This document shows positions 1-64,000 of a DNA stretch of 64,000 nucleotides, piece after piece. Positions within the stretch are counted from its first letter, which is position 1. Each line of letters starts with the position of its first letter. The translations under genes and the position numbers were made by a program. The notes under the pieces are model-generated. The model was not told where the DNA came from and made no database searches. It saw only the letters and a list, made by a program, of their open reading frames with translations. This DNA comes from Thermoanaerobaculia bacterium (GTDB taxonomy: Bacteria > Acidobacteriota > Thermoanaerobaculia > Gp7-AA8): positions 62,001 through 126,000 of the forward strand of contig JADGNZ010000007.1 of assembly GCA_017883205.1 (NCBI GenBank), written 5' to 3'.

Positions 1-141
1 GAGTATTTCGATCACTCCATCCGCGACCCCGGCGAACTGCAAAGAACCGTCGAATACGTCGCGCAAAATCCGGCAGCCGCCGGCCTTCGCGACTGGCCGT
101 GGTCGCGCGTCTACCCCGACCGCATCAACGCGGTTGTGTAA
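1..141 (+). CDS. REP-associated tyrosine transposase (RAYT/Y1_Tnp), C-terminal end only
   Basis: The first 46 codons read open from the window edge to TAA at 139-141. The peptide has the usual C-terminal pattern of REP-associated Y1 transposases: a D-H-x-I-R-D block, a V-E-Y-V-x-x-N-P block followed by A-A-x-G-L, then D-W-P-W-S. RAYT proteins are HUH-type single-strand nucleases that mobilise REP hairpins. The catalytic Tyr and HUH motif would lie upstream, outside the window. A REP-like hairpin follows the stop codon directly and two more occur in the window, which fits a RAYT with its substrates. Confidence 0.8.
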   Translation, partial: EYFDHSIRDPGELQRTVEYVAQNPAAAGLRDWPWSRVYPDRINAVV

Positions 142-191
142 GGAGTGCGGGCGTCTTCGCCCGCGGGCACTCGGGCGTCTCGCCCGGGTGC
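142..191 (+). repeat. REP-like palindrome directly after a stop codon
   Basis: The sequence begins GGAGTGCGGGCGTC immediately after the TAA of the RAYT gene and folds as two small GC-rich hairpins (GCGGGCG/CGCCCGC, then CGGGCG/CGCCCG). It shares the GGAGTGC head and a GCGTCTCG-type core with copies at 312-359 (minus) and 34485-34532. Confidence 0.7.
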
Positions 192-311
192 TTCTGCGAG
201 AAGGATGGCTGGGCCGATGACGTGTTCGTGGAACACCCGATTGAAAACAGGCAACAATGCTTTATCCGGGCACGATGCAGCGGCCCTTATCCTGTAACTT
301 TCCGAAACACA

Positions 312-359
312 CCGTCGGGCGAGGACGCCCGCCGGCCGCGGACGAGACGTCCGCACTCC
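312..359 (-). repeat. REP-like palindrome, inverted copy
   Basis: On the minus strand this reads GGAGTGCGGACGTCTCG and ends in a GGCGTCCTCGCC-type hairpin. It starts two bases after the TAA (362-364) of the minus-strand sugar-phosphotransferase gene. The placement just 3' of a stop codon is the same as in the other two copies. About 120 bp between this copy and the one at 142 shows no gene. Confidence 0.7.
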
Positions 360-361
360 TT

Positions 362-2167
362 TTACTCGGTGGTGATCTCGCGGATGTCGATGTTCATGCG
401 GGCCACGACCACTCCGGCGCGCGAACAGGCATCGATGATTTCCTGCAGCGTTGTCGTGGGCGTCGCAATCAAGAGCTCCGCGGCATCATGCTCGCGGCAG
501 AACGCGGCGATCGATTCCGCGCTTGTTGCGCTGCCGATCGGCAGCCCGTGCACGAACCGTCCCGCCTTGCGCGGATTGGCGTCGAGAAATGCCACCGGAA
601 TGCGCTCCAGCGCAGTGTTGATGTGCAACTGGCGCAGCAGCAGCTCGCCGGCATCGGTCGCGCCGTAAATCACGACGCGTCGTCCGGTTGGATTTCGCGC
701 CGCGGGAAACAACCGCCGCAGCGCCCGAAACGCCAGCCGGCTCGACGTCACAGCGAGGAGCAGCAGCATGGCGTCGATGATGAAGACCGATAACGACACG
801 CCTTCACGCCGCGCGATCAGCGCAACGTAGACGATCGTCGCCGCCGAGCCGAGCGCCACTCCGCGCGCGTACGTGAAAACATCGGACAGGCCGGCATAGC
901 GCCACAAGCCGCGGTAGATGCCGCTCATCAGCAACGCGGCCAGCTTCAGTGCAATCGCGATCGGCAGTGTGGCCAGGAAGAGGTGCCATCCCGCGGAATT
1001 CGAGGCTGGTCCGAACACGAGGACGTGCGCGAAGTAGTACGACAACACGATCAGCAGTACGTCGAGAGCGACTTCGAAAACGCGGCGCTTGTAGGTGAAG
1101 TCGATGAGGAAGGCAAAGAGAGCGCCGGGCCGTGCCGCGCTCGTGTCGTCCTCGTCGTACACGCGAACGTGCGCCAGCGAGACGCCGAGAAACGTGAGAA
1201 TCAGCGTGAACGATGCGATCGCGCCGATGCTGACGTCCAGCGCGGCATGACGGACGAGCGTCGCCAGCGAGCCCGCGGCCACGGCGAACGTGTAAAGCAT
1301 CCACACTGCGTGTCTCTCGGAAAGGCCGAGCGCGACGAGACGATGCGACGTGTGGTCGCGGCCGCCCTGCGATGCGGCGCGGCCGGCCAGTTTTCGCATC
1401 AGCGTCACGAAGGTCGTATCGAAAATCGGAACGACGAACACGAGCACCGGCACGGCCAGGACGGCCACGACGCTCCTCGAACGGCCGCCGCCTGGCCCGC
1501 TGACCAGCGCGCTCGACGCCAGCAGAAAGCCGACGAACATCGATCCGCAGTCGCCCATGAAAATCGACGCCGGCTGATGGTTGTAGATCAGGAATCCGAG
1601 GAGAGCGCCCGCGAACGCGGCCAGCATCAGTGCTTCCGGCCACTGCTGATTGGCGATGAAGTTCAGCCCGAGAAACGACGCCGCGATTGCGGACACACCC
1701 GCGGCCAGCCCGTCCATGTTGTCGAGCATGTTCACGGCATTCGTGATCCCGACGAGCCAGAACATCGTGATCAGCACGTTCAATGAAAACGACGCCGTCC
1801 ACGGCAGCACCAGCCCGAACGAGACCACGCCCGCAGCGCCAAGGAGTTGCCCGATCAGCTTCTGGTACGGCTTGATGTGCAGCAGATCATCGGCGAGACC
1901 GACCAGGAAAAGGGCGACGCTGGCTACCATCACGATGCGGCTTTCGCGCGTCAGCGGGAGCAGGAGCAGTTGCGTTCCGATGACGGCGATGACGATGGCG
2001 ATGCCGCCAAACATCGCTGTCGGCTTCGTGTGCCATCGATCGGCCTTCGGCTTTGCCACCGCACCTTTGCGCCGCGCAATCGCGCCAACCATCGGCGTCA
2101 GCGCCGCGGACGAGAGGAAAGCGCCAGTGGCGGCGAGAATGGCCGTCGTCAGAAACTGTGGGCTCAT
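362..2167 (-). CDS. Undecaprenyl-phosphate sugar-1-phosphate transferase (WecA/MraY-like) fused to a CapD/FlaA1-type N-terminal region
   Basis: The protein has 601 residues. Residues about 1-330 are a polytopic glycosyl-4 phosphotransferase with the family signatures: D93-D94 in GLADDLLHIKPYQK, NAVNMLDNMDGL at 143-154 and GDCGS at 205-209. This type links a sugar-1-phosphate to undecaprenyl phosphate in the inner membrane and starts glycan assembly. Residues about 340-601 resemble the front half of FlaA1/CapD dehydratases: four hydrophobic helices, then a nucleotide-binding fold with VVIYGATDAGELLLRQL. There is no following catalytic SDR domain, so this half is probably structural or regulatory. 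The gene overlaps the upstream epimerase gene by 4 bp (ATGA), so the two are co-translated. Confidence 0.85.
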   Translation of the reverse strand: MSPQFLTTAILAATGAFLSSAALTPMVGAIARRKGAVAKPKADRWHTKPTAMFGGIAIVIAVIGTQLLLLPLTRESRIVMVASVALFLVGLADDLLHIKPYQKLIGQLLGAAGVVSFGLVLPWTASFSLNVLITMFWLVGITNAVNMLDNMDGLAAGVSAIAASFLGLNFIANQQWPEALMLAAFAGALLGFLIYNHQPASIFMGDCGSMFVGFLLASSALVSGPGGGRSRSVVAVLAVPVLVFVVPIFDTTFVTLMRKLAGRAASQGGRDHTSHRLVALGLSERHAVWMLYTFAVAAGSLATLVRHAALDVSIGAIASFTLILTFLGVSLAHVRVYDEDDTSAARPGALFAFLIDFTYKRRVFEVALDVLLIVLSYYFAHVLVFGPASNSAGWHLFLATLPIAIALKLAALLMSGIYRGLWRYAGLSDVFTYARGVALGSAATIVYVALIARREGVSLSVFIIDAMLLLLAVTSSRLAFRALRRLFPAARNPTGRRVVIYGATDAGELLLRQLHINTALERIPVAFLDANPRKAGRFVHGLPIGSATSAESIAAFCREHDAAELLIATPTTTLQEIIDACSRAGVVVARMNIDIREITTE

Positions 2168-3180
2168 GAGGCGCGGCTTCGCGCTTGAGACGATGCAGCC
2201 AAACCAGCCTCGGCGCCTTCGCCCGAGGAACGGAACTCGATCACTGCGCGCAGGATGTCATCGAGCGACGTCCGAGGACGGAACCCGATCACGCGCGCCG
2301 CTTTCGATGTGTCGGGCACGCGGCGCGGCATGTCTTCGAAACCTTCTTCGTATGCCTCGCTGTACGGCACGTAGATGATGCGCGAGCCGGATCCGGTCAG
2401 AGCCAGAATCCGTTCGGCGAGCTGCGTGATCGAAACCTCTTCGGTCGATCCGATGTTGAAGACCTGGCCGGGCGTGTCGGGGTGATCGATGAGCCGGAGC
2501 AACGCCTCGACGACGTCGGCGACATAACCAAAGCATCGCGTCTGGCGTCCGTTGCCGTAGACCGTGAGCGGCTCGCCGGCCAGAGCCTGGCTGACGAGCG
2601 TCGGCACCACCATTCCGTAACGTCCGATCTGGCGCGGGCCGACCGTGTTGAACAGCCGCACGATGATCGCGGGCAGGCCCTTCTCGCGATGGTAGGCCAG
2701 TGCCAGAAACTCGTCGATCGCTTTGGAGCAGGCGTAGCTCCAGCGTCCCTTCGTCGTAGCACCCATCACGAGGTTGCCGTCCTCGCGGAACGGAACCTGC
2801 TCGCTCAGTCCATAGACCTCAGACGTCGAGGCGATCAAGACACGCTTCCGCTTGCGTTCGGCGGCTGCGAGAACGACTTCCGTTCCGCGAACGTTCGTCT
2901 CGATCGTGCGTACCGGACTCTCGACGATCAGTTTCACGCCGACCGCGGCGGCGAGATGAAAGATGACGTCGCAGTTGTCGACGAGCGCTTCGAGAACCGG
3001 CTCGTTGCGGACCGAATCGATCGTGCAATGGAAGTGCGGGTGATCCGCGAGCTGCTCGACGTTTTTCAGGCTGCCGGTGGATAGATCGTCGATGACGAAA
3101 ACCTCGTCACCGCGCGCGATACAGGCATCGGCGAGATGCGAGCCGATGAAGCCCGCTCCGCCCGTGATGAGAACTTTCAA
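2164..3180 (-). CDS. NAD-dependent nucleotide-sugar epimerase/dehydratase (extended SDR)
   Basis: This is a 338-aa soluble SDR. The Rossmann motif GGAGFIGSHL lies at residues 7-16, an Asp-Asp that would bind the adenosine ribose at 31-32, and the catalytic Y149-x3-K153 with upstream Ser/Thr 118-120. Best matches by pattern are UDP-glucuronate decarboxylases and UDP-glucose 4-epimerases; the substrate cannot be fixed from sequence alone. It supplies an activated sugar for the glycan operon. It overlaps the phosphotransferase gene downstream (ATGA) and follows the GT4 gene after 16 bp. Confidence 0.85.
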   Translation of the reverse strand: MKVLITGGAGFIGSHLADACIARGDEVFVIDDLSTGSLKNVEQLADHPHFHCTIDSVRNEPVLEALVDNCDVIFHLAAAVGVKLIVESPVRTIETNVRGTEVVLAAAERKRKRVLIASTSEVYGLSEQVPFREDGNLVMGATTKGRWSYACSKAIDEFLALAYHREKGLPAIIVRLFNTVGPRQIGRYGMVVPTLVSQALAGEPLTVYGNGRQTRCFGYVADVVEALLRLIDHPDTPGQVFNIGSTEEVSITQLAERILALTGSGSRIIYVPYSEAYEEGFEDMPRRVPDTSKAARVIGFRPRTSLDDILRAVIEFRSSGEGAEAGLAASSQARSRAS

Positions 3181-3196
3181 GTCTGGTTATCCCGGT

Positions 3197-4417
3197 CTAG
3201 GCGTGGTCTGCGGCTGCGAGGCCACGATACAGCCGGATCATATCGGCAACGAGCCGTTCTTTGGAGTGTGCGTTGTGGACGTACGCCTTGCCGCGCTCGG
3301 CCAGGAGGTTGCGGAGGGCTTCATCGCGCAAAAGACGCGCGAGACCGGCCGCGAATCCGAGTTCGTCGCCGGACGCGGCAGTAATCCCGCGCTCGCGAAT
3401 CTCGAAGGTTGCGCCGTTGTCGCTGACGCGCTTTTCGACGTCGCCCAGAAGATCGACGACGCCTCCGACCGCCGTGCTGATGACCGGCCTGCCGCAGGCC
3501 ATCGCCTCGATCAGGGCCAGCGGTGTTCCTTCGTTGCGGGATGTTAGCGCAGCGATGTCGAGCGAGTCATAGATCGCCGTGGCTGGCCGAGTGCCTGCGA
3601 ACACGACGTTGCCAGCCGCACGCTGTTCGAGAGCCGCGCGGCCGCCGCCGTCGCCGTAGATGACGAACCGCGCGGCGTTGCCCAATCGCGCGGCAACGCG
3701 CAGGAAGAGGTCGTGGTTCTTGATTGCCGTGAGGCGGCCGGCGATCCCGACGACGGTCTCCGATGCTTCGATGCCGAGTTGCGCGCGCAACACGTCGCCG
3801 GAGCCCGGTTCCGCGTCAAGCTCGCCGAGGTCGATGCCCAGCGGTAGCACGACGAATTGGTCCGGCCGCCCGACCCGGAACGTGTCCCGGATCTCGCGAA
3901 GCTGCTGCTCGCCGAGGACGATGATTCGGTCGGTGTTGAGACGGGCCAGCATCCGCTCGATCGTCAGAAACAAATGCGTCTTCCAACTCCCGTAGTAGCT
4001 GTGAAAAACGTGGCCGTGATAGGTGTGCACGAAGCTGCATTGCTGCGATGGTCTGCTCACGAACCGGTAGAGGAGGCCGGCGATGCGCCCTACCGCGCCG
4101 GCCTTCGCCGTGTGCGTGTGCACGATGTCCGGGCGGAAGCGGACCATCAGCCGCCAGAGTTGCCAGATCGTCGACAGATCGCGCGGCGAAAGCTCGCGGC
4201 TCATCGATGGAATCACGACCGGCGTCACACCGTGTGCGGCGGCGAATGCGCTCATGTCCTCTTCGCCGGCGGGCACTGTTCCTGTGACTAGCAGCGTTTC
4301 GAAGCCGTGTGCCGGAAGGGCCTCGCTCAGCCAGACGACATGCCGCGCCGGCCCGCCGACGTTGAGCCGGGCGATGAGGCGGAGGACGCGGATCGGCTGC
4401 GGCGGAGCGGGCATCAT
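3197..4417 (-). CDS. GT4-family glycosyltransferase
   Basis: The protein has 406 residues with a GT-B fold. The N-terminal half opens with a nucleotide-free Rossmann domain (RVLRLIARLNVGGPARHV). The C-terminal donor-binding half shows VVGIAGRLTAIKNHD and the E-x7-E motif in EGTPLALIEAMACGRPVI. It would add one sugar to the lipid-linked repeat unit on the cytoplasmic face. Two tandem ATG codons sit at the start, and the first overlaps the stop of the upstream gene (TGA at 4414-4416). Donor and acceptor are unknown. Confidence 0.87.
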   Translation of the reverse strand: MMPAPPQPIRVLRLIARLNVGGPARHVVWLSEALPAHGFETLLVTGTVPAGEEDMSAFAAAHGVTPVVIPSMSRELSPRDLSTIWQLWRLMVRFRPDIVHTHTAKAGAVGRIAGLLYRFVSRPSQQCSFVHTYHGHVFHSYYGSWKTHLFLTIERMLARLNTDRIIVLGEQQLREIRDTFRVGRPDQFVVLPLGIDLGELDAEPGSGDVLRAQLGIEASETVVGIAGRLTAIKNHDLFLRVAARLGNAARFVIYGDGGGRAALEQRAAGNVVFAGTRPATAIYDSLDIAALTSRNEGTPLALIEAMACGRPVISTAVGGVVDLLGDVEKRVSDNGATFEIRERGITAASGDELGFAAGLARLLRDEALRNLLAERGKAYVHNAHSKERLVADMIRLYRGLAAADHA

Positions 4418-6243
4418 CGGGAGCTGGCCGCGGCGGCCACGCGCGCGCGAAGCTCGCCCTCGAGCTGGTAGAGAACACTCGGATCGAAACGCGCGGCCGT
4501 GGCGAGATCGGATACGGCGAGGTCCGTCTGTCCGAGGTGGAGTCTGACGAGACCGCGGTTCACGTAGATCTCCGGCCGGTCATCGATGCGCAAGGCATTC
4601 GTGTAGGTTGCCGCTGCCTCGGTCCAGCGCCCCAGGATCTCGCAGTTGGTGCCGTAGAGCAGGTACCAGGCCGGATCAAGCCGGCGTCCGCTGGCCGCTT
4701 GATCGAGATCGTGCAGATTCGTATGGGCGATCTCGGTGGCGCGCCGGTCGTCGAGCGACTGCGCGAGCAGCGACCGCGCCGTAACCTCCCGCAGGATGAG
4801 ATTCCCGCGGTATGGAGCGACACATAGCTGATCGATAGCGTAGCCGGCAGCGACGAGCGCGGCCGTCCGTAGAAGCAATGCTGCGACGAGGCTCTGCGCC
4901 AGCCGGGACGGATGCTCTCTCACGGAGTGCAGCGGCCGATCGTCACTGCTCCATGTTACGCAGAGCGCTCCAAGCGTGAGGATGACCAGCCGCGGCGCCG
5001 CGATCTCGAGCGGAAATTGGGCGAGGCAGATCACGAATAATGCCGTCGCTAGCGGCCAGCGGAACGCTCGCGCAAACGTTGCTTCCGGCGATGACGCGCC
5101 GGCACGCGCGCGCCGTCGTCCAACGATTCCGCTGCCGATACCGATCGCCAGGAGGAAGAGCGCGTATCCCGGCAACCCAGTCTCGGCTGCCACCTGCAGG
5201 TGATCGTTGTGAACCTCGCCCCAATTCATGGCGAAGCCGTGCAACCACGGATCGGGATACCGGCCGCGCAGCCCGACGCGGTAGGCCATGTAGTGATACT
5301 TGAAACAGCCCGGTCCGACTCCGACGAGCGGATGATCGCGTGCCATATCGAGCGCGGAGAGAAACGGAGGCAGACGCTCGGAGAAAAGATGCTGATAGTC
5401 GCGATGCGCCACCGCCTCGGCAAGCTCGCGAACTCCTCGGCCCATCGAAGTCGACGGAGAAAGAATCACCAGCGCGAGCAGGATGATGATCGCGCCAACG
5501 ACCATCGCGGCACGCCGGGAGTGGCTGAGCGCGAAGACGATCAGCGCGGCCAGGAGCGCCCCGAGGGCGGTGCGCGTGCCGCTGGCGGCGATTCCGGCCA
5601 CGAGCACGATTCCCACTCCCGTGTAGATCCATCGCCGAAGTCCGCGCGCGGTCACGGCAATCACGATGGCAGCGATAGCCGGGACGACGAGATAGGTTCC
5701 GACGTCGTTTGCGTTTCCGAGCAGCGCGACGCTGCCGTAGTGCGTGGCCGTTTCGGGCGACGAAGGAAACGGCGTCCAGATCTTCAGCTCCTGCAGGATG
5801 ACGAGGATCGCATTCGCGCAGCACGCGATCATCAGCACATCGACGGCGATCAATGTCGCCGCCTGCGCGGCCATGCACGTGGCGATGAAGATGACCGCCG
5901 CCGCCAGAATCGTGATCAGGCTGTCGATGCTCAGAGCTCGATTCGTCGAAGTGGCTGTAGTGACCAGGCACCAGACGACGACTGCAGCCGTGAGCAGAAA
6001 CTCAGGACGCCGTGCGAACGTCCACGTGCGCCGCCGCGACGTCAGCCAGAACACGGCCAGCATCACCAGCACGATCGCCTCGCCGCGAAAAATCAGCTCC
6101 TTCGGCAGCCGGAAGGTATCCAACCCACTGCCCAGAATCACCGGCACAACGAGTAGGCCCGCCGCGAGGACGGCGAAGATCGCCCGCTCGGCAAAGGCGA
6201 GTCGCTGTTTCGCCGTCCGGCTTTCTTGCTCGATGGTCGTCAC
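4414..6243 (-). CDS. O-antigen ligase/polymerase-like membrane protein with C-terminal TPR
   Basis: The start is GTG at 6243, with a GAAGAG ribosome site 8 bp upstream. An ATG further upstream at 6465 would add 74 residues of low-quality sequence running into the divergent promoter region. The 609-aa product has about ten hydrophobic segments. A large periplasmic loop carries the Wzy_C signature HPLVGVGPGCF and, later, EVHNDHLQVAAETGLPG. After the last helix, about 110 residues form TPR-like helices. Family members polymerise or ligate undecaprenyl-linked glycans. The neighbouring sugar transferase and GT4 suggest polymerase duty in this operon; ligase activity is equally possible. Confidence 0.83.
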   Translation of the reverse strand: MTTIEQESRTAKQRLAFAERAIFAVLAAGLLVVPVILGSGLDTFRLPKELIFRGEAIVLVMLAVFWLTSRRRTWTFARRPEFLLTAAVVVWCLVTTATSTNRALSIDSLITILAAAVIFIATCMAAQAATLIAVDVLMIACCANAILVILQELKIWTPFPSSPETATHYGSVALLGNANDVGTYLVVPAIAAIVIAVTARGLRRWIYTGVGIVLVAGIAASGTRTALGALLAALIVFALSHSRRAAMVVGAIIILLALVILSPSTSMGRGVRELAEAVAHRDYQHLFSERLPPFLSALDMARDHPLVGVGPGCFKYHYMAYRVGLRGRYPDPWLHGFAMNWGEVHNDHLQVAAETGLPGYALFLLAIGIGSGIVGRRRARAGASSPEATFARAFRWPLATALFVICLAQFPLEIAAPRLVILTLGALCVTWSSDDRPLHSVREHPSRLAQSLVAALLLRTAALVAAGYAIDQLCVAPYRGNLILREVTARSLLAQSLDDRRATEIAHTNLHDLDQAASGRRLDPAWYLLYGTNCEILGRWTEAAATYTNALRIDDRPEIYVNRGLVRLHLGQTDLAVSDLATAARFDPSVLYQLEGELRARVAAAASSR

Positions 6244-6452
6244 GGCGCCATCTCTTCGAACCCTTGTTGGCGGGGGAACGCCCAAACGCGGCTCGTGATG
6301 CTCATTGGTGGTGGGTTCGCCTGAGATCCGGACGGGGTGATTCTGCCACATCGGGAGGTGGGCGGTTTTTGCGTTGGAAGTGCCGCCGGCTTCTCTTGAA
6401 CTCGACCAACAGACTGACAAGTCTGCCGGCATTCGATTATCCTGAATACGAG

Positions 6453-7022
6453 ATGACCTCGCCACTGCCTCATGCGCGCCACCATTACACGTATGAGGAC
6501 TACCTCGCGCTCGAACAAGACAGCGAGCTGAAACACGAGTTTGATCACGGGGAGATCTTTGCTATGTCGGGCGGATCGCCTCGGCACAGCGCCCTCGCCT
6601 TCAGGATCAGCGTTGCCCTCGGGGCCACCCTTCCTTCAGGTTGCACTGGATTCCAGTCGGATATGCGAATCCGCGTTCTTGCCACGGGCCGAGCCACCTA
6701 CCCGGATGTCTCGATAGTCTGCGGGCCGATCGAGCTCGATCCGGACGACCGCAGCGGCACGACGATCACCAATCCCGTCCTGCTCGTCGAAGTCCTCTCC
6801 CCGTCGACCGAAGACGTTGATCGTGGGAGCAAGTGGCGGGACTATCAACGCATCCCGTCGCTGCAGGAATACGTCCTCGTCAACCAGGAGCCCCGCGTCG
6901 AGATCTACCGGCGCCTGCGCTCCGGGAACTGGGAGTACCTCGACGTGCACGAAGGCGTCGTGAAGCTCGCCTCGGGCGCGGCGCTGGATCTCTCGATTCT
7001 GTACTCGAATCTTCCGAACTGA
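6453..7022 (+). CDS. Uma2-family (DUF820) PD-(D/E)XK nuclease-like protein
   Basis: The protein has 189 residues from ATG 6453. It shows the Uma2 layout: a Y-T-x-E-D-Y-L helix, KHEFDHGEIFAMSGGS, Y-P-D-V-S with the first acidic residue, and LLVEVLSPSTEDVDRGSKW with the E and distal D/K of the restriction-endonuclease-like core. Uma2 genes are often multicopy in Cyanobacteria and Acidobacteria and their role is unproven. It lies divergent from the glycan operon with about 210 bp between them and is followed 37 bp later by the 21-bp repeat array. Confidence 0.85.
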   Translation: MTSPLPHARHHYTYEDYLALEQDSELKHEFDHGEIFAMSGGSPRHSALAFRISVALGATLPSGCTGFQSDMRIRVLATGRATYPDVSIVCGPIELDPDDRSGTTITNPVLLVEVLSPSTEDVDRGSKWRDYQRIPSLQEYVLVNQEPRVEIYRRLRSGNWEYLDVHEGVVKLASGAALDLSILYSNLPN

Positions 7023-7059
7023 GAGGATCCTGCCTCGTTTGCGCTGACGGCTCACGGTC

Positions 7060-7490
7060 CACCCCGTCCGGCTCGCAGTGCGCGCCGCCCGGCTGACAGT
7101 GCACGCCGCCCGGCTGACAGTGCACGCCGTCCGGCTGACAGTGCGCGCCGTCCGGCTGACAGTGCACGCCGTCCGGCTGACAGTGCACGCCATCCGGCTG
7201 ACAGTGCGCGCCGTCCGGCTGACAGTGCACGCCGCCCGGCTCACGGTGCACGCCGTCCGGCTGACAGTGCACGCCGTCCGGCTGACAGTGCACGCCGCCC
7301 GGCTGACAGTGCACGCCGTCCGGCTGACAGTGCGCGCCGTCCGGCTGACAGTGCGCGCCGTCCGGCTGACAGTGCGCGCCGCCCGGCTGACAGTGCACGC
7401 CGTCCGGCTGACAGTGCACGCCGTCCGGCTGACAGTACACGCCGCCCGGCTCACAGTGCACGCCGTCGGGCTCACGGTGCACGCCGCCCC
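7060..7490. repeat. Tandem array of twenty 21-bp units (array 1)
   Basis: Twenty contiguous 21-bp units run from 7060 to 7479, followed by half a unit. The unit contains GGCTGACAGTGCAC preceded by GCCGTCC or GCCGCCC. Units differ by only one to three bases (T/C, A/G, GACAG/CACGG). There are no spacers, so this is not a CRISPR. Because 21 is a multiple of 3, long open frames on both strands arise automatically. I treat them as non-coding: they have no ribosome site of their own and encode only a heptapeptide repeat. Confidence 0.95.
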
Positions 7491-7964
7491 ATCCCTACGA
7501 CCACCGCGAGTCGAGCATCCGGCGCCTGTGCGAGACCCCCTCGCCTCTATCGACGGATGCAATCCACCGAGCCGGACCACCGGACAGACAAACCGGAGGA
7601 ACGCTTCCTCAGGGGAATCCCAGTTCCGCAGCAGCTACGTAACTGTGATCGCTTGCAGGAGGGGAACACGCGGGAGTGTGCCGGAAGAATTTTGGCGCCC
7701 GATAAAACGGCCCGCTCACGCCGCATAGTTGCATTCCTGCGTACCCGATGTGAGTGCCCAGTCGCGCGGAATGCCACGGGAAAGGGTGGAGCTCCATAAT
7801 GCGACGAAGTGCGTGCTACTATAAAAGCCATCCGCAATGAAGGCACATCGGCGTCGCGCGGCTCCTCCATCTGCTGAAGGCTGGAGTGTCGCGATCGCCC
7901 GCGGTTTTCGCTACGTGACGAGAGCGTCGTTTCGCGCGGTGCGAGACGATGAAAAGGAGAAGCG
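7491..7964. other. 474-bp stretch without a convincing gene; leader of the peptide operon
   Basis: I see no gene with family character here; short frames are not supported by ribosome sites. A TACTAT-like -10 lies at 7817-7822 (CTACTATAAAAG) without a good -35. If real, it would give a leader of about 135 nt ahead of the peptide gene at 7965. Confidence 0.4.
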
Positions 7965-8111
7965 ATGGACGTGATCAAGCAGATTTCCGATGGTTCCGAG
8001 TGGTTCGAAACGACCGAAGAGGCGACGCATTTTTCGGAGGCCGAGGTGGATCGTGCGACGATGGCCAAAGCGGCTGGCGCGCGCGACGCACAGAAGAAAA
8101 AGAAAACGTAG
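7965..8111 (+). CDS. 48-aa acidic/Lys-tailed peptide, candidate modified-peptide precursor
   Basis: ATG at 7965 is preceded by a near-perfect ribosome site (AAAAGGAGA, 7952-7960, 4-bp spacing). The product has 48 residues: an aromatic W13-F14 pair, an acidic stretch over residues 9-29, then AKAAGARDAQ and four lysines (44-47) before a final Thr. There is no Cys, signal peptide or membrane helix. The stop is 18 bp ahead of an asparagine-synthetase-like gene that is itself fused by ATGA overlap to a glycosyltransferase gene. The strong ribosome site and operon position suggest a real gene and possibly a substrate of those enzymes. I do not recognise the family. Confidence 0.62.
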   Translation: MDVIKQISDGSEWFETTEEATHFSEAEVDRATMAKAAGARDAQKKKKT

Positions 8112-8129
8112 CAACGCTCCCACGCAGGC

Positions 8130-9734
8130 ATGTTGAAGTTTCGGATCGCTCGAAGCGACCTCTCGTCGCATTGGTCCACTTCAGCGGATGGATGGCAGGC
8201 CGGCGGCAGCTCAGTCCTGCCATTCCGTAATCCCGCACTCGAATCGTTCGCCGTCACCGACGGCGAACGCACACTCCTCGTGAATCGAGAGCGAGGCACC
8301 GTCTCGCACGCGACCGCCATCACAAATGTGTCCCCCGAGGAACTGCGCGAGCTTTTTGAGGAAGCCGTTGCCTGGCCGCTCGATCACCTCACCCTTCTCC
8401 TCTCGCGGCACGAGGCCAGGCTCGAAGCACACGCCGGGAGATGGGGCACGGCGCCGCTGTATCTCTGCGAACGCGATGGCGTGTTGTACGGCGATTGGGA
8501 TGCTGCGGCGCTCTACCCGTATCTCGACGCGGCGCTCGACCCGCAGCTCGCGGCCGTGTTCCTTGCGCGTTTTGCGCAGCCGTATTCGCGCCGCACCGTG
8601 ATCGAAGGCCTGATGTGGCTTACGACAGGCGCACATGCGACGTGGAGCGCGCGCGAATCGCTTTCGCTCCATTACCCTCCGGCGGAGCCCGTACCTCGGC
8701 CGCGGCCCCTCAAGGCGGAAGCGGACGCTCCCGCGATCTTCCTCGGCATCCTCGAAGCGTCGATGCGCCGCTGGCTCGATCGCGGTCCGATCGCCGGCGC
8801 ACATCTGAGCGGCGGTCTCGATTCCGCGTTGGTCGTGGCCACCGGCGCAAGAATCGTCGACACACCGCTGCGCACCTACGGCCTGCTGATGACGCGCGAG
8901 CAGCGCGACGCGCAACAGCGCCGCCGCGACGAACTGATCGCTCGATTCGAACTGCGGGACACGGCCGTAATGGGCGAGGACTTTCTGCCGTTCGACGGCG
9001 ACGGAGCGCGCATGCGCACGCAGCGCGTCGTGCCGTGGGAAGAGATCTACCAGGAAGCCACCGACCGGCTGCTGCTGGCCGCACGCGAGGACGGCGTCAC
9101 GATGATGTTCTCGGGCATCGGTGGCGATGAGCTCTGCTATCCGCACGCGACCGAGACCACGAAAGCTGCAGACGAGTGCGGCGTTATGCCGTCGTTCCTT
9201 ACCGCGTCCGCCATCGAGCTGTTACGCGATGTGCCGGCGTCGATCGACTGCGCACCCACGGCGGCGATATCCACCTCAGCGCTCGAAGGTTTCGGCGCCA
9301 GCGCAACGCGCAATCTGCAATTCGGCCTCTGGCCGGTCTCGCCGCTGGCCACGCCGGAGCTCGTCCGTTTCTGTCGCCGCCTGCCGCGCGAATGGCGTGA
9401 TGATCGCCGCATTGCGCGCACTGCGCTGGCCCGCCTCGGCTGCTCGACCGTGGTCACGCATCCGCCGGAGGTCGATGACTTTTCTCCGATGTTCGACCGC
9501 TGCCTGATCACCGCTCGCCGTGACTTCATGCGCTCGCTCTTCGCTGAGTCGCGTCTCGCCGGCTTGGGACTGGTCGATCGCGATCGCCTGCTCAGCGCAT
9601 ACGACGCGAGTTGCGCGCAGGCCGGGAAGGAGGAGCCGGAGGCGCGATTGCCGTTCTTCGCAACGGCGCTGCTCGAGCTGACGTTGCGCTCGATCGATGC
9701 CCGGAGACCGATTGCTCCGGTGATCGCCGCATGA
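8130..9734 (+). CDS. Asparagine-synthetase-like amidotransferase without glutaminase cysteine
   Basis: The protein has 534 residues. The N-terminal third is positioned like a class II glutaminase domain but starts Met-Leu-Lys, so the nucleophile Cys2 is missing and glutamine hydrolysis is not expected. The C-terminal synthetase domain is intact: PP-loop SGGLDS at 227-232 and SGIGGDEL at 328-335, as needed to adenylate a carboxylate. This combination is known from lasso-peptide cyclases, beta-lactam synthetase-type enzymes and other ATP-dependent amide formers. Genuine AsnB in this window (51895-53712) keeps Cys2. Its neighbours, a small peptide gene upstream and a GT4 overlapping downstream, suggest peptide modification; this is inference. 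Confidence 0.8.
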   Translation: MLKFRIARSDLSSHWSTSADGWQAGGSSVLPFRNPALESFAVTDGERTLLVNRERGTVSHATAITNVSPEELRELFEEAVAWPLDHLTLLLSRHEARLEAHAGRWGTAPLYLCERDGVLYGDWDAAALYPYLDAALDPQLAAVFLARFAQPYSRRTVIEGLMWLTTGAHATWSARESLSLHYPPAEPVPRPRPLKAEADAPAIFLGILEASMRRWLDRGPIAGAHLSGGLDSALVVATGARIVDTPLRTYGLLMTREQRDAQQRRRDELIARFELRDTAVMGEDFLPFDGDGARMRTQRVVPWEEIYQEATDRLLLAAREDGVTMMFSGIGGDELCYPHATETTKAADECGVMPSFLTASAIELLRDVPASIDCAPTAAISTSALEGFGASATRNLQFGLWPVSPLATPELVRFCRRLPREWRDDRRIARTALARLGCSTVVTHPPEVDDFSPMFDRCLITARRDFMRSLFAESRLAGLGLVDRDRLLSAYDASCAQAGKEEPEARLPFFATALLELTLRSIDARRPIAPVIAA

Positions 9735-11353
9735 CGGCACCGCGGCACCTGCTGATGTACATCGATCAGAGCTCGGTGGCATCACCGGGCGAGAGCGCCG
9801 TCTACGGACGTGACGTCGCCGTGGCGAACTTTCTCCACGCATTGCGCCGCCACGGCCGTTCCTCGAGGCACAGCTTCTTCCATCATCCGGATCCCTTCGA
9901 CGGCAGCAGCGCCGCGGCCGAGTTGCTTGCGTCGCTGCCGGCCGGTGGCGCGGCGATAACGATCGAAGACGTGGCTGCGCTGAAGAGTGATTTCCACGCC
10001 TGCGATTTCGACGTCTGGCACGATGCCGACGCCGATCTGGCGCCAGCCGCGCGCTTCCGGGAGCAGTTCTCCGGCCGTCTCTATCCGATCACCGCGACCG
10101 TCCACGTGGTCAGCTATCAGGGATTGCGGCACGGCTGGATCACATGGATGCTGCTGCAACGCCTCACCGCGGCCGACGCGCTGATCGCGACGAGCATCGC
10201 CTGCCGTGACGCCCTGCGCAACGCATTCGAGCAGGTGAGCGAGGGTCTGCGCAGGCAACTTGGCTGCGAGATTCAGATGCGGGCGGACATCGCGTGCGTT
10301 CCCCTGCCGGTCGACACGGAGCGTTTCGCACCGCTCGACCGCGCGGAAGCGCGCCACGCCGCCGGCTTGCCGCGGACTGCATTCGTCATCCTTTGGATCG
10401 GACGTGTTTCCGCCCACGACAAGGCCGATCTTCTGCCGCTTTTGCGCGCGTTCCGCCGTCTCGTAGATGCGAATCCGCATCGCGAGTTGCTGCTCGTGAT
10501 CGGCGGTAGCGGAGAGGAGCGCTACCTCGCCGCGATCCGTTCCGAAGCAGCCGAGTTGGGGATCGCGGAGCGTGTGTTGCTGCGGCCGGTGCCGGTCGAA
10601 GATAGGCATTTCGTGCACGCTGCCGCGGACGTCTTCGTCTCCCCCGTCGACAACGTGCAAGAAACCCTCGGCATCACTCCCATCGAAGCGATGGCCTGCG
10701 GGGTGCCGCAGGTCGTCGCCGACTGGAGCGGCTATCGCGACACGGTCGTCGACGGCGAGACCGGCTTTCGCATCCCGACGTACTGGGGCGTCGCGGACGC
10801 GGACATCTCGCGCCGTTCCGGCCTCTATGACCGCGATGACATGATCGATCACTACCGTCTCGCACAGATGGTCGCCATCGATTCCGACGTCCTGGTGGAG
10901 CGCCTGCAGGAGTTGCTCACGAATGAGGCCCTGCGCGCTCGGATGTCCGAGGCATCGCGGGCGCGGGCAGTGCGTCTGTACAGCGGCGAAGCAGTGATCC
11001 GTGCCCACGAAGAGCTGTGGTCCGATCTGCAGCAACGCGCAGCGGGCCTGCCGTGGCGCGGCCCATACGACCGCGGATACGAGCTCCCGCAGTTCACGCG
11101 AACGTTCGCCGGCTACCCGACGCAGATGCTCACCGGCGCGGAGGTTTTCACGCTCACGGAAACCGGCGAACGTGCGCGCGCCGGCGTCTACGACTGGTCA
11201 CGTGCCCCGCTGCCGCAGCTCGCACTCTCATCCGACCTGATGCGCGAGTTGCTCGCGCGCCTCGCCGCCGGCGGCCACGCCCAGGGCGAGCGCGAGCTCG
11301 CCCACCTCCTCTGGCTCTTCAAGCACGGCTACGTGCGCCTCCAGCGGCAGTAA
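9731..11353 (+). CDS. GT4-like glycosyltransferase of the peptide/AsnB-like operon
   Basis: ATG at 9731 overlaps the stop of the AsnB-like gene (ATGA), giving a 540-aa product. The C-terminal half has the GT-B donor site: VILWIGRVSAHDKADLLPLL, LLVIGGSGEE and the E-x7-E motif ETLGITPIEAMACGVPQ. About 120 extra residues follow the GT domain. The N-terminal 200 residues contain several His/Asp-rich loops and are less conserved. No membrane segments are seen. Translational coupling to the amide-forming enzyme suggests that both act on the same substrate. The gene ends 53 bp before the tRNA-Asn fragment, so it lies just outside the island. Confidence 0.8.
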   Translation: MTAPRHLLMYIDQSSVASPGESAVYGRDVAVANFLHALRRHGRSSRHSFFHHPDPFDGSSAAAELLASLPAGGAAITIEDVAALKSDFHACDFDVWHDADADLAPAARFREQFSGRLYPITATVHVVSYQGLRHGWITWMLLQRLTAADALIATSIACRDALRNAFEQVSEGLRRQLGCEIQMRADIACVPLPVDTERFAPLDRAEARHAAGLPRTAFVILWIGRVSAHDKADLLPLLRAFRRLVDANPHRELLLVIGGSGEERYLAAIRSEAAELGIAERVLLRPVPVEDRHFVHAAADVFVSPVDNVQETLGITPIEAMACGVPQVVADWSGYRDTVVDGETGFRIPTYWGVADADISRRSGLYDRDDMIDHYRLAQMVAIDSDVLVERLQELLTNEALRARMSEASRARAVRLYSGEAVIRAHEELWSDLQQRAAGLPWRGPYDRGYELPQFTRTFAGYPTQMLTGAEVFTLTETGERARAGVYDWSRAPLPQLALSSDLMRELLARLAAGGHAQGERELAHLLWLFKHGYVRLQRQ

Positions 11354-11406
11354 CAAAAACCCAGATTGTCGAACCAATGGCCTGAAACGCCGGAGCGCGT
11401 CGCCGC

Positions 11407-11451
11407 TGGCTGTGGCGGGAGGACTCGAACCTCCGACCACCGGATTAACAA
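11407..11451 (-). other. Partial tRNA-Asn copy, candidate distal attachment site (att)
   Basis: These 45 bp are identical to 31803-31847, the 3' half of the intact tRNA-Asn including its CCA, and stop at the anticodon loop (TTAACAA). Beyond 11451 similarity ends. Orientation and position match the displaced 3' fragment left by tRNA-targeting integrases. Confidence 0.85.
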
Positions 11452-11745
11452 GTCCACGTTTGTCTCGGGACATACGCGGATATCTCCTTTCCTTAGCATT
11501 TTACCTGGGTCTGGACTTGTCCGCACATGTGCGAAAACGGGCGAATTAGACTTGCGTTAGACACGTAGCAGCGGAGTCCGCCGATCAGAACAATCGTCCG
11601 ATCGTCACCCCCCACGGTGGTTCCCTGCGAGAACGTTTCGTGCTCGGCGGTGTCGAGGCCGCGCGAGTACAGCTCGATCGACGGCGTGATCGCCGCGCCA
11701 AACACCGGACAGGAGAACTGCGATCGCAACACACCATTGGAGAAT
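11452..11745. other. Island-edge debris, no recognisable gene
   Basis: The roughly 290 bp between the att fragment and the CsoR-like fragment hold no frame with family character. A minus-strand frame from 11786 is open across part of it but resembles nothing I know. It may be the remains of a recombination module. Confidence 0.4.
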
Positions 11746-12018
11746 TCACGGCCTTCGTCGATTACGTCGTGCCACCGGCATTTCATCTGCGCAGCGATGA
11801 TCGACGACCATCTGCCGGATGCTCCGCACGTGGCCCTCCGCGCGCGCCAGCCGGTCAGCGAGCGCTTTCTGCGCTTGCGGCGTCAGGTACCCCGCGGATT
11901 CCGCAGCTTTCTTTCGAGCTTCTCGGCGGATGACCGGCTCGATCGGGTGACGAAGGCGCTCGCGGCAGTTCTGAAGTCGTCGTAGTGGAGACGGAACGAT
12001 GAAGCACCCTGAGCGCAC
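11746..12018 (-). pseudogene. CsoR/RcnR-like metal-sensing repressor, truncated
   Basis: Residues about 43-78 of this frame match the start of the CsoR/RcnR (DUF156) four-helix fold: GYLTPQAQKALADRL, then ARAEGHVRSIRQMV and a Cys in DHRCADE. In family members the CADE segment continues into an A-A-V-K-x-A-L helix with the remaining metal ligands. Here the frame instead runs into an Arg-rich tail and stops after 14 residues. The first 40 residues are also atypical. I read it as a decayed fragment at the island edge; a working short protein is unlikely. Confidence 0.5.
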
Positions 12019-12155
12019 CGCCCCGTTTGCCGCCGTCGCGAGCGCGCTCCAACTCTGCTCTGCCGCCGGCCGCTCGGGTTTGCGGCTACGGCAGCGACGG
12101 CGAACCTCAGCATTGCCGTCGCAGCTCGGGAGGTCTGGTTTTACTTGCTTCGTGC

Positions 12156-13610
12156 TCAGGTGGCAACGAGAGGCTTTCGGAAGACGATCCCACGAAGTCG
12201 CACAAAAATCCCGGGGTCGACCAGGCGCAGAGCAGCGACATACGTCACCACGCCAAACGTGAGACCACCGGCCAACTGAGTGAGGCTTCCCAGCGACGAT
12301 GACCAGTGCATCCAGCCAAACAACACGACACTCATGATCGCCGAGGCCCCAACGCTGCCCCGATAAGCTGCCGCAATCGAGAGCAGCGAAACGTCGATCA
12401 GGTGTGCAGCGATCACCGTTGTGACGACCGTACCGATCCCGTAGACAATCGCCAGTGCGAGGGCCACAGCGGATGCGCTGAAACGGGCCGCGATCACGAC
12501 CGAGGGGGCGAGAATCACCGTCTTAAGCACGATGAGCCACACCAACGCGCTCGTGCGGCCCGTGGCCTTCAGAACGTTCGTGACTTCGTCGGCACCGCGG
12601 AAACCAACGTAGATTGCCAGAATCGAGAGAATGGGCGCAGCGCCGGCCCAGCGAGCGCCGAAAAACACCAGAACGATCGGACGAGCCAGAAACGCGAGAC
12701 CAATGGAGGCTGGCAGAGTCACAGCGCTTAAAAACCGTGTCGCGAGCAGAAAGGCGTTCCGGAGATCTCCCTTGTCCGCGTGAACTTTGGAGAACGCGGG
12801 GAACAGGGCCTGAGAGGTCGTCCAAAGAAGAACCATCACAGTCGACTGGGGAATGCGCTCAGCCATCTGATACAGGCCGAGCGCTGTCACGCCGAGAAAG
12901 CGGCCCACCACGACGACGTCGAGGTCAAACATCATCGCGGAAAGGAGCTCCACCGCGACAATGTTGCGGCCGTATTGCAGCATCGGCCGGAAGAGGTCTC
13001 GCGGTACGCTCAGAGTTGGACGCCAGGGAACCACAACCCACAGCAGGACCGTAGCGGCGGTAATGCCGGCGACGTGTCCCCAGACCAGGCTCCACGCCCC
13101 GAATCCCAGATAAGCCAGCGCGAGCGCAACGATTGCTTTGATCCCGGTAAGTGCCATCTCGGGAATCGATCGCGCGCGGAACCGCAGATCCTTCTGAGCC
13201 AGGGCATCGTGGGCGTTACCGAGGAACTTGATGATCGTCGTCACTGAGAGGGCGCGGATCACGGCTGTGCCATCAGGCTCATGGAAGAATTGTGCGACGT
13301 ACGGGGCGAGGATCAGGGAGACGACGCACCAGAAGATGCCGGCCAGTACGCTGATGATGAAGGTAACCTGCGCAGCATCGTCCCGCCGGTCCGGCCAGTA
13401 GACGAGGGCGGATGCGGCACCGAAGTCGCCGATGACCTCGACAAAGGTGAGGTACACCATGGCAAATCCAATCAGGCCGAAGTCGCGGGGCGCGAGGACG
13501 CGGGCCAGAAGAGTGATGCCGGCGAGGGTCAGCATTCGCTTTCCAGTTGCCGAGACGAAAGCCCAGGCCGCGGCACGGAATGTCTTCCGTCCGACGTCGC
13601 TGTCAGTCAT
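12156..13610 (-). CDS. Oligosaccharide flippase, Wzx/WzxC type (MOP superfamily)
   Basis: The protein has 484 residues from ATG 13610. A TTG at 13646 could extend it by 12 residues, but the ATG gives the usual short cytoplasmic start. It has twelve to fourteen hydrophobic segments and family patterns such as LLARVLAPRDFGLIGFAMV near residue 40 and the amphipathic loop with ALAQKDLRFRA near 140. Such proteins move undecaprenyl-linked repeat units across the inner membrane for Wzy polymerisation. It is divergently transcribed from the epimerase gene, with a 294-bp gap that should hold both promoters. It is the only flippase in the window. Confidence 0.88.
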   Translation of the reverse strand: MTDSDVGRKTFRAAAWAFVSATGKRMLTLAGITLLARVLAPRDFGLIGFAMVYLTFVEVIGDFGAASALVYWPDRRDDAAQVTFIISVLAGIFWCVVSLILAPYVAQFFHEPDGTAVIRALSVTTIIKFLGNAHDALAQKDLRFRARSIPEMALTGIKAIVALALAYLGFGAWSLVWGHVAGITAATVLLWVVVPWRPTLSVPRDLFRPMLQYGRNIVAVELLSAMMFDLDVVVVGRFLGVTALGLYQMAERIPQSTVMVLLWTTSQALFPAFSKVHADKGDLRNAFLLATRFLSAVTLPASIGLAFLARPIVLVFFGARWAGAAPILSILAIYVGFRGADEVTNVLKATGRTSALVWLIVLKTVILAPSVVIAARFSASAVALALAIVYGIGTVVTTVIAAHLIDVSLLSIAAAYRGSVGASAIMSVVLFGWMHWSSSLGSLTQLAGGLTFGVVTYVAALRLVDPGIFVRLRGIVFRKPLVAT

Positions 13611-13904
13611 CGTTCCACCAGATGGACCTCTCGCTTCAGTTGCCAACGGTCGCTTGCAGCCCGGACAAAGGTGGTCTTCTGCTCACACTGCTTCTCATGG
13701 GTCCGACTGGAAGCCGCAAGAGGCATGCCGACGTTTGTAGCCAGCATTACGAGAGCGATCGCGCTACCCTATGGCGTAACCGTCCGGAGTCCTGCCGCGG
13801 GTTCATCGGCACAGCACGGATCTGCTCATGAAAAGCGCAGGTCTTCGAAGTCACAGGCGTGGAGGGGGCGGTCGCTCTGCCCTCCCGAGGGGAGTGGAAG
13901 ACAG

Positions 13905-14843
13905 GTGAGAGTACTGGTCACTGGCGGGGCGGGGTTTATTGCCTCGCACATCGTGGATGCATACATTCAGCGCGGATACGAGGTCACTGTCGTCGATGAC
14001 CTCAGCAGCGGCCGCCGTGAGAATGTGAACGCGCTCGCCGAGCTCGTTCATGCGGACATCCGGCGGCCCGAGACGATCAAGAAGTTGCGCGGACGAGGCT
14101 TCGACCTGCTCAATCATCATGCCGCGCAGATCGACGTTCGAGTCTCAGTAGCTGATCCGGCTGCCGACGCCGAGTTGAACATCGTGGCCGCTCTGCGGTT
14201 GTTTCAAGCTCTCATCGACGACGGGTGCCGGAAGATCGTGGTGGCATCGAGCGGGGGTGCCATCTACGGCGATCCGATCTCCGCGCCACAGGATGAAGAC
14301 CATCCGGCGCGCCCGATCTCTCCTTACGGATGTGCGAAGCTGGCCGTCGATCAATACCTGCACTACTACAGCGTCGTTCAGGGCGTCCCGTCCGTCTCGC
14401 TCCGCTACGGCAACGTCTACGGTCCCCGTCAGCGAAAGGATGGCGAGGCGGGAGTTGTGGCCATCTTCGCAGGCGCCCTCCTCGACAGCCAGCAGGTGCG
14501 GATCAACGGCTCCGGCGAGCAGACCAGAGACTACGTTTTCGTCAACGACGTCGTGCGCGCGAATATGGCTGCGTCCGAGCTGGAGCTCAGCGGCCCTTAT
14601 AACGTCGGAACCGGTGTCGAAACCTCTGTCAACGATCTCTACGACGCGCTGTGTCGCGCGACTGGAGTGAATGTTCCGGCCGGACACGCAGCCGCCAGGG
14701 CGGGCGAGCAGACGCGCAGCGTGCTCGACGCGCGCCGCATTCGGGAAGCCGCGAATCTCCCCGAGCCGGTGCCGCTCGCCGACGGGCTGCGCGAGACTGT
14801 GGCGTGGCTTCGGACGAAGGAGGCCCGTTTCGATGCGGATTAA
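13905..14843 (+). CDS. NAD-dependent nucleotide-sugar epimerase (UDP-glucose 4-epimerase-like)
   Basis: GTG at 13905, 6-15 bp after a GGGGAGTGGAAG purine stretch, opens a 312-aa SDR with the coenzyme motif TGGAGFIASH at residues 6-15. The frame is open far upstream, but only from here does it resemble the family. It shows YGDPISAPQDEDHP, the catalytic Tyr and Lys in SPYGCAKLAVDQYL and the RYGNVYGPRQ strand typical of 4-epimerases and related decarboxylases. It is one of two plus-strand genes in the island. Its last 4 bp overlap the end of the convergent GT2 gene. Confidence 0.85.
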   Translation: MRVLVTGGAGFIASHIVDAYIQRGYEVTVVDDLSSGRRENVNALAELVHADIRRPETIKKLRGRGFDLLNHHAAQIDVRVSVADPAADAELNIVAALRLFQALIDDGCRKIVVASSGGAIYGDPISAPQDEDHPARPISPYGCAKLAVDQYLHYYSVVQGVPSVSLRYGNVYGPRQRKDGEAGVVAIFAGALLDSQQVRINGSGEQTRDYVFVNDVVRANMAASELELSGPYNVGTGVETSVNDLYDALCRATGVNVPAGHAAARAGEQTRSVLDARRIREAANLPEPVPLADGLRETVAWLRTKEARFDAD

Positions 14844-16006
14844 TTCGACTTTACGCCGGATCGCGTCGGCCACGCTGCCACGCGCTCACCTCGAATGATC
14901 GACAGAATACCGAGAAATGCCGCCGCATTGACGAAGCAGAAGAAGTACGGCACGTAGAACAGCGGCGCGCGCCCGAGCGCGGAGTTGCGCAGGAACAAGC
15001 CAGCGAGCGCGAGCGTATAGATCAAGATCTGTCCAGAGAGCGCCGCGACGTACAGCGGCGAGCGATGCATGAGCGCGATGCTGGAGAGGAGCAGCAGGAT
15101 CATGAAGAACGGAATGAAGTGCCGGACCAGCTTGTGCGAGAGCAGCTCGACAGAATAGAAGCCGGAGGAAACCAAAGCCGGTCCAAGATTGAGAAGAGCA
15201 CGAACGGAATGATGAGTCACGCGGATCTTGCGTCGAAACTCATCGGCCGCTTGCAAACTGGCGTTCTCCAGGGCCGTCGCCGCCGGCTCGAATAGAAGGC
15301 GGAATCCCTGCAGGACGACCTGCGCCGAGATCGCAATGTCGTCCGCCTGTGCCGGGTCGTGGACCTGCACATAGAGCTCGCGCCGGATCGCGTACAGGAG
15401 CCCATCGGCGGCGAAGACGCTGCCGATTCTGCTCTCCCTGATCTTCTGCCATTTATCCCAGCGGCCATAGAGACCCTCCCCTTCGCCCGTCGTGTCTCCC
15501 TCCCGGCGAGTGCCCGCCTTACGCGCCCCGCACACACCACCGACCGCTGGATCCGCGAATTTGCGGACCATCAGCCTGAGAGTGCCGCGATCGAGAAGAA
15601 AGTCAGCGTCGCTGAACACGAGTATCTCGCCATGGGCCGCCAGAACGCTCTCGTTGAGCGCGGCGATCTTACCCGGAGCCGGCAACGAGACCGCCGACAC
15701 GCGCGGGTCTGTAAACCCTCGCACGATCTCGTCAGTCATGTCGGTGGAACCGTTTGAGACAACGATCACCTCGAGGCGGTCCGCTGGATAGTCGAGATCG
15801 AGGGTATTCTGCAGCTTGGCGGCGATGTTCTTCTCTTCGTTGTGGGCGGCGATAATGAAAGTGGCCCGAGGAAAGACGTCGCCCTCCGCTACCGGCCGGG
15901 TTCGAAGGCCACTGACAACCCAGAGGAGCGCCGGATATCCGAAGTAAACATAGCAGCAGACGGAAAGGGCGACCCAGAAGAGGATCGAGGCGACGGTGAA
16001 AAACAT
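14840..16006 (-). CDS. GT2-family membrane glycosyltransferase
   Basis: The start chosen is ATG 16006, which overlaps the upstream stop by one base (TGATG); the product is 388 aa. One N-terminal helix is followed by the GT-A domain: FIIAAHNEEKNIAAKL, VVSNGSTDMTDEIV, the DxD-type FSDADF, and an ADDIAISAQVV segment standing where the catalytic ED motif lies. Three C-terminal helices complete the layout seen in EpsH/hyaluronan-synthase-like enzymes. It probably adds a sugar to the lipid-linked unit, or could act processively. Confidence 0.85.
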   Translation of the reverse strand: MFFTVASILFWVALSVCCYVYFGYPALLWVVSGLRTRPVAEGDVFPRATFIIAAHNEEKNIAAKLQNTLDLDYPADRLEVIVVSNGSTDMTDEIVRGFTDPRVSAVSLPAPGKIAALNESVLAAHGEILVFSDADFLLDRGTLRLMVRKFADPAVGGVCGARKAGTRREGDTTGEGEGLYGRWDKWQKIRESRIGSVFAADGLLYAIRRELYVQVHDPAQADDIAISAQVVLQGFRLLFEPAATALENASLQAADEFRRKIRVTHHSVRALLNLGPALVSSGFYSVELLSHKLVRHFIPFFMILLLLSSIALMHRSPLYVAALSGQILIYTLALAGLFLRNSALGRAPLFYVPYFFCFVNAAAFLGILSIIRGERVAAWPTRSGVKSN

Positions 16007-17295
16007 CACGGACCCGTTCCTGCCATCTCCTTGCGCAACCGGTCCACGATTTTCGCGACGCATGGTCCGATGCTGAACTCGGCTCGGACCTTTTCTCGTC
16101 CCCGCGCGCCGAACGAGCGAGCGAGTTCCGGAGACTCGAGCAGCGTCCGTATTGCTCTGGCCAGCCCCGAAGCATCCTTTGGTGGTACGAGCAACCCGTT
16201 TTCTCCGTCATCAACCAGCTCGGGGATTCCGGAGATTGACGTGCTCACGACCGCGAGGCCGCTGGCCATGGCTTCCATGAGCGCCACTGGAATCCCTTCC
16301 ATCTGCCCGTCCGGCGCAATGATGCTCGGAAGGACGAAGAGCGCCGCCGCCGTCATCATCCGGATGACCTCATGCTGCGCTCTCGGACCCACAAGCTGAA
16401 TGACATCGCCAACGCCCTTATCGCGGATCATCTGTTCCAGTTCCCGGCGCATAGGACCGTCGCCGATGACCTCGCAACGGAATCGAACGCCCTGCTCCTT
16501 CAGCAGGCGGCACGCCTCGATGAGGTAGGGAAGTCCCTTGTATGGCTTGTGCGCAGCGACACACAAGACCTTAGGAACGGCCTGAGTGACCGGCTCAGCG
16601 CTTTGAATGTATTGGCCAGGCTCGATCCCGACGTGGATCAAATCGATCGTGCCTCGAGTTTCCACCGGGTAAAGCCGTTCCAGAAATCGGCGATTGAACG
16701 CCGAGATGGAACGCACGAAACGGGCCTGACCGAGTTTCCACCTGAGGAGGCTCCGATCGACCTGGATGTCGTGCGCATGGACCGTGAAGCTGAACGGAAT
16801 GTCCGACAGCGCGGCGATGACTAATGCCATCGTCGAAGGATGCGTGGCGTAATGAGCATGAACGTGCTGAATGCCCTCTCGCCGAAGCTGGCGCGCGATG
16901 AACACGGACTTCGGAAAGATGAGCAGGGTCTTGAGGAGCGTGTCGGGATGCATCGCGGTCCCGGCCACGAGACGGAGCAGGAGTGCCAGGTACCGCACCG
17001 GCCGCGACATGAGGGCTCGGAGATTGGCCTGCAGGATGCCGAAGGACAGGAAAGGGGTATAGAGGGCACGGCTGATCCAGGGCTTCGCCTCCTCGTGAAC
17101 GACGGGCGGTGACTCGTGCAGCATCGGCACAAGACGGACAGCGCATCCCTGGCGCTCCATCTCGATGACCTCACGAAGAATGAACGTCTCAGTCACCGAT
17201 GGAAATCGTGTCAAGAGAACCGCGACCCACGGATCCGCACGCGTCGATTCGGGAAGCGAGGCCATCGTCGCCGCGGATGATGCAGCAGTAGTCAT
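16006..17295 (-). CDS. GT4-family glycosyltransferase
   Basis: The protein has 429 residues. The N-terminal part reads LTRFPSVTETFILREVIEMERQG, a pattern also found at the start of the fused enzyme at 22346-24622, so the two are paralogues. The donor site includes KVLCVAAHKPYKGLPYLIEAC and the E-x7-E region in MEGIPVALMEAMASGLAVV. This subfamily is common in EPS clusters as the ExoL/colanic-acid type. The gene is coupled to the following GT2 gene (TGATG). A second Met 12 codons downstream is an alternative start. Confidence 0.87.
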   Translation of the reverse strand: MTTAASSAATMASLPESTRADPWVAVLLTRFPSVTETFILREVIEMERQGCAVRLVPMLHESPPVVHEEAKPWISRALYTPFLSFGILQANLRALMSRPVRYLALLLRLVAGTAMHPDTLLKTLLIFPKSVFIARQLRREGIQHVHAHYATHPSTMALVIAALSDIPFSFTVHAHDIQVDRSLLRWKLGQARFVRSISAFNRRFLERLYPVETRGTIDLIHVGIEPGQYIQSAEPVTQAVPKVLCVAAHKPYKGLPYLIEACRLLKEQGVRFRCEVIGDGPMRRELEQMIRDKGVGDVIQLVGPRAQHEVIRMMTAAALFVLPSIIAPDGQMEGIPVALMEAMASGLAVVSTSISGIPELVDDGENGLLVPPKDASGLARAIRTLLESPELARSFGARGREKVRAEFSIGPCVAKIVDRLRKEMAGTGP

Positions 17296-17422
17296 TCATC
17301 CGTTGGTTGCAGAGCAAATTTCCTGCCACGCCCACGGCAGTCACTTTTCGGGTCGAGACTACGTAAACCACCCGGAAGAATAGAACGGCGCACGCGGCAG
17401 CCCTTTTGCAAAGCGTCTCATC

Positions 17423-18817
17423 ATGAAGCGCCCTATCGCCATGGCCTTTGCCATCACGCTCATCGCCGCGACTCAGGCTGGCGCCGATCAACTGACCATT
17501 CGCGAATTCCGATCCGTGCCGCTCTCACGCCCCAACCTGACTGTGCCGCGAAGCTCGGCCACCTCGGACGCGATCAGCGGTGTTAGAAAACAAGAGACAT
17601 CGACCTCCGAACCAGACCCGTACCTGCTCTTTCCGGTCGCCGGCGTGATCGATCAGGATCTCTACATCGCTTACTACGTGGACCTCGATTCCGGCCCGGG
17701 AGTGCTCGCCTTCAACTGCAGCAAGCTTTCTTACGACGGCAACACCGGCGACGATCCCTATATCCGCGGTTTTCGCGAAGAGGATATCGGGGTGCCCGTC
17801 TTCGCGGCCATCGGCGGCACGGTCGCCGGCGTTCACAACGGCGAGCCCGACCACAATACCGACATGAACCCGGCCAGGATTGCCAACCACGTGGCCATCC
17901 TGCATGGAACGAATCAGGTTGCCGATTACGTCCACCTGAGAAAAGACACTCTTGTGCAGGTGGGTGACGTCGTAACGGCTGGCACTCAGATCGGCTGGGT
18001 GGGCAGCAGTGGGCAAAGTAGCGGCCCCCACGTTCACTTCGAATCGCAATTGGCCGGCGTCCCGTACGAGGCGATGGCTGGTCCGTGCCGGGCCGGCCGT
18101 TCGAACTTCTCTGTCCAACCGAACGTTTCCATGAACCCATTTGTGGCCGGCGTCGCCTTGAGCAGCAACACATTCGATAATCCCCCGCTTCCGCCGGACG
18201 ATTCGATCATAACGACGGGGACGTTCATCAAGGGAAGTCAGAATGTCTATCTTCGAATCGACATCGCAAACGTCTCCTCCGCGACGGACTACACGCTACA
18301 GTTGACGAGTCCTGCCGGGACAGTCTCATCGGCGACGGGCATCTTCAGTCAATACCAGCAGGAATTCCTCGCCGCGTCTTTCTGGCTGACGATGCAACTC
18401 GACACCACGGGCACCTGGACGCTGAAACTCAGCGTCGGCGGGACGAAGACGGAGATCCCGTTCAGGGTCGTGAATGCATCGACGGAGATCGTCAATCACC
18501 CGCCGAATCCACTCAGCGCTTCGATCGATCCGATCAGCGCAGGCGGCGTTGCGGTCTGCCGGGCGAACAGCGTCCTGCTGGCCGACCCCGACTACGATGT
18601 CGTTGCCTACAGCTACGTCTGGACCGCCAATGGATCAATTGTTCGTACGGTGACCTCCGCAGCAAGGGCGGACGCTCTTCCTCAACAGTATGCGAATGCA
18701 CACAATCAACTGACATGCACGGTTTCAGCTTTCGACGGCCTGGCCCAGACTCCGCCAAGTCAGGCGTTCGCTGAAGTGTCACCGGCTCCAGCCCGTCGCC
18801 ATGCCGCCGGTCATTGA
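17423..18817 (+). CDS. Secreted M23/LytM-type peptidase domain with Ig-like C-terminal domains
   Basis: The 464-aa product begins with a signal peptide (about 21 residues, ending TQAGA). The region from about residue 125 to 210 has the LytM fold: an HNTD segment near 144, a VHLRKDTLVQVGDVVTAGTQ beta-hairpin, then SGPHVHFE with the HxH zinc ligands near 203-205. M23 enzymes cut peptidoglycan cross-links or act as envelope scaffolds. After it come about 220 residues of beta-rich repeats, including an Ig/PKD-like domain. The family's first-ligand H-x3-D is replaced by a looser H-x2-D, so activity is uncertain. It is divergent from the GT4 at 16006. Confidence 0.78.
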   Translation: MKRPIAMAFAITLIAATQAGADQLTIREFRSVPLSRPNLTVPRSSATSDAISGVRKQETSTSEPDPYLLFPVAGVIDQDLYIAYYVDLDSGPGVLAFNCSKLSYDGNTGDDPYIRGFREEDIGVPVFAAIGGTVAGVHNGEPDHNTDMNPARIANHVAILHGTNQVADYVHLRKDTLVQVGDVVTAGTQIGWVGSSGQSSGPHVHFESQLAGVPYEAMAGPCRAGRSNFSVQPNVSMNPFVAGVALSSNTFDNPPLPPDDSIITTGTFIKGSQNVYLRIDIANVSSATDYTLQLTSPAGTVSSATGIFSQYQQEFLAASFWLTMQLDTTGTWTLKLSVGGTKTEIPFRVVNASTEIVNHPPNPLSASIDPISAGGVAVCRANSVLLADPDYDVVAYSYVWTANGSIVRTVTSAARADALPQQYANAHNQLTCTVSAFDGLAQTPPSQAFAEVSPAPARRHAAGH

Positions 18818-18843
18818 CCATTGCTTGCAGCCACAGATTGTAT

Positions 18844-19740
18844 TTAGAACGAATAGCTCGTCCCCAGAATGAGAATTCCGGTCCGGTAGCCGCTCTGCGG
18901 TAATGTCGAATTGACGTCCTCACTCGCGTAGTAGAGGATTACGTGGATCCGCGGAGCGGCGTGCCAGTCGCCCACGAGCTCCGCGATGCCATGCCTCTCA
19001 GTGGCATTGGCAGGCGAGGAGTCGTAGCTCCGCTTCTGTCGACGATAGGCAATGCTGAAGTAGAAAGGATCGATCGGGATGACCTCCACACCGGCAATCA
19101 AGTCCTCGTTGCGATAGCTCTGACTCTGCTCGTGGACGTGCCGGCGGCCGGCCGCGATACCGAGCTCCGGCGTGAACCGATAGCCAAAGCCCGTGTAATG
19201 CACGAAGGCCTCTCCGCCGTTGAAGCTGTCGTCGCGATTGCCCGCGTTCCTGAACCGGTCATTTTCGTGCGAGCCATCGAAGACGATATGCCATTGGGTC
19301 GAGGGTCGAAAACCGTACTCGCCATAAAGCGTCCCGCGATCGGCAGTTCCACCGTTGCGGATCTCCGACGCTGGCCGGTTCTTTGCGACATCCGCGTAGA
19401 TCTTGTAGTCCTGGACGGCGCCCTCATGCGCCAGGCCCAGCCGGCCGCCGTAAGAGTTCCGGAGACTGCTCTTGCCGTATTCCATGAAGCTCAGATGCCA
19501 ATAGACTTCAGCCGGCTGAGCCGAGAAACGTCGCGCGCCGCGATATTCGGCTTGAAGAGCATTAACTGTTTGAGCCGGGGCTGGCGCGGACACGTTGAAG
19601 AAATTTTCGAAGGAGAGGAACTGCAGCCGAACCTCGGAACGGGTTTGTCCAGGCTCACTCTTGCCATGTGGCTGCGCCACCAAAGGCATCGCCACGAGCG
19701 AGCTCCACAGCAGTGCCACAATAAGACGCTTCCTTTTCAA
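18844..19740 (-). CDS. Predicted outer-membrane beta-barrel protein
   Basis: The protein has 298 residues with a signal peptide (MKRKRLIVALLWSSLVAMPL, then VAQ). Behind it run alternating amphipathic strands with Tyr/Phe girdle residues, and the chain ends in ILILGTSYSF; the C-terminal Phe is the usual BAM recognition signal. The barrel could have about twelve to fourteen strands. Its position in the EPS island suggests a role in export or surface anchoring of the polymer, but no Wza-type or AlgE-type signature is visible. It is convergent with the M23 gene, 26 bp apart, and preceded by about 180 bp of non-coding DNA. Confidence 0.65.
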   Translation of the reverse strand: MKRKRLIVALLWSSLVAMPLVAQPHGKSEPGQTRSEVRLQFLSFENFFNVSAPAPAQTVNALQAEYRGARRFSAQPAEVYWHLSFMEYGKSSLRNSYGGRLGLAHEGAVQDYKIYADVAKNRPASEIRNGGTADRGTLYGEYGFRPSTQWHIVFDGSHENDRFRNAGNRDDSFNGGEAFVHYTGFGYRFTPELGIAAGRRHVHEQSQSYRNEDLIAGVEVIPIDPFYFSIAYRRQKRSYDSSPANATERHGIAELVGDWHAAPRIHVILYYASEDVNSTLPQSGYRTGILILGTSYSF

Positions 19741-19919
19741 GACGAGTCCCTCCCATCAGCTCGCTGCTGCATAAGTGGGGCCAGTCTGCCGTCACGGATG
19801 GAGACGGGGCTTTCGTAGTTCGTGGCCGACCAGCGTTCACCGAGGACGTCAGCCCCGAGGCACCGAACGTTGGTTGAGAACCTCAAACGCAGAGCCTTCG
19901 AGGATCGACAGCGAAGTTG

Positions 19920-21140
19920 TCATCCGTCGCCCAGCTTTGTCAAAATGAGGTTGGCGATCGTTGTCCAGGAGAACGGCCCCCGCGCATCCTCTACCGCATG
20001 GGTGCTGAGTCGTCTGGCCAGTTCGGGGTCGTTCAAAAGGCGGATGATCGCATCGCTGAGGGCCGGAGGTTGTTCCTTCGGGACCAGCAGACCGGACCAC
20101 TCGTGTTTGATCACGTCCTGCATCGCCCCGATCGCGCTGGCAACTGTTGGCACGCCGAACGTCTGCGCGAGATGAAGAGCTCCGCTCTGATAGATTTCGC
20201 GATAGGGAAAGACAATGACCGATGCCAGCTCCATCCACGCGGCGACCTCCTCAGACGGAATGTACTCCGGCACCCAGGTAACCGCATCTGCGATACCAAG
20301 GCGCTGCGCCAGTTCTACGTGGGCGGCGACATCGAAGTCATGAAACGGATAGCCGGCCAACACCAGGCTGGCGCCTGTTTCCGCTCGGATGCGCGGGAAT
20401 GCTCCGAGCAGGACATCGATCCCTTTGTAACGCGAAAGAGTGCCGAAGAAGAGCACGACGGGCAACTCGGCGGGGATTTTCAGGCGCGTCCGGAGTGCCG
20501 TAGCATCGAAGCCGGGCCGGCGTAGTTCGCGGAAGATGTCCTCATTCCCATGCACAATCACGCCGGCCTTTGCCGGCGAGACTCCGAACGTCGTGACAAA
20601 CTCCTCCCAATTTCGTTCAAAGTGGACAAAGACGATGTCGAACAGGCGGTAAATGCGCCGGTAAAAGAAACGCCGGGAGCTCGATCGGTCGAACAACCCC
20701 TGCGACTTCCCGCCTCCGGCGAAGGGACGCACGTTGTGACAGATGTCGGCCAGTATGCGCACTCTGCGCTTAAGAAGAAGGAGGGGAAACAAATCACCAG
20801 CAAATCGGATGTCTCCCAGCAGGACCACGTCGGTTCCCGATCGGTGCACCTCCCGGATGACGCGCAGCCACTCTGAGTAATAGCGCCAGGCGCGTGAGAT
20901 CCGACGCAGCTTCCGCCACGCCACAGCCCATGGCGCGTCCGATAGCCGGCCGGCCGGCTTGGGATCCCACAGGTCGATGGTTGCCTGCACTCGGAAGTCA
21001 TGGGGCAATGCCGCCAGCTCGTAGTTCTTTTCGGTGACCAGTGTAATCTCCGCACCCGCCGCGGCGAGTGCACGACAGAGTTGAAAAGCGTAATGGATCA
21101 TGCCCCCCTTCCCGGCCGGCTCGATGAAAGTAATCTTCAT
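19920..21140 (-). CDS. GT4-family glycosyltransferase
   Basis: The start is ATG 21140 (MKITFIEPAGKGGMIHYAFQ), which overlaps the upstream gene's stop as ATGA; a frame extension to 21224 is rejected because it runs inside that gene. The product is 406 aa with a GT-B fold. The donor domain shows VVLFFGTLSRYKGIDVLLGAF and YREIYQSGALHLAQTFGVP, the region standing for the second half of E-x7-E. The first acidic residue of the motif is replaced by the YREIYQSG type seen in several EPS GT4 enzymes. It is the last gene of the minus-strand EPS run. Confidence 0.85.
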   Translation of the reverse strand: MKITFIEPAGKGGMIHYAFQLCRALAAAGAEITLVTEKNYELAALPHDFRVQATIDLWDPKPAGRLSDAPWAVAWRKLRRISRAWRYYSEWLRVIREVHRSGTDVVLLGDIRFAGDLFPLLLLKRRVRILADICHNVRPFAGGGKSQGLFDRSSSRRFFYRRIYRLFDIVFVHFERNWEEFVTTFGVSPAKAGVIVHGNEDIFRELRRPGFDATALRTRLKIPAELPVVLFFGTLSRYKGIDVLLGAFPRIRAETGASLVLAGYPFHDFDVAAHVELAQRLGIADAVTWVPEYIPSEEVAAWMELASVIVFPYREIYQSGALHLAQTFGVPTVASAIGAMQDVIKHEWSGLLVPKEQPPALSDAIIRLLNDPELARRLSTHAVEDARGPFSWTTIANLILTKLGDG

Positions 21141-22327
21141 GAATGGCTCTCTCTCCTGAACGTGGCCTCGTCGTAGATCGCTGTCAGTCGATCCAGCCAT
21201 GCCTGCGTGGAAAAGCGCCGGCACGCGATCGAGTGCGCCATGGCCCCAAGATGTGACCTCTCACTTGTCCGCAGCATTTCTTCGATCGCAAGTGCCAGCC
21301 TTGATCGATCGCCTGCCGGTACGAGCTCGCCGGTTACGCCGGGCGTTACGATTTCCGGAATCCCGCCAGCGTCCGAGGCTACGACGGGAAGAGATGCAGC
21401 CATAGCCTCCAGAAGAACCGTGGGGAAGGCGTCGTCCAGACTGGGAAGCACGAAGAGGTCGCAACCAGGAAGAATCGAGGCGATGTCATTGCGATGGCCG
21501 AGCCAGAGCACGTGTTGCTCGACGCCCAGATCATGCGCCATTCGCGTCCACGCGTCCCGTTTCGGACCGTCCCCCACAATCAGAAAGAAGGCGTTCGGCA
21601 TGCGGGCGATCACGTTCCGCACAGCCGCGAGTAAGACGTCAATCCCTTTCCCGTCACGCAGCACCGAAACAGTGACAGCGAGCACCGCCGCGCTCGGCAG
21701 GTTGAGCTCGTGGGCAAGTTTCTGCCGTAAAGCAGCCCGGTCGCCGGCGAAGCGCTCGATCTCGATTCCGTTATGCACCGTGATGAGCTTGGAGGGATCG
21801 ATGCCGCCACCTGCGAGATAACGATTCCGGAGGTCGTCGGAGACGGCAATCACACGAGACGACCAGTGGTTGAGGACCATTCGCATGATTCGATCGAGAA
21901 TTCGAGCCCTCGTCCCACGGGCAGGCGGCGCGACATGCAGGGAAGCGACGATCGGCACTCCGGTCAGGCGCGAAACAGCGCCGCCCCAGATTGCTGCGTA
22001 AGTCAGGTGTGCGTGGATCACGTCGATCTTCTCCGCGCGCACAAAACGAGCGAGCCGGAGAAACGCGCGGAGATCGCGAAGACTTCGCGCGCCGAGATTG
22101 AAGGTCGCCACGCCGTCGCGCTGCAGTTCCTTCTTCAGCGCGTTTCCTGAAATGGTGGCCAGACAGCATAGTTGAGGCTCGAATCGTCCGCGGTCGAGTC
22201 GCCGCATGAACGAAGCGACGAGGTTTTCGGCTCCCCCAACCGTGAGCGAGTCAATCAGCCAGAGAAGGCGCATTGGCCGCTCGCTGCTGACTGTGCCGCA
22301 ATCAGTTCGAGCTCTGGTCATAGGCAC
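21137..22327 (-). CDS. GT4-family glycosyltransferase
   Basis: Up to 396 residues; the conserved part begins RLLWLIDSLTVGGAENLV, so ATG 22273 (378 aa) is an alternative start. The glycine-rich acceptor loop TVGGAE, VTVSVLRDGKGIDVLLAAV and the donor motif DDAFPTVLLEAMAASLPVVA place it in GT4, near the subfamily with PelF- and WbnK-like enzymes. It starts 19 bp after the stop of the fused GT4-kinase gene and is coupled by ATGA to the next GT4. Three consecutive GT4 genes of this kind suggest sequential additions to one repeat unit. Confidence 0.87.
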   Translation of the reverse strand: MPMTRARTDCGTVSSERPMRLLWLIDSLTVGGAENLVASFMRRLDRGRFEPQLCCLATISGNALKKELQRDGVATFNLGARSLRDLRAFLRLARFVRAEKIDVIHAHLTYAAIWGGAVSRLTGVPIVASLHVAPPARGTRARILDRIMRMVLNHWSSRVIAVSDDLRNRYLAGGGIDPSKLITVHNGIEIERFAGDRAALRQKLAHELNLPSAAVLAVTVSVLRDGKGIDVLLAAVRNVIARMPNAFFLIVGDGPKRDAWTRMAHDLGVEQHVLWLGHRNDIASILPGCDLFVLPSLDDAFPTVLLEAMAASLPVVASDAGGIPEIVTPGVTGELVPAGDRSRLALAIEEMLRTSERSHLGAMAHSIACRRFSTQAWLDRLTAIYDEATFRRESHS

Positions 22328-22345
22328 GATTCTGCGCGGGCGTAG

Positions 22346-24622
22346 TCATCCAATGTTCCGCGTAATGATGTTGCGTAGGGTGATTCGCCTCCAGTGGTCA
22401 CGGAGCCAGCCTCCTGAAAGCCGGTCGCTACGAGCCAGAAAGTGAAGAGCGTTCGTTAGCGTGAATAGCCGAAGCGAGTCGCGATCAACCGATTCGCCGC
22501 CCGATGCGTAGCTCTCGATGAAGATGTTCGACACCTTCTCGAAGTGGCGAGACAGCAGCGGATAAGCCAAGTAGAGCTCGAGATGGACGAGAAACTGCGC
22601 GACGTCCTCCATCGGTAGGCCTTCGCGGAAGCCTTCGAAATCGATTACATCGACTCCGCTATCTCCGACGAATATGTTGCCGGGCAAGTAGTCGCCATGA
22701 TGGCCGACCGCGAAGACCCTCTTGTTTGCCTGAACGGCCTCGTGGGAGCGGAGCACGTGACGAATTTCGCTACGGCGACGCCGCACCGCGGCGTCTCCCG
22801 CCGCAACCAGATCAAGATCACGGAGGGCCAGAAGGATGACCGCGGTCAGGATATGACGCCCATCCTCTTCAGATCTGGTCTTGTCGTGCATGAGTCGAAG
22901 CCAGGTGGCGGCCTTGCGGACAGGCGTGGAAAGACCGCTCAAGCCGCGGAAACGGAACTTGCGGATGACCGCCTCGAGTGAACGGCCGCGGGCTCTTTCC
23001 ATCACAATCGTCGCACAGCCGGGATCGAAGGCCAGAACCCGCGGCACAGAATAAAGCTCGCCCAAGGGATCGCCAGCGCCTTCGTTCATCAATTTGCGAA
23101 GCATCGACAATATCTCGAACTCGCTGCGCGCCCGTTCAGCGGCCGGGCGCGACTCCTCAGAATGAGAGCGCTGCTGTTTCACGATGATCTCGCGCTTCGT
23201 GATGCCATCGGCCATGAGCAACTCGGCCACGTTAGAATCGCTCCTCTCATGAAATTGGCGGAGCCCGATCGCGGCTCTGTGAAGGGGAGGCCAATCGATG
23301 TTCCAAATGATTGGCGCAGCAGCTCGTGCCGTTGCCGCTCTGCTCGCCCGGCGATCGAACAAATCGATCAACGCGGCGGCGGTCTTCTGAATGTCGAATT
23401 CGGCGCGGATTGTTTCCTGCCCGGCGCGGCCCATCGTTTCTCGTAGTTGCGGATCGTCTGCAAGCCGCTGAACGGACTCCGCAATTCGCACCGAATGGGC
23501 CGCGTCGACAAGCAGTCCTGTGATGCCGTCGCGAACCAGTTCCGAGATTCCGGAGATGGCAGCGGCGACGACCGGCTTGCCGGCCGCCATGGCCTCCATG
23601 ATCGAGACCGGCATGCAGTCCATCTGGCCGTCCATAGCGATGATACTCGGCAGCACGAAAATATCGGTGGATCCCATGAGACGCGCCACCTCGTGTTGCG
23701 GTTGGGCGTCGAGGATCCGCACTGAATCCGTCAAGTTCAGTTTCTCGATCAATTCTTGTGTTGCGGCGCGCAAGAGACCGTCGCCGACGATCGTGAGCTG
23801 GACCGATAGGCCGGCCTGCTTCATGAGCGCAACAGCCTCGATCAGAAACGCAAACCCGCGGCTGGGTGTCAGAGCGCCGACGGAGAGAAGCTGCAGTGGC
23901 CGAGGCGGGCGCGGTTGCTCGGCGGTAGCCTTCTCAAATTCGGCGGGGTTCAGACCGACGTGCGCTACCTCGATCTTGTATCGCGAAAGGCGCGGATAGA
24001 GTCCGCTGATGAAGGCTTTGTTGAAGAGTGAGACCGCTCGGACGAAGGTTGCCGCAGCAATCTTCTCCCGCAGGAGCCACCGCTTCACGAAGACATCCGG
24101 CCCATGCACCGTGAAACTAAAGGTGATCTCGCTAAGCTCCGAGACGATATAGGCCATCGTCGCCGGGTGCCTGGCGAAATGGGCGTGCACATGTTTGATC
24201 CCCATCCTCGGAAGCCGGCGGGCGAGATAGACCGACTTGGGGAAGAGCGCGAGCGTGCGCAGGAAAATCGAGGGGTCGAGCACTGTTCCTGCCATCAGCC
24301 TCACGAGAAGACGCAGGTAATGGATAGGCTGGCGGAAGAGCGTGGCCAGATTCGTCCACGCCACTCGGACAGAAAAAAAGGGGACGTAGAACGCCTGTCG
24401 CAGCCAGGGCCGCGCCTCTTCGTGAACTACCGTTTCCCGCGTGCGAACAAGCGGGACCAGGATGACCGGCTGCCCCTGACGCTCCATCTCATTGATTTCG
24501 CGGAGAACATGAGTCTGGTCAATACGCGGGAACTTGCCAACGAAAATGCCGATGGCATTCCGCGTCGGCGGCATTTGGGGATATCGCTCGCTTCCAAGGC
24601 CTTCCGCGGCCTGGTTGGTCAT
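22346..24622 (-). CDS. Bifunctional GT4 glycosyltransferase fused to an aminoglycoside-phosphotransferase-like kinase
   Basis: The protein has 758 residues. Residues 1 to about 425 are a GT4 enzyme paralogous to the one at 16006 (THVLREINEMERQGQ, PLQLLSVGALTPSRGFAFLI, MDCMPVSIMEAMAAGKPVV). Residues about 470-758 form an APH/choline-kinase-like fold: an ATP-lobe Lys in KREIIVKQQ, the catalytic loop HHGDYLPGN near 640-650 and the metal-binding VIDFEGF near 660. Such kinases phosphorylate small hydroxylated substrates, sugars among them. The fusion implies that sugar transfer and sugar phosphorylation are coupled, for example to make a phosphorylated repeat unit; that is inference. ATGA overlap with the upstream Wzz-Wzy gene. 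Confidence 0.85.
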   Translation of the reverse strand: MTNQAAEGLGSERYPQMPPTRNAIGIFVGKFPRIDQTHVLREINEMERQGQPVILVPLVRTRETVVHEEARPWLRQAFYVPFFSVRVAWTNLATLFRQPIHYLRLLVRLMAGTVLDPSIFLRTLALFPKSVYLARRLPRMGIKHVHAHFARHPATMAYIVSELSEITFSFTVHGPDVFVKRWLLREKIAAATFVRAVSLFNKAFISGLYPRLSRYKIEVAHVGLNPAEFEKATAEQPRPPRPLQLLSVGALTPSRGFAFLIEAVALMKQAGLSVQLTIVGDGLLRAATQELIEKLNLTDSVRILDAQPQHEVARLMGSTDIFVLPSIIAMDGQMDCMPVSIMEAMAAGKPVVAAAISGISELVRDGITGLLVDAAHSVRIAESVQRLADDPQLRETMGRAGQETIRAEFDIQKTAAALIDLFDRRASRAATARAAAPIIWNIDWPPLHRAAIGLRQFHERSDSNVAELLMADGITKREIIVKQQRSHSEESRPAAERARSEFEILSMLRKLMNEGAGDPLGELYSVPRVLAFDPGCATIVMERARGRSLEAVIRKFRFRGLSGLSTPVRKAATWLRLMHDKTRSEEDGRHILTAVILLALRDLDLVAAGDAAVRRRRSEIRHVLRSHEAVQANKRVFAVGHHGDYLPGNIFVGDSGVDVIDFEGFREGLPMEDVAQFLVHLELYLAYPLLSRHFEKVSNIFIESYASGGESVDRDSLRLFTLTNALHFLARSDRLSGGWLRDHWRRITLRNIITRNIG

Positions 24623-27033
24623 CCTTGAGCCTCGCCGGTCAGGAACCGCGAGCCGGCACTCTGGGCGGCCAGTCGAGTGACCGCCGCTACAAACGCCAGG
24701 ACCAGCCAGAAATCCCGTTGGTACGAGCCGTGGAGAAAAAGGGCCGTGACCAGATAGGCAATGAGAGCAATCGCCAGTGCGGTGGTCATCGCTGCGCGTT
24801 GTGGATCGAGATCTCTCAGCATGCGGTGCGCCCGGTGCAAGGCGCGAAATGCCGTTCCTGCGGCCGCGAGAAAGAGTGACAGTCCGATCAATCCGGTCTC
24901 AGCAGCGATCTGCAAATAGAGCATGTGCGGGTAAGCCGTGTCTCCTGGATCGTAGTAAAGGCGGGCCGGCGACCCGACGATGCCGGCGTATCGATGAAAG
25001 AGTGTGCTGAAGTTGCCTGCGCCTACGCCAAGGAGCGGATGATCGTCGAACATGCGCCACGCGGAAGCCAGGAAAAGCCTCCGTTCGTCAATCGAAGCGT
25101 CTTCCCGTACGACCCGCTCCTGCCCAGGCAGAAGGGCCTGCGCCGTCGAGAATCGCCTCATTACCGCAGAAGGAAGAAGGCTCAGCGCGCTCACCATGAC
25201 CAGCGCAATTAAAACCACGCGGACCATTCGCACGCGTGTCAGGAACAACGGAGCAACGATCACCGCCGCCAGCGCGACCATCGCTCCGCGCGAGTACGTG
25301 AGGAGCACGCCGGCGGCGATGATCACGGCCGCCGCCATGTAGATGGCTCGCAGGACGGGCCGCTTCTCGGTGTATCCGGCAAACGCCGCGAGCGGAAGGG
25401 CCAGGAGCAGAAGTTGAGCGTAGAAGTTGGGATCGTCCAATGGTCCGGAAGCCCGCAGTTCCGAGACATCTCCGTAGACGTTGCCAGCCTTCAAGGATGC
25501 CAACCCGCCAAACTCGTATTTCGTGCCGCTGATTACCTGGCCGATGGTGAGGGTTGCCAGCATGGCGGCAGTGATCGTGAGGGCCACGAGAGCGCCACGG
25601 AGCAGCCGCCAGGTCACTACCAGACTACCAACCACGATGAAAATGACGAGACCCTTCAGACTCTCGACAAAGCGCTCCCCGGATACCGCTGCATCCGCAG
25701 CCCATATGCTGCTTGCGAAGAGGAAGAAACAATAGGCCGCCAGCAGCAGTGTCAACGGTTGCAGAATCACCTCGGATGGCTTTACCTCACGCCGCAGCCA
25801 CCAGACGGCGGCCGCGAGGAGGACGAGAAGTGGCTGCAATAGCGACGTTGTAGAGAAGCGGCGCATTAGGAGGTCAGAGAGGTTTGCGTAGATGATGATG
25901 ACGAGCAACGGCGTTGCGATGGATAGGAATTTGTATGCCCGTGAGCGCGAGGGCGTGCCACCGCTTCCACCGCGCGGAGGCCCATCAGCACGTTGCTTTC
26001 GTTTGAGATTCTCCAGACCGGCAGCAATGCCGGCTCCCAGGATCAAACCGACGATTGCGCCCACTACAATCGCGAGCGCCAGACGCGGCGAGGTTGCGGC
26101 TGTTGGCAGGGAGGCGGCGGACATCGTCTTGACGCTGTAAAGCCCGTACATCACACGCGCCTGTTCGGCCAGGATGGCCGGCACGCGATTGGCGATCGCG
26201 GCGGCCACCGCCGGATCGGGGCCATCGACATCGACCCGCAGGAGACTCGTGTTCGGAAGCACCGCCGCGTTGATCGCATAGTGACTTGCCCCGGCATTCG
26301 AGCTATATGCTTCTCGTTCGATGGCGGGAAGAGATGCAAGGGCGGCTATGGTGGATACAATTGTCCGCTGCTCGAGCACCTCGACACCGCGATAAACCTC
26401 ATCGGGCGACACGTTGTCGGCTGCTGCGACCACGGCAGCCACCGAACTTGCCCGGTATACCTTTGGCTGGAGTGCGGCGAGTGTCACCGCGATTCCAACA
26501 GCGACAGCCACTGTGATGGCGACGATCCGCCAGCGCTTGAACAGAATTCGTCCCAGTTCGTCAGCCGTAATCAGGATGACTCGAGGCGGCGCCGTGCCCT
26601 GCGGCCGATGAGGATCAGCGACTGGCGTTGTCGCCGTCTCGGTCTCGGAAGAAGCTGTTGCCGCACTCCCATCGAGCCCTCCTGATCCGCCCCAGCCGCC
26701 TTTCTCTGTGTTGCTCAAACCGCTCCCCGGAGGCGGAGGAATGGCCTGCACTGATGTTGGATCTTTGTCTGCCGCCAGTGCCCTCTTGCCGAGCGTCTGG
26801 TGCAACATGTCGATGAGCGGGTACGATCCCGTCTTGTCATCGAACTGAAATTGCCTGGCGAGTTTCTTGTCCCACGGTGTTGCATGGATCTGCATCGCGA
26901 ACTTGTGAGCTTTGCGCTGGAGGTCGAAATGCTGGATGTATTGAGGGTCTTTGGCAAAATCATCGAGCTGAGATGCTAATGCCTCGCGGCGCTGCATCTC
27001 TTCCTCAGTATCTTTACGATTGTCCTGCGCCAT
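24619..27033 (-). CDS. Wzz chain-length-determinant domain fused to an O-antigen-polymerase (Wzy) domain
   Basis: The start chosen is ATG 27033 (804 aa); 27102 would add 23 residues. Residues about 1-155 are a charged cytoplasmic stretch with a Pro/Gly-rich linker. Residues 160 to about 350 look like Wzz: helix, periplasmic part beginning QPKVYRASSVAAVV, second helix. The remaining roughly 450 residues have ten or more helices and a periplasmic loop with the Wzy_C motif DDHPLLGVGAGNF and YLQIAAETGLIGLSLFL. Wzz sets polymer length and Wzy polymerises, so one chain joins both functions. The gene follows the initiating transferase by about 100 bp and is coupled to the GT4-kinase gene. Confidence 0.83.
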   Translation of the reverse strand: MAQDNRKDTEEEMQRREALASQLDDFAKDPQYIQHFDLQRKAHKFAMQIHATPWDKKLARQFQFDDKTGSYPLIDMLHQTLGKRALAADKDPTSVQAIPPPPGSGLSNTEKGGWGGSGGLDGSAATASSETETATTPVADPHRPQGTAPPRVILITADELGRILFKRWRIVAITVAVAVGIAVTLAALQPKVYRASSVAAVVAAADNVSPDEVYRGVEVLEQRTIVSTIAALASLPAIEREAYSSNAGASHYAINAAVLPNTSLLRVDVDGPDPAVAAAIANRVPAILAEQARVMYGLYSVKTMSAASLPTAATSPRLALAIVVGAIVGLILGAGIAAGLENLKRKQRADGPPRGGSGGTPSRSRAYKFLSIATPLLVIIIYANLSDLLMRRFSTTSLLQPLLVLLAAAVWWLRREVKPSEVILQPLTLLLAAYCFFLFASSIWAADAAVSGERFVESLKGLVIFIVVGSLVVTWRLLRGALVALTITAAMLATLTIGQVISGTKYEFGGLASLKAGNVYGDVSELRASGPLDDPNFYAQLLLLALPLAAFAGYTEKRPVLRAIYMAAAVIIAAGVLLTYSRGAMVALAAVIVAPLFLTRVRMVRVVLIALVMVSALSLLPSAVMRRFSTAQALLPGQERVVREDASIDERRLFLASAWRMFDDHPLLGVGAGNFSTLFHRYAGIVGSPARLYYDPGDTAYPHMLYLQIAAETGLIGLSLFLAAAGTAFRALHRAHRMLRDLDPQRAAMTTALAIALIAYLVTALFLHGSYQRDFWLVLAFVAAVTRLAAQSAGSRFLTGEAQG

Positions 27034-27129
27034 GATCTTGGGCAGCTCGCGCCCAGTCGCTACGACGGAGTGCGGCGAATGCCGCCGCGAGTCCAACAGC
27101 AAGAGCCACGTCGCCTTTTTCCGTATTGC

Positions 27130-27888
27130 TCAAACCGCTCCCCGCCCGGTCACTACGACTTTGAAAGTCCGTAGGAGAATCTTGAAGTCCAACATCGGGC
27201 TCCACTGATCGGAGTATTCGCGGTCGAACGTCAGCCGGTCGATTTCGGAGCAATCACTGCGCCCTGCCACCTGCCAGAGCCCGGTGATTCCTGGCGGCAT
27301 GGAAAAGCGGCGCAAGTAGCTTCGCCGGGGAAGCTCGTCCAGGTCTGAGGGCAGGAGCGGCCGCGGTCCGACCATGCTCATGGTTCCCTCGAGAACGTTG
27401 AAGAGCTGTGGCAGTTCGTCGAGGCTGTACTTTCGAAGAAGCCGGCCGAGCGGCGTGATGCGCGGATCGTTCTTGATCTTCAGAAACGAGGTACCGGTCT
27501 GCGCGGCGAGCTCTTTCTCCTTCAGGTGCGAGCCGTTGTACATCGTGCGAAACTTGTACATTTCGAAGTAGTGCCCGCGGAAGCCGATCCGCCGCTGGTG
27601 GAAGGTGAGCGGCCCTCGGCTCGTGCACTTCACCAGCGCGATGATGATGAGCAGGACAGGCGACAAGAGCGTGATGGCGCCGATGGCCATGAGGACATCG
27701 AGCACTCGCTTGATGTGAGCGGCGAAGGGATGCCGCGTCCAGAGGTCGTAGTAGTACGAACCTGAACCGGTATCGCCGACAACTGTGAAGCCGCGCGCAC
27801 GGCGTCCCTGTTTGCCCTGCCGGGGCGTCAGAGCCTCTCGAGGGCTTTGAGGAGGGAGAGGTTCGTAGTCAAACGAGAATGAAAGCAT
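27130..27888 (-). CDS. Undecaprenyl-phosphate sugar phosphotransferase, WcaJ/PssA-type (bacterial sugar transferase)
   Basis: The protein has 252 residues. One membrane helix/re-entrant segment (KRVLDVLMAIGAITLLSPVL) precedes the catalytic domain with RRIGFRGHYFEMYKFRTM, the SLDELPQLFNVLEG helix, MVGPRPLLPSD and PPGITGLWQVAGRSD. The four-helix N-terminal region of full WcaJ is missing, so it is the short PglC-like form. It transfers a hexose-1-phosphate to undecaprenyl phosphate and starts the island's repeat unit. It is thus a second initiating enzyme besides the WecA-type at 362. Its last codons carry a 31-bp sequence that is repeated inside the downstream Wzz-Wzy gene. Confidence 0.9.
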   Translation of the reverse strand: MLSFSFDYEPLPPQSPREALTPRQGKQGRRARGFTVVGDTGSGSYYYDLWTRHPFAAHIKRVLDVLMAIGAITLLSPVLLIIIALVKCTSRGPLTFHQRRIGFRGHYFEMYKFRTMYNGSHLKEKELAAQTGTSFLKIKNDPRITPLGRLLRKYSLDELPQLFNVLEGTMSMVGPRPLLPSDLDELPRRSYLRRFSMPPGITGLWQVAGRSDCSEIDRLTFDREYSDQWSPMLDFKILLRTFKVVVTGRGAV

Positions 27889-28059
27889 GGCAGATTTTGG
27901 GCGTGAATCGCTTGTCCGTCGTGACTGACGAGTTGAGAAAATTCAGTTGTGTCGTTCACTGCTTTGCTGATCGCTACCGGTGCTTCGGAGAGCAAGTATG
28001 CAAGGCACCCGCCACGTGCGGAGAGGCGAATCGGCCGAGTGCGTGCCGGTGCGGAATCG

Positions 28060-29685
28060 TCAGCGGTTCCAGCGGCGGCGCAGCCCGTCGACAACCGTCG
28101 CCCTGCCGTCCGTGTTCAACGTATGCGTCCCGATCAGACCTTTATCCCAGTCCGGGTAAAGAGAGGCCACGACCCGCTCCTCGAACCGCTCCGGTGTCAG
28201 CGTCACGATCTGCCGGATCTGGATTGCATACCCGTAGCGGCGGGAACCGTCCTGAGCGGGCCGAAACAACTTGCCCCCTTCGACGAAGGGCCTGCCGGCG
28301 CATCGGCCCCCGATAATGTCAATCAAGACCGGATTGTGATCGTGCGCGATCCAGGGCCCCAGAGGGGACGGGGCATGGAACAGCAACAGCTGGTTGAACG
28401 TCCGGCCGGTGGATGCCGTCGATGTCAGCATCCACCAACGCGACGCCCACTCAAACACCGTCGTATCAACTGCCCGGATTCCTTCCATGAGTATTGCGAT
28501 GACGTCCCACTGGTCGGGGAAAACGGACGCACGGAAGAGTTGAATCGTACCGTTCTCCTGCGACTCGGGGACCATGTACCAGCTCCCATTCCAGGGGAAC
28601 ACATACGGGTACGAAAGGTGATAGGGGCGCTCGATGATTCTTCGAGGCTCGGTCCAGTTGCCTTGGGAATCCGCCTCGATGACTGCCAGGGCGCCGCGGT
28701 GCTCCTGAAACAGGTACTCCTCCACAAAGATATATGCGCGGTCACCTTTCGTGACGATGAACGGATCGGCCCACGTTCGATCAGGTGGCGGCGTGATCTG
28801 ATGAAACCGGGAAAGGTCGAGGCCTGCATCGCTCGCGCCGCTACCAAACTGGTACGCGATGAACCATTGCTCGCGGGCCCACCGGTCGCGGGCACGCTGG
28901 TAAAGGGCCCGTCGCGCCGCGCCTGCCAGAGACCAGATCAATAGGAAACTGTTGAGCGACTGAGGCGGACCGGCGAACGCCGTGAGATCATCAGTCTTCG
29001 CCGGCGGGAAGGAACGCTCGCGGTGAAGCCGCCGCAACTCCTTCATGACGAGGTGAACGCTCTGCCAGTAGAGCCGGTCCATGCCGCGATGAAGAGAGAT
29101 GGGATCTGTTCCTGCGCGAGTGCTTCCGAGAAGCCGTCCCTTTTCCCCGTTCGGACCGAGCAAGAGGAGCCCGGCGTCGGTAGTGGCCCGCTGCGTTACG
29201 AATTCGTGCAGGCCGGGCCGATCTCCTTCTCTGCCATGACGGACCGCCCACGCCCCGAACCGCGCCAGCGATGTGCCGTCGCGAAGGGCGCCATGGCCGA
29301 GGTGGAAGAGAACATCGAGATCGAAGGTCCGGAGCTGGGCTCGGATCGCTGCGTCCAGCGAGATGCACCCGTTCCATGAGTCGAGTTGGACTTCCAGAAC
29401 GGGGCAATGTTCGAGAAAACGGAGCGAGTCGCATTCCGCCAGTTCACTTCGCCGCCGCAGGAATCTGGCGGAGTCGATCCTGGCATAGAGGTCGCCCAGC
29501 CACCTGCCAAAGAGTCCTGGCCTCTTGACTCGATCCCGGACTTCGCGCTCCGAGTCGGATAAGCGCACGGCGACCACAAGTCGGGCAACGTCCGAACCGC
29601 GTATCGCCTCGAGCAGGCGGCACACCCAGACGGGCATCCGCGAGTCAAGAACAACACCGATCCGAAGAGCAGGCAATTCGGTCAT
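28060..29685 (-). CDS. Glucosamine-inositolphosphorylceramide-transferase-like protein (formyltransferase-like N-terminus plus GH43-like propeller)
   Basis: The start is ATG 29685 (541 aa); a frame to 29862 is open but atypical. The N-terminal 200 residues resemble a formyltransferase-type Rossmann fold (RIGVVLDSRMPVWVCRLLEA, later DVLFHLGHGALRDG). From about residue 240 to the end the chain looks like a five-bladed GH43-type propeller: TWADPFIVTKGDRAYIFVEE, SYPYVFPWNGSWYMVPES, GRCAGRPFVEGGKLFRPAQD. Bacterial members of this family sit in glycan clusters and their reaction is not established. A sugar-modifying or transferase role is likely. No membrane helix is visible. Confidence 0.7.
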   Translation of the reverse strand: MTELPALRIGVVLDSRMPVWVCRLLEAIRGSDVARLVVAVRLSDSEREVRDRVKRPGLFGRWLGDLYARIDSARFLRRRSELAECDSLRFLEHCPVLEVQLDSWNGCISLDAAIRAQLRTFDLDVLFHLGHGALRDGTSLARFGAWAVRHGREGDRPGLHEFVTQRATTDAGLLLLGPNGEKGRLLGSTRAGTDPISLHRGMDRLYWQSVHLVMKELRRLHRERSFPPAKTDDLTAFAGPPQSLNSFLLIWSLAGAARRALYQRARDRWAREQWFIAYQFGSGASDAGLDLSRFHQITPPPDRTWADPFIVTKGDRAYIFVEEYLFQEHRGALAVIEADSQGNWTEPRRIIERPYHLSYPYVFPWNGSWYMVPESQENGTIQLFRASVFPDQWDVIAILMEGIRAVDTTVFEWASRWWMLTSTASTGRTFNQLLLFHAPSPLGPWIAHDHNPVLIDIIGGRCAGRPFVEGGKLFRPAQDGSRRYGYAIQIRQIVTLTPERFEERVVASLYPDWDKGLIGTHTLNTDGRATVVDGLRRRWNR

Positions 29686-29874
29686 CGGGCCTGCATCGTA
29701 TTGCGAATCTGACCGCTTGTGTCCCGCGCAGGCGCCGGATCCTGCCGTCCGGTCTTGACGGTGTGCGACACTGAGCGCGTCTGTGCAGAATCGACGCCAC
29801 AGCACGTCAAGAGCAGCGAGGCCCGGAGATCTCGTGACGCCCGACAGGCTTGCTCGCCTCATGTTGGAGCTTTG

Positions 29875-31503
29875 TTACTTTGCCGCCCTGTGCTTGACGA
29901 TTTTCACGGTCGCAATGTTGCTCGCGGTTGAGACGTTCCCGGCCGGGTCGAACGCCGCGACCTGATAGTTGTGAGTCCCGGACGCAAGGGTGGTGGGATC
30001 TGTCCACGACGTGAGAGGGCCGATCGTCGCCACCAGTGCGAGATCGCGATAGACCTTGTATCCGGCAATGCCGACATTGTCCCTGGATGCAACCCACACG
30101 AGAGAGACAGAGCCGGAGCCGCTACCGATCGTTGCTGTGAGCGCCGTGGGAGCCGTAGGTGCCTGAACGTCAGCGGGCGGCGCCGTGGCGGCATACGCAA
30201 ACGCGCCGAGGTCGTTGGTCACGCGGGCGTGACCGGCGAAATCGGTGGGCACGGCAGGGAGAATGACGCCTTTCGACAGGACCGGCGACGATGAGGTCAG
30301 TTCATAGTCTGCAGCAACGAAGCTCCCCGGGTTGGCGAGGCGGGGATCGCCGATGATGTCGCCCGTCCCTGCCGCGGTGCCGGCGTTGCCGCCGTACCAG
30401 GAATTGTTGTGATAGCTCACACCCGTCCCGGCAACGTCGCTCATGGCCAGACCGCCGACCTGGTCGAAGATGTTGTTCTCGACGACACTGTTGACGTGCG
30501 CATCGTTTTCAATCCACAAAACAGCGGTTGAGGACTTATAGAAAGTATTGTTAGCGACGGTTGTATTCTTCAGGCCGCCGCCGTTGCCGTATGCGCCGTA
30601 ATAAAACCCCCAACGCGTGTTGATGACGATGTTGTCGGTGATCGTCAGATTGTTGAGTGGGTTCGACGCTGTGTACGGCTCATTTGCCGCGCCGATCCCG
30701 GCTGCGGGAAAACCGCCGCGGAAATAAGTCGAGTTGCCGGTGCTGTAGGCGAGGTTCTGCGTTACGTTGAGGGAACTGGCGTTGTCGAGATAGATCTCGA
30801 CGCTGTAATTGTCGAACACCACATTCTGCTGCACGACGCCGTTGTTGCTCAGCAGAAAACCGATGCCCTCTCCGGAGTTCTCGTACACCTTGTTGTTTGT
30901 GATCGAGGCGCCGTTGCACCAGGAGACGACGAGAGCGGTCGACCAACCGCCATTCAGAGTGTGATACTGATTCTCGAGCACCGTGTGATAGACCGTGTTT
31001 CCGTCGACCGTGATGGCCGAGACATTGCCCAGCGTGTCCGAGCCGAAATAGATGCCGCCCTTCACCGCATCATGGACGTTATTTCCCGAGACGCGGATGT
31101 TGCTAGCGTTCCATCCGCAGATTCCGATCCGTGTCGCATTGCGGACCTCGAATCCTGAAAAGTCGACGTAAGCGGCCTGAGAGAAGGTCACCAGGTTCTT
31201 GTCGATGCCCAGCCCGGTACCATCGATCACGGGCTGCTCGCCAGGATAGGGATGAAACGAAACATGGGAGGCAGATGACCCGACGGAGCTAATGGTTACG
31301 AGCTCGTTATAGATGCCGCCGCGGACGCTGACGTCGTCACCCGGCTGGGCTTTGAGGGCTGCCCGGCTGATCGTGTGCAGGGGAGCGGCGAGAGTGCCTG
31401 TATTGGCATCACTTCCGCTTACAGAAACGAAGAGGGTCGCGGCGTGAGCGGTCCCGGCGAGAGAGAGCAGTGAGCTGGTGAGGACAACTTTCCAAAGGTG
31501 CAT
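29875..31503 (-). CDS. Secreted right-handed beta-helix protein with C-terminal fibronectin-III-like domain
   Basis: The protein has 542 residues with a signal peptide ending GTAHA. From about residue 40 to 400 it is built of short N-rich beta-helix coils (repeated N-x-V-x-x-N-x-x-Y patterns such as NNTFYKSSTAVLWIEND), as in PbH1/NosD and polysaccharide-lyase folds. A DUF1565-like start (VSGSDANTGTLAAPLHTISR) precedes it. The last 90 residues are one Fn3 domain (APTAPTALTATIG to DPAGNVSTASN). Such proteins bind or cleave polysaccharide; catalytic residues are not assignable. It is the island's outermost gene, about 300 bp from tRNA-Asn. Confidence 0.82.
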   Translation of the reverse strand: MHLWKVVLTSSLLSLAGTAHAATLFVSVSGSDANTGTLAAPLHTISRAALKAQPGDDVSVRGGIYNELVTISSVGSSASHVSFHPYPGEQPVIDGTGLGIDKNLVTFSQAAYVDFSGFEVRNATRIGICGWNASNIRVSGNNVHDAVKGGIYFGSDTLGNVSAITVDGNTVYHTVLENQYHTLNGGWSTALVVSWCNGASITNNKVYENSGEGIGFLLSNNGVVQQNVVFDNYSVEIYLDNASSLNVTQNLAYSTGNSTYFRGGFPAAGIGAANEPYTASNPLNNLTITDNIVINTRWGFYYGAYGNGGGLKNTTVANNTFYKSSTAVLWIENDAHVNSVVENNIFDQVGGLAMSDVAGTGVSYHNNSWYGGNAGTAAGTGDIIGDPRLANPGSFVAADYELTSSSPVLSKGVILPAVPTDFAGHARVTNDLGAFAYAATAPPADVQAPTAPTALTATIGSGSGSVSLVWVASRDNVGIAGYKVYRDLALVATIGPLTSWTDPTTLASGTHNYQVAAFDPAGNVSTASNIATVKIVKHRAAK

Positions 31504-31802
31504 CGGGTCTCCCTTGTTGCACGGAGCCGGACGCCTGTGGATCAGGAAAGTTCAAAGGAGTATGGCCCGGATTCCCGGTGCCCATGCAGCTTCGATCACG
31601 TTCGGTAGCCCGGCTGTCTGGTTTCCCAGACCCATTGGCTTTGCGCCCTTCCGTTGCCGGAAGTTTGCCTTTGTCGTGCGACCTATTCTCTGGGGCCGCG
31701 TAACGAGCACGGCCTGCCAATAATTTCGCTCTCGAAGAGCAGCGCTAGCAGGCAGAGCCGTTTACGTCTCTCACTAATCGTTCGTGCGGAAGTTGTTAAG
31801 TT
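31504..31802. other. Intergenic stretch between the beta-helix gene and tRNA-Asn
   Basis: About 300 bp with no credible gene. This is where an integrase would be expected in a tRNA-targeting island; none is present, not even as a recognisable fragment. Confidence 0.5.
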
Positions 31803-31878
31803 TGGCTGTGGCGGGAGGACTCGAACCTCCGACCACCGGATTAACAATCCGGCGCTCTACCAACTGAGCTACACCACA
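31803..31878 (-). tRNA. tRNA-Asn (GTT), CCA encoded
   Basis: The cloverleaf is complete: acceptor TGTGGTG/CGCCACA (one G-U), D-stem GCTC/GAGC, anticodon stem CCGGA/TCCGG with loop TTGTTAA, T-arm GGAGG/CCTCC and loop TTCGAGT. The anticodon is GTT. The CCA end is encoded. The 3' 45 bp are repeated at 11407-11451. Confidence 0.97.
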
Positions 31879-32006
31879 CCAATCGCGCGAAGCCGCGGGC
31901 GAAGTGGCGGATACTGGCTGATGATGGGGATCGTGTCAAACAGCCGGAGCCGGAAACATTGACGCTCCCGGGCTGGTTCACTACACTCGCGAACTTTCCT
32001 CCGATG

Positions 32007-32080
<74 letters not shown>

Positions 32081-32116
32081 ATTCCTTCGCCAGCGAGCCT
32101 CTCCACCGTCACGACC

Positions 32117-33016
32117 CTGTCCACTCCAGCCAACTTTCACTTCGGCTCGACCGTCGTCTCGCATGGCTGGTATCTGCTGGCGCCGTTTCGCTGGGTGCGC
32201 GCGGAGCAGACGCTGCACCGGCCGCTGGTTCTGGGCGGCAAGCCGGTCGATCTGGCGATCTCTTTCGCCGAGGGGGAGCTGCGGATCGAAGGGGCGACGG
32301 ACGCGAAGTACATTGAGAAGAACGGCGCTGAGCTGCGGCGCAAGCTCAGCCGCATGTTTCAGCTCGGCATCGACACCAGCGAGTTCGTCACGCTCTCGCG
32401 AAGCTCACAACCGCACGCCTGGGTCGAAACGTCAGGATTCGGACGTCTGCTCTGCGGTGCGACGTTGTTCGAAGACGTCGTCAAGATCATCGCCACGACG
32501 AACACGATGTGGAAGCAGACGGTGCGGATGACGGAACTGCTGGTCGGGAAGTGCGGCCGCCGCACGAAGTCTGGGCGTGTCGCGTTTCCGGAGCCGGCGG
32601 ACGTCGCTCGTTTTTCCGCTGAGGAGCTTCAGGAGGATTGCCGCCTCGGTTATCGCGCGAAGTCGATTCACACGCTCGCCAGCGGGATCGTCAGCGGCGC
32701 AATCGATCTGGGCGCGATGAGCGATCCGTTGCAATCGACTGAAGAGTTGTTCGCCAGTTATCGCGAATTGCCGGGCATCGGTCCGTACGGCGCAGCGCAC
32801 CTTCTGGCAATGGACGGCCGCCATGATTTCATCGCCGTCGATACGGAATTCCGAAGATTCGTTCGCGAGCGCTACCACGGCGATCGCGCCGTTTCCGACC
32901 GCACGATGCTGCGGCGCTACGCGAAGTGGGGCCGCTGGAAGTATCTGGCCTACTGGTCGGAATTGTGGGAATCAGTGGCCGCGGGTTTGGAGCCGCCGGA
33001 CGCAGATAGCCGATAG
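32117..33016 (+). CDS. HhH-GPD DNA glycosylase (AlkA/Ogg-like)
   Basis: The protein is about 300 aa. The N-terminal part is an AlkA-like beta domain (FHFGSTVVSHGWYLLAPFRW). The C-terminal helical domain has the HhH hairpin LPGIGPYGAAHLLAM and, 18 residues on, the catalytic Asp in FIAVDTEFRRF. The hairpin lacks the Lys of bifunctional Ogg enzymes, so a monofunctional base-excision glycosylase for alkylated or oxidised purines is expected. The start is uncertain: between tRNA-Cys and the first conserved residues the frame has no ATG, GTG or TTG. The coordinates use CTG 32117; ATT 32081 is another option, and a GTG at 32021 lies inside the tRNA. Confidence 0.8.
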   Translation: MSTPANFHFGSTVVSHGWYLLAPFRWVRAEQTLHRPLVLGGKPVDLAISFAEGELRIEGATDAKYIEKNGAELRRKLSRMFQLGIDTSEFVTLSRSSQPHAWVETSGFGRLLCGATLFEDVVKIIATTNTMWKQTVRMTELLVGKCGRRTKSGRVAFPEPADVARFSAEELQEDCRLGYRAKSIHTLASGIVSGAIDLGAMSDPLQSTEELFASYRELPGIGPYGAAHLLAMDGRHDFIAVDTEFRRFVRERYHGDRAVSDRTMLRRYAKWGRWKYLAYWSELWESVAAGLEPPDADSR

Positions 33017-33058
33017 TCTACGCTCCCGGACGCCGCTTCGGAATATTGACCTTCACGG

Positions 33059-33439
33059 ATGGCGTACTACACTTCCTTGCAGCCGGAACGAACCTTGGAC
33101 GACAAGATCAAACAGCTTTTGCGCGAGCTCGGAAACGCGATCAACGAGTCGATCTCCAACTCCGAGGACGTGAACGAGCATATCCAGCGCATTCGCGACG
33201 AGGGCTACAACCTCTACGTCGTTCTCGATGCCACGATCGGCCTCAACCGCATCGGCGAGGAAGAAGATGCACCAAAGCCCGCGCCGGCGGGCATGCACGT
33301 CAAGAGCGATCGTGAAGTGCAATTCCGCATCGACGTCAACGATCTGGCCCTGCTCCGAGCCCTCGGCATCGATCCCACCCGCAAAGTACGAGGCGCACGG
33401 CGCGTAGAACCGCTCGCGGTCAGCAGTGACGAAGAGTGA
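33059..33439 (+). CDS. Conserved-looking hypothetical protein upstream of rlmN
   Basis: The 126-aa product has an amphipathic N-terminal half (LDDKIKQLLRELGNAINESI) and a central YNLYVVLDATIGL strand. An Ala/Pro linker follows, then a second small domain ending in an acidic tail. There are no membrane segments and no Cys. It ends 4 bp before the preferred start of rlmN and probably shares its transcript. I cannot name the family; the central part looks like a nucleic-acid-associated or regulatory small protein, but that is a guess. Confidence 0.7.
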   Translation: MAYYTSLQPERTLDDKIKQLLRELGNAINESISNSEDVNEHIQRIRDEGYNLYVVLDATIGLNRIGEEEDAPKPAPAGMHVKSDREVQFRIDVNDLALLRALGIDPTRKVRGARRVEPLAVSSDEE

Positions 33440-33443
33440 GCGC

Positions 33444-34484
33444 GTGAACCTCTACGATCTGCCTCAGAAGCAGCTCGAAGAGGCGCTCGGCGCGATCGTC
33501 TCCCCTCCGTTTCGTATCAAGCAGATCGTGGAGTGGATGCACGTTCACGGTGTCGATACGTTCGACGCCATGACCAACCTGCCGAAGGAGTTGCGCGCCG
33601 CGCTCGCTGCGCGTTTCACGATCGCGTTCCCGCAGGTGATCGAGCGAACTACTCCCGCGGCGGACGGCAGCCGGAAGTATCTCTTCCAACTCGCCGACGG
33701 CAATCGCATCGAAGCGGTCTACATGCCGATGGGAGACCGGACCAGTGTCTGCCTCTCGTCGCAGGCCGGTTGCGCGGTTGGCTGCACGTTCTGCGTCACC
33801 GGGTTTTTCGGCGCGGGACGCAACCTGACGCCGTCCGAGATGATCGGCCAGTTCTTCACGATTCAGCACGAGCATGCCGTGCCGATGGAGATGATGAACG
33901 TCGTCTTCATGGGGATGGGCGAGCCGCTGCTGAATTTCGAGCATCTCGTGACGACGCTGGACATGCTCTATCGCAACATCGCTCCGAAGCGAGTCACGGT
34001 GTCGACGGCGGGCATCATTCCCGGCATCGATGATCTGGCGAATCTGCCGCGCCGGCCCAACCTGGCAGTCTCGATCAATGCGCCTGACCGGCGTCGCCGC
34101 GAAGAGATCATGCCGATCACGAAGAAGTATCCGCTCGATGATCTGATCGCGTCGCTGAAGCGATACCCGAGCGAGAAGGGGCGCGAGATCACGATTGAGT
34201 ACGTGCTGCTGTCCGGCTACAACGACTCACATCTCGACGCTGTGGCCCTGGCCAGGCTTCTCCACGGACTGCGCGTGAAAGTGAACGCCATCCCGTTCAA
34301 CGAAGATCCCAACCTTCCCCCCTGGATGAAGCGCCCGAAGGAAGGCTCGATCGACCGCTTTGTCGACACGCTCGTCCGCAACGGCGTGGCCGTGACCGTG
34401 CGCCGGTCGAAAGGGCGCGAGATCGCCGCGGCGTGCGGCCAGTTGCGCGGAAAAGACGTCGCCAAGAGCCGCGCCACGCGATAA
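33444..34484 (+). CDS. rlmN: 23S rRNA/tRNA (adenine-C2)-methyltransferase RlmN
   Basis: RlmN is a radical-SAM enzyme that methylates C2 of A2503 in 23S rRNA and A37 of some tRNAs. The SAM-cluster motif C-x3-C-x2-C is seen in QAGCAVGCTFCVTG, the GMGEPLLNF segment follows, and the methyl-carrying C-terminal Cys is in AACGQLRGK. The GTG at 33444 has GAAGAG 8 bp upstream and directly follows the upstream stop; a GTG at 33426 in the same frame is the alternative. Length (346 aa) is normal for the family. A REP hairpin abuts the stop codon. Confidence 0.95.
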   Translation: MNLYDLPQKQLEEALGAIVSPPFRIKQIVEWMHVHGVDTFDAMTNLPKELRAALAARFTIAFPQVIERTTPAADGSRKYLFQLADGNRIEAVYMPMGDRTSVCLSSQAGCAVGCTFCVTGFFGAGRNLTPSEMIGQFFTIQHEHAVPMEMMNVVFMGMGEPLLNFEHLVTTLDMLYRNIAPKRVTVSTAGIIPGIDDLANLPRRPNLAVSINAPDRRRREEIMPITKKYPLDDLIASLKRYPSEKGREITIEYVLLSGYNDSHLDAVALARLLHGLRVKVNAIPFNEDPNLPPWMKRPKEGSIDRFVDTLVRNGVAVTVRRSKGREIAAACGQLRGKDVAKSRATR

Positions 34485-34532
34485 GGAGTGCAGGCGTCTC
34501 GCCTGCGGCGACGAGGCGTCCTCGCCTCGTCG
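34485..34532 (+). repeat. REP-like palindrome directly after the rlmN stop
   Basis: It starts GGAGTGCAGGCGTCTCG right after TAA and holds two hairpins (GCAGGCG/CGCCTGC; CGAGGCG/CGCCTCG). The head and spacing equal those of the copies at 142-191 and 312-359. Confidence 0.7.
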
Positions 34533-34598
34533 TGGTTGGCTGCGAAACATCGGTGCCGGACCGTCTCGAACGTACTTCTCGTAAACGATGTTCGCGAT

Positions 34599-34680
34599 CC
34601 GTCGATGGATCAAAAAGAACCGTCGATGGTTCAAAAGCACCATCGATGGCCGAAAAGAACCGTCGATGGATCAAAAAAGC
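34599..34680. repeat. Left part of 21-bp array 2 (four units), cut by the transposon
   Basis: Four 20-21 bp units of the type CCGTCGATGGATCAAAAAG lie back to back and end exactly at the left terminal inverted repeat. The same unit resumes at 39121 on the other side of the element, so the insertion split one array. Confidence 0.93.
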
Positions 34681-34716
34681 GGTAGTGGTCTAGTTTGACT
34701 CGGAAGTTGTAACATC
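34681..34716 (+). repeat. Left terminal inverted repeat of the transposon
   Basis: Begins GGTAGTGGTCTAGTTTGAC and ends TTGTAACATC. 29 of 36 positions match the reverse complement of 39085-39120. Confidence 0.92.
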
Positions 34717-34743
34717 CCGAGCCGAAGGAGACTGCCCCCCCCC

Positions 34744-35043
34744 ATGGTCAGCGAACACTTCGAAAAGCTGCACGTCACGCTCGACACGAACTCTGGTCGC
34801 GGAGAATACGTCTGCTTAGGATGCGACGCCTCGGGTGATTTCGTGGCAAAGGATCGGGAGAGCGCGCTGGGTTTAGCGCGTGTCCATCTGACCGAATGCC
34901 CCACCTTCGCAGGCGTCGGAATCGTTCCTGGAACAATCGAGATCGACGGTGGCGTGCGTGCAGACGTTAGCTTCAATACCGACACGGGCAAAGTAACCGT
35001 GATGTGGCCTGAGGGTCACGCGCCGGACGACGTGAGGTCTTAG
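34744..35043 (+). CDS. Small hypothetical passenger protein with CxxC
   Basis: The 99-aa product starts at ATG 34744, behind an AAGGAG ribosome site (34725-34730) and a run of nine C residues (34735-34743), giving a 13-bp spacer. It contains a C-L-G-C knuckle near residue 25 and beta-rich halves (IVPGTIEIDGGVRADVSF, GKVTVMWPEG). It ends 4 bp before the restored end of the convergent transposase gene, so it fits the element without overlap. The function is unknown; the C tract could alter expression by slippage. Confidence 0.65.
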   Translation: MVSEHFEKLHVTLDTNSGRGEYVCLGCDASGDFVAKDRESALGLARVHLTECPTFAGVGIVPGTIEIDGGVRADVSFNTDTGKVTVMWPEGHAPDDVRS

Positions 35044-35047
35044 TCGC

Positions 35048-35928
35048 CTACGCCGCTTTCTCCTCGCTCCACATGTCCAGCGAGAGAAGATCGGCACCGT
35101 CCAGCGGTAGTCGGTCAGGCCCGCCGCCATCGCCGGAGTCTGGCCTTTCAGCGACTGATGCTTCCGGCAGAAGTTGTAGTAGACCATCGTCATCGCGAGC
35201 ATGTGGCAGTGGTTCTCAAACTTCTTTGAGAAGCCATTCGTCAGCCGCGTGAAGCGCCGGTTCTGCATGCGAAGCGTGAGATTCCATCGCTCCATGAACG
35301 ACGTGGAAACGTGCTTCATGTCGGGCTCGCCGATCGCCGCCGTTTTCTCGATCGAGAGAAGCCGTCCCGGAGAGTACCTACTCGCTGCGCTGTTCGGGTT
35401 CATGCCCGGCTGCGGACTACTCGTTCCGTAGGTTTTCACGACTTGACCGAGGCTCGCATCGTTGGGAGAGAAGTTCTTCGCAACGGCATCGATGTAGTAC
35501 GCCAGACCATCTGAGGAGATTTGGATTTCATTCGATGCCGACGTGCGGGACCGGAGATCACTCAGGAGCGCGTTCGCGGCTTCCGCACTGCGGTTACTGG
35601 CGAGCCACGAAATCATCAACTTGGAGTCCGCGTCGAGCGCCGTCCACGTCCAGATTGAGCCGATGCCTACGGTCTCCTGCAACTCGGCAGGGACGTTCTT
35701 CTGCTTCATCGCGCAGAACGACCAGACCTCATCGGCCTGCACGCGTTCGACGGCGATGTCGCGCACAACCGCGTCATGGAACACGGCGCATGCGGTGCCG
35801 ACTTCGCGGATGAGACTCAGCACGGTCATCTTCGCAGCGCCGGTCATACGGCAGGTTGACGCGATCGAGTTGCCTTCGATCAGGGCCGAGATGATACGGG
35901 CGCGGGAGTCACTTGAGAGCTTGTTCAT
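35048..35928 (-). pseudogene. IS1-family DDE transposase, frameshifted close to the C-terminus
   Basis: From ATG 35928 the frame shows an N-terminal HTH (SIASTCRMTGAAKMTVLSLI), the first catalytic Asp in ADEVWSFC, the second in SSDGLAYY and the IS1 signature MERWNLTLRMQNRRFTRLTN holding the catalytic Glu. After GLTDYRWTV (near 35100) the frame drifts into Arg-rich sequence up to 34873. A one-base shift there instead gives DLLSLDMWSEEKAA and a stop at 35048-35050, the normal family ending. A single-base deletion near 35097-35104 is the simplest reading. The catalytic core is intact, so the altered tail may or may not abolish activity. Confidence 0.85.
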
Positions 35929-36026
35929 GCAGGCAATATATGCTTGAGGGGTCAGGAAGTCAATGCTTGAGGGGTCACGAAGCGAAGATGTAACAATGCG
36001 GGTTCAGGCGTTGGCGGTAGAATGGA

Positions 36027-36103
36027 TGGCGCCCCGGGCAGGATTCGGACCTGCGACCAGCTGATTAGTAGTCAGCCGCTCTATCCCACTGAGCTACCGG
36101 GGC
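36027..36103 (-). tRNA. tRNA with anticodon ACU (tRNA-Arg-like body), CCA encoded
   Basis: Acceptor GCCCCGG/CCGGGGC (7 perfect pairs), D-stem GCTC/GAGC with loop AGTGGGATA, anticodon stem GCTGA/TCAGC with loop CTACTAA, T-stem GCAGG/CCTGC with loop TCCGAAT, discriminator G and encoded CCA. The anticodon is ACT (plus-strand 36067-36069), which formally reads the serine codon AGU. The short variable arm excludes a normal tRNA-Ser. C35, U36, a GGATA D-loop with A20 and G73 are arginine-type identity features. T-loop position 55 is C instead of U. It lies inside the transposon, 6 bp from the chaperone gene end. Confidence 0.85.
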
Positions 36104-36108
36104 ACACC

Positions 36109-36654
36109 TCACTTTTCAGGCTCTACCGCAGCATGCTCAGCGGTACCTATTTGTTGGGCTTCGGCTAGTTCTGCCTGAGCTTCGTTCAATTCCGTCTGGG
36201 CCGTAGCTTTCTCTCTTTCGAGACGCGCCTTTTCGATCTCAACGAAATTGACCGTCGGGAGCACAAACTGGCCGTGTTTCGAGGCTCCGGTTGCCTGCCC
36301 CATGATGCCACGAGCGATTCCAAACAGGATCGCTGGACCGTTGATGTAAATCATCTTCTGCGACACGTCCTCGGTAGTGCCTTCCGTGAACGTGAAGTAG
36401 CCGATGATCGTCATGTCTACCGTGTAGGGAGCGTTCTCTTCAGCGGTGTAACCATTCGCCGCCAGTTGAATACGCATGCTGATGCGGTAGTCTCTGGTTG
36501 AGACCTCATCCTGCTGGACGTCGAAGTCCACGTCGATCGCGCTGGCAGTCTTGTAACTAGGGTCGTACTCGCGAAGAGCACGAAAGACTAGCTCTTCAAC
36601 GTGGTACCGCTGGATATCAAGCGGCGGCGGCTGTGATGGTGTTGTTGTCGTCAT
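36109..36654 (-). CDS. SecB-like chaperone of a toxin-antitoxin-chaperone (TAC) system
   Basis: The protein has 181 residues. The central region has the SecB-superfamily pattern: VDMTIIGYFTFTEG strand, then INGPAILFGIARGIMGQATG, the helix matching SecB's Y-A-R-E segment, and LPTVNFVEI, matching the P-x-x-N-F end of SecB. A 50-residue Glu/Ala coiled-coil tail follows. In TAC systems a SecB-like protein protects an aggregation-prone antitoxin. It is third in the order toxin, HTH antitoxin, chaperone and its start overlaps the antitoxin gene by 38 bp. It is not a general SecB: no secretion genes are near. Confidence 0.8.
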   Translation of the reverse strand: MTTTTPSQPPPLDIQRYHVEELVFRALREYDPSYKTASAIDVDFDVQQDEVSTRDYRISMRIQLAANGYTAEENAPYTVDMTIIGYFTFTEGTTEDVSQKMIYINGPAILFGIARGIMGQATGASKHGQFVLPTVNFVEIEKARLEREKATAQTELNEAQAELAEAQQIGTAEHAAVEPEK

Positions 36655-37039
36655 TTTGAGTTTCGATGCTCATCTGGTGGACGGGAACGACTGAGCGTGG
36701 CACGAAAGAACTATTCGACTTCGGGAGGCGTTCAAACAGAACTACCTGACCGGATGCCTCCTCCTTCTCGTTGGGGAGAAGCATGGGAGGTTCGATGCGG
36801 CATTCGAGAGCACGAGCGAGTTTCACGAGAGTCTCAAGCGTGAAGTTGTTCTTGCCCTTGAGAAGTTTGGAGACGTACGCCTCGCTGAAGCCCATTCGTT
36901 CGGCGAGAACTTTGCCAGACATGTCGTCCAGTTGTTCCATTCGCAGCAGAACCGACTCCGTGAAGGCCAGCGAGAGTTGCTCGGTTTCGTACTCAAGCGT
37001 GTCTTTCATCGATTCGTAGATTTCCGCGAATGTTTTCAT
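36617..37039 (-). CDS. HigA-like XRE antitoxin with C-terminal chaperone-addiction-type extension
   Basis: The protein has 140 residues. An XRE helix-turn-helix lies at about 40-90 (GKVLAERMGFSEAYVSKLLK, NFTLETLVKLARAL). Beyond it about 45 residues, hydrophobic then polar (VVLFERLPKSNSSFVPRSVV), extend the protein past the usual HigA end. In TAC antitoxins such a tail is the chaperone-addiction region that needs SecB. Start ATG 37039 overlaps the toxin stop (ATGA). It should bind the toxin and repress the operon promoter. The tail assignment rests on context. Confidence 0.8.
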   Translation of the reverse strand: MKTFAEIYESMKDTLEYETEQLSLAFTESVLLRMEQLDDMSGKVLAERMGFSEAYVSKLLKGKNNFTLETLVKLARALECRIEPPMLLPNEKEEASGQVVLFERLPKSNSSFVPRSVVPVHQMSIETQNDDNNTITAAAA

Positions 37040-37458
37040 TTCAGCTTTCCTCCCTTAAGTTGCAGATAATCGATACGTAGCTGTTCAGCACGGGCAATGT
37101 CGTTGTTGAACTTGTTCTCCTTCACTTTGTCTGACGCATGGACGAATATGAATCTCCTTGGGCCATCCTGGAAGTAGAGGAAACGCGCCCCTCCGTCTGT
37201 CGTAAGCTGCCAAAGGTGATGCGACTGCATGACTTTGTGGCAGCGTTTTTTTGACATGTCACCGGCCTTTTTAGCCGCTCGCGTCTTGATGATGTTCGTG
37301 ACTTGAGGATTGTTAGCTCCTTCGATGTAGGCTAGTACGGAAGCCTCTTTATATCCGTAAAGATCGTATTCCTGCCCTTCTTCGAGCAGGTCGAGATACG
37401 CTAGTCGAAACTCGTCAAATGTCAAGGGCTGGATCAACCTATAAGTTAATCTCCCCAT
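37036..37458 (-). CDS. HigB/RelE-superfamily toxin of the TAC operon
   Basis: The protein has 140 residues. Residues 60-140 carry the RelE/HigB core: LWQLTTDGGARFLYFQDG strand pair, RRFIFVHASDKVKENKF and a final helix DIARAEQLRIDYLQL. HigB-type toxins cut mRNA on the ribosome. The N-terminal 55 residues (LTFDEFRLAYLDLLEEGQEY) are longer than in free-standing HigB. It is first of three coupled genes (toxin, antitoxin, chaperone), the order of the mycobacterial HigBA-SecB-like system. A GTATAC palindrome lies about 10 bp upstream of the start. Confidence 0.8.
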   Translation of the reverse strand: MGRLTYRLIQPLTFDEFRLAYLDLLEEGQEYDLYGYKEASVLAYIEGANNPQVTNIIKTRAAKKAGDMSKKRCHKVMQSHHLWQLTTDGGARFLYFQDGPRRFIFVHASDKVKENKFNNDIARAEQLRIDYLQLKGGKLK

Positions 37459-37566
37459 TCCGTATACGCAAGGCCCGAGCCTAAGTTTCTTTCGGGGGAG
37501 AACCGGAAATCTTGCGCGTCTTCCGCGCAGATGTCAAATGCAGAGAAATAAGCGCAATGTTACCAA

Positions 37567-37836
37567 CTACTTACGCCATCGCGCCGCCGCCGCCTTCCTA
37601 GCAATGTCCGACCGTCTTTTCTTGCTGAGGCTCGCGGCCCGCGCCGGTCCGCCGAGCTTTCCGCCCATGCGCCCGAACGCGGCGGCGGCGGCGCGCATCG
37701 CGTCCGTGATCTCAACCGGCGCTTCCGCGTCCGGTGCGTCCGCCTCAGACCTCGCGGCGATCGTCTCCATAACCCGGACGGCAGCTTGCGCTTCGTCCTC
37801 GCGCTTCTTCGGGCGCTTGCTTGACCCCTTTTGCAT
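37567..37836 (-). CDS. Small basic protein with GGKLGGPARAA motif
   Basis: The 89-aa product has a Lys/Arg-rich start, a variable middle, and an ending of the form FGRMGGKLGGPARAASLSKK followed by RRSDIARKAAAARW. This C-terminal pattern recurs in many small proteins of actinobacterial and phage origin and is thought to bind nucleic acid; its function is undetermined. It sits between the TAC toxin and an XRE gene on the same strand, with about 100 bp to the toxin start. Confidence 0.6.
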   Translation of the reverse strand: MQKGSSKRPKKREDEAQAAVRVMETIAARSEADAPDAEAPVEITDAMRAAAAAFGRMGGKLGGPARAASLSKKRRSDIARKAAAARWRK

Positions 37837-37854
37837 AAGGGGAGTATCAGCCCG

Positions 37855-38082
37855 CTACTTCCGTTTGTCAAACGGGCGGAAGAGTTCAGACGGCGCGACG
37901 TTCAACCCTTCGGCCAGCTTGATGATGTTATCGAAGCAGGGATTCCGGCGAGCGCGCTCCACATCGCCGACGTAGTTCCGATTCAGCCCGGCCAGCTCCG
38001 CGAGCTTCGTCTGCGAGAGTCCGCGCTTCTCGCGCAACTCGCGAAGGTGCGCCGCGAACTTCTCGATCGGAGGGACTGCCAT
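37855..38082 (-). CDS. XRE-family HTH regulator (Cro/CI-like)
   Basis: The 75-aa single-domain protein has the full XRE helix pattern: LRELREKRGLSQTKLAELAG, LNRNYVGDVERARRNP, FDNIIKLAEGLNVAPSELF. Its ATG (plus 38080-38082) lies inside the first of three repeats CATGCTTTGAGTGTG / CATGCTATGAGTGTG, which span the 56-bp divergent promoter shared with the gene at 38139. Autorepression through these repeats is likely by analogy with phage-type switches. Confidence 0.85.
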   Translation of the reverse strand: MAVPPIEKFAAHLRELREKRGLSQTKLAELAGLNRNYVGDVERARRNPCFDNIIKLAEGLNVAPSELFRPFDKRK

Positions 38083-38147
38083 GCTTTGAGTGTGCAGCCA
38101 TGTTCCTGTTGTCCGCCATGCTATGAGTGTGACATGCTATGAGTGTG
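38080..38147. promoter_or_regulatory. Three operator-like repeats between divergent HTH genes
   Basis: The 15-mer CATGCTATGAGTGTG occurs at 38117-38131 and 38133-38147, and CATGCTTTGAGTGTG at 38080-38094. The first copy covers the start codon of the minus-strand XRE gene; the third covers the start codon of the plus-strand gene. This spacing suggests binding sites for one of the neighbouring HTH proteins. Confidence 0.6.
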
Positions 38148-38453
38148 CGAAGGAAACAGTGGCCGAGACGGGAAAGCCGGAAAGAACGCCGCTCAACCCG
38201 GCTTGACGTTTTCCTCCGGGAGTGGGGCGTCAAGGTTGCCGTGTTCGCCCGGCGCGCGGGAGTCAGCCCTTCGCAGCTTCGACGCCTTCGTTGGGGTCAG
38301 TCAGAACCAACCCGCCGCCTCATGGTTGCGCTGACAGAAGCTGCTTCCACGATGCTCTCCCGGCCCGTCTACATGGTGGAGCTATTCGAGCTGTCACGCG
38401 CTGATGAGGCGCTCTACACCGCCATTCTGGAGAGCAGGGAGCGGAAGGAATGA
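38139..38453 (+). CDS. Small HTH-like DNA-binding protein
   Basis: The 104-aa product has a very basic N-terminus followed by VFARRAGVSPSQLRRLRWGQ, which fits a helix-turn-helix of the XRE type. A helical second half ends in LYTAILESRERKE. ATG 38139 lies in the third operator-like repeat. The stop overlaps the next HTH gene (ATGA), so the three plus-strand genes are one operon divergent from the XRE gene at 37855. Confidence 0.65.
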   Translation: MSVRRKQWPRRESRKERRSTRLDVFLREWGVKVAVFARRAGVSPSQLRRLRWGQSEPTRRLMVALTEAASTMLSRPVYMVELFELSRADEALYTAILESRERKE

Positions 38454-38704
38454 CGACGCTCGCCACAAAGCTGGGGCGATTCATGACGGTGAACAAGCTC
38501 AAACCGGCGAAGGTTGCGCGGGAGGCGGGAACCAGCAGGCAGCACCTATACCGCATCAGGAAGGGCATCACCGATCCCAGCTTCACGCTGGCCATGCGGA
38601 TCAAGGACGCATGCGGACGACTCCTGACGCGCGAGGTCAGCATAGATGAGCTGTTCGGCCCGAACGATCCGCAGGCGTTGCGTGTGCGTGACTGGTGGGT
38701 GTGA
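38450..38704 (+). CDS. Small XRE-type HTH protein
   Basis: The 84-aa product is a single XRE domain: LGRFMTVNKLKPAKVAREAG, TSRQHLYRIRKGITDPS, FTLAMRIKDACGRLL, with a short VSIDELFGPND tail as in phage Cro-like proteins. It is translationally coupled to the gene before it (ATGA) and 3 bp from the one after. Confidence 0.75.
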   Translation: MTTLATKLGRFMTVNKLKPAKVAREAGTSRQHLYRIRKGITDPSFTLAMRIKDACGRLLTREVSIDELFGPNDPQALRVRDWWV

Positions 38705-38707
38705 CCG

Positions 38708-39076
38708 ATGGAAGACTGGCGCGAACGTCTCCTGATCGCCGTGAATGTCTCCGAAAAGAAGCGGGCGGCCATCGCGTGGGAAGCGGGCATCACCCCGGCG
38801 ACACTCAGCAGGATACTCACCGGCGGACATGAGCATCCGGGATTCGAGACGATCGTGAAGATCGTGCATGCGGCGGGTGAGCACGTCGGGTGGATCTGCG
38901 GTGAACAGGGGTTCGGGCTTTCGAGCGATGAGCGGGCTAAGATTCAAACCGCCGCCGTGATCCTCATCAACTTGACACGCGGCGATCCCGAACTCCTCAC
39001 CTCTCTACGAGCCATCGCGTCGCGTTCAAAGCATCGTAGATATGGTGCGCGCTCTACCCGCAACAACCCACCATGA
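38708..39076 (+). CDS. XRE-type HTH protein with C-terminal extension
   Basis: The 122-aa product has an XRE domain in its first 70 residues (KRAAIAWEAGITPATLSRIL, TGGHEHPGFETIVKIVHAAG, EHVGWICGEQGF) and then about 50 residues of helix and basic tail. It is third of three coupled HTH genes. The gene stops 8 bp before the right terminal repeat of the transposon. Confidence 0.75.
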   Translation: MEDWRERLLIAVNVSEKKRAAIAWEAGITPATLSRILTGGHEHPGFETIVKIVHAAGEHVGWICGEQGFGLSSDERAKIQTAAVILINLTRGDPELLTSLRAIASRSKHRRYGARSTRNNPP

Positions 39077-39084
39077 CCCGCAAA

Positions 39085-39120
39085 GATGTTACAAACCAAC
39101 GGTCAAACTAGACCACTACC
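39085..39120 (-). repeat. Right terminal inverted repeat of the transposon
   Basis: Ends GTCAAACTAGACCACTACC, the exact reverse complement of the outer 19 bp of the left end; the inner GATGTTACAA is also the exact complement of the left inner block. Confidence 0.92.
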
Positions 39121-39633
39121 CAAAAAGCACCATCGATGGCCGAAAAGCACCGTCGATGGCTCAAAAAGCACCATCGATGGCCGAAAAGCACCGTCGATGG
39201 CTCAAGAAGCACCATCGACGGATCAAAAAGCACCGCCGATGGATCAAAAAGCACCGTCGTTGGATCAAAAAGCACCGTCGTTGGTTCAAAACGAACCGTC
39301 GACGGGTCAAAACGAGCCATCGTTGGATCAAAACGAGCCATCGTTGGATCAAAACGAGCCGTCGTTGGATCAAAACGAGCCGTCGTTGGATCAAAACGAA
39401 CCGTCGTTGGATCAAAACGAACCGTCGTTGCTTCAAAACACATCATCGCGGGTGCAGACCGCAGCATCGCCGGTGCGAAACGCATCATCGTGGGTGCAGG
39501 ACGGATCATCGCGGGTGCAACAGACATCATCGTGGGTGCGGAGCACATCATCGCCGCTGTGAATCGCGGCATCGCGGGTGAGAGACACCGCGCCGAGGGT
39601 GGGAAACATTGGATCGATGGTTCGAAACGGGCC
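39121..39633. repeat. Right part of 21-bp array 2 (about 24 units)
   Basis: Units of 20-21 bp follow one another without spacers. The first fifteen are of the type CCGTCGTTGGATCAAAACG. From about 39435 they change in register to TCATCGCGGGTGCAGACCG types, and the last two are degenerate. Several frames on both strands are open throughout because the period is mostly 21; I do not call them genes. Confidence 0.93.
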
Positions 39634-39670
39634 GAGCCAGCTCACGGACGGCGCGCGACGCCAAACACCA

Positions 39671-40225
39671 TCAGGCCAGCGCGAACGTCCGCAACGGCGT
39701 GTGGACCGCCCCCTTCGGATTGAGCACGCTCGAATACAGCGTCACGTTGTCGACGGGGAACGGTTCCGAAGCGAAGTCCTGGAGCGCGCTGACGAAGATT
39801 TCCGTGCATGCCGGCGGCCACTGATCGCGAATCCGGAAGAGTGTGAGGTGGGGCCGGAACTCCGCGCGATCGAGCTCGATGCCGGCATCTTTCACGGCGC
39901 CGCGCACGGCGTCGGCGACCGCGCGGAAATCGTCTTCCGGACCGGCGCCAACCCATCCCACCCTTGCGTGGCGACGGTTGGGGAAGAAGCCGCCGCCGTG
40001 AAGACGGCCCTCGAAACGCGGCACGGCTGCGAGTCGCGACTCGCAGGCCTCGGTCAGCCTGGGCAACAGCGACTCCGGCTGTTCGCCGAGAAACGCGAAC
40101 GTGAGGTGCTGCGTCTCGGGACGAACCCACGACGCCGAGGGAAGTTTGGACTTCACCTTCGCAACGCGGTCATTGATCGCGCGGAGCTCTGGCTCCGGGA
40201 AGGAGGCGGCGATGAAGAGGCGCAT
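39671..40225 (-). CDS. thpR: RNA 2',3'-cyclic phosphodiesterase (2'-5' RNA ligase family)
   Basis: The start is ATG 40225 (MRLFIAASFPEPELRAIND); 40258 (TTG) is less likely. The 184-aa protein has the two H-x-T-x motifs that define the 2H phosphoesterase fold, in QHLTFAFLG and PHLTLFR. The family hydrolyses 2',3'-cyclic phosphate ends of RNA and can ligate 2'-5' in vitro. It lies 30 bp downstream of the aspartase gene on the same strand and 37 bp from the repeat array. Confidence 0.9.
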   Translation of the reverse strand: MRLFIAASFPEPELRAINDRVAKVKSKLPSASWVRPETQHLTFAFLGEQPESLLPRLTEACESRLAAVPRFEGRLHGGGFFPNRRHARVGWVGAGPEDDFRAVADAVRGAVKDAGIELDRAEFRPHLTLFRIRDQWPPACTEIFVSALQDFASEPFPVDNVTLYSSVLNPKGAVHTPLRTFALA

Positions 40226-40254
40226 GGAGTACGGACCAGAGCGAATTGTAGCTG

Positions 40255-41643
40255 TCAATCCGCTTGCCCGGCGAGAAACTCTGGCGTGAAGATCCTGGCG
40301 ATCTCTTCTTCGCTGAGAATCTTCCTCTCGCGCAGGAGCTGCGGGATCGGCGTGCCGCTCTTCGCCGATTCTTTGGCGATCTCAGCCGCGCGCGCGTAGC
40401 CGATGATCGGATTGAGCGCCGTAGCCAGCGAGGGTGAGCTGATGTAGTACGCCTCGCACTGCGCGCGGTCGGTCTCGATACCGCGGATGCACTTCTCGAT
40501 GAAAACGGGAAGGTAGTTCTTCAGGATCTCGATCGAGAAGAGGATCTCGAACGCCATCAGCGGCATCATCACGTTCAGTTCGAGTTGCCCGGCCTGCACC
40601 GCGTAGTCGATCGTCGTCGCCGAGCCGATGATGTGGAAGAGAACCTGGTTCATGCACTCGAGCATCGACGGGTTCACTTTGCCGGGCATGATCGAGGAGC
40701 CGGGCTGCACGGCTGGCAGCGTGATCTCGGCGAGGCCGGTCTGCGGGCCGGAAGCGAGGAGGCGCAGATCGTTGGTGATTCGCGTCAACTCCAGCGCGAG
40801 GTTGCGCAGTGCGCCGGACACCGCGGAGACGGGAAGCTGCGATTGCATCGCCTCGCGAAGATCGTCGGTGGCTACGAGATCGAGATTCGTCAGCGCGTTC
40901 AGGTTGCGAACGACCACTTGCCGATAGCCGCGGGGAGCGTTCATTCCTGTGCCGACGGCGGTGCCGCCGATGCCGAGAACGCGCAGCTCACCGGCGCTGG
41001 CCGTGAGCAATCGCGTGGCGCGCCGCGTGGCCGCGGCGTAAGCGCGAAACTCCTGGCCAAGCGTGAGCGGGACGGCATCCTGCAGATGCGTGCGGCCGGA
41101 CTTGATGACGTCAGCGAACGAGCTCCCGCGATCGTCGAATGCGACGGCGAGCGCATCGAGTTGCGGAGTGAGCTCGCGCAGAAGGAGAAGCGTGGCGATT
41201 CGGATCGCGGTGGGGAAGACGTCGTTTGTCGACTGCGCCATGTTCACGTGATCGTTCGGATGAACCGGCTTGTATTCGCCGAGGTGTCCGCCGAGCGAGA
41301 CGTTGGCGAGGTTCGCGATTACCTCGTTGCAGTTCATGTTGAACGACGTGCCCGCGCCGGCCTGGAAGACATCGACCGGGAAGTGTTTCCGGTTGCCTTC
41401 GGCGTCACCGAGAAGCCGGTCGCAGGCGCGAGCGATGGCATCCGACAGAGCCGCGTCGAGCGTTCCGAGCTCCCGGTTGCCCAGGGCCGCCGCTCGCTTC
41501 AGAAGAATGAACGAGCGGATGAAGACCGGATGCGCCCGCAGTCCGCTGATCGGGTAGTTCTCGACCGCACGCTGCGTCTGCGCGCCGTAGAGCGCGTCAT
41601 CGGGGACCTGGACTTCGCCGAGGGTGTCTTGTTCGATGCGCAT
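40255..41643 (-). CDS. aspA: Aspartate ammonia-lyase (fumarase/aspartase superfamily)
   Basis: The protein has 462 residues, normal for the family. The superfamily loop GSSIMPGKVN with the catalytic Ser, the GRTHLQDAVPLTLGQEF segment with the active-site His, and AGTSFNMNCNEVIAN are present. The substrate-loop sequence resembles aspartases more than class II fumarases, which read SGTQTNMN there. The reaction is L-aspartate to fumarate plus ammonia. Class I fumarase genes nearby (44192, 45594) make the second fumarase reading less needed, but only activity would decide. Confidence 0.85.
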   Translation of the reverse strand: MRIEQDTLGEVQVPDDALYGAQTQRAVENYPISGLRAHPVFIRSFILLKRAAALGNRELGTLDAALSDAIARACDRLLGDAEGNRKHFPVDVFQAGAGTSFNMNCNEVIANLANVSLGGHLGEYKPVHPNDHVNMAQSTNDVFPTAIRIATLLLLRELTPQLDALAVAFDDRGSSFADVIKSGRTHLQDAVPLTLGQEFRAYAAATRRATRLLTASAGELRVLGIGGTAVGTGMNAPRGYRQVVVRNLNALTNLDLVATDDLREAMQSQLPVSAVSGALRNLALELTRITNDLRLLASGPQTGLAEITLPAVQPGSSIMPGKVNPSMLECMNQVLFHIIGSATTIDYAVQAGQLELNVMMPLMAFEILFSIEILKNYLPVFIEKCIRGIETDRAQCEAYYISSPSLATALNPIIGYARAAEIAKESAKSGTPIPQLLRERKILSEEEIARIFTPEFLAGQAD

Positions 41644-41645
41644 AG

Positions 41646-44117
41646 TCAGAGGTCACTATAGAAGCGGTAGCCACTGCCCCCGGCTGATTTGGCGGCGTAC
41701 ATGGCTTTGTCGGCGCGCGCCGTCAGCGTTTGCGTCGAGTCTCCATCGACAGGATGCATGCTGACGCCGATGCTCACGCTCACCACCAGCGTGTATCCGC
41801 CGTAGAGGAAGGGCTGGCGCAGGCTTTCCAGAAGCTTGTCGATCAGGTGCCGCGCGTTCTCCTGCGAGCCGATGTCGGGCAGGATGAGCGCGAACTCGTC
41901 GCCGCCGAGGCGGGCCACTGTGTCCAAAGTCCGCAGGCCGTGACGCAGCCGCGTGGCCACTTCGCACAGCAGAGCATCGCCGGCAGGATGGCCGAAACGA
42001 TCGTTGGTCTCTTTGAAGCCGTCGAGATCGAGATAGGCCAGCGCCCACGGCTGAGCCTCCTCCTCCGCGATGGCTCTCCGCTTCGCCCGCTCGAAAGCAC
42101 GCGTGAGGCGATCCTCGAAAAGAGTGCGATTGGCCATTCCGGTCAGCGGGTCCTTCAGCGCACGGTCACGCAACTCTCGCTCCAGCGTCGTCCGGGCGGT
42201 GACGTCGAGCGCATGTCCGAGCACGAAAGGCTCCTGGTTGGGCTCGCGGACGACGTAGTTGCGGTACTCCCACACGTGCTCGGTTCCGCTGGTGTCGGAG
42301 AGAACGAGGTTGCCGCTCATCTGTCCGGTGGCTGCGACCGCGGCGAGGTACTCCGGGAACTTCGCGCGCGCCTTCGGAGCCAGGAACTCCTCGAGGTTGC
42401 GGCCAACCATTTGATCGACCGTCAGTCCCAACGTCGAGGCGGCGGCATGGTTGACGGTGAGGAGCGTGCCGTCCATCGAGTGCGTGCAAAGCAGTCCAAG
42501 GCTGCGCTCGAAAAGGGTGCGGTAACGTTCCTCGCTTGCTTCGATCGCCGCCGCCCGCTCTTTCGCTGCAATCGCCTCGGCAAGCATGTCCGCAGCAACG
42601 CGCAGCCCGAGAATCTCGCCCTGCGACCACTGACGATCGGACACGCAATCGTCGAAGCCGAGGAAGCCCCAGAGACGCTCGCCTAAATGAACCGGCACCA
42701 CGGCAAGCGAGCGCACTCCCTGCGTCGTCAGCACGGCTTGCTCGCTTTCGGGAAAGTCCCGCACCGGTCCATGCACGGTCTCGCCGCGGCTGAAGCTATC
42801 GAGCCAGCGACCGAAGCCTGCCACTCGAAAAGGAACTTTCTGGCGCATCGCTTCGCCGATCGGTACGACTCCCGGTGCCACCCATCCGAAGCACATCCGT
42901 GCGGCGAGCTCGCCTTCCTCGGAAACCTGAAACATCGAAGCTCTGCTCGCTCCCACCGCGGTACCGATGCCGCCAATCACCTCGGTCGCCACTTCTTCCC
43001 ACGAGGCAGACTGAAATAACCGGTTTGCTGCAACCGCCACCGACTCGAGGATGTCGCCGCGAAGCGCGAGCTCGGCGTTCGCTTCGCGAAGCATCTGCCC
43101 GAGGCGCCGCATCTCCTCCTCGGCACGCCGGCGCCGCGTCTCATCGTGAAACACCGCGATTGCGTTGGAGACGCGGCCTTTGGAATCGAGAACCGGAGTA
43201 CCCCAAGCCTCGACTGAGATGCGCGAGCCTGGCCGTTGGATCTCGATGTCGTCGCATTCAGCCGACTCTCCCGCCAGCGCCAGCGCGATCGTGGTTCGCC
43301 GCGGCGGATAGGGATCGTCGGTGCCGGCGCGAAACAACTGAGAGTTCAGCTCCGACAACTGCACGCCGGGCGGGATGTCACGACTGAGGAGATCCTGCGC
43401 GGCGCGGTTGGCGTATCGCGATTTGTGGTCAGCGCCGGCGATGATGACGCCGAGCGGGAAGGCATCGAGATACTTGATCACCGCTTCCCAATAGCCGCGG
43501 CTCTGCACCACGGTAACCGCGCCGATCGCGCCGGCTGCAGCCAGCAGCATCAGCCGGGCGATTTGATTGTCCCAGTTGAAGCGGCCGTAAGTACTCGACG
43601 CAAACGCGGCGCCGTAAAGGTCATAGCGCGCCGCGGCCCACGCGACGATGCAGCCGTACTCCATCATCGTCACCGCGGCTGCGATCAGACACCACCGCCA
43701 ATCCTGCCGCAGACAAACCAGCGCCAGTGCCACGAAGTAGCAGCAGAACACGACGCGGCTGTTGGTGGCAGCGAGGGGAGTGCCGGAAAGGAGGAACCCG
43801 GCGTTGACCATGCTGACCGTGCTGACGTCGAGAAGACTGGTAAAGAGGCCAAGCCAGGCCGGTGGCTTCGGCCGCTGGGCCACTTTGAGCACGACGATGC
43901 CCATTGCCTGGACCAGGATTGTTGCGCCGAGGCCGATCCTGGCTTCCGCGCTGACCGGTCGGAACAGCACGCTCTGGAGCGGAATCAGGCCGACGAGCGC
44001 CATGATGCCGAGCCTGACCTTCGCGGCGAGGATCTCGCCCTCGCGTCCGAAGGCGATCGATTGAAAATCAGGCGCTGCCCACAACCGCGTGGACGGCTCG
44101 ATCGCGGCGTGTTTCAT
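41646..44117 (-). CDS. Membrane-anchored diguanylate cyclase with PAS-GAF-PAS-GGDEF
   Basis: The protein has 823 residues. About six hydrophobic segments lie in residues 35-215 and form a membrane sensor. They are followed by a PAS domain near 225-340, a GAF domain near 360-520, a second PAS near 530-650 and a GGDEF domain. GGDEF is intact at 738-742 and is preceded five residues earlier by the RxxD inhibitory site (RTLD), so c-di-GMP synthesis with product feedback is expected. No EAL domain is present. It ends 2 bp from aspA and could link EPS production to c-di-GMP; that link is inference. Confidence 0.92.
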   Translation of the reverse strand: MKHAAIEPSTRLWAAPDFQSIAFGREGEILAAKVRLGIMALVGLIPLQSVLFRPVSAEARIGLGATILVQAMGIVVLKVAQRPKPPAWLGLFTSLLDVSTVSMVNAGFLLSGTPLAATNSRVVFCCYFVALALVCLRQDWRWCLIAAAVTMMEYGCIVAWAAARYDLYGAAFASSTYGRFNWDNQIARLMLLAAAGAIGAVTVVQSRGYWEAVIKYLDAFPLGVIIAGADHKSRYANRAAQDLLSRDIPPGVQLSELNSQLFRAGTDDPYPPRRTTIALALAGESAECDDIEIQRPGSRISVEAWGTPVLDSKGRVSNAIAVFHDETRRRRAEEEMRRLGQMLREANAELALRGDILESVAVAANRLFQSASWEEVATEVIGGIGTAVGASRASMFQVSEEGELAARMCFGWVAPGVVPIGEAMRQKVPFRVAGFGRWLDSFSRGETVHGPVRDFPESEQAVLTTQGVRSLAVVPVHLGERLWGFLGFDDCVSDRQWSQGEILGLRVAADMLAEAIAAKERAAAIEASEERYRTLFERSLGLLCTHSMDGTLLTVNHAAASTLGLTVDQMVGRNLEEFLAPKARAKFPEYLAAVAATGQMSGNLVLSDTSGTEHVWEYRNYVVREPNQEPFVLGHALDVTARTTLERELRDRALKDPLTGMANRTLFEDRLTRAFERAKRRAIAEEEAQPWALAYLDLDGFKETNDRFGHPAGDALLCEVATRLRHGLRTLDTVARLGGDEFALILPDIGSQENARHLIDKLLESLRQPFLYGGYTLVVSVSIGVSMHPVDGDSTQTLTARADKAMYAAKSAGGSGYRFYSDL

Positions 44118-44191
44118 TGCAAGAGCCGAGTATAGGCCTTCGCTTTACGTTCGGCTGACGACTCGCCGCTCGTCGCGTCCGATCAATGCTT

Positions 44192-44767
44192 TCAATGGGC
44201 CTTCATCGCTTCGAGACGCGCCTTTGAGTCCTCGAACACATTCTTGTGCAGCGACTGGCCATGAGCATCCATCGTGACGATGGCCATGAAGTCTTCGACC
44301 CACAGATGCCAGATCGCCTCGGGTGATCCGAGGTCCATCCAGTCGACGCCGTCGACCCGCTTGATCGAAGCGGCGCAGACCTGCGCAGCGCCGCCGATGG
44401 CGTGGAGGTAGACCGCGCCGTACTCTTTGCACGCGGCCAGCGTCTTCTCGCCCATCCCACCTTTGCCGATCACGCCGCGAATTTTGTAGTCGCGCATGAC
44501 TTCCCATTGGTAAGGCTCTTCACGCGATGACGTCGTCGGGCCGGCAGCCTTGCAGACCCACTGATCGCCCTCCTTCACCATCACCGGACCGCAGTGATAA
44601 ATGATCTGCCCTTCCAGATCGACCGGCGGCTTCGTGCCGGTGTGGATGCGGTGGTGAACGGCGTCGCGGCCGGTGTAGAGACGGCCGGTGATGTTGACCG
44701 TGTCGCCGACGTGAAGCGAGCGAATGGTTTGTTCGTCGATGGGAGTGGTGAGTTTTACGAGAGCCAT
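44192..44767 (-). CDS. Fumarate hydratase class I, beta subunit
   Basis: The 191-aa protein corresponds to the C-terminal (beta) part of iron-sulfur fumarases: LKLTTPI-type start, GDTVNITGRLYTGRDAVHHR, LEGQIIYHCGPVM, AAGPTTSSRE and IGKGGMGEKTL. It works with the alpha subunit at 45594-46508 to convert fumarate and malate. The two genes are unusually separated by a membrane-protein gene on the same strand. L-tartrate dehydratase beta is the main alternative. Confidence 0.9.
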   Translation of the reverse strand: MALVKLTTPIDEQTIRSLHVGDTVNITGRLYTGRDAVHHRIHTGTKPPVDLEGQIIYHCGPVMVKEGDQWVCKAAGPTTSSREEPYQWEVMRDYKIRGVIGKGGMGEKTLAACKEYGAVYLHAIGGAAQVCAASIKRVDGVDWMDLGSPEAIWHLWVEDFMAIVTMDAHGQSLHKNVFEDSKARLEAMKAH

Positions 44768-44821
44768 GGCAACGGCATTTTGTCATGAGAGCGAGCTCAC
44801 CGCAGGTGCCCGATGACACCA

Positions 44822-45538
44822 CTAGATGTGCACGCGGAGCCAGCGGCGTGCAGCAAACCCGGCGAACGCAAGCAGAGCGCCTCGCGTAAGCATCTGAGCG
44901 ATTCCCGGGCCCGGCTGCACGTTCCAGCGAGCCATTTCGTTCAGCCTGACTTCACGCTGTCGTGAAGGCAACCCCACTGTCAGCCAGAGGCCGCCCGCGA
45001 TCACGCAAGTCGCTATTGCTATGACGGCGCTTCGACGCAGCGCAAACCAAAGCGATGGCGCAATTTGCGGCCCGCGCGACGCTCTCCTCGTGGCCGCCCA
45101 TCCGGGGCGCAGGGCGGCACGGATCCAAGTCCAGTTCATGGCGATGTGAACGCCCACCGCCACGAGTGCCCATGTCTGCAATTTGTTGTGCAGCGCACGC
45201 CAGGTTCCATCGTCGATCGTTGCAATACCGAGGTTCGGAAGCGCGGCCTGCGAGATGACAAGCCCCGAGATGACGACAATCATCGCGATGACAAACAGCG
45301 TTACGTTGAGCAGGTAGTTGATGCGGGCTCGCCGGCTTCCTCCGCTGAAGATCCGCTGCGTATGGGTCGTGATCCAACGCCACGAATACAGAAGATGGAC
45401 CAGCACGAGCAACACGAACGCGATACCGAGCCATTCGTGTACGCGCAGGCCGGTCAGATGGACTGCAGCGAGGAGCACGATCGCGACCAGAAGCATCGCG
45501 TCGACGCAGATCACGAGAAAACGTCCGCTCATCCTCAA
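44822..45538 (-). CDS. DUF4405/cytochrome-b561-like membrane protein
   Basis: The 238-aa protein has five or six hydrophobic helices. Helices one to four carry spaced His residues (LTGLRVHEWLGIAF, LVLVHLLYSWRW, ALHNKLQTWALVAVGVHIAM) in the arrangement of b-type haem ligands in DUF4405 proteins. A membrane electron-transfer or quinone-linked role is plausible but unproven. Its location between the two fumarase subunits might mean a link to fumarate/malate metabolism or be chance. Confidence 0.75.
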   Translation of the reverse strand: MRMSGRFLVICVDAMLLVAIVLLAAVHLTGLRVHEWLGIAFVLLVLVHLLYSWRWITTHTQRIFSGGSRRARINYLLNVTLFVIAMIVVISGLVISQAALPNLGIATIDDGTWRALHNKLQTWALVAVGVHIAMNWTWIRAALRPGWAATRRASRGPQIAPSLWFALRRSAVIAIATCVIAGGLWLTVGLPSRQREVRLNEMARWNVQPGPGIAQMLTRGALLAFAGFAARRWLRVHI

Positions 45539-45593
45539 GGCAGACCAATACGGGAGATGACCGGCGGAGTTCTTCGATGTCAGCCGGAAAGGC

Positions 45594-46508
45594 TCAGTAC
45601 AGCCACTCCGTCACATTACCGCCGAGGTCGAGTTGTGCGCCGCGCCGGCGGTATGCCCAGCACATGTATGCGATCGAGACGAAGAACGATGCCGGAAGGC
45701 GGTTGCGTGTGCCGATCTTGCACGCGAGCAGCGTCGTCTTGCCGCCGAAGCCCATCGGTCCAATGCCCGACTGATTCGCTTTCTCGACGACGCGCTCCTC
45801 GAGCTCGGCGAGCACGGGATCGGGATTGGTGTCGTCGAGCAGGCGGAGAAGTTGCTCCTTCGCAAAGCCATAGCCTGTGCCGCGGTCGCCGCCGATGCAG
45901 ACGCCGAGGATGCCTGGTCCGCAGCCCTGCCCTTGAGCCTGTAGAACGCAGTCGAGGATGGCGTTTTCGACGCCTTTGAGATCGCGGTTGCCGAGGTCGG
46001 GGTGGGGGAGCGAATACTGCACGTTCATGTTCTCGCAGCCGCCGCCTTTGAGCATCAGCTTCACTTCGACATGAGGCTCGCGCCACTGGTGGAAGTGAAA
46101 GACCGGCGAGCCCGGGCCGGTGTTGTCGCCGGAGTTCTTGCCCGTGATGCTGTCGACGCTGTTCTGCCGCAGGTAGCCTTTCTTCGTCGCCTCGCGAACG
46201 GCTTCCGTCGCGATCTCCTCGAACGCGAGCTGGTCGTAGCCGGCGGGGGTGTGGACGTAGAAGAGGATGGTGCCGGTGTCCTGGCAGAGCGGCAGGGAGC
46301 TGTCGCGCGCCAGGCCGATGTTGCAGCCGATGACGTTCAGAGCGACTTCGGCGTTCGATCCCTCGGCCTCGTTTTTCCGCGCCCCGGTGACGGCGCGAAC
46401 GACATCGTCGGGCAGTTGCGTCGAGGTTCGCCGGATCAGTTCGAGGATGGATTCGAAGAGAGTCGCTTCGGGTGAGATGCTTTCGAGATTCTGCGCGGTC
46501 GCGCTCAT
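45594..46508 (-). CDS. Fumarate hydratase class I, alpha subunit
   Basis: The 304-aa protein matches the N-terminal (alpha) half of oxygen-sensitive [4Fe-4S] fumarases. Likely cluster cysteines are C75 in PLCQDTG and C196 in GQGCGPG; a third near C158 (KGGGCENMN) is a candidate. The GGDRGTG loop and GPMGFGGKTTLLACKIG end are typical. It pairs with the beta subunit at 44192. Confidence 0.9.
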   Translation of the reverse strand: MSATAQNLESISPEATLFESILELIRRTSTQLPDDVVRAVTGARKNEAEGSNAEVALNVIGCNIGLARDSSLPLCQDTGTILFYVHTPAGYDQLAFEEIATEAVREATKKGYLRQNSVDSITGKNSGDNTGPGSPVFHFHQWREPHVEVKLMLKGGGCENMNVQYSLPHPDLGNRDLKGVENAILDCVLQAQGQGCGPGILGVCIGGDRGTGYGFAKEQLLRLLDDTNPDPVLAELEERVVEKANQSGIGPMGFGGKTTLLACKIGTRNRLPASFFVSIAYMCWAYRRRGAQLDLGGNVTEWLY

Positions 46509-46584
46509 GGGGTTCTCCGGGGGGAGTGTATCGGATTTGAGCGCGTGATCGTTGACGCGCTACTTATTTTGGGAAGGAGATTGG

Positions 46585-46640
46585 TTCACGCGGAGACGCG
46601 GAGAACGCGGAGAAAAACCCCTCCGCGCCGCCGCGTGAAA
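46585..46640. repeat. Palindromic repeat, CGCGGAG type
   Basis: TTCACGCGGAGACGCGGAG on the left arm pairs with CTCCGCG and CGCGTGAA on the right. Related copies lie at 46889-46927 (inside a gene) and 55389-55453. Confidence 0.8.
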
Positions 46641-46674
46641 CGCGTTGTCTATGGTTCAACAGCAATGCATGTGA

Positions 46675-47100
46675 TTACTTCTTGACAGGCTCAATGGGAA
46701 ACGCTTCATCGATCGCGCGCGCGAACTTCTCGCCTTCTTCGCCAGAGAGCAACCCACGAAGATCGCTCCAAGGCCTGTTCGCCTCGGCATGGTGAACGAT
46801 GACCGAAACCTTCTCGCGGTCGGCGAACCCTTCCAGCGGCGCGTTCAGACGGAGACTATGTGCCGCTTCATCGTATTCAGCGTTGAGGATCTTTCTCCCC
46901 GCGTCCTCCGCGTCTCCGCGTGAAACGGTTTGTCTATGGTTCAACGGCGATGCGTTTGCTTCCTTCTTGACAGGCTCAATGGGAAACGCTTCATCGATCG
47001 CTCGCGCGAACGATTCCGCATCTTCTCTGGAGAGTATGTTCTCCAAAGCCATCCACGGACGATCCGGGTCGATGTCTTCGATCTTGTCGTCGTTGTCCAT
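46675..47100 (-). CDS. Hypothetical protein made of two near-identical modules around a repeat element
   Basis: The start is ATG 47100 (141 aa). Residues about 11-50 and 109-141 are copies of one module: R-P-W-x-x-L, then an E-D/E-G helix, both ending FARAIDEAFPIEPVKK. The middle contains the translated CGCGGAG-type repeat (46889-46927). At DNA level about 100 bp at 46620-46720 is repeated at 46910-47010, including TCTATGGTTCAAC outside the reading frame, so a repeat-plus-module unit was duplicated in tandem. It faces away from clpB. The function is unknown. Confidence 0.6.
   Translation of the reverse strand: MDNDDKIEDIDPDRPWMALENILSREDAESFARAIDEAFPIEPVKKEANASPLNHRQTVSRGDAEDAGRKILNAEYDEAAHSLRLNAPLEGFADREKVSVIVHHAEANRPWSDLRGLLSGEEGEKFARAIDEAFPIEPVKK
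46889..46927. repeat. CGCGGAG-type repeat inside a coding sequence
   Basis: Half of the palindrome (CTCCGCGTCTCCGCGTGAAA) lies in frame within the duplicated hypothetical gene, marking the joint between its two modules. Confidence 0.7.
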
Positions 47101-47213
47101 GCCGGCTCGTAGTTTACGTGAGCGAAGAAGGCAGTCGCGCCCCCTTCTTGCAGGCCTCTTCTGCGAAACCGGCTCGGCCGGAATGTTCGGTAACTTTTGC
47201 CGGTTTTGCGATA

Positions 47214-47230
47214 TGAGTCTCGCGGACTCA
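47214..47230. promoter_or_regulatory. Perfect inverted repeat upstream of clpB
   Basis: TGAGTC-5-GACTCA lies 15 bp before ATG 47246, just ahead of a GAGGT ribosome site. It may be an operator or mRNA hairpin. No CIRCE element and no clear sigma-32 promoter were found. Confidence 0.4.
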
Positions 47231-47245
47231 ATGTGAGGTAATCGT

Positions 47246-49870
47246 ATGAATTTCAATAAGCTTACACTCAAAGCCCAGGAAGCCGTAGCTGAGGCGCAGA
47301 ACCTGTCCCGAGGAGCGGGCAATCCCGAGGTTACTGCCGAACATCTATTAATCGCACTCCTGCGGCAGGAGGGCGGAATCGTCGGGCCGATCCTGACCAA
47401 ACTCGGGATTCAGCCGGGACAGATCGAGACCGAGACGGCCGCCGAGATCGCCAAATATTCCCGCGTGGCCGGCGCCTCGGCGGAGCCGATCACCGGTTCG
47501 ACGCTACGCAAGGTCTTCGATGCCGCATTCAACGCCGCCACCCAGTTCAACGACGAGTACGTTTCGACTGAACACTTTCTCCTTGCGATCGCACAGACGA
47601 AAGAAGCAACCGCAGCAAAGATCCTCGCGCGCCACGGTGCCGTGCCCGATGCGCTGCTCAAAGCGCTGCAGTCGGTGCGCGGAACCCAGCGCGTGACCGA
47701 TCAGAATCCGGAGGACAAGTACCAGTCTCTCGAGCGCTACGGGCGCGACCTGACGCAGCTCGCGCGCCGAGGCAAGCTCGATCCCGTCATCGGCCGCGAC
47801 GAAGAGATTCGCCGCGTGATTCAGGTGCTCTCGCGCAGAACGAAGAACAATCCCGTCCTGATCGGCGAGCCCGGAGTCGGCAAGACCGCCATCGTCGAGG
47901 GACTGGCACGGCGCGTGGTCGAAGGCGACGTTCCGGAAGGCCTCAAGAACAAGCGTGTCGTCGCACTCGACCTCGGCGCGATGATCGCCGGCGCGAAATA
48001 CCGCGGCGAGTTCGAAGACCGTCTCAAGGCCGTCATCAAGGAAGTCGAGGAGAGCGAAGGAAACGTCGTTCTCTTCATCGACGAGCTGCACACGCTCATC
48101 GGCGCCGGCGCCTCGGAAGGGGCAATGGACGCTTCGAACATGCTCAAGCCCGCGCTGGCTCGCGGCGAGCTGCGCGCCATCGGCGCCACCACGCTCAACG
48201 AATATCAGAAGCACATCGAAAAAGACGCCGCTCTTGCGCGGCGCTTCCAGCCAGTGTTTGTTGGCGAGCCGACCGTCGAAGACACGATCGCCATTCTGCG
48301 CGGCCTCAAAGAACGCTACGAAGTGCATCACGGGGTGAAGATCCAGGACTCCGCGATCGTCGCCGCGGCCACGTTGTCGCATCGCTACATCACCGATCGG
48401 TTCCTGCCCGACAAAGCGATCGATCTCGTCGACGAAGCAGCATCGCGTCTGCGCATCGAGCTGACGTCGATGCCGCAGGAGATCGATGAGCTGACGCGGC
48501 GCATGACGCAGCTTCAGATCGAGAAGCAGGCGCTTTCCCGCGAGACCAATCCAACATCGAAGCAACGCCTCGGCGAGATCGAGAGCGAGATCGGCGAGCT
48601 GCAGGAAAAAATCAGCACGCTGCGAACGCAGTGGGAAAACGAAAAAGGCGTCATCACGCAGATCACCGATCTCAAAAAGAGGATCGAGGAGACGCGCGAG
48701 GCAGCCAACGCTGCAGAGCGTCAGGGCGACCTGAACAAGGCGGCCGAGCTGCGCTACGGCGCGCTTCCCCAGTTCAATCGCGATCTCGAATCTGCCTCGG
48801 CGCGCCTCACGGAGATGCAGAAGGGCGGTGCGCTTCTTCGCGAAGAGGTGACCGATGAAGACATCGCCGAGATCGTCTCGAAGTGGACCGGTGTGCCGGT
48901 CACGCGAATGATGGAGTCCGAGATTCAGAAGCTCGTGCGGATGGAGGACAACCTCAAGCTCCGCGTCATCGGCCAGGAGGAGGCGATCACCGCCGTCTCC
49001 AACGCCGTGCGGCGCTCGCGTGCAGGGCTCAAGGATCCCAGCCGTCCGATCGGCTCGTTCATCTTCATGGGACCGACCGGCGTCGGCAAGACGGAGCTGG
49101 CGCGTGCGCTGGCCGAGTTTCTATTCGACGACGAGAACGCCATGGTGCGCATCGACATGTCGGAGTACATGGAGCGTCACGCCGTCGCGAGGCTGATCGG
49201 CGCGCCGCCCGGCTACGTCGGCTACGAGGAAGGTGGCCAGCTCACCGAAGCGATCCGCAGACGGCCGTACGCCGTGCTGCTGTTCGACGAGATCGAGAAA
49301 GCGCATCCCGAAGTCTTCAACATCATGTTGCAGATTCTCGACGATGGGCGCCTCACCGACTCGAAGGGCCGCGTGGTCGACTTCAAGAACACGGTCATCA
49401 TCATGACGTCGAACGTCGGTGCGCAGTTCATCTTCGACTATCAGAAGTCGATGCAAACTCCGGCGCAGGAAACGGAGATGGAGCGACAGGTTCAGGAAGA
49501 GCTGCACCGTCATTTCCGTCCCGAGTTTCTCAACCGCATCGACGACGTGATCATCTTCCACGCCCTCGACATGCAGCACATCAAGCGGATCATCGAGATC
49601 CAGATCCGCAAGCTGACAAAGATGATCGCCGACCGCGGCATCACCATCGAGATCAGCGACCACGCCAAAGAGCAGCTCGCGAAAGAAGGCTACGACCCGG
49701 CCTTCGGCGCGCGTCCGCTCAAGCGCGCGTTGCAGAAACTGATCATTGATCCGCTGGCGATGAAACTGCTCGAAGGAAAGTTCAAGCCCGGAGAAATCGT
49801 CTTCGTCAACGTCGGTGACGACGGAAAGATCGAGCTCTCACTCGAACCGGAGCCGGTCGCGGTGAACTAA
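47246..49870 (+). CDS. clpB: ATP-dependent disaggregase ClpB
   Basis: The 874-aa length is typical. The N-domain ([19 protein letters not shown]) is followed by AAA-1 with Walker A GEPGVGKT near residue 206, and the middle coiled coil at about 400-530, which separates ClpB from ClpA/C. AAA-2 has Walker A GPTGVGKT near 609, [15 protein letters not shown] and the C-terminal [13 protein letters not shown]. There is no ClpP-binding loop. The protein reactivates aggregates together with DnaK. It is monocistronic and ends at a MITE-like palindrome. Confidence 0.97.
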
Positions 49871-49902
49871 GCGTCGCTCTTGCTTCAATGCGTTTTATCT
49901 CT

Positions 49903-50133
49903 CGCCTCAATTTCCAATCGAGCGCCTTCTCCCCCACGCTTTTCAGTGGGGGAGAAGGTGCCGAAGGCGGATGAGGGGGCGTTTGAGTGATCGATAGGGG
50001 AGCAGTAATCCGGCAGCGCGTCTCACAACCGGCGGCATTGCGTAGGCTGCAAGTCCCCCCTCATCCGGCTTCGCCACCTTCTCCCCCCGCAAAAAGCGCG
50101 GGGGGAGAAGGCGCTCGAGGGGAGATTGGGGCG
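49903..50133. repeat. 231-bp MITE-like palindromic element
   Basis: The two ends are inverted copies over about 33 bp (both contain TCGAGCGCCTTCTCCCCC), and each half has its own hairpin (CTCCCCCAC/GTGGGGGAG; CTCCCCCCGC/GCGGGGGGAG). A GCCGAAGGCGGATGAGGG segment is repeated in inverted form. There is no coding capacity. It fills the gap between convergent genes. Elements with this GGAGAAGG/GGATGAGGG vocabulary are known from several phyla. Confidence 0.82.
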
Positions 50134-50158
50134 CGTGAGGTCATGAGGGTCATGAAAC

Positions 50159-51757
50159 TCACGGGATGTAGTACAACCGAATGGACTTTCCTACTCGCCG
50201 GTACGTATCCGGCAGCCACCGCCAGCCGTTCTCTGCGCCGGTCATGCGGTAGGAGTGATCGCTGACCGCAACCCACCCGTGCGAAGCAGCCCACGGACTG
50301 GCCGAGCGGACCGGTGGAAAGGCAAGGGCCTCGTAATCGGCCGGGCCCATCAGCGACTGTGCCAGCGACGTTGCATGTTCCTGCCGCAGGATCGAGCGCA
50401 GTCGCAGGACGTCCTGCCCCCAATCGAGATTGCTGTCGATGAGATAGCGCGACGGATCGCGTCCGGCGAAGGCGTTGAAGTAGGGGAAATAGTCGGGATG
50501 CGCAAGCGCCGACGCCCCGAGATGAGCGGCGAGCAAGACGATGGCCACGACGCGGAATGCACGCGAGGCGCGGATCATCGCCAATGCGCTCGCGGCTCCG
50601 GCGATCGCAAAGGGAACGTAGAACGACAAGACGTACCGGACGCCGAGGTCGAGCGTACTCGGCATCGCCACGATGATGATGCCGAGTGCCGCGGCACTCC
50701 ACTCGATGAAAGGCCAGCGAAGCGTGCTGTCGCGCAGCGCGAACCAGAGGCCGGCCAGGTAGAGAACGAGCGCGGCGATGGTGGTCTTGAGCGCGATGGC
50801 GAACGGGAAGTACCACCATCGTCCGGTCGTCGTTACTTTTCCGGCGGCGTATGTCAGGAAGCCGCTTTGATCGATCTTCAGCAATGACTCGATGCCGGTG
50901 AAAAAGTCGGAGGCCGGCAGCGGAGCACGAATGCTCAAACCCTTGATAAAGCGCTGCACGGCCGGTCCGAACGCATCGTTCCACGGCGCGAGCTCCCCGA
51001 CCGTTCCGACGGTGAAGCCGTAACCCGCCCAGATGACGACGAGCGTGGCAGCCGCCGCCGGTGCGAGTGTCGCCAGCGAGCGGGGGATCTGCCTTCGCAG
51101 CTCGGCGTCGTGCAGGAGGCGGACGATTCCCATTGCCAGGCAGGCGAGGGCAACAAAGGGGATACAGGAGAACTTGCAGAGGATGCTGAAGCCATACGCG
51201 GCGCCGAAGAGCAGTGCAGTCTTCAGGTTTGGCTGACGAAGCCACCGCGCAAAGGCGAAGAGCGCCACGGCGACTCCGGCCGTGCCTGCTCCGTCGTGCG
51301 TGGCCAGGGCCGAGTAGCCCAGAACGATCGGTTCCATCGTGAAAAGGAAGAGTGCCAGCAGGGCTCCGGAATCGCCGAGCGCATCGCGCGCCGCGAAAAA
51401 CAATGCGACGGCGGCAATCGCAAAGAAGACGACGGTACCGGCCCGGGCGCGGAAGAGGTTCGCGCGATAGTCGCCGTGACCGTAGAAAATGCTGTGGATC
51501 TGATCGCTGAACGTGCCGTGCAGGTTGTAACGCATCCCGCCGAGAAACGGCGCAATCGCCAGAACGAGCCGTGGCAGCGGCGGGTTCTCGCGCTGAAAGA
51601 GATAGCGGTGATACTGGTAGATCTCCAATCCGGCGCCGACATGCGTTGCTTCATCCGCGGTCGCTGAAAAGATGCGGAACGTCGTCGCCATGCGGATCAC
51701 GCCGAAGGCGATGAGCAACGCGGCAAGGGCGACTGGACGGAGTGCAAAGCGCTGCAT
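50159..51757 (-). CDS. GT-C membrane glycosyltransferase (GT39/ArnT-like)
   Basis: The start is ATG 51757 (532 aa). The first periplasmic loop has DEATHVGAGLEIYQYHRYLF, with the acidic residue that GT-C enzymes use to bind lipid-linked donors. Ten to twelve hydrophobic segments follow, and the C-terminal loop carries IDSNLDWGQDVLRL, typical of this family. It would transfer a sugar from a polyprenyl carrier to protein or glycan on the periplasmic side. Its start region borders the ACAGAGA-type repeat at 51799. Confidence 0.82.
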   Translation of the reverse strand: MQRFALRPVALAALLIAFGVIRMATTFRIFSATADEATHVGAGLEIYQYHRYLFQRENPPLPRLVLAIAPFLGGMRYNLHGTFSDQIHSIFYGHGDYRANLFRARAGTVVFFAIAAVALFFAARDALGDSGALLALFLFTMEPIVLGYSALATHDGAGTAGVAVALFAFARWLRQPNLKTALLFGAAYGFSILCKFSCIPFVALACLAMGIVRLLHDAELRRQIPRSLATLAPAAAATLVVIWAGYGFTVGTVGELAPWNDAFGPAVQRFIKGLSIRAPLPASDFFTGIESLLKIDQSGFLTYAAGKVTTTGRWWYFPFAIALKTTIAALVLYLAGLWFALRDSTLRWPFIEWSAAALGIIIVAMPSTLDLGVRYVLSFYVPFAIAGAASALAMIRASRAFRVVAIVLLAAHLGASALAHPDYFPYFNAFAGRDPSRYLIDSNLDWGQDVLRLRSILRQEHATSLAQSLMGPADYEALAFPPVRSASPWAASHGWVAVSDHSYRMTGAENGWRWLPDTYRRVGKSIRLYYIP

Positions 51758-51798
51758 CAGGGGCGGTGATTCTACTGCGCAGTGGCAGACAAGAATGC

Positions 51799-51863
51799 AC
51801 CACAGAGACACTGAGGATACAGAGTTTGAAAACCGTACTCTGCGACCTCTGCGTCTCTGTGGT
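51799..51863. repeat. Palindromic repeat, CACAGAGAC type
   Basis: ACCACAGAGACACTGAGG pairs with CCTCTGCGTCTCTGTGGT across a 25-bp loop. A close relative lies at 59671-59727. Confidence 0.85.
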
Positions 51864-51894
51864 TGAGAGGGCCGCTACGGAATCCGATACAGAT

Positions 51895-53712
51895 CTACCA
51901 ATACCCCCGCTCCGCGCCGAACATCACCTCGTACACCTTGCGGGCCCAGCTTCGTTTGCCGAATTCGACGCGGCCGCCGGCTTCCTGCGTCAGCCATTCT
52001 TTGATCGGGAGCGTGAAGCCTGTCTTTCTGCGCTGTTGGACTTCGGCGGGGAGCGGCGGGCGCGCGGCGGAGGCGAGGAGTTGCTTGCCGCGCTGGCGGC
52101 GGGTGACGAGTGCGGGGGCGACTTTGCGTAAGAGGTGCGCATCGACGAGGGGGACGCGCACTTCGAGCGAGTGCGCCATCGAGGCCCAGTCCATGTCGCG
52201 GAGAAGCTGGTTGCGCAGATAGAGCGACGATTCGAGTGCGGCCACGCGCGCGAAGCCGTTGCCGGGATCGGGTGTGACGGTTTGCTCGATGAGGCGAAGG
52301 AGATCGAGGCGGGCCAGGCCTTCGCGCGCGATCTCTGCGCCGAGGAGCGAGGGGAGCTCGGAAGCGAGGAAGCGGCCGCGCTTGACTAGATAGGCGCCGG
52401 CGTAGCTTCCGCCGTAGCGGACGATCTCGCCCATCTTCGGGCTGATGTGGTGGCTTCGTTTCGCCAGCGCTGCGTTGAGGCGCTGCACGGCGTCGCCGAG
52501 CTTCGGCACGCGCGACAGCACCGAGGTCATGGGCATCCAGCGGGGTATGTCTCTGAATGATGTGTAGCCGCCGAACAGCTCGTCGCCGCCGGTGCCCGAC
52601 ATCGCTACCTTCAGGCCGAGGTCGTGCGCGGCCTTGCTGATGAAGAAGCTGTTCAGGCCATCGACGCTCGGCTGGTCCATCGCCGCGAAAATGCGCGGCA
52701 GCTCGGCGCGAAATTGCGGCAGCGTCAGCTCCTGAATGGCGTGGCGCACGCCGTACTGCTGCGCGACCATCGCTGCCAGCGGCGCTTCGTCGTTCACGCG
52801 CCCGCGGTACTCCTCGAAGCGAAGCGTCATCGTCTGCAGGTCGCTGGCGCCGCTCTCGCGCGCGAGGGCGACGACGGCGGTGGAGTCGATGCCGGCGGAG
52901 AGAAACGCGCCGACCGGTACGTCCGCGACCATGTGATAGCGAACGGATTCGAGCACCGCGTCGTGAACGATGCCGCGCCGTTGTTCTTCGCTGAAGTGGC
53001 CGCCGCGTTCGACGGCATCACGCAGCGTTGCCGCGATCGAGAAATACTGCACTGGCTCACGAACGCCGTTTGCGTCGACGTACGCATACGATCCGGCAGG
53101 CAACGCGCGGATGGCACGATACATCGTGAACGGCTCGGGCACGGTGCCGCGCAGAAAGAAGCCGGCCGCACCGGCGGGATCGAATTGCCTCGACACGTTT
53201 CCGCTCGCCGCGAGCGCGCGCACCTGCGAGGCGAGGCGGATCGTGCCGCCGTCGTCCGCGTAGTACAGCGGCTTGATGCCGTACGGATCGCGCGCCAGCA
53301 GCATGCGACGGCGCGCGCTGTCCCAGAGCGCGATGGCGAACATGCCCCGCAATTCCTCGAGCATCCGCTCCTGCTTCTCGTCGTAAAGCTGCAGCAGCAC
53401 CTCGGTGTCGGACTGCGTCGTGAAGCGGCGTCCGCGCGCTTCGAGCTGCGCGCGCAGCTCGCGGTAGTTGTAGATCTCGCCGTTGAAGACGATCGACAGC
53501 GCACCGAAGTGCATTGGCTGCGCGCCTCCGGGGGAGAGGTCGATGATGGCCAGGCGGCGATGGCCGAAGCCGACGCGGCCGTCGTCCGAAAACCAGGCAT
53601 CGCCGGCATCGGGCCCGCGGCTGTGCATGCACTCCCGTGTGGCGATCACTTCCTCACGATCGATAGCGGGAGCCGCTTCGCGATAGGCGTAGATGGCGTT
53701 GATGCCGCACAT
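51895..53712 (-). CDS. asnB: Asparagine synthase, glutamine-hydrolysing
   Basis: The start is ATG 53712 (605 aa), giving MCGINAIY with the catalytic Cys2 after Met removal. The class II glutaminase domain (RRLAIIDLSPGGAQPM, VFNGEIYNYRELR) is followed by the synthetase domain with FLSAGIDSTAVVAL and GTGGDELFGGY. The second Gly of the usual SGG loop is Ala, as in many AsnB proteins of glycan clusters. It makes asparagine from aspartate, Gln and ATP, or amidates a sugar acid if specialised. Confidence 0.93.
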   Translation of the reverse strand: MCGINAIYAYREAAPAIDREEVIATRECMHSRGPDAGDAWFSDDGRVGFGHRRLAIIDLSPGGAQPMHFGALSIVFNGEIYNYRELRAQLEARGRRFTTQSDTEVLLQLYDEKQERMLEELRGMFAIALWDSARRRMLLARDPYGIKPLYYADDGGTIRLASQVRALAASGNVSRQFDPAGAAGFFLRGTVPEPFTMYRAIRALPAGSYAYVDANGVREPVQYFSIAATLRDAVERGGHFSEEQRRGIVHDAVLESVRYHMVADVPVGAFLSAGIDSTAVVALARESGASDLQTMTLRFEEYRGRVNDEAPLAAMVAQQYGVRHAIQELTLPQFRAELPRIFAAMDQPSVDGLNSFFISKAAHDLGLKVAMSGTGGDELFGGYTSFRDIPRWMPMTSVLSRVPKLGDAVQRLNAALAKRSHHISPKMGEIVRYGGSYAGAYLVKRGRFLASELPSLLGAEIAREGLARLDLLRLIEQTVTPDPGNGFARVAALESSLYLRNQLLRDMDWASMAHSLEVRVPLVDAHLLRKVAPALVTRRQRGKQLLASAARPPLPAEVQQRRKTGFTLPIKEWLTQEAGGRVEFGKRSWARKVYEVMFGAERGYW

Positions 53713-53953
53713 GGAGGGCGAGTATACGTAGGTCGGCGCTCGGGCTAGATTCCGCAAACCCGGGCCCAGTTGCCAGCCGCCAGGCTTGGAGTTGACCGGC
53801 CCGGTAGCGCCGCATCGTGCCACCTACTCACGGCGGCCGCGCTCGTGGTCACGACGATGGGGATGGTGATGAAGGTCGCGGCACCCGCGCCACCGTCAAG
53901 GAATCATCAACATCCGCTGGTCGAGGGTTGTTCGAAGTTCAAAATCGTTGAAA

Positions 53954-54190
53954 ACAATGTCTTTAACGATGAAGACAATCTCTCTGACGCTACAGACAAT
54001 CTCTACAACATCACAGTCAAACGACTACAACATTACAGTCAAACGACTACAACGATGCAGTCAGACGACTACAACGATGCAGTCAGACGACTACAACGTT
54101 ACAGACGATGTCTTCAACGTTACAGACCAATCTCCAGGACGTTACAGACAAACTCTCTAACGCTACAGACGATTTCTATGATGTTGATGA
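53954..54190. repeat. Array 3: about eleven 21-22 bp units
   Basis: Units of the type ACGACTACAACGATGCAG repeat at 21 or 22 bp; four consecutive steps of exactly 22 bp are at 54021, 54043, 54065 and 54087, flanked by 21-bp units. Outer units are degenerate (ACAATCTCTACAACATCACAG types without strict identity). There are no spacers and no credible gene. Confidence 0.9.
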
Positions 54191-54240
54191 CAAAACTGGT
54201 GGACGGATTTGGAGTCGTTTCCACGATTGGTTGAATCGAT

Positions 54241-54302
54241 TCGGGTGTCGGGGGTGGGGAGTCGGAGAAACGGGAGAAGGTTGCTCCGACACCCGACTCC
54301 CG
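54241..54302. repeat. Long hairpin downstream of the CAP-domain gene
   Basis: TCGGGTGTCGG (54241-54251) pairs perfectly with CCGACACCCGA (54286-54296). There is no T tract, so it is more likely a repeat relic or mRNA end-protecting hairpin than a classical terminator. Confidence 0.5.
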
Positions 54303-54321
54303 ATCAGCGACTCCCGGACGC

Positions 54322-55293
54322 TCAGCGCGTGCCGCTGATCGGCGTGCCGGCAGTTCGCTCGACCTTGATCGAGACGTTGCTGGCCGGGATCGCATCACCC
54401 GAGGAACCGTGCGGGCGGACCCAGACGACGACGGTGTAGATTCCGGGGCCGTCGGGCAGCGGGACGGCGAAGGTGAATTTGCCGTCGGGGGCGACCTGGA
54501 AATCGCCGCGGCTGCCGTCGCTGTAGGTCTCGCGCACTTCCCGGATGCCGCCGCTGATTTGCTGTGTGAAGTTACCTCTCAGACGCGGCAGATACTGGCG
54601 CCGCCTGTCGGGCAGCCCGTAGGTCATGATTGCATTCGCGGTCACGGCGGCCATCGGCTGCGGCAGGCTCTCGTGATGAACGGTGATCGCTTCGACGACG
54701 AAACCGGGAACCGCGCGGCCGCTGCAGAGGACCGGCTGGGCGGCGCTCGCCGTGCGCGGAAGGGGGCGTGTCCATTCGACGTAACGACGGATGAACTCCT
54801 GGGTCAGACGGAATTCGCCGCGCCCCCAGGCCAGGCCGATGCCGACGTGCGTCGCGGCGGGATCGAGAATGGTTTTGCGATGGCCATCATGCGGGGCCAC
54901 CTCAGACATCATCGCGGCCTCGGAACGGCGCATCATGTCGTACAGAGCGCGGTCGCTGAAGTTGTAGTTCGCCGACCATGCCGCCGCGTTCTCGCTGACG
55001 CCGTCGTTGCCGCCTGCGAATGAGTAACGCATGTACGGAGCCTCGCCGTCGGTCGTGAAGTGGCCGGTCGTGCCGTTGCGGATCTGGGTCTGGCAATACG
55101 CGTCCGCGATTGCCGACGCTTGCGTATCGAGTTGCACCGGGCCGAGTCCGAACTTCGCCCGATCGTGATTGATCATGCGCACGAGCTCCGCGCGCAACGT
55201 CATCCGCGTCTCGTCCGTCGCCCCCTCCCCCTGCGCCAGCGTGGCGCCAAAGGTGAACGCGATCGTCAACAGCGCGAGGGAAAGCGTCTTCAT
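54322..55293 (-). CDS. Secreted CAP/SCP-domain protein
   Basis: The 323-aa product has a signal peptide of about 20 residues (ending TLAQG). Residues 30-175 form a CAP domain: MINHDRAKFGLGPVQLD, GHFTTDGEAPYMRYSFAGG, VSENAAAW, MMSEVAPHDGHRKTILDP and THVGIGLAWG, with the His and Glu pocket residues. The last 140 residues are beta-rich and may be an Ig-like module. Bacterial CAP proteins are secreted and mostly of unknown role. Its promoter region holds the CGCGGAG-type repeat at 55389. Confidence 0.87.
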   Translation of the reverse strand: MKTLSLALLTIAFTFGATLAQGEGATDETRMTLRAELVRMINHDRAKFGLGPVQLDTQASAIADAYCQTQIRNGTTGHFTTDGEAPYMRYSFAGGNDGVSENAAAWSANYNFSDRALYDMMRRSEAAMMSEVAPHDGHRKTILDPAATHVGIGLAWGRGEFRLTQEFIRRYVEWTRPLPRTASAAQPVLCSGRAVPGFVVEAITVHHESLPQPMAAVTANAIMTYGLPDRRRQYLPRLRGNFTQQISGGIREVRETYSDGSRGDFQVAPDGKFTFAVPLPDGPGIYTVVVWVRPHGSSGDAIPASNVSIKVERTAGTPISGTR

Positions 55294-55388
55294 CGGAGCG
55301 TTTGTGAAACGAAGTGTGCGGGTAGTTTATTCGGTGTTGCGGTCTCGGTGTGGTCAGAGTCTTTCGCGAGAGGCTCATGACAAAGACG

Positions 55389-55453
55389 GTCACGCGGAGA
55401 CGCGGAGGACGCGGAGGTAAACCTTCGCGCTCTCCGCGTCTCCGCGTGAAACC
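55389..55453. repeat. Palindromic repeat, CGCGGAG type
   Basis: CACGCGGAGACGCGGAGG on the left and CTCCGCGTCTCCGCGTG on the right are inverted copies around an AT-richer loop. Same family as 46585-46640. Confidence 0.85.
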
Positions 55454-55479
55454 GTATCCCCTTTGTCGCCGGACGCGAA

Positions 55480-58400
55480 TTACCGCAAAGGCAGCTCGAG
55501 CGATATCCGGAACCCCGGATTCAGATTCTCGGCGTGCACGGTTCCGCCGTGCTCTTCGATCGCCTTGCGGGTGATCGCCAGGCCGAGGCCGGTGCCGGAG
55601 GACTTGGTGGAGAAGTAGGGGTCGAAGATTTTCGGCAGCAGCTCGGGAGGAACGCCGGGGCCGTCGTCGTCGACAGAGATGATCACTCTGGAATCGACGC
55701 CGTAGCTGTTCATCCGGACGCGGCCGCCGGGCGTAGCCTGGAACGCGTTCTCGATGAGGTTGGCGATCGCACCGCGCAGCAGGCGGGCGTCGCCCGAGAA
55801 GTTCTCCGGAGTGGACGGTTGGATCTCCGCGTGAAAGCGGATGCCGCGCTCGCCGCTCGCCGCGTAGCTCGCGGCGATGTCCTCCAGCAGCGTGCGCAAA
55901 CGAAGCGGCTTGCGCTGTACGGTTCGCGATGAGGCGTAATCGCTGAATTCCTTCGACGTCTCGCGCAGCGTGACGACCTGGCGAAGAATGTTCTCGACCG
56001 CGGTCATGACGATCTTCGCCAGATTCGGATCGTCATGCTCGGCAACCGCGCGCAGATGCTCGGCGGTCAACTGAATCGGCGTCAGAGGATTCTTGATCTC
56101 GTGGGCGACCTGCCGGGCCATCTCGCCCCATGCTTCCAGCTTGTTCGAGCGGAGGATCTCCGTGACGTCCTCGGCGATGAGCATCTCCTCGTCGCCTCCC
56201 GGCAGCGGCACGATCGATACGCGAAACGTCCGGGCGTTCCCGTCGACCGTCAGCTCGATCTCTTTCGCCTCGGCGCGACGATGCCGATGCGTGGTCAGGA
56301 ACTCGCGAACCTCGTCGTGAAAGATCACCTCGTCGCCGAAGAGTCTGCGGGCTCCCACATTGGTCGCCGAGACGTTCATCTCGCCGTCGAGCACGACGAC
56401 CGCTGCGTTGATGTTCTCGAGCAGCGTCTGCAGGCGGTCGCGCTCATGGCGCAAATCGTTCTGCTGGCGGCGGATCGACTGCGCCATGTCGCGGAAGGTC
56501 GTGACGAGGAGGCCGAGGTCGGGGTCGGAGGGAACGCGGAGATCGAGATCGAAGTCGCCGCGCGCGACGGCTCTCGCGCCGCCGACCAGCGCCTGCACCG
56601 GGCGCGTGACGCTGCCCGCGGCAACGTAGGCGACGAAGATCGCTGCCAGCACGATGAAGATCAGGAGCATGTAAATCGTCGTGGCCAGATCGTTGACCTG
56701 TCCCTCGATCTGGCGGCCCTGAACGATCAGCGGCAGCGCCATCGTGTAGTTCTGTCCGTGCACGAGATTGACCGGCGAGTAGAGCTCGATGAATTGGGCC
56801 GGACCGGAATGGCGTATGGCCAGTTGCTTTCCGCCGACGACGATGTTCGCGTAGACGTCGCCGGGCAGGCGCTCTGACTCGACGCGGGCCGCGAACAGAT
56901 CGCGCCGGCTCGACGCGATCAGCGTGTCGTCGCGATAAAGGTGCAGATCGTGACCGATGACGCGCGCCAGCCAGCTAAGCACATCGTCGTTAAGAACCTC
57001 TTCGGGATGTGATGTCGGTGCCGTCGAGGCGAGGTAGTCCTCGATCACCCGCTCCGCGGCGGTGAGCGCCGTCTGCCCGCGGTCGAGGTATTCCGCTTCC
57101 AGCCGGTTCGCCAGATAGGCGCGGACAAAAAGCACGAAGACGATCAGCGGCAGAATGACGACCGCAGTCAAGTAAAGAGAGGTTCGCGTGCGAAAGTCGA
57201 GATTGCGCGGCGCTCGCCGGATGACCGATGCGATCACCGGAAGCGACCGCGTCACGATCACGGCGAGAACGAAGGCGATGGCCCAGATGGCGACGCCGCC
57301 CGCGCGACGCACCTGCTGCCCTCGCGTTGGCACCTGCAGCGGGAAGGCGTAGAGCGCGTCGTCCGTGCGGCGCACGTAGACCGCCGATCCCGCCCCTTCG
57401 TTCTCCTCGATCCAGACGCCATTGCCACTCTTGAGCGTGCCGAAGTACGAAGCCGGACTCTGGGGCAGCCGCACGGTCGTCGCGCCGTGCGCGTTTCCAT
57501 CGCGATCGTAGACGACGATCTCCCGCTGGGGCCGCAGCCCCGTGACCGTGTCGTTGAACGACGGCTCGAAGAAGTCGCGATAGACGTCAGCAAAGGTCGT
57601 CGCTCCCGGGTCCGCGGGATTCACCACATGCACGCTCCCCTCGGCGATCGGAATCCCGCCGATGGTGAGGTCGAAGTCGTGATGCAGCAGGACGCGTGTC
57701 AGGCTGCCGATCTGCAGCACCTCCCGCCCTGACTCCGGGCGGCGCTCGCTGAATTGCGGCAGCCCGACGCCGAAGCGGCTGAGCGGGTGATCGAAGATGT
57801 CGTGCACGGCGATGACCGCCGGTACTCGCCATTTCGACAGATCGCTGCGCAGCCAGAGCGCGTAAGCGAGATCTTCGAGATTCATCTTCCGGTAGTCATC
57901 CGGCAGGATCGCGCTCAGCTCGGTCGTCGCGAACTCGTTGTGCAGCGTGTCTTCGATCATGGCGCGCAACTGTCCGGCCTCACCGACAACGAGCGGCGCG
58001 TACGTGTCGGCGATGAAGTGACGCGCGCTGGAACGCTCGAAGAGCTGCAGCGGCATGTAGACGATCATCACCATCAGCAACGCGCTTCCAAACGTTCGGA
58101 GCGTGAAATTGGTGGTGAGCGCGTGCAGCAGGAGCGAGATGATCATCGCGCCCGCGATCCAGAAAAGGGCGCGCTTGGGCATGTAGGGCAGCGCCGCCGC
58201 CGTGCCGATGATCGGGATGACGATGATGCCGATGCCGATGAGAGTGGCCTTAAGAGAAGACTCGTGCCGTGTGATCTGCACGACGGCAAAACCAAAGAGG
58301 AGAAGCGCCGCGAGCAACACGCCCTGCGCCGCTGAAACGGGAAGGATGTGGTCCGGCATCGTGGAGATGCGCGAGTTGTCGACGAGGTTGCGAACGAGGG

Positions 58401-59646
58401 CCATGTATCCGGCCGCGGCCGCGGCGGCGATGATGCTGCGCGCGATCTGCGCCGCGATCGACACGCCGCGTTTGCGCGTCAGCGTCAACGCGATCGCCAG
58501 GATGGCTGCAGCCGTGAGCAGGAGATCGAACGGCGAGCGGCTGAACGGTCCGAGGATGCGCGACGCGAAAAGATCGAAGCGGAACACCTGCCACGGGTCG
58601 TCGTCGACGTGCATCGGCAGGAGCGCTGCGCGTGCAGCGATGACGAGAAGGATGGTTGCTGCGGTGGGGAGTGGGGAGTAGGGGGTGGGGGGTGGGAGCT
58701 TTGCTGTTTCAGGGAGTGGGGAGTGGGGAGTGGGGGGTGGGAGCTTTGAGGCTGGTTGCTGGTTTGCCGCCGCCTGCTCCGCGAGAGTGGCGGTTGTCTC
58801 GCCGGAGATTCGGGGACGAGGATTGGGATTCGCGCTCGCTGAAAGTAGGTTTGGAGTTGGTTCTCCTACTCCCCACTCCCCACCCCCCACCCCCCCGAAC
58901 ACACCCCACACCCCACTCCCGACCCCCCACAAAACAGCCAACGCACTGAGCGCGAGCAGGATCGCGGCGATGCCGTTGCCGAGGGCGCGGACGCTTTGGA
59001 TGACGTCGGGTTTGGCGCGCGGAACGACGTCGATCCAGAGGGTCGCCGACGGACGGCGCTCCAGAACGAAGCGCAGCGATCCCGGCTCCTGCCGCAGCAC
59101 GCCCGCGTGAAACATCGTTCCGACAACCCAATCGTCGTCGGGATCGAACAGCGAGCGCGATTTCGGATGATTGGGGATGCGCTTGAACGCTTGGACGGAG
59201 ACAGCAGGATTGGGGAGAGGTTTCGAACGGACGATGTAGAGGTTCGTTGCGTCGAACTCGAAGCTGGTCGCGCCCGGCGTGCGAAGGTCTTCCCCCCACC
59301 ATGCCAGCGCTTCCCCGTTCGGAGCGACGATTCGGATTCCCTGGCGGACGCCGGTGGCTTCGCCGTGGAGCATCGCGAACATCGCTTCACGGGTTGCTGC
59401 CGGCTGCGCGGTCAGTTTCTTCGCAACGCGGCCGACGGCATCATCCAGCTTCGACTCGGTTGCTGCGATCTCGCTACGTACGCGCTGCACTTCGCGCTCG
59501 ATGTGCCGTGAAGAACGAACGCTGAACTCGGCTTCGATCCCCGAGACGATCACATGAGTGGTGAGCCAGGCGCCGCCCGCGAGCAAAAGAAAGACCGCTG
59601 CGGCGCGCGCGGCGGTCGTCCTGGCTACCCGAGTTACGTGCCGCAT
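55480..59646 (-). CDS. Very large NtrY-like sensor histidine kinase with translated repeat insertion
   Basis: The protein has 1388 residues, about twice normal NtrY length. The N-terminal helix and periplasmic-type sensor (about 1-220) are followed by a low-complexity Pro/Gly block (239-331), a multi-helix membrane region and a second extracytoplasmic sensor. Then come a helix pair, HAMP, PAS and the kinase core: H near 1182 in RQVAHEIKNPLTPIQL, N-box NLIENAFQATP, DDGPGVPPE and GTGLGLAITRK. The low-complexity block is encoded by inverted GGGGAGTGGGGAGT-type repeats that keep the frame open. No response regulator is adjacent. Confidence 0.88.
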   Translation of the reverse strand: MRHVTRVARTTAARAAAVFLLLAGGAWLTTHVIVSGIEAEFSVRSSRHIEREVQRVRSEIAATESKLDDAVGRVAKKLTAQPAATREAMFAMLHGEATGVRQGIRIVAPNGEALAWWGEDLRTPGATSFEFDATNLYIVRSKPLPNPAVSVQAFKRIPNHPKSRSLFDPDDDWVVGTMFHAGVLRQEPGSLRFVLERRPSATLWIDVVPRAKPDVIQSVRALGNGIAAILLALSALAVLWGVGSGVWGVFGGVGGGEWGVGEPTPNLLSASANPNPRPRISGETTATLAEQAAANQQPASKLPPPTPHSPLPETAKLPPPTPYSPLPTAATILLVIAARAALLPMHVDDDPWQVFRFDLFASRILGPFSRSPFDLLLTAAAILAIALTLTRKRGVSIAAQIARSIIAAAAAAGYMALVRNLVDNSRISTMPDHILPVSAAQGVLLAALLLFGFAVVQITRHESSLKATLIGIGIIVIPIIGTAAALPYMPKRALFWIAGAMIISLLLHALTTNFTLRTFGSALLMVMIVYMPLQLFERSSARHFIADTYAPLVVGEAGQLRAMIEDTLHNEFATTELSAILPDDYRKMNLEDLAYALWLRSDLSKWRVPAVIAVHDIFDHPLSRFGVGLPQFSERRPESGREVLQIGSLTRVLLHHDFDLTIGGIPIAEGSVHVVNPADPGATTFADVYRDFFEPSFNDTVTGLRPQREIVVYDRDGNAHGATTVRLPQSPASYFGTLKSGNGVWIEENEGAGSAVYVRRTDDALYAFPLQVPTRGQQVRRAGGVAIWAIAFVLAVIVTRSLPVIASVIRRAPRNLDFRTRTSLYLTAVVILPLIVFVLFVRAYLANRLEAEYLDRGQTALTAAERVIEDYLASTAPTSHPEEVLNDDVLSWLARVIGHDLHLYRDDTLIASSRRDLFAARVESERLPGDVYANIVVGGKQLAIRHSGPAQFIELYSPVNLVHGQNYTMALPLIVQGRQIEGQVNDLATTIYMLLIFIVLAAIFVAYVAAGSVTRPVQALVGGARAVARGDFDLDLRVPSDPDLGLLVTTFRDMAQSIRRQQNDLRHERDRLQTLLENINAAVVVLDGEMNVSATNVGARRLFGDEVIFHDEVREFLTTHRHRRAEAKEIELTVDGNARTFRVSIVPLPGGDEEMLIAEDVTEILRSNKLEAWGEMARQVAHEIKNPLTPIQLTAEHLRAVAEHDDPNLAKIVMTAVENILRQVVTLRETSKEFSDYASSRTVQRKPLRLRTLLEDIAASYAASGERGIRFHAEIQPSTPENFSGDARLLRGAIANLIENAFQATPGGRVRMNSYGVDSRVIISVDDDGPGVPPELLPKIFDPYFSTKSSGTGLGLAITRKAIEEHGGTVHAENLNPGFRISLELPLR
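58655..58930. repeat. Inverted G-rich/C-rich repeat block inside the kinase gene
   Basis: The left arm is runs of GTGGGGAGTGGGGAGT and GGGGGTGGGAGCTTT; the right arm is CTCCCCACTCCCCACCCCCC. The arms are translated as Pro-Ser/Pro-Thr and Gly-Val/Gly-Trp low-complexity sequence. Confidence 0.85.
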
Positions 59647-59670
59647 ATCAGTCGATGGGAAGAATCGTGA

Positions 59671-59727
59671 ACCACAGAGACACAGAGATCACAGAGGTTT
59701 TCTCTGTGTCCTCTGTGTCTCTGTGGT
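59671..59727. repeat. Palindromic repeat, CACAGAGAC type
   Basis: ACCACAGAGACACAGAG pairs with CTCTGTGTCTCTGTGGT around a short loop. It lies between the kinase start and the next gene on the same strand. Confidence 0.88.
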
Positions 59728-59744
59728 AATGCCTTTGAGAGCAA

Positions 59745-60176
59745 TCACTTCCCCGCCGAGCGGATCGAAACCACCGACCAGAGGCCATCCTTGCTGTGCA
59801 GGGTAATGTAAAGCTCGCGCGTCTCCGGTTTGCCCGCGTTCTGGATCGTCCACGTGCCGGTGATGTGGTACTGCGCTTCAGCGCTGACTTTCTTCGCGTT
59901 CTGCTGTTCGAATGCCGAGGGGTGGACCTTGCCGAAGAGACCATCGAGGAGATACGCCGCCTGATCGCGGCCGAAGAAACCGTTCTGCTCGATGAGGCCC
60001 GGGAACTGGAGCATCACCTGATCTCCCACGGCCATGCCGGCCACGATTGCCTGCGGATCGCCGCTGCCGAATCCGCGGGTCAGGTTTGAGAGCGCCACGT
60101 CGAGATCCCGGTACTGAGCCGACGCGACGAGCGGCACGAACAGAAGCAGCAACGCCATCTTTGTCGAGAGTCTCAT
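59745..60176 (-). CDS. Secreted NTF2-like protein (DUF4783-like)
   Basis: The start is ATG 60176, giving a signal peptide (MRLSTKMALLLLFVPL then VASAQ) and a 143-aa product. The mature part has an NTF2-like cone pattern: LSNLTRGFGSGDPQAIVAGM helix, QFPGLIEQNGFFGRDQAAYL, then three long strands ending DGLWSVVSIRSA. DUF4783 proteins of unknown role look like this. It lies upstream of the kinase on the same strand with the palindrome between. Confidence 0.68.
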   Translation of the reverse strand: MRLSTKMALLLLFVPLVASAQYRDLDVALSNLTRGFGSGDPQAIVAGMAVGDQVMLQFPGLIEQNGFFGRDQAAYLLDGLFGKVHPSAFEQQNAKKVSAEAQYHITGTWTIQNAGKPETRELYITLHSKDGLWSVVSIRSAGK

Positions 60177-60239
60177 CGTGTTCTCCAATGCCTGATGTAA
60201 CGGCCTGTAGTAAGGCATTATTCTAACAGATTCAATAAG

Positions 60240-60908
60240 TTAGCTGCACCCGTCAAGGGTCAGCATGTCCTCGCCGCGGGACACGATGCCGCGCTCTGCG
60301 GCAGTGTCGCGAAAGTCGTCCGGCAGCGGCGCTTCGACCCGAAGTGGCTCATTCGTCAGTGGATGCGTCATCGAAAGCTCCCTGGCGTGCAGCATCGGCC
60401 GGACATCGTTGCGCTGCCCGTACAGCCAGTCGCCGATGAGCGGATGCCCGATCGCCGCGAGGTGGACGCGGATCTGGTGCGTGCGGCCGGTGAGGAGGTC
60501 GACGGCGACAAGCGAACCGCTTCTCGTGGCGCGAACCGGGGTGACGATGGTGATGGCGCGCTTGCCGCCGTCGCCGGCACCGAAGGAGATCGGGCCGGTA
60601 CGAATCAGCGGGGCATCGATCGTCTGCCGTTCGCCGAGCTCGCCTTCGCAAAGTGCGAGGTAGCGCTTGCGAATGCGTTTCCCTTCGAACTGCCGGGTCA
60701 GATTGGCGTTGATCGACGCGAGCTTCGAGAAGAACATCACGCCGCTCGTTCCGCGGTCGAGCCGTTGCATGAGAAAGATCGTGCTGGCGTACGCGGCGGC
60801 GATCTCGAGAAGGACCGGCTCGTCCGCGTCATACCCCCGCTGCACGACGATGCCGGCCGGTTTGTTGACAAATAGAAGAGCGTCATCTTCGTAAAGAATG
60901 TCGAGCAT
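60240..60908 (-). CDS. RluA-family RNA pseudouridine synthase
   Basis: The start is ATG 60908 (222 aa). No S4 domain precedes the catalytic domain. The catalytic Asp is in MQRLDRGTSGVMFFSK; the family usually has HRLDxxTSG, so His is replaced by Gln. RTHQIRVHLAAIGHPLIGD and YGQR segments follow. It isomerises uridine in rRNA or tRNA; the target cannot be told apart between RluA, RluC, RluD and TruC types. Confidence 0.9.
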   Translation of the reverse strand: MLDILYEDDALLFVNKPAGIVVQRGYDADEPVLLEIAAAYASTIFLMQRLDRGTSGVMFFSKLASINANLTRQFEGKRIRKRYLALCEGELGERQTIDAPLIRTGPISFGAGDGGKRAITIVTPVRATRSGSLVAVDLLTGRTHQIRVHLAAIGHPLIGDWLYGQRNDVRPMLHARELSMTHPLTNEPLRVEAPLPDDFRDTAAERGIVSRGEDMLTLDGCS

Positions 60909-60962
60909 TGCGGTTGTGGGGTTGCTGCGTTGCAAGGTTGCAGAGGAGACTGCAAGACCGCG

Positions 60963-62150
60963 TCAGTACAGCAGGAACTCCTCGCGCGTCTTCGCGAACA
61001 CGCGCAGTGGCTCCTTCCATTCGGCGACCCAATCCTCGATGTTTCCTCCGCTCTCGACCAGCTCGCGGTAGCGCGCGCTGCCTGCGAGGAGGTCGATGGC
61101 CAGTCGGTCGGAGACAAACTCGTACGTTTCACGCCGCCAATCGAACTGCTCCGGATCGATGTCGCGGGCAACCTTCACGCACCAGAGGCCGGTGCGGTAT
61201 GGCTCGAAGATCGCGCGGTTCGTCACATGAAGCTCGACCCCGCCGCAGACCTTGTTCGCGTGCTTCTGGAACGTCGGCATGAAGTAGTGCGGACGGAAGC
61301 GGACTCCGGGCAGACCGATTGTGTTGAGCTTCTCCGCCAGTTGGAACGGATCGAGCCACGGTGCGCCGAAGAGCTCGAATGGATGTGTCGTGCCGCGCCC
61401 TTCGCTGAGGGTGGTCCCTTCGATCAGACACATGCCCGGATAGACCGTGGCCGTGCCGACCGTCGGCATGTTCGGCGATGGGATCACCCACGGCAATCCG
61501 GTCTCGTCGAACCACATCGAGCGCTGCCATCCCTTCATTGGAACGACGACGAGATCGCAGTCGAGCTTGAAGACCTTGTTGAAGTAACGCGCCAGCTCGC
61601 CCGCGGTCATGCCATGCCTCGTCGGCAGCGCGAACATACCGACGAAGCTGGAGTACTTGTCTTCGCGAATGTTGCCTTCGAGATGGACGCCATCGATCGG
61701 ATTGGGACGATCGAGCACGATGACCTGCACGCCGGCCTTCCCCGCTTCCCGCATGCAGAGCGCCATCGTGTAGATGAAGGTGTAGTAGCGAGCGCCGATG
61801 TCCTGCAGATCGATGACGAGCGCGTCCAGTCCGTGCAGCAGCTCCTGCCGCGGCGCAAGATCGTTCTCGCTCGCTCCGTAAAGCGAATAGACGGTGAGTC
61901 CGGTCATCGGATCGACGGAGTGACCGACATGCGCCATGTCCTGCGCCTCACCCCAGATGCCGTGCTCGGGTCCGAAGAGCGTCGTCAGTTTCCAGTTGCT
62001 GCCGCGGTGCAGCAGATCGACGACGTGGCGAAGATCGCCGGTGACGCCGCTCTGATTCGTGACGAGGCCGATCTTCTTCCCGGCGATCGGCCGCGGATCA
62101 TCGAGTAGTACTTCCAGTCCGGGTTGGACTCTTTGTTGATTAGAACTCAT
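60963..62150 (-). CDS. namZ: Exo-beta-N-acetylmuramidase NamZ-like (DUF1343)
   Basis: The start is ATG 62150 (395 aa), coupled to mogA by ATGA. The DUF1343 pattern is clear: KKIGLVTNQSGVT, TTLFGPEHGIWGEAQ, VYSLYG, LVIDLQDIGARYYTFIYTM, VLDRPNPIDG and CLIEGTTLSEGRGTTHPFE. NamZ of Bacillus removes terminal MurNAc from peptidoglycan fragments. No signal peptide is visible with this start, so a cytoplasmic or recycling role is possible here. Confidence 0.88.
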   Translation of the reverse strand: MSSNQQRVQPGLEVLLDDPRPIAGKKIGLVTNQSGVTGDLRHVVDLLHRGSNWKLTTLFGPEHGIWGEAQDMAHVGHSVDPMTGLTVYSLYGASENDLAPRQELLHGLDALVIDLQDIGARYYTFIYTMALCMREAGKAGVQVIVLDRPNPIDGVHLEGNIREDKYSSFVGMFALPTRHGMTAGELARYFNKVFKLDCDLVVVPMKGWQRSMWFDETGLPWVIPSPNMPTVGTATVYPGMCLIEGTTLSEGRGTTHPFELFGAPWLDPFQLAEKLNTIGLPGVRFRPHYFMPTFQKHANKVCGGVELHVTNRAIFEPYRTGLWCVKVARDIDPEQFDWRRETYEFVSDRLAIDLLAGSARYRELVESGGNIEDWVAEWKEPLRVFAKTREEFLLY

Positions 62151-62626
62151 TGATGTTCCGTCTTCCCTTCGAGCAGTTGCAGCGCGTGCGGAATGAGATG
62201 CAGGATCGCCTGCAGGTTCTCCCTGGCGCCGCTCTCGCTTCCCGGTAAGTTCACGATGAGTGCCGTACCGCGCGTCGCCGCCTGCGCGCGAGACAACGGC
62301 GCCATGGCGGTCTTGGCGAGCGAGGCAGCGCGCATCAGCTCCCCGAACCCCGGAATCACTTTCTCGCACACCCACATCGTCGCCTCGGGCGTGACATCGC
62401 GCGCCGCGATTCCAGTACCGCCCGTGGTCACCACGAGCCGGATCCCGTCGCTGGTCGCGGCTTCGATCGCCCCAGCGATGGCTTCGATGTCATCGGACAC
62501 GATGACGATCGAATGGACGTCGTAGCCGTTCGCAGTCAACAACTCCCGAACGGCCGGCCCGGAGCGGTCGACGCGCTCGCCGCGCGACGCAGCATCGGAG
62601 CAGGTGATGACGCGGGCACGGATCAT
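62147..62626 (-). CDS. mogA: Molybdopterin adenylyltransferase (MogA/MoaB family)
   Basis: The 159-aa protein carries the MPT-binding signature VVTTGGTGIAARDVTPEA, with the Asp that activates molybdopterin, and a C-terminal TALIVNLPGSESGARENL. It adenylates molybdopterin before metal insertion. It is the only molybdenum-cofactor gene in the window. It overlaps namZ, a pairing with no evident functional logic. Confidence 0.9.
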   Translation of the reverse strand: MIRARVITCSDAASRGERVDRSGPAVRELLTANGYDVHSIVIVSDDIEAIAGAIEAATSDGIRLVVTTGGTGIAARDVTPEATMWVCEKVIPGFGELMRAASLAKTAMAPLSRAQAATRGTALIVNLPGSESGARENLQAILHLIPHALQLLEGKTEHQ

Positions 62627-62648
62627 TCGCGACGGATTCTACGCGGCT

Positions 62649-62912
62649 TCAGCGGTAGATCTCCTTGCGATTGCCTACCTCGATAACCGTAACGACGAGG
62701 ATCCGGTCCCGGATCTCATAAAGGATTCGAAAGTCTCCCTGCCTCAAGCGATAGCGATCGTGAAAGCCCTTGAGTTTCTTCGATCCGTCAGGTCGCGGAT
62801 TGGCGCTGAGATCATGAATCCGCTTGAGGATTCTTTCACGGTCCGCATTGCTGTCGATGCGGCCGATCTCTTTCACAGCCGACTTCGTGAAGACGACGCT
62901 ATAGTTTGCCAC
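62649..62912 (-). CDS. RelE/ParE-family toxin
   Basis: The 87-aa protein matches the RelE fold: YSVVFTKSAVKEIGRI, LKGFHDRYRLRQGDFRILYE and VVTVIEVGNRKEIYR with the basic C-terminal residues of mRNA interferases. It overlaps the antitoxin gene upstream by 14 bp. It is unrelated in sequence to the HigB-type toxin at 37036. Confidence 0.9.
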   Translation of the reverse strand: MANYSVVFTKSAVKEIGRIDSNADRERILKRIHDLSANPRPDGSKKLKGFHDRYRLRQGDFRILYEIRDRILVVTVIEVGNRKEIYR

Positions 62913-63138
62913 GTCGCTTCAGGTCGGCTACGACATCCTCGAAGGGAATGGTCGGCTCGTTTTTCCGCTGTTCGAAGATTGCGTGATCGGCTGCGTCTTC
63001 CTCATCCTCATCCAGCGATTGGCGAACCGCTGCATTGACGAGGTCTGAGATCGAGGTCTCCGCTTCGGCGGCCTTCTCGCGCAGTGCGTCATGCAGCGCG
63101 GGATCGAGGTAGATTGGGTCACGCTTCGTCGCAGGCAT
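62899..63138 (-). CDS. Antitoxin of the RelE-type pair (ribbon-helix-helix-like)
   Basis: The 79-aa protein begins RDPIYLDPALHDALREKAAE, a ribbon strand and helix of the CopG/Arc type, continues with SISDLVNAAVRQSL, and ends in an acidic toxin-binding tail. It is first in the antitoxin-toxin order and overlaps the toxin gene by 14 bp. Its start lies about 30 bp from the divergent queA start. Confidence 0.82.
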   Translation of the reverse strand: MPATKRDPIYLDPALHDALREKAAEAETSISDLVNAAVRQSLDEDEEDAADHAIFEQRKNEPTIPFEDVVADLKRRGKL

Positions 63139-63166
63139 GATGACATTCTAACGCCTCGACTCGTGA

Positions 63167-64000
63167 ATGACTTCCATGCGCCGTACCGACTTCGCCTACG
63201 AACTTCCGCCCACCCTCATCGCCCAGGAACCACGCGAGCGCGGTCGCTCGCGGATGATGGTGGTCACGCCGCAGACGGCTGCCGAGCCGCGCATCGAGCA
63301 CGTCTCGTTTGTGGATTTTCCCGAGAGACTGGCACGCGGTGATGTCCTCGTGATCAATGACACCCGCGTGATTCCGGCAAGGCTCTTTGCGAAGCCGAAA
63401 CCGGGGATGTCGCGGCCCATTGAGATCCTGCTGACACGTCGGATGACTCAAGAATTGTCTGTGCCAGAGATCTGGGAAGCATGGTGCAAACCTGCCAAGC
63501 GGGTGAAGGTTGGGGATGAGCTGATCTTCAGCGACACCTTACGCGCCCGCGTGCTCGCGAAGAACGAAGGCACGATTACGCTTGCATTCGAAAGCGAGAA
63601 GGACATCGACGCCGAGATCGAGCACATTGGCATCCCTCCGCTTCCTCCCTACATCGCCCGCGAATCTCCACGCGACGAAGATCGCAGCGCTTACCAAACC
63701 GTCTACGCCGCCGAGCGTGGCGCCATCGCTGCGCCGACTGCCGGCCTTCACTTCACGCCCGAGATCCTCGATCGCATCGCAGCACGCGGCGTCGAGATCG
63801 TCCGCATCACGCTGCACATCGGGATCGGCACGTTCAAGCCGGTGAAGGTCGATGACATCGCAGAGCACGTGATGGATGAAGAGCGCTACGAGATCAGCAG
63901 CGATGCCGCAGCGAGTCTCAATCGCGCGCTCGACGAGCATCGCACCATCGTCGCCGTCGGCACCACCTCGGTGCGTACACTCGAGAGCGCGATTCGCGCC
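63167..64000 (+). CDS. queA: tRNA preQ1(34) S-adenosylmethionine ribosyltransferase-isomerase QueA, 5' part
   Basis: The frame is open to the window edge (278 codons from ATG 63167; ATG 63176 is an equal alternative). It shows DFAYELPPTLIAQEP, LVINDTRVIPARL, the YQTVYAAERGAIAAPTAGLH block and TLHIGIGTFKPVKVDDI, the hallmark sequence of QueA. The enzyme builds epoxyqueuosine on tRNA anticodon position 34. The last roughly 60-80 residues lie outside the window. Confidence 0.96.
   Translation, partial: MTSMRRTDFAYELPPTLIAQEPRERGRSRMMVVTPQTAAEPRIEHVSFVDFPERLARGDVLVINDTRVIPARLFAKPKPGMSRPIEILLTRRMTQELSVPEIWEAWCKPAKRVKVGDELIFSDTLRARVLAKNEGTITLAFESEKDIDAEIEHIGIPPLPPYIARESPRDEDRSAYQTVYAAERGAIAAPTAGLHFTPEILDRIAARGVEIVRITLHIGIGTFKPVKVDDIAEHVMDEERYEISSDAAASLNRALDEHRTIVAVGTTSVRTLESAIRA

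Follow-up and report, generated by a model that had tools for sequence, protein, structure and literature searches.

Organization of the Locus

The genes described here lie on the forward strand of the window, i.e., the whole stretch of 64,000 nucleotides that was analysed. The first of them is a small open reading frame of 48 codons (7965–8111; MDVIKQISDGSEWFETTEEATHFSEAEVDRATMAKAAGARDAQKKKKT), whose translation is AAAAGGAGAAGCGATG, and its ATG at position 7965 is preceded by a ribosome site (AAAAGGAGAA, 7952–7961, RBS score of 6). The 48 aa product is precursor-like and has no Pfam or NCBIfam match. After a gap of 18 bp (8112–8129), this gene is followed by one for a 534 aa protein with an AsnB fold (P0002; 8130–9734), a predicted peptide cyclase, whose TGA (9732–9734) overlaps as ATGA with the ATG (9731–9733) of a gene for a 540 aa GT4 glycosyltransferase (9731–11353), which could be a tailoring enzyme. 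These coordinates confirm the layout described in a first-pass annotation of this DNA (a 48-codon gene, 18 bp, an AsnB-like gene and an ATGA-coupled GT4), and residues T32, A34, and D41 of the peptide are also placed as reported there. PADLOC identified zero systems in this DNA and phage records gave no match.

The codon score of the peptide frame was reached by only 7 of 685 wrong-frame 48-codon pieces of the window genes, and 81 of the 137 true-frame pieces of the same length scored below it; the frame thus scores as coding DNA does. The GT4 protein is recognized by PF00534 (7.6e-23), and roughly 95 aa at its tail match no Pfam family; a search with this tail yielded, besides itself, one weak match (E 0.0025), whose locus (L034) looked unrelated. 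The AF2 model of this protein was poor (pLDDT of 52.8). Also encoded near the operon are a Wzx-like flippase (PF13440), further GT4-like proteins and, identified by eye, sugar epimerases.

Conservation of the Small Gene Beside the AsnB-Like Gene

To collect relatives of P0002, contigs were scanned with an alignment (A2), which gave at least 76 loci. Those numbered L082–L125 were taken as members of the family, and L126–L157, which were partial matches with a best E of 7e-8, were dropped; a contig scan using P0002 alone as query gave no match. By a rule that is blind to the peptide sequence, a gene for 36–70 aa was found just upstream of the enzyme in 50/52 loci, and the same rule was satisfied beside 67 of 208 other genes of these loci. 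When three loci read by hand (L109, L091, and L119) are included, the small gene is present in 53/54 loci, although the contig of L091 carries just the end of it. The sole exception is L117, where the enzyme looks truncated (457 aa, with a divergent end). Four loci (L087, L108, L124, and L125) that had no upstream DNA or a broken gene were left out of this count, and those counted are not fully independent of each other, L072 and L092 having the same peptide and L097 and L122 being two copies in one strain.

In three groups of relatives the dN/dS value for the peptide was 0.14, 0.31, and 0.06, and across the last 19 codons of the Rhizobium peptides the changes were solely synonymous, showing that purifying selection acts on the peptide in these groups. 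With the window peptide as query against 20 relatives, no match below E 0.07 was seen besides itself. The small gene is supported as a conserved companion of the AsnB-like gene, and the two accord with RiPPs in general, in that a conserved precursor gene (dN/dS of 0.06–0.31) lies beside a modifying enzyme. The first-pass annotation would have been contradicted by homologs of the enzyme that consistently lack an upstream small gene, which is not what these counts show. Its suggestion of an undescribed kind of modified peptide agrees with how the pair looks; of the small gene with a Lys tail that it proposed to look for before the enzyme, the small gene stands, but a Lys-rich tail is limited to the window and its sister locus L082 among 37 distinct peptides.

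All 39 residues of the peptide are the same at 11 Streptomyces loci, as might be expected of a carrier or a cofactor precursor. It is conceivable on this basis that the product of the small gene serves as a carrier or scaffold of the kind used in PEARL-type pathways, which the enzyme loads and from which a later enzyme releases the product. We consider this quite improbable, as no candidate releasing enzyme is conspicuous among the neighbors, judged by their names alone, and a motif that is fixed within otherwise unlike peptides (see below) resembles a substrate.

Sequence and Predicted Structure of the AsnB-Like Protein

P0002 matches PF00733 with an E of 1.1e-16. The earlier observation that its ATP site is kept and its glutaminase Cys is lost holds true: the motifs SGGLDS (residues 227–232) and GIGGDE (329–334) are present, and the N-terminus reads MLKFRI, in which Cys2 is absent. 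As the open frame (540 aa) begins just 6 codons 5' of the ATG, no upstream start can restore this residue. The AF2 model of the protein has a pLDDT of 87. Beta-lactam synthetase is the top PDB match by profile (2.3e-9) and is tied first among the Foldseek matches of the model (1.3e-15). Profile and model together show that P0002 is predicted to have the AsnB/beta-lactam-synthetase fold without Cys2. The Tyr of the GYGAD motif of beta-lactam synthetase has a catalytic role; its position is occupied by Ile330 in the window enzyme and is variable across the family, so that P0002 has the fold of a beta-lactam synthetase and lacks Cys2 but does not share this Tyr. At a column where four AsnBs and most of the compared lasso cyclases have a lysine, the family has K, R, P, or V, the window enzyme having Val448. 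Both of these differences count against the reaction proposed below.

None of the 51 family members has a Cys in its first six residues and hence the family enzymes are not glutaminases, which sets them apart from glutamine-dependent asparagine synthetases and amidotransferases. This also weighs against a reading in which Asp41 is converted by the enzyme to Asn, or coupled to an outside amine, with ammonia in free form or a small amine as the source; in that case the Lys of the peptide would just position the substrate. In addition, this Lys is invariant to the same degree as the Asp, and Cys-less relatives with solved structures (BLS and CPS) form intramolecular amide bonds. We regard amidation as rather unlikely, even though the AS-like RiPP enzyme PesC accepts ammonia instead of glutamine, and peptides are amidated by TsrC and ScdTA (PMC13060819).

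Phylogeny and Distribution of the Family

Of 20 fetched regions, 13 contributed a protein to the tree, after L193 (a fragment), L207 (wrong ORF) and L195, L201, L203, L206, and L211 (no usable ORF) had been dropped. In this tree the P0002 family formed one clade with 100/100 support, from which the four AsnBs and nine lasso cyclases in the tree were excluded; the nine lasso cyclases did not form a single group (two changes). The family enzymes are mostly 490–570 aa long, compared with 604–728 aa for the nine lasso cyclases. The hosts include Rhizobium, Mesorhizobium, Bradyrhizobium, Xanthomonas, Streptomyces, other actinomycetes and two MAGs, and the gene pair is present in at least two phyla, being seen in Pseudomonadota, Actinomycetota and the phylum of the window; on a partial Acidobacteriaceae MAG contig the enzyme alone is visible. 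P0002 as query found matches in 42/148 genomes of its class (up to the best nine candidates per genome) and in 105/396 of its phylum (best three per genome). Among the candidates scored, none of these matches except the window's own spanned the protein from end to end, and most lay in frames of 600-plus aa; they were taken as generic AsnBs. With a family profile (A4, E 1e-20) and the best three candidates from each of 392 genomes of the phylum, the window protein scored 575 bits and two others 75–76 bits, leaving one family member.

The possibility that this is a lasso pathway, in which the AsnB-like protein links Asp41 to the N-terminus of the core (Ala34) and a B protein encoded elsewhere takes part, has some points in its favor. 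The enzyme belongs to the same superfamily and, by PF00733 and its fold, would qualify as an AsnB-fold cyclase; it has a weak match to NF033535 (E 2.7e-6, 26 bits versus a cut-off of 525), and D41 lies eight residues from Ala34. However, the family is the separate clade noted above, and there is no PF13471 match (B/B2 leader peptidase) in the genome of the window. In 25 other family-bearing genomes or records 23 such matches were found, none of them inside the family locus, as judged by coordinates or by the extent of the contig, and neither PF13471 nor PF05402 occurs in six complete plasmid records that carry the family. No PF05402 match (PqqD-type RRE) lies beside the cyclase, the only matches in the genome being on contigs C46 and C50 and the operon on C82, although a divergent RRE is possible. 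The absence of leader-peptidase and RRE genes noted in the first-pass annotation is thus borne out, whereas its lasso-like core, with Thr32 as leader residue -2, Ala34 as core residue 1 and D41 at position 8, is not supported; the relatives share a Lys at i and an Asp at i+6 (here K35/D41), the common amine partner being an internal Lys. Membership in the lasso peptides was rejected, and we view this pathway as very improbable.

The glycosyltransferase, which had been seen as taking the place of a B gene, does not do so across the family, as the GT4 is found at 1 of 58 loci, that of the window, and not at the other 57. The neighbors at other loci include a methyltransferase (31 of 58), LuxI (9) and an APH-type kinase (2). 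In nine Rhizobium loci the pair is near an AHL synthase gene, and in R. johnstonii 3841 it also adjoins nifH. An exopolysaccharide function, in which the AsnB-like protein would act on a sugar acid, giving an amide that the GT4 transfers, and the small ORF would be incidental, would be in keeping with the GT4-like proteins, flippase and epimerases near the operon. Against this, the peptide gene accompanies nearly every family enzyme, the glutaminase Cys is absent, and at the 12 plasmid loci (of 43 plasmid records) examined for annotated neighbors none of the genes adjoining the pair is annotated as a polysaccharide gene; we give this explanation very little weight.

A Conserved Lys-x5-Asp Motif in the Peptides

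Every family peptide found contains Lys-x5-Asp, the pair being K25/D31 in the 39 aa Streptomyces peptide and K40/D46 in the 52 aa Rhizobium peptide. In comparison, the motif occurs in 3/67 control small ORFs, which satisfied the rule beside the 208 genes used as controls at these loci, and in 7/252 window ORFs of that size, the peptide itself included. It is the sole residue pair and spacing present in all nine peptide clusters, the next best being in six; across 300 shuffles a count of nine clusters was never attained by any pair and offset, and one of eight was attained four times. In composition-matched shuffles the chance of the motif was 13–40% per peptide, with a product over nine clusters of 1.7e-6, and in 36 of the 37 distinct peptides it starts 13–18 residues from the C-terminus. 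In the window peptide by itself the motif is weak (shuffle probability of 0.40) because this peptide is Lys-rich. Two sites each are present in L075 and L079, and the Rhizobium peptides have a second Lys within the segment, so that in some peptides there is more than one candidate for a partner residue.

Proposed Pathway

In our best reading, to which we assign a probability of about 0.6, the locus encodes a ribosomal peptide with a predicted Lys35–Asp41 side-chain lactam, the work of a stand-alone ligase that is similar to beta-lactam synthetase. The three genes would form a small operon of the RiPP type, with the 48 aa product as precursor, in which an N-terminal portion resembling a leader precedes a short core at the C-terminus. 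The enzyme would bind ATP and adenylate the side-chain carboxylate of Asp41, which the side-chain amine of Lys35 would then attack, forming an isopeptide that closes a ring of seven residues (K-A-A-G-A-R-D, codons 35–41, 8067–8087). As no gene for a PqqD-type RRE or a lasso leader peptidase is nearby, the enzyme probably recognizes the peptide by itself. Besides this bond and its order, we infer leader removal, export and glycosylation by the GT4, which may add a sugar afterwards in the lineage of the window.

A broader proposal, which we hold to be evenly balanced, is that these peptides constitute a new ribosomal class found in Pseudomonadota, Actinomycetota and the phylum of the window. It would be defined by a Lys(i)–Asp(i+6) side-chain lactam, closed by an AsnB-fold ligase that stands alone and has no PqqD-type partner, a precursor of about 40–60 aa and lineage-specific tailoring (methyltransferase, kinase, or glycosyltransferase), with quorum-sensing control on symbiosis plasmids in rhizobia. 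If the predicted lactam is formed, it would provide a one-enzyme route to peptides stapled Lys–Asp and account for the gene pair near the nine Rhizobium AHL synthase genes and in many Streptomyces genomes. Given the Lys-x5-Asp rule, two genes and mass spectrometry would suffice to test the prediction.

Comparison with Known Systems

Lasso cyclases of the McjC type (NF033535), which make a macrolactam, resemble the window family in having an AsnB-fold enzyme beside a ribosomal precursor and in retaining the PP-loop. The family differs from them in lacking a PF13471 partner, in its separate branching and shorter length, and in the predicted use of a Lys side chain rather than the N-terminus as amine. 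Beta-lactam synthetase and carbapenam synthetase share the two-domain AsnB fold; they are likewise Cys-less and proceed by adenylation to an intramolecular amide, but on a small-molecule substrate, and the GYGAD Tyr of beta-lactam synthetase and the C-terminal lysine are not kept in the window enzyme. Graspetides (e.g., microviridin and plesiocin) are likewise ribosomal peptides with Lys–Asp/Glu lactams between side chains, but these are made by ATP-grasp ligases, whereas the ligase of this operon belongs to PF00733 and has no ATP-grasp match. Some family members, e.g., L071 (2.3e-9), weakly match the macrolactam cyclases of the albusnodin/ikarugamycin family (NF033561), their best score being 36 bits against a cut-off of 300.

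Among AS-like RiPP enzymes, the amidases and the nitrile synthetase (TsrC, ScdTA, and PesC) also act on ribosomal peptides; here it is the C-terminal carboxylate that is amidated or nitrilated, and PesC takes its nitrogen from glutamine or ammonia and requires a hydroxylated Asp (PMC13060819). Among the literature matches listed, judged by title and opening of the abstract and with most subscription journals outside the coverage, no paper dealt with an AsnB-type Lys–Asp lactam or this gene pair. The Lys–Asp staple that the enzyme probably forms is not known to have been attributed to this family of enzymes before. The preprint cited above, from 2026, puts at about 300 the number of AS-like enzymes that lie near RiPP elements and have no known reaction (PMC13060819); if the present family is among them, one group gains a predicted reaction, and AsnB-fold RiPP enzymes would, if the prediction is true, make a second kind of lactam.

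Recurrence of the Peptide/AsnB-Like Gene Pair

The pairing of a small peptide gene with a gene for an AsnB-like protein lacking the glutaminase Cys2, and the K-x5-D motif (Lys at i, Asp at i+6) within the peptide, both recur across the protein family described here. In the window, the first-pass annotation had described a 48-codon gene with a good ribosome site followed by AsnB-like and GT4 glycosyltransferase genes, and this trio was confirmed on the + strand at 7965–8111 (strong ribosome site), 8130–9734 (PF00733, 1.1e-16) and 9731–11353 (PF00534, 7.6e-23), respectively. The codon use of the peptide frame is coding-like, its score being reached by 7 of 685 wrong-frame pieces of window genes, and the peptide has no match in Pfam or NCBIfam. 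Directly ahead of the operon (7078–7530), the ORF translations of both strands consist of long repeats of a short unit (TVHAVRL / CTVSRTA), which makes this an apparent tandem-repeat tract. Further AsnB-type proteins are encoded at 51895–53823 (− strand; glutaminase start MCGIN) and, outside the window, ~9 kb ahead of it on this contig (G000:C82:52152–53303).

When the 534 aa window enzyme was compared with 148 genomes of its class and 396 of its phylum, only partial matches were found besides itself, and these were set aside as generic AsnBs. With the family profile, three candidates being scored per genome, a clear member was present in 1 of 392 phylum genomes, the window's own (575 bits; next 76). 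A tblastn search of plasmids yielded 43 records (Rhizobium 24, Bradyrhizobium 12, Streptomyces 3, Mesorhizobium 2, Aminobacter 1, Xanthomonas 1), 38 of them with at least 80% coverage at ~27–32% identity; 12 of the 43 were opened. A profile search of genome contigs, based upon the query alignment A2, detected at least 76 loci, of which 44 (L082–L125) were counted as family; among the matches listed, these include many Streptomyces, other actinomycetes, Rhizobium and two MAGs. L082 is from a Pseudolabrys MAG (36%), L087 from an Acidobacteriaceae MAG whose contig begins within the enzyme gene, and one viral contig (L081) also bears a family member.

The small gene was sought by a rule blind to peptide sequence, framed after candidate ORFs had been seen, which takes the best start-plus-RBS score among ORFs of 36–70 codons with an ATG or GTG start, at least 4 bases of TAAGGAGGTGA ahead, and a stop no more than 320 bp ahead of the enzyme start or 10 bp past it. 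It returned a peptide at 50 of 52 loci, including the window. At one of the two missed loci (L109) the peptide is present and the enzyme start had been misplaced, and at the other (L117) the enzyme reads as truncated. Together with L091 (peptide end only) and L119, where hand inspection found the peptide, the pair is present at 53 of 54 loci. Applied to 208 other ORFs of these loci, each 250 aa or longer, the rule turned up a small ORF beside 67 (32%). The check set by the first-pass annotation, on whether a small gene precedes homologs of the enzyme, was passed.

Some individual loci are also of note. The RefSeq annotation of L076 includes a different 58 aa ORF (5120–5296) and omits the conserved 39 aa peptide MNVDELFTGDLITGVPAVEAALLDKMPGGGDNNGDHCSK (5577–5696), which 11 Streptomyces loci share without any change. 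In one Streptomyces (L099; enzyme start at 5815, peptide stop 73 bp ahead of it), the N-terminal unit GDLIT occurs thrice in tandem and the core is unaltered. On plasmid pRL10 of Rhizobium johnstonii 3841 (L077, 4802–8982), the pair has an AHL synthase gene on one side and nifH on the other, and its AsnB-like CDS, of only 367 aa, looks broken.

Conservation of the K-x5-D Motif

The motif was found in all 51 peptides (37 distinct), as well as in L091 and L119, in comparison to 3 of 67 control small ORFs and 7 of 252 window ORFs of peptide size, the window peptide counted. As control ORFs may hold less Lys and Asp than true small genes, a composition-matched test carries more weight. The peptides form nine clusters (single linkage at 45%, which draws both L081 and L082 into the actinobacterial cluster), and K-x5-D is the sole residue pair and offset (1–15) present in all nine, the runner-up being present in six. 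The probability of the motif in shuffled peptides is 0.13–0.40 each, with a product of 1.7e-6 over the nine clusters; no pair and offset occurred in nine clusters in any of 300 shuffles, and four reached eight. Of the 37 distinct peptides, 36 have the motif starting 13–18 residues before the C-terminus (exception L078, at 33), the last site being taken where there are two, and the fourth position of the motif is Gly in 22 of 36.

In the window the motif reads K35-A-A-G-A-R-D41. Because this peptide is Lys-rich (shuffle probability 0.40), its own motif is weak evidence, and its weight comes from the family and from L082, the sister of the window in the enzyme tree (support 100/99), whose peptide has a similar C-terminal end (KGTGTEDAKSRKKKASEK vs. 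KAAGARDAQKKKKT in the window).

The Nei–Gojobori dN/dS of the peptide was 0.139 in Rhizobium (9 DNAs, 8 of them distinct), 0.308 for the Streptomyces 39 aa form (12 distinct of 19) and 0.056 for the Streptomyces 41 aa form (5 distinct of 5). The amino acid changes in Rhizobium are confined to the first 33 residues, and the last 19 (EIAAMIKGGKPGDMDKLDV) show synonymous changes only. This is how a genuine gene whose core is fixed behaves.

Neighboring Genes

RiPP clusters usually show variable tailoring genes around a fixed pair. Within 5.5 kb at 58 loci (tblastn, E 1e-6; some with incomplete flanks), a class I methyltransferase gene was directly downstream at 31, a TPR-type regulator was present at 26 (diverging upstream in 25), LuxI at nine (all Rhizobium), an APH-type kinase at two (both Mesorhizobium) and GT4 at one, the window. 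The ~95 aa tail of the window GT4 (residues 445–540) has one weak match besides itself (E 0.0025) in 396 phylum genomes and no confident structure model. The lasso leader peptidase PF13471 has no match in the window's genome, and none of its 23 matches in 25 other genomes or records falls inside a family locus, by coordinates or contig extent. The PqqD-type RRE PF05402 is absent from the operon's contig, occurring in this genome on other contigs only, and from six whole plasmid records bearing the family.

Proposed Reaction and Relationship to Known Enzymes

None of 51 family members has a Cys within the first six residues; SGGxDS and GxGGD are retained, and a G[LI]WPVxP block typifies the family. 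In a tree of 36 proteins, 23 family members formed one clade (100/100) apart from four AsnBs and nine lasso cyclases, the latter not forming one group; eight of these nine lie within ~6 kb of a PF13471 match (seven within 2 kb) and L210 was picked by profile alone. For the AlphaFold2 model of the window enzyme (pLDDT 87.2), the top Foldseek matches were beta-lactam synthetase (BLS; 1.3e-15), tied with TsnB9 (1.4e-15), followed by E. coli AsnB and carbapenam synthetase. The VIA Z scores were 22.7 against TsnB9 (rmsd 4.3, 468 aligned) and 21.0 against carbapenam synthetase (rmsd 3.7, 406 aligned), and BLS was also the best match of the family profile among PDB sequences (2.3e-9). An AsnB fold without glutaminase, near BLS, fits with intramolecular amide formation. 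We suggest that ATP would be bound at SGGLDS and the Asp41 carboxylate adenylated, whereupon Lys35 would attack and AMP leave, giving a Lys–Asp lactam spanning seven residues. The bond is proposed from superfamily chemistry and from Lys/Asp being the one pair common to all clusters; a GT4 step, removal of a leader and export are all conjectural.

Two differences speak against carrying the mechanism over directly. Where the four AsnBs and most of the lasso cyclases in the comparison share a lysine, the family has K, R, P or V (Val448 in the window), and the Tyr of the BLS GYGAD is likewise not retained. A Glu–Tyr dyad is described for PesC and four related enzymes in PMC13060819. The PesC dyad may correspond to the E and Y of AsnB GGDELFGGY, in which case the family retains the Glu and not the Tyr.

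No NCBIfam model (June 2026) matched the scanned enzymes at cut-off and the broad PF00733 was their only Pfam match; the scanned peptides matched neither database, and a literature search, with most subscription journals outside its reach, found no such pair. The AS-like RiPP enzymes named in PMC13060819 include lasso cyclases, TsrC, ScdTA and PesC, the last from that study itself, besides about 300 uncharacterised candidates. Peptide cyclisation by the AsnB fold is already known, and we rate the peptide/enzyme pair as a variation on that theme, with a fair chance that its chemistry will prove it a class of its own.
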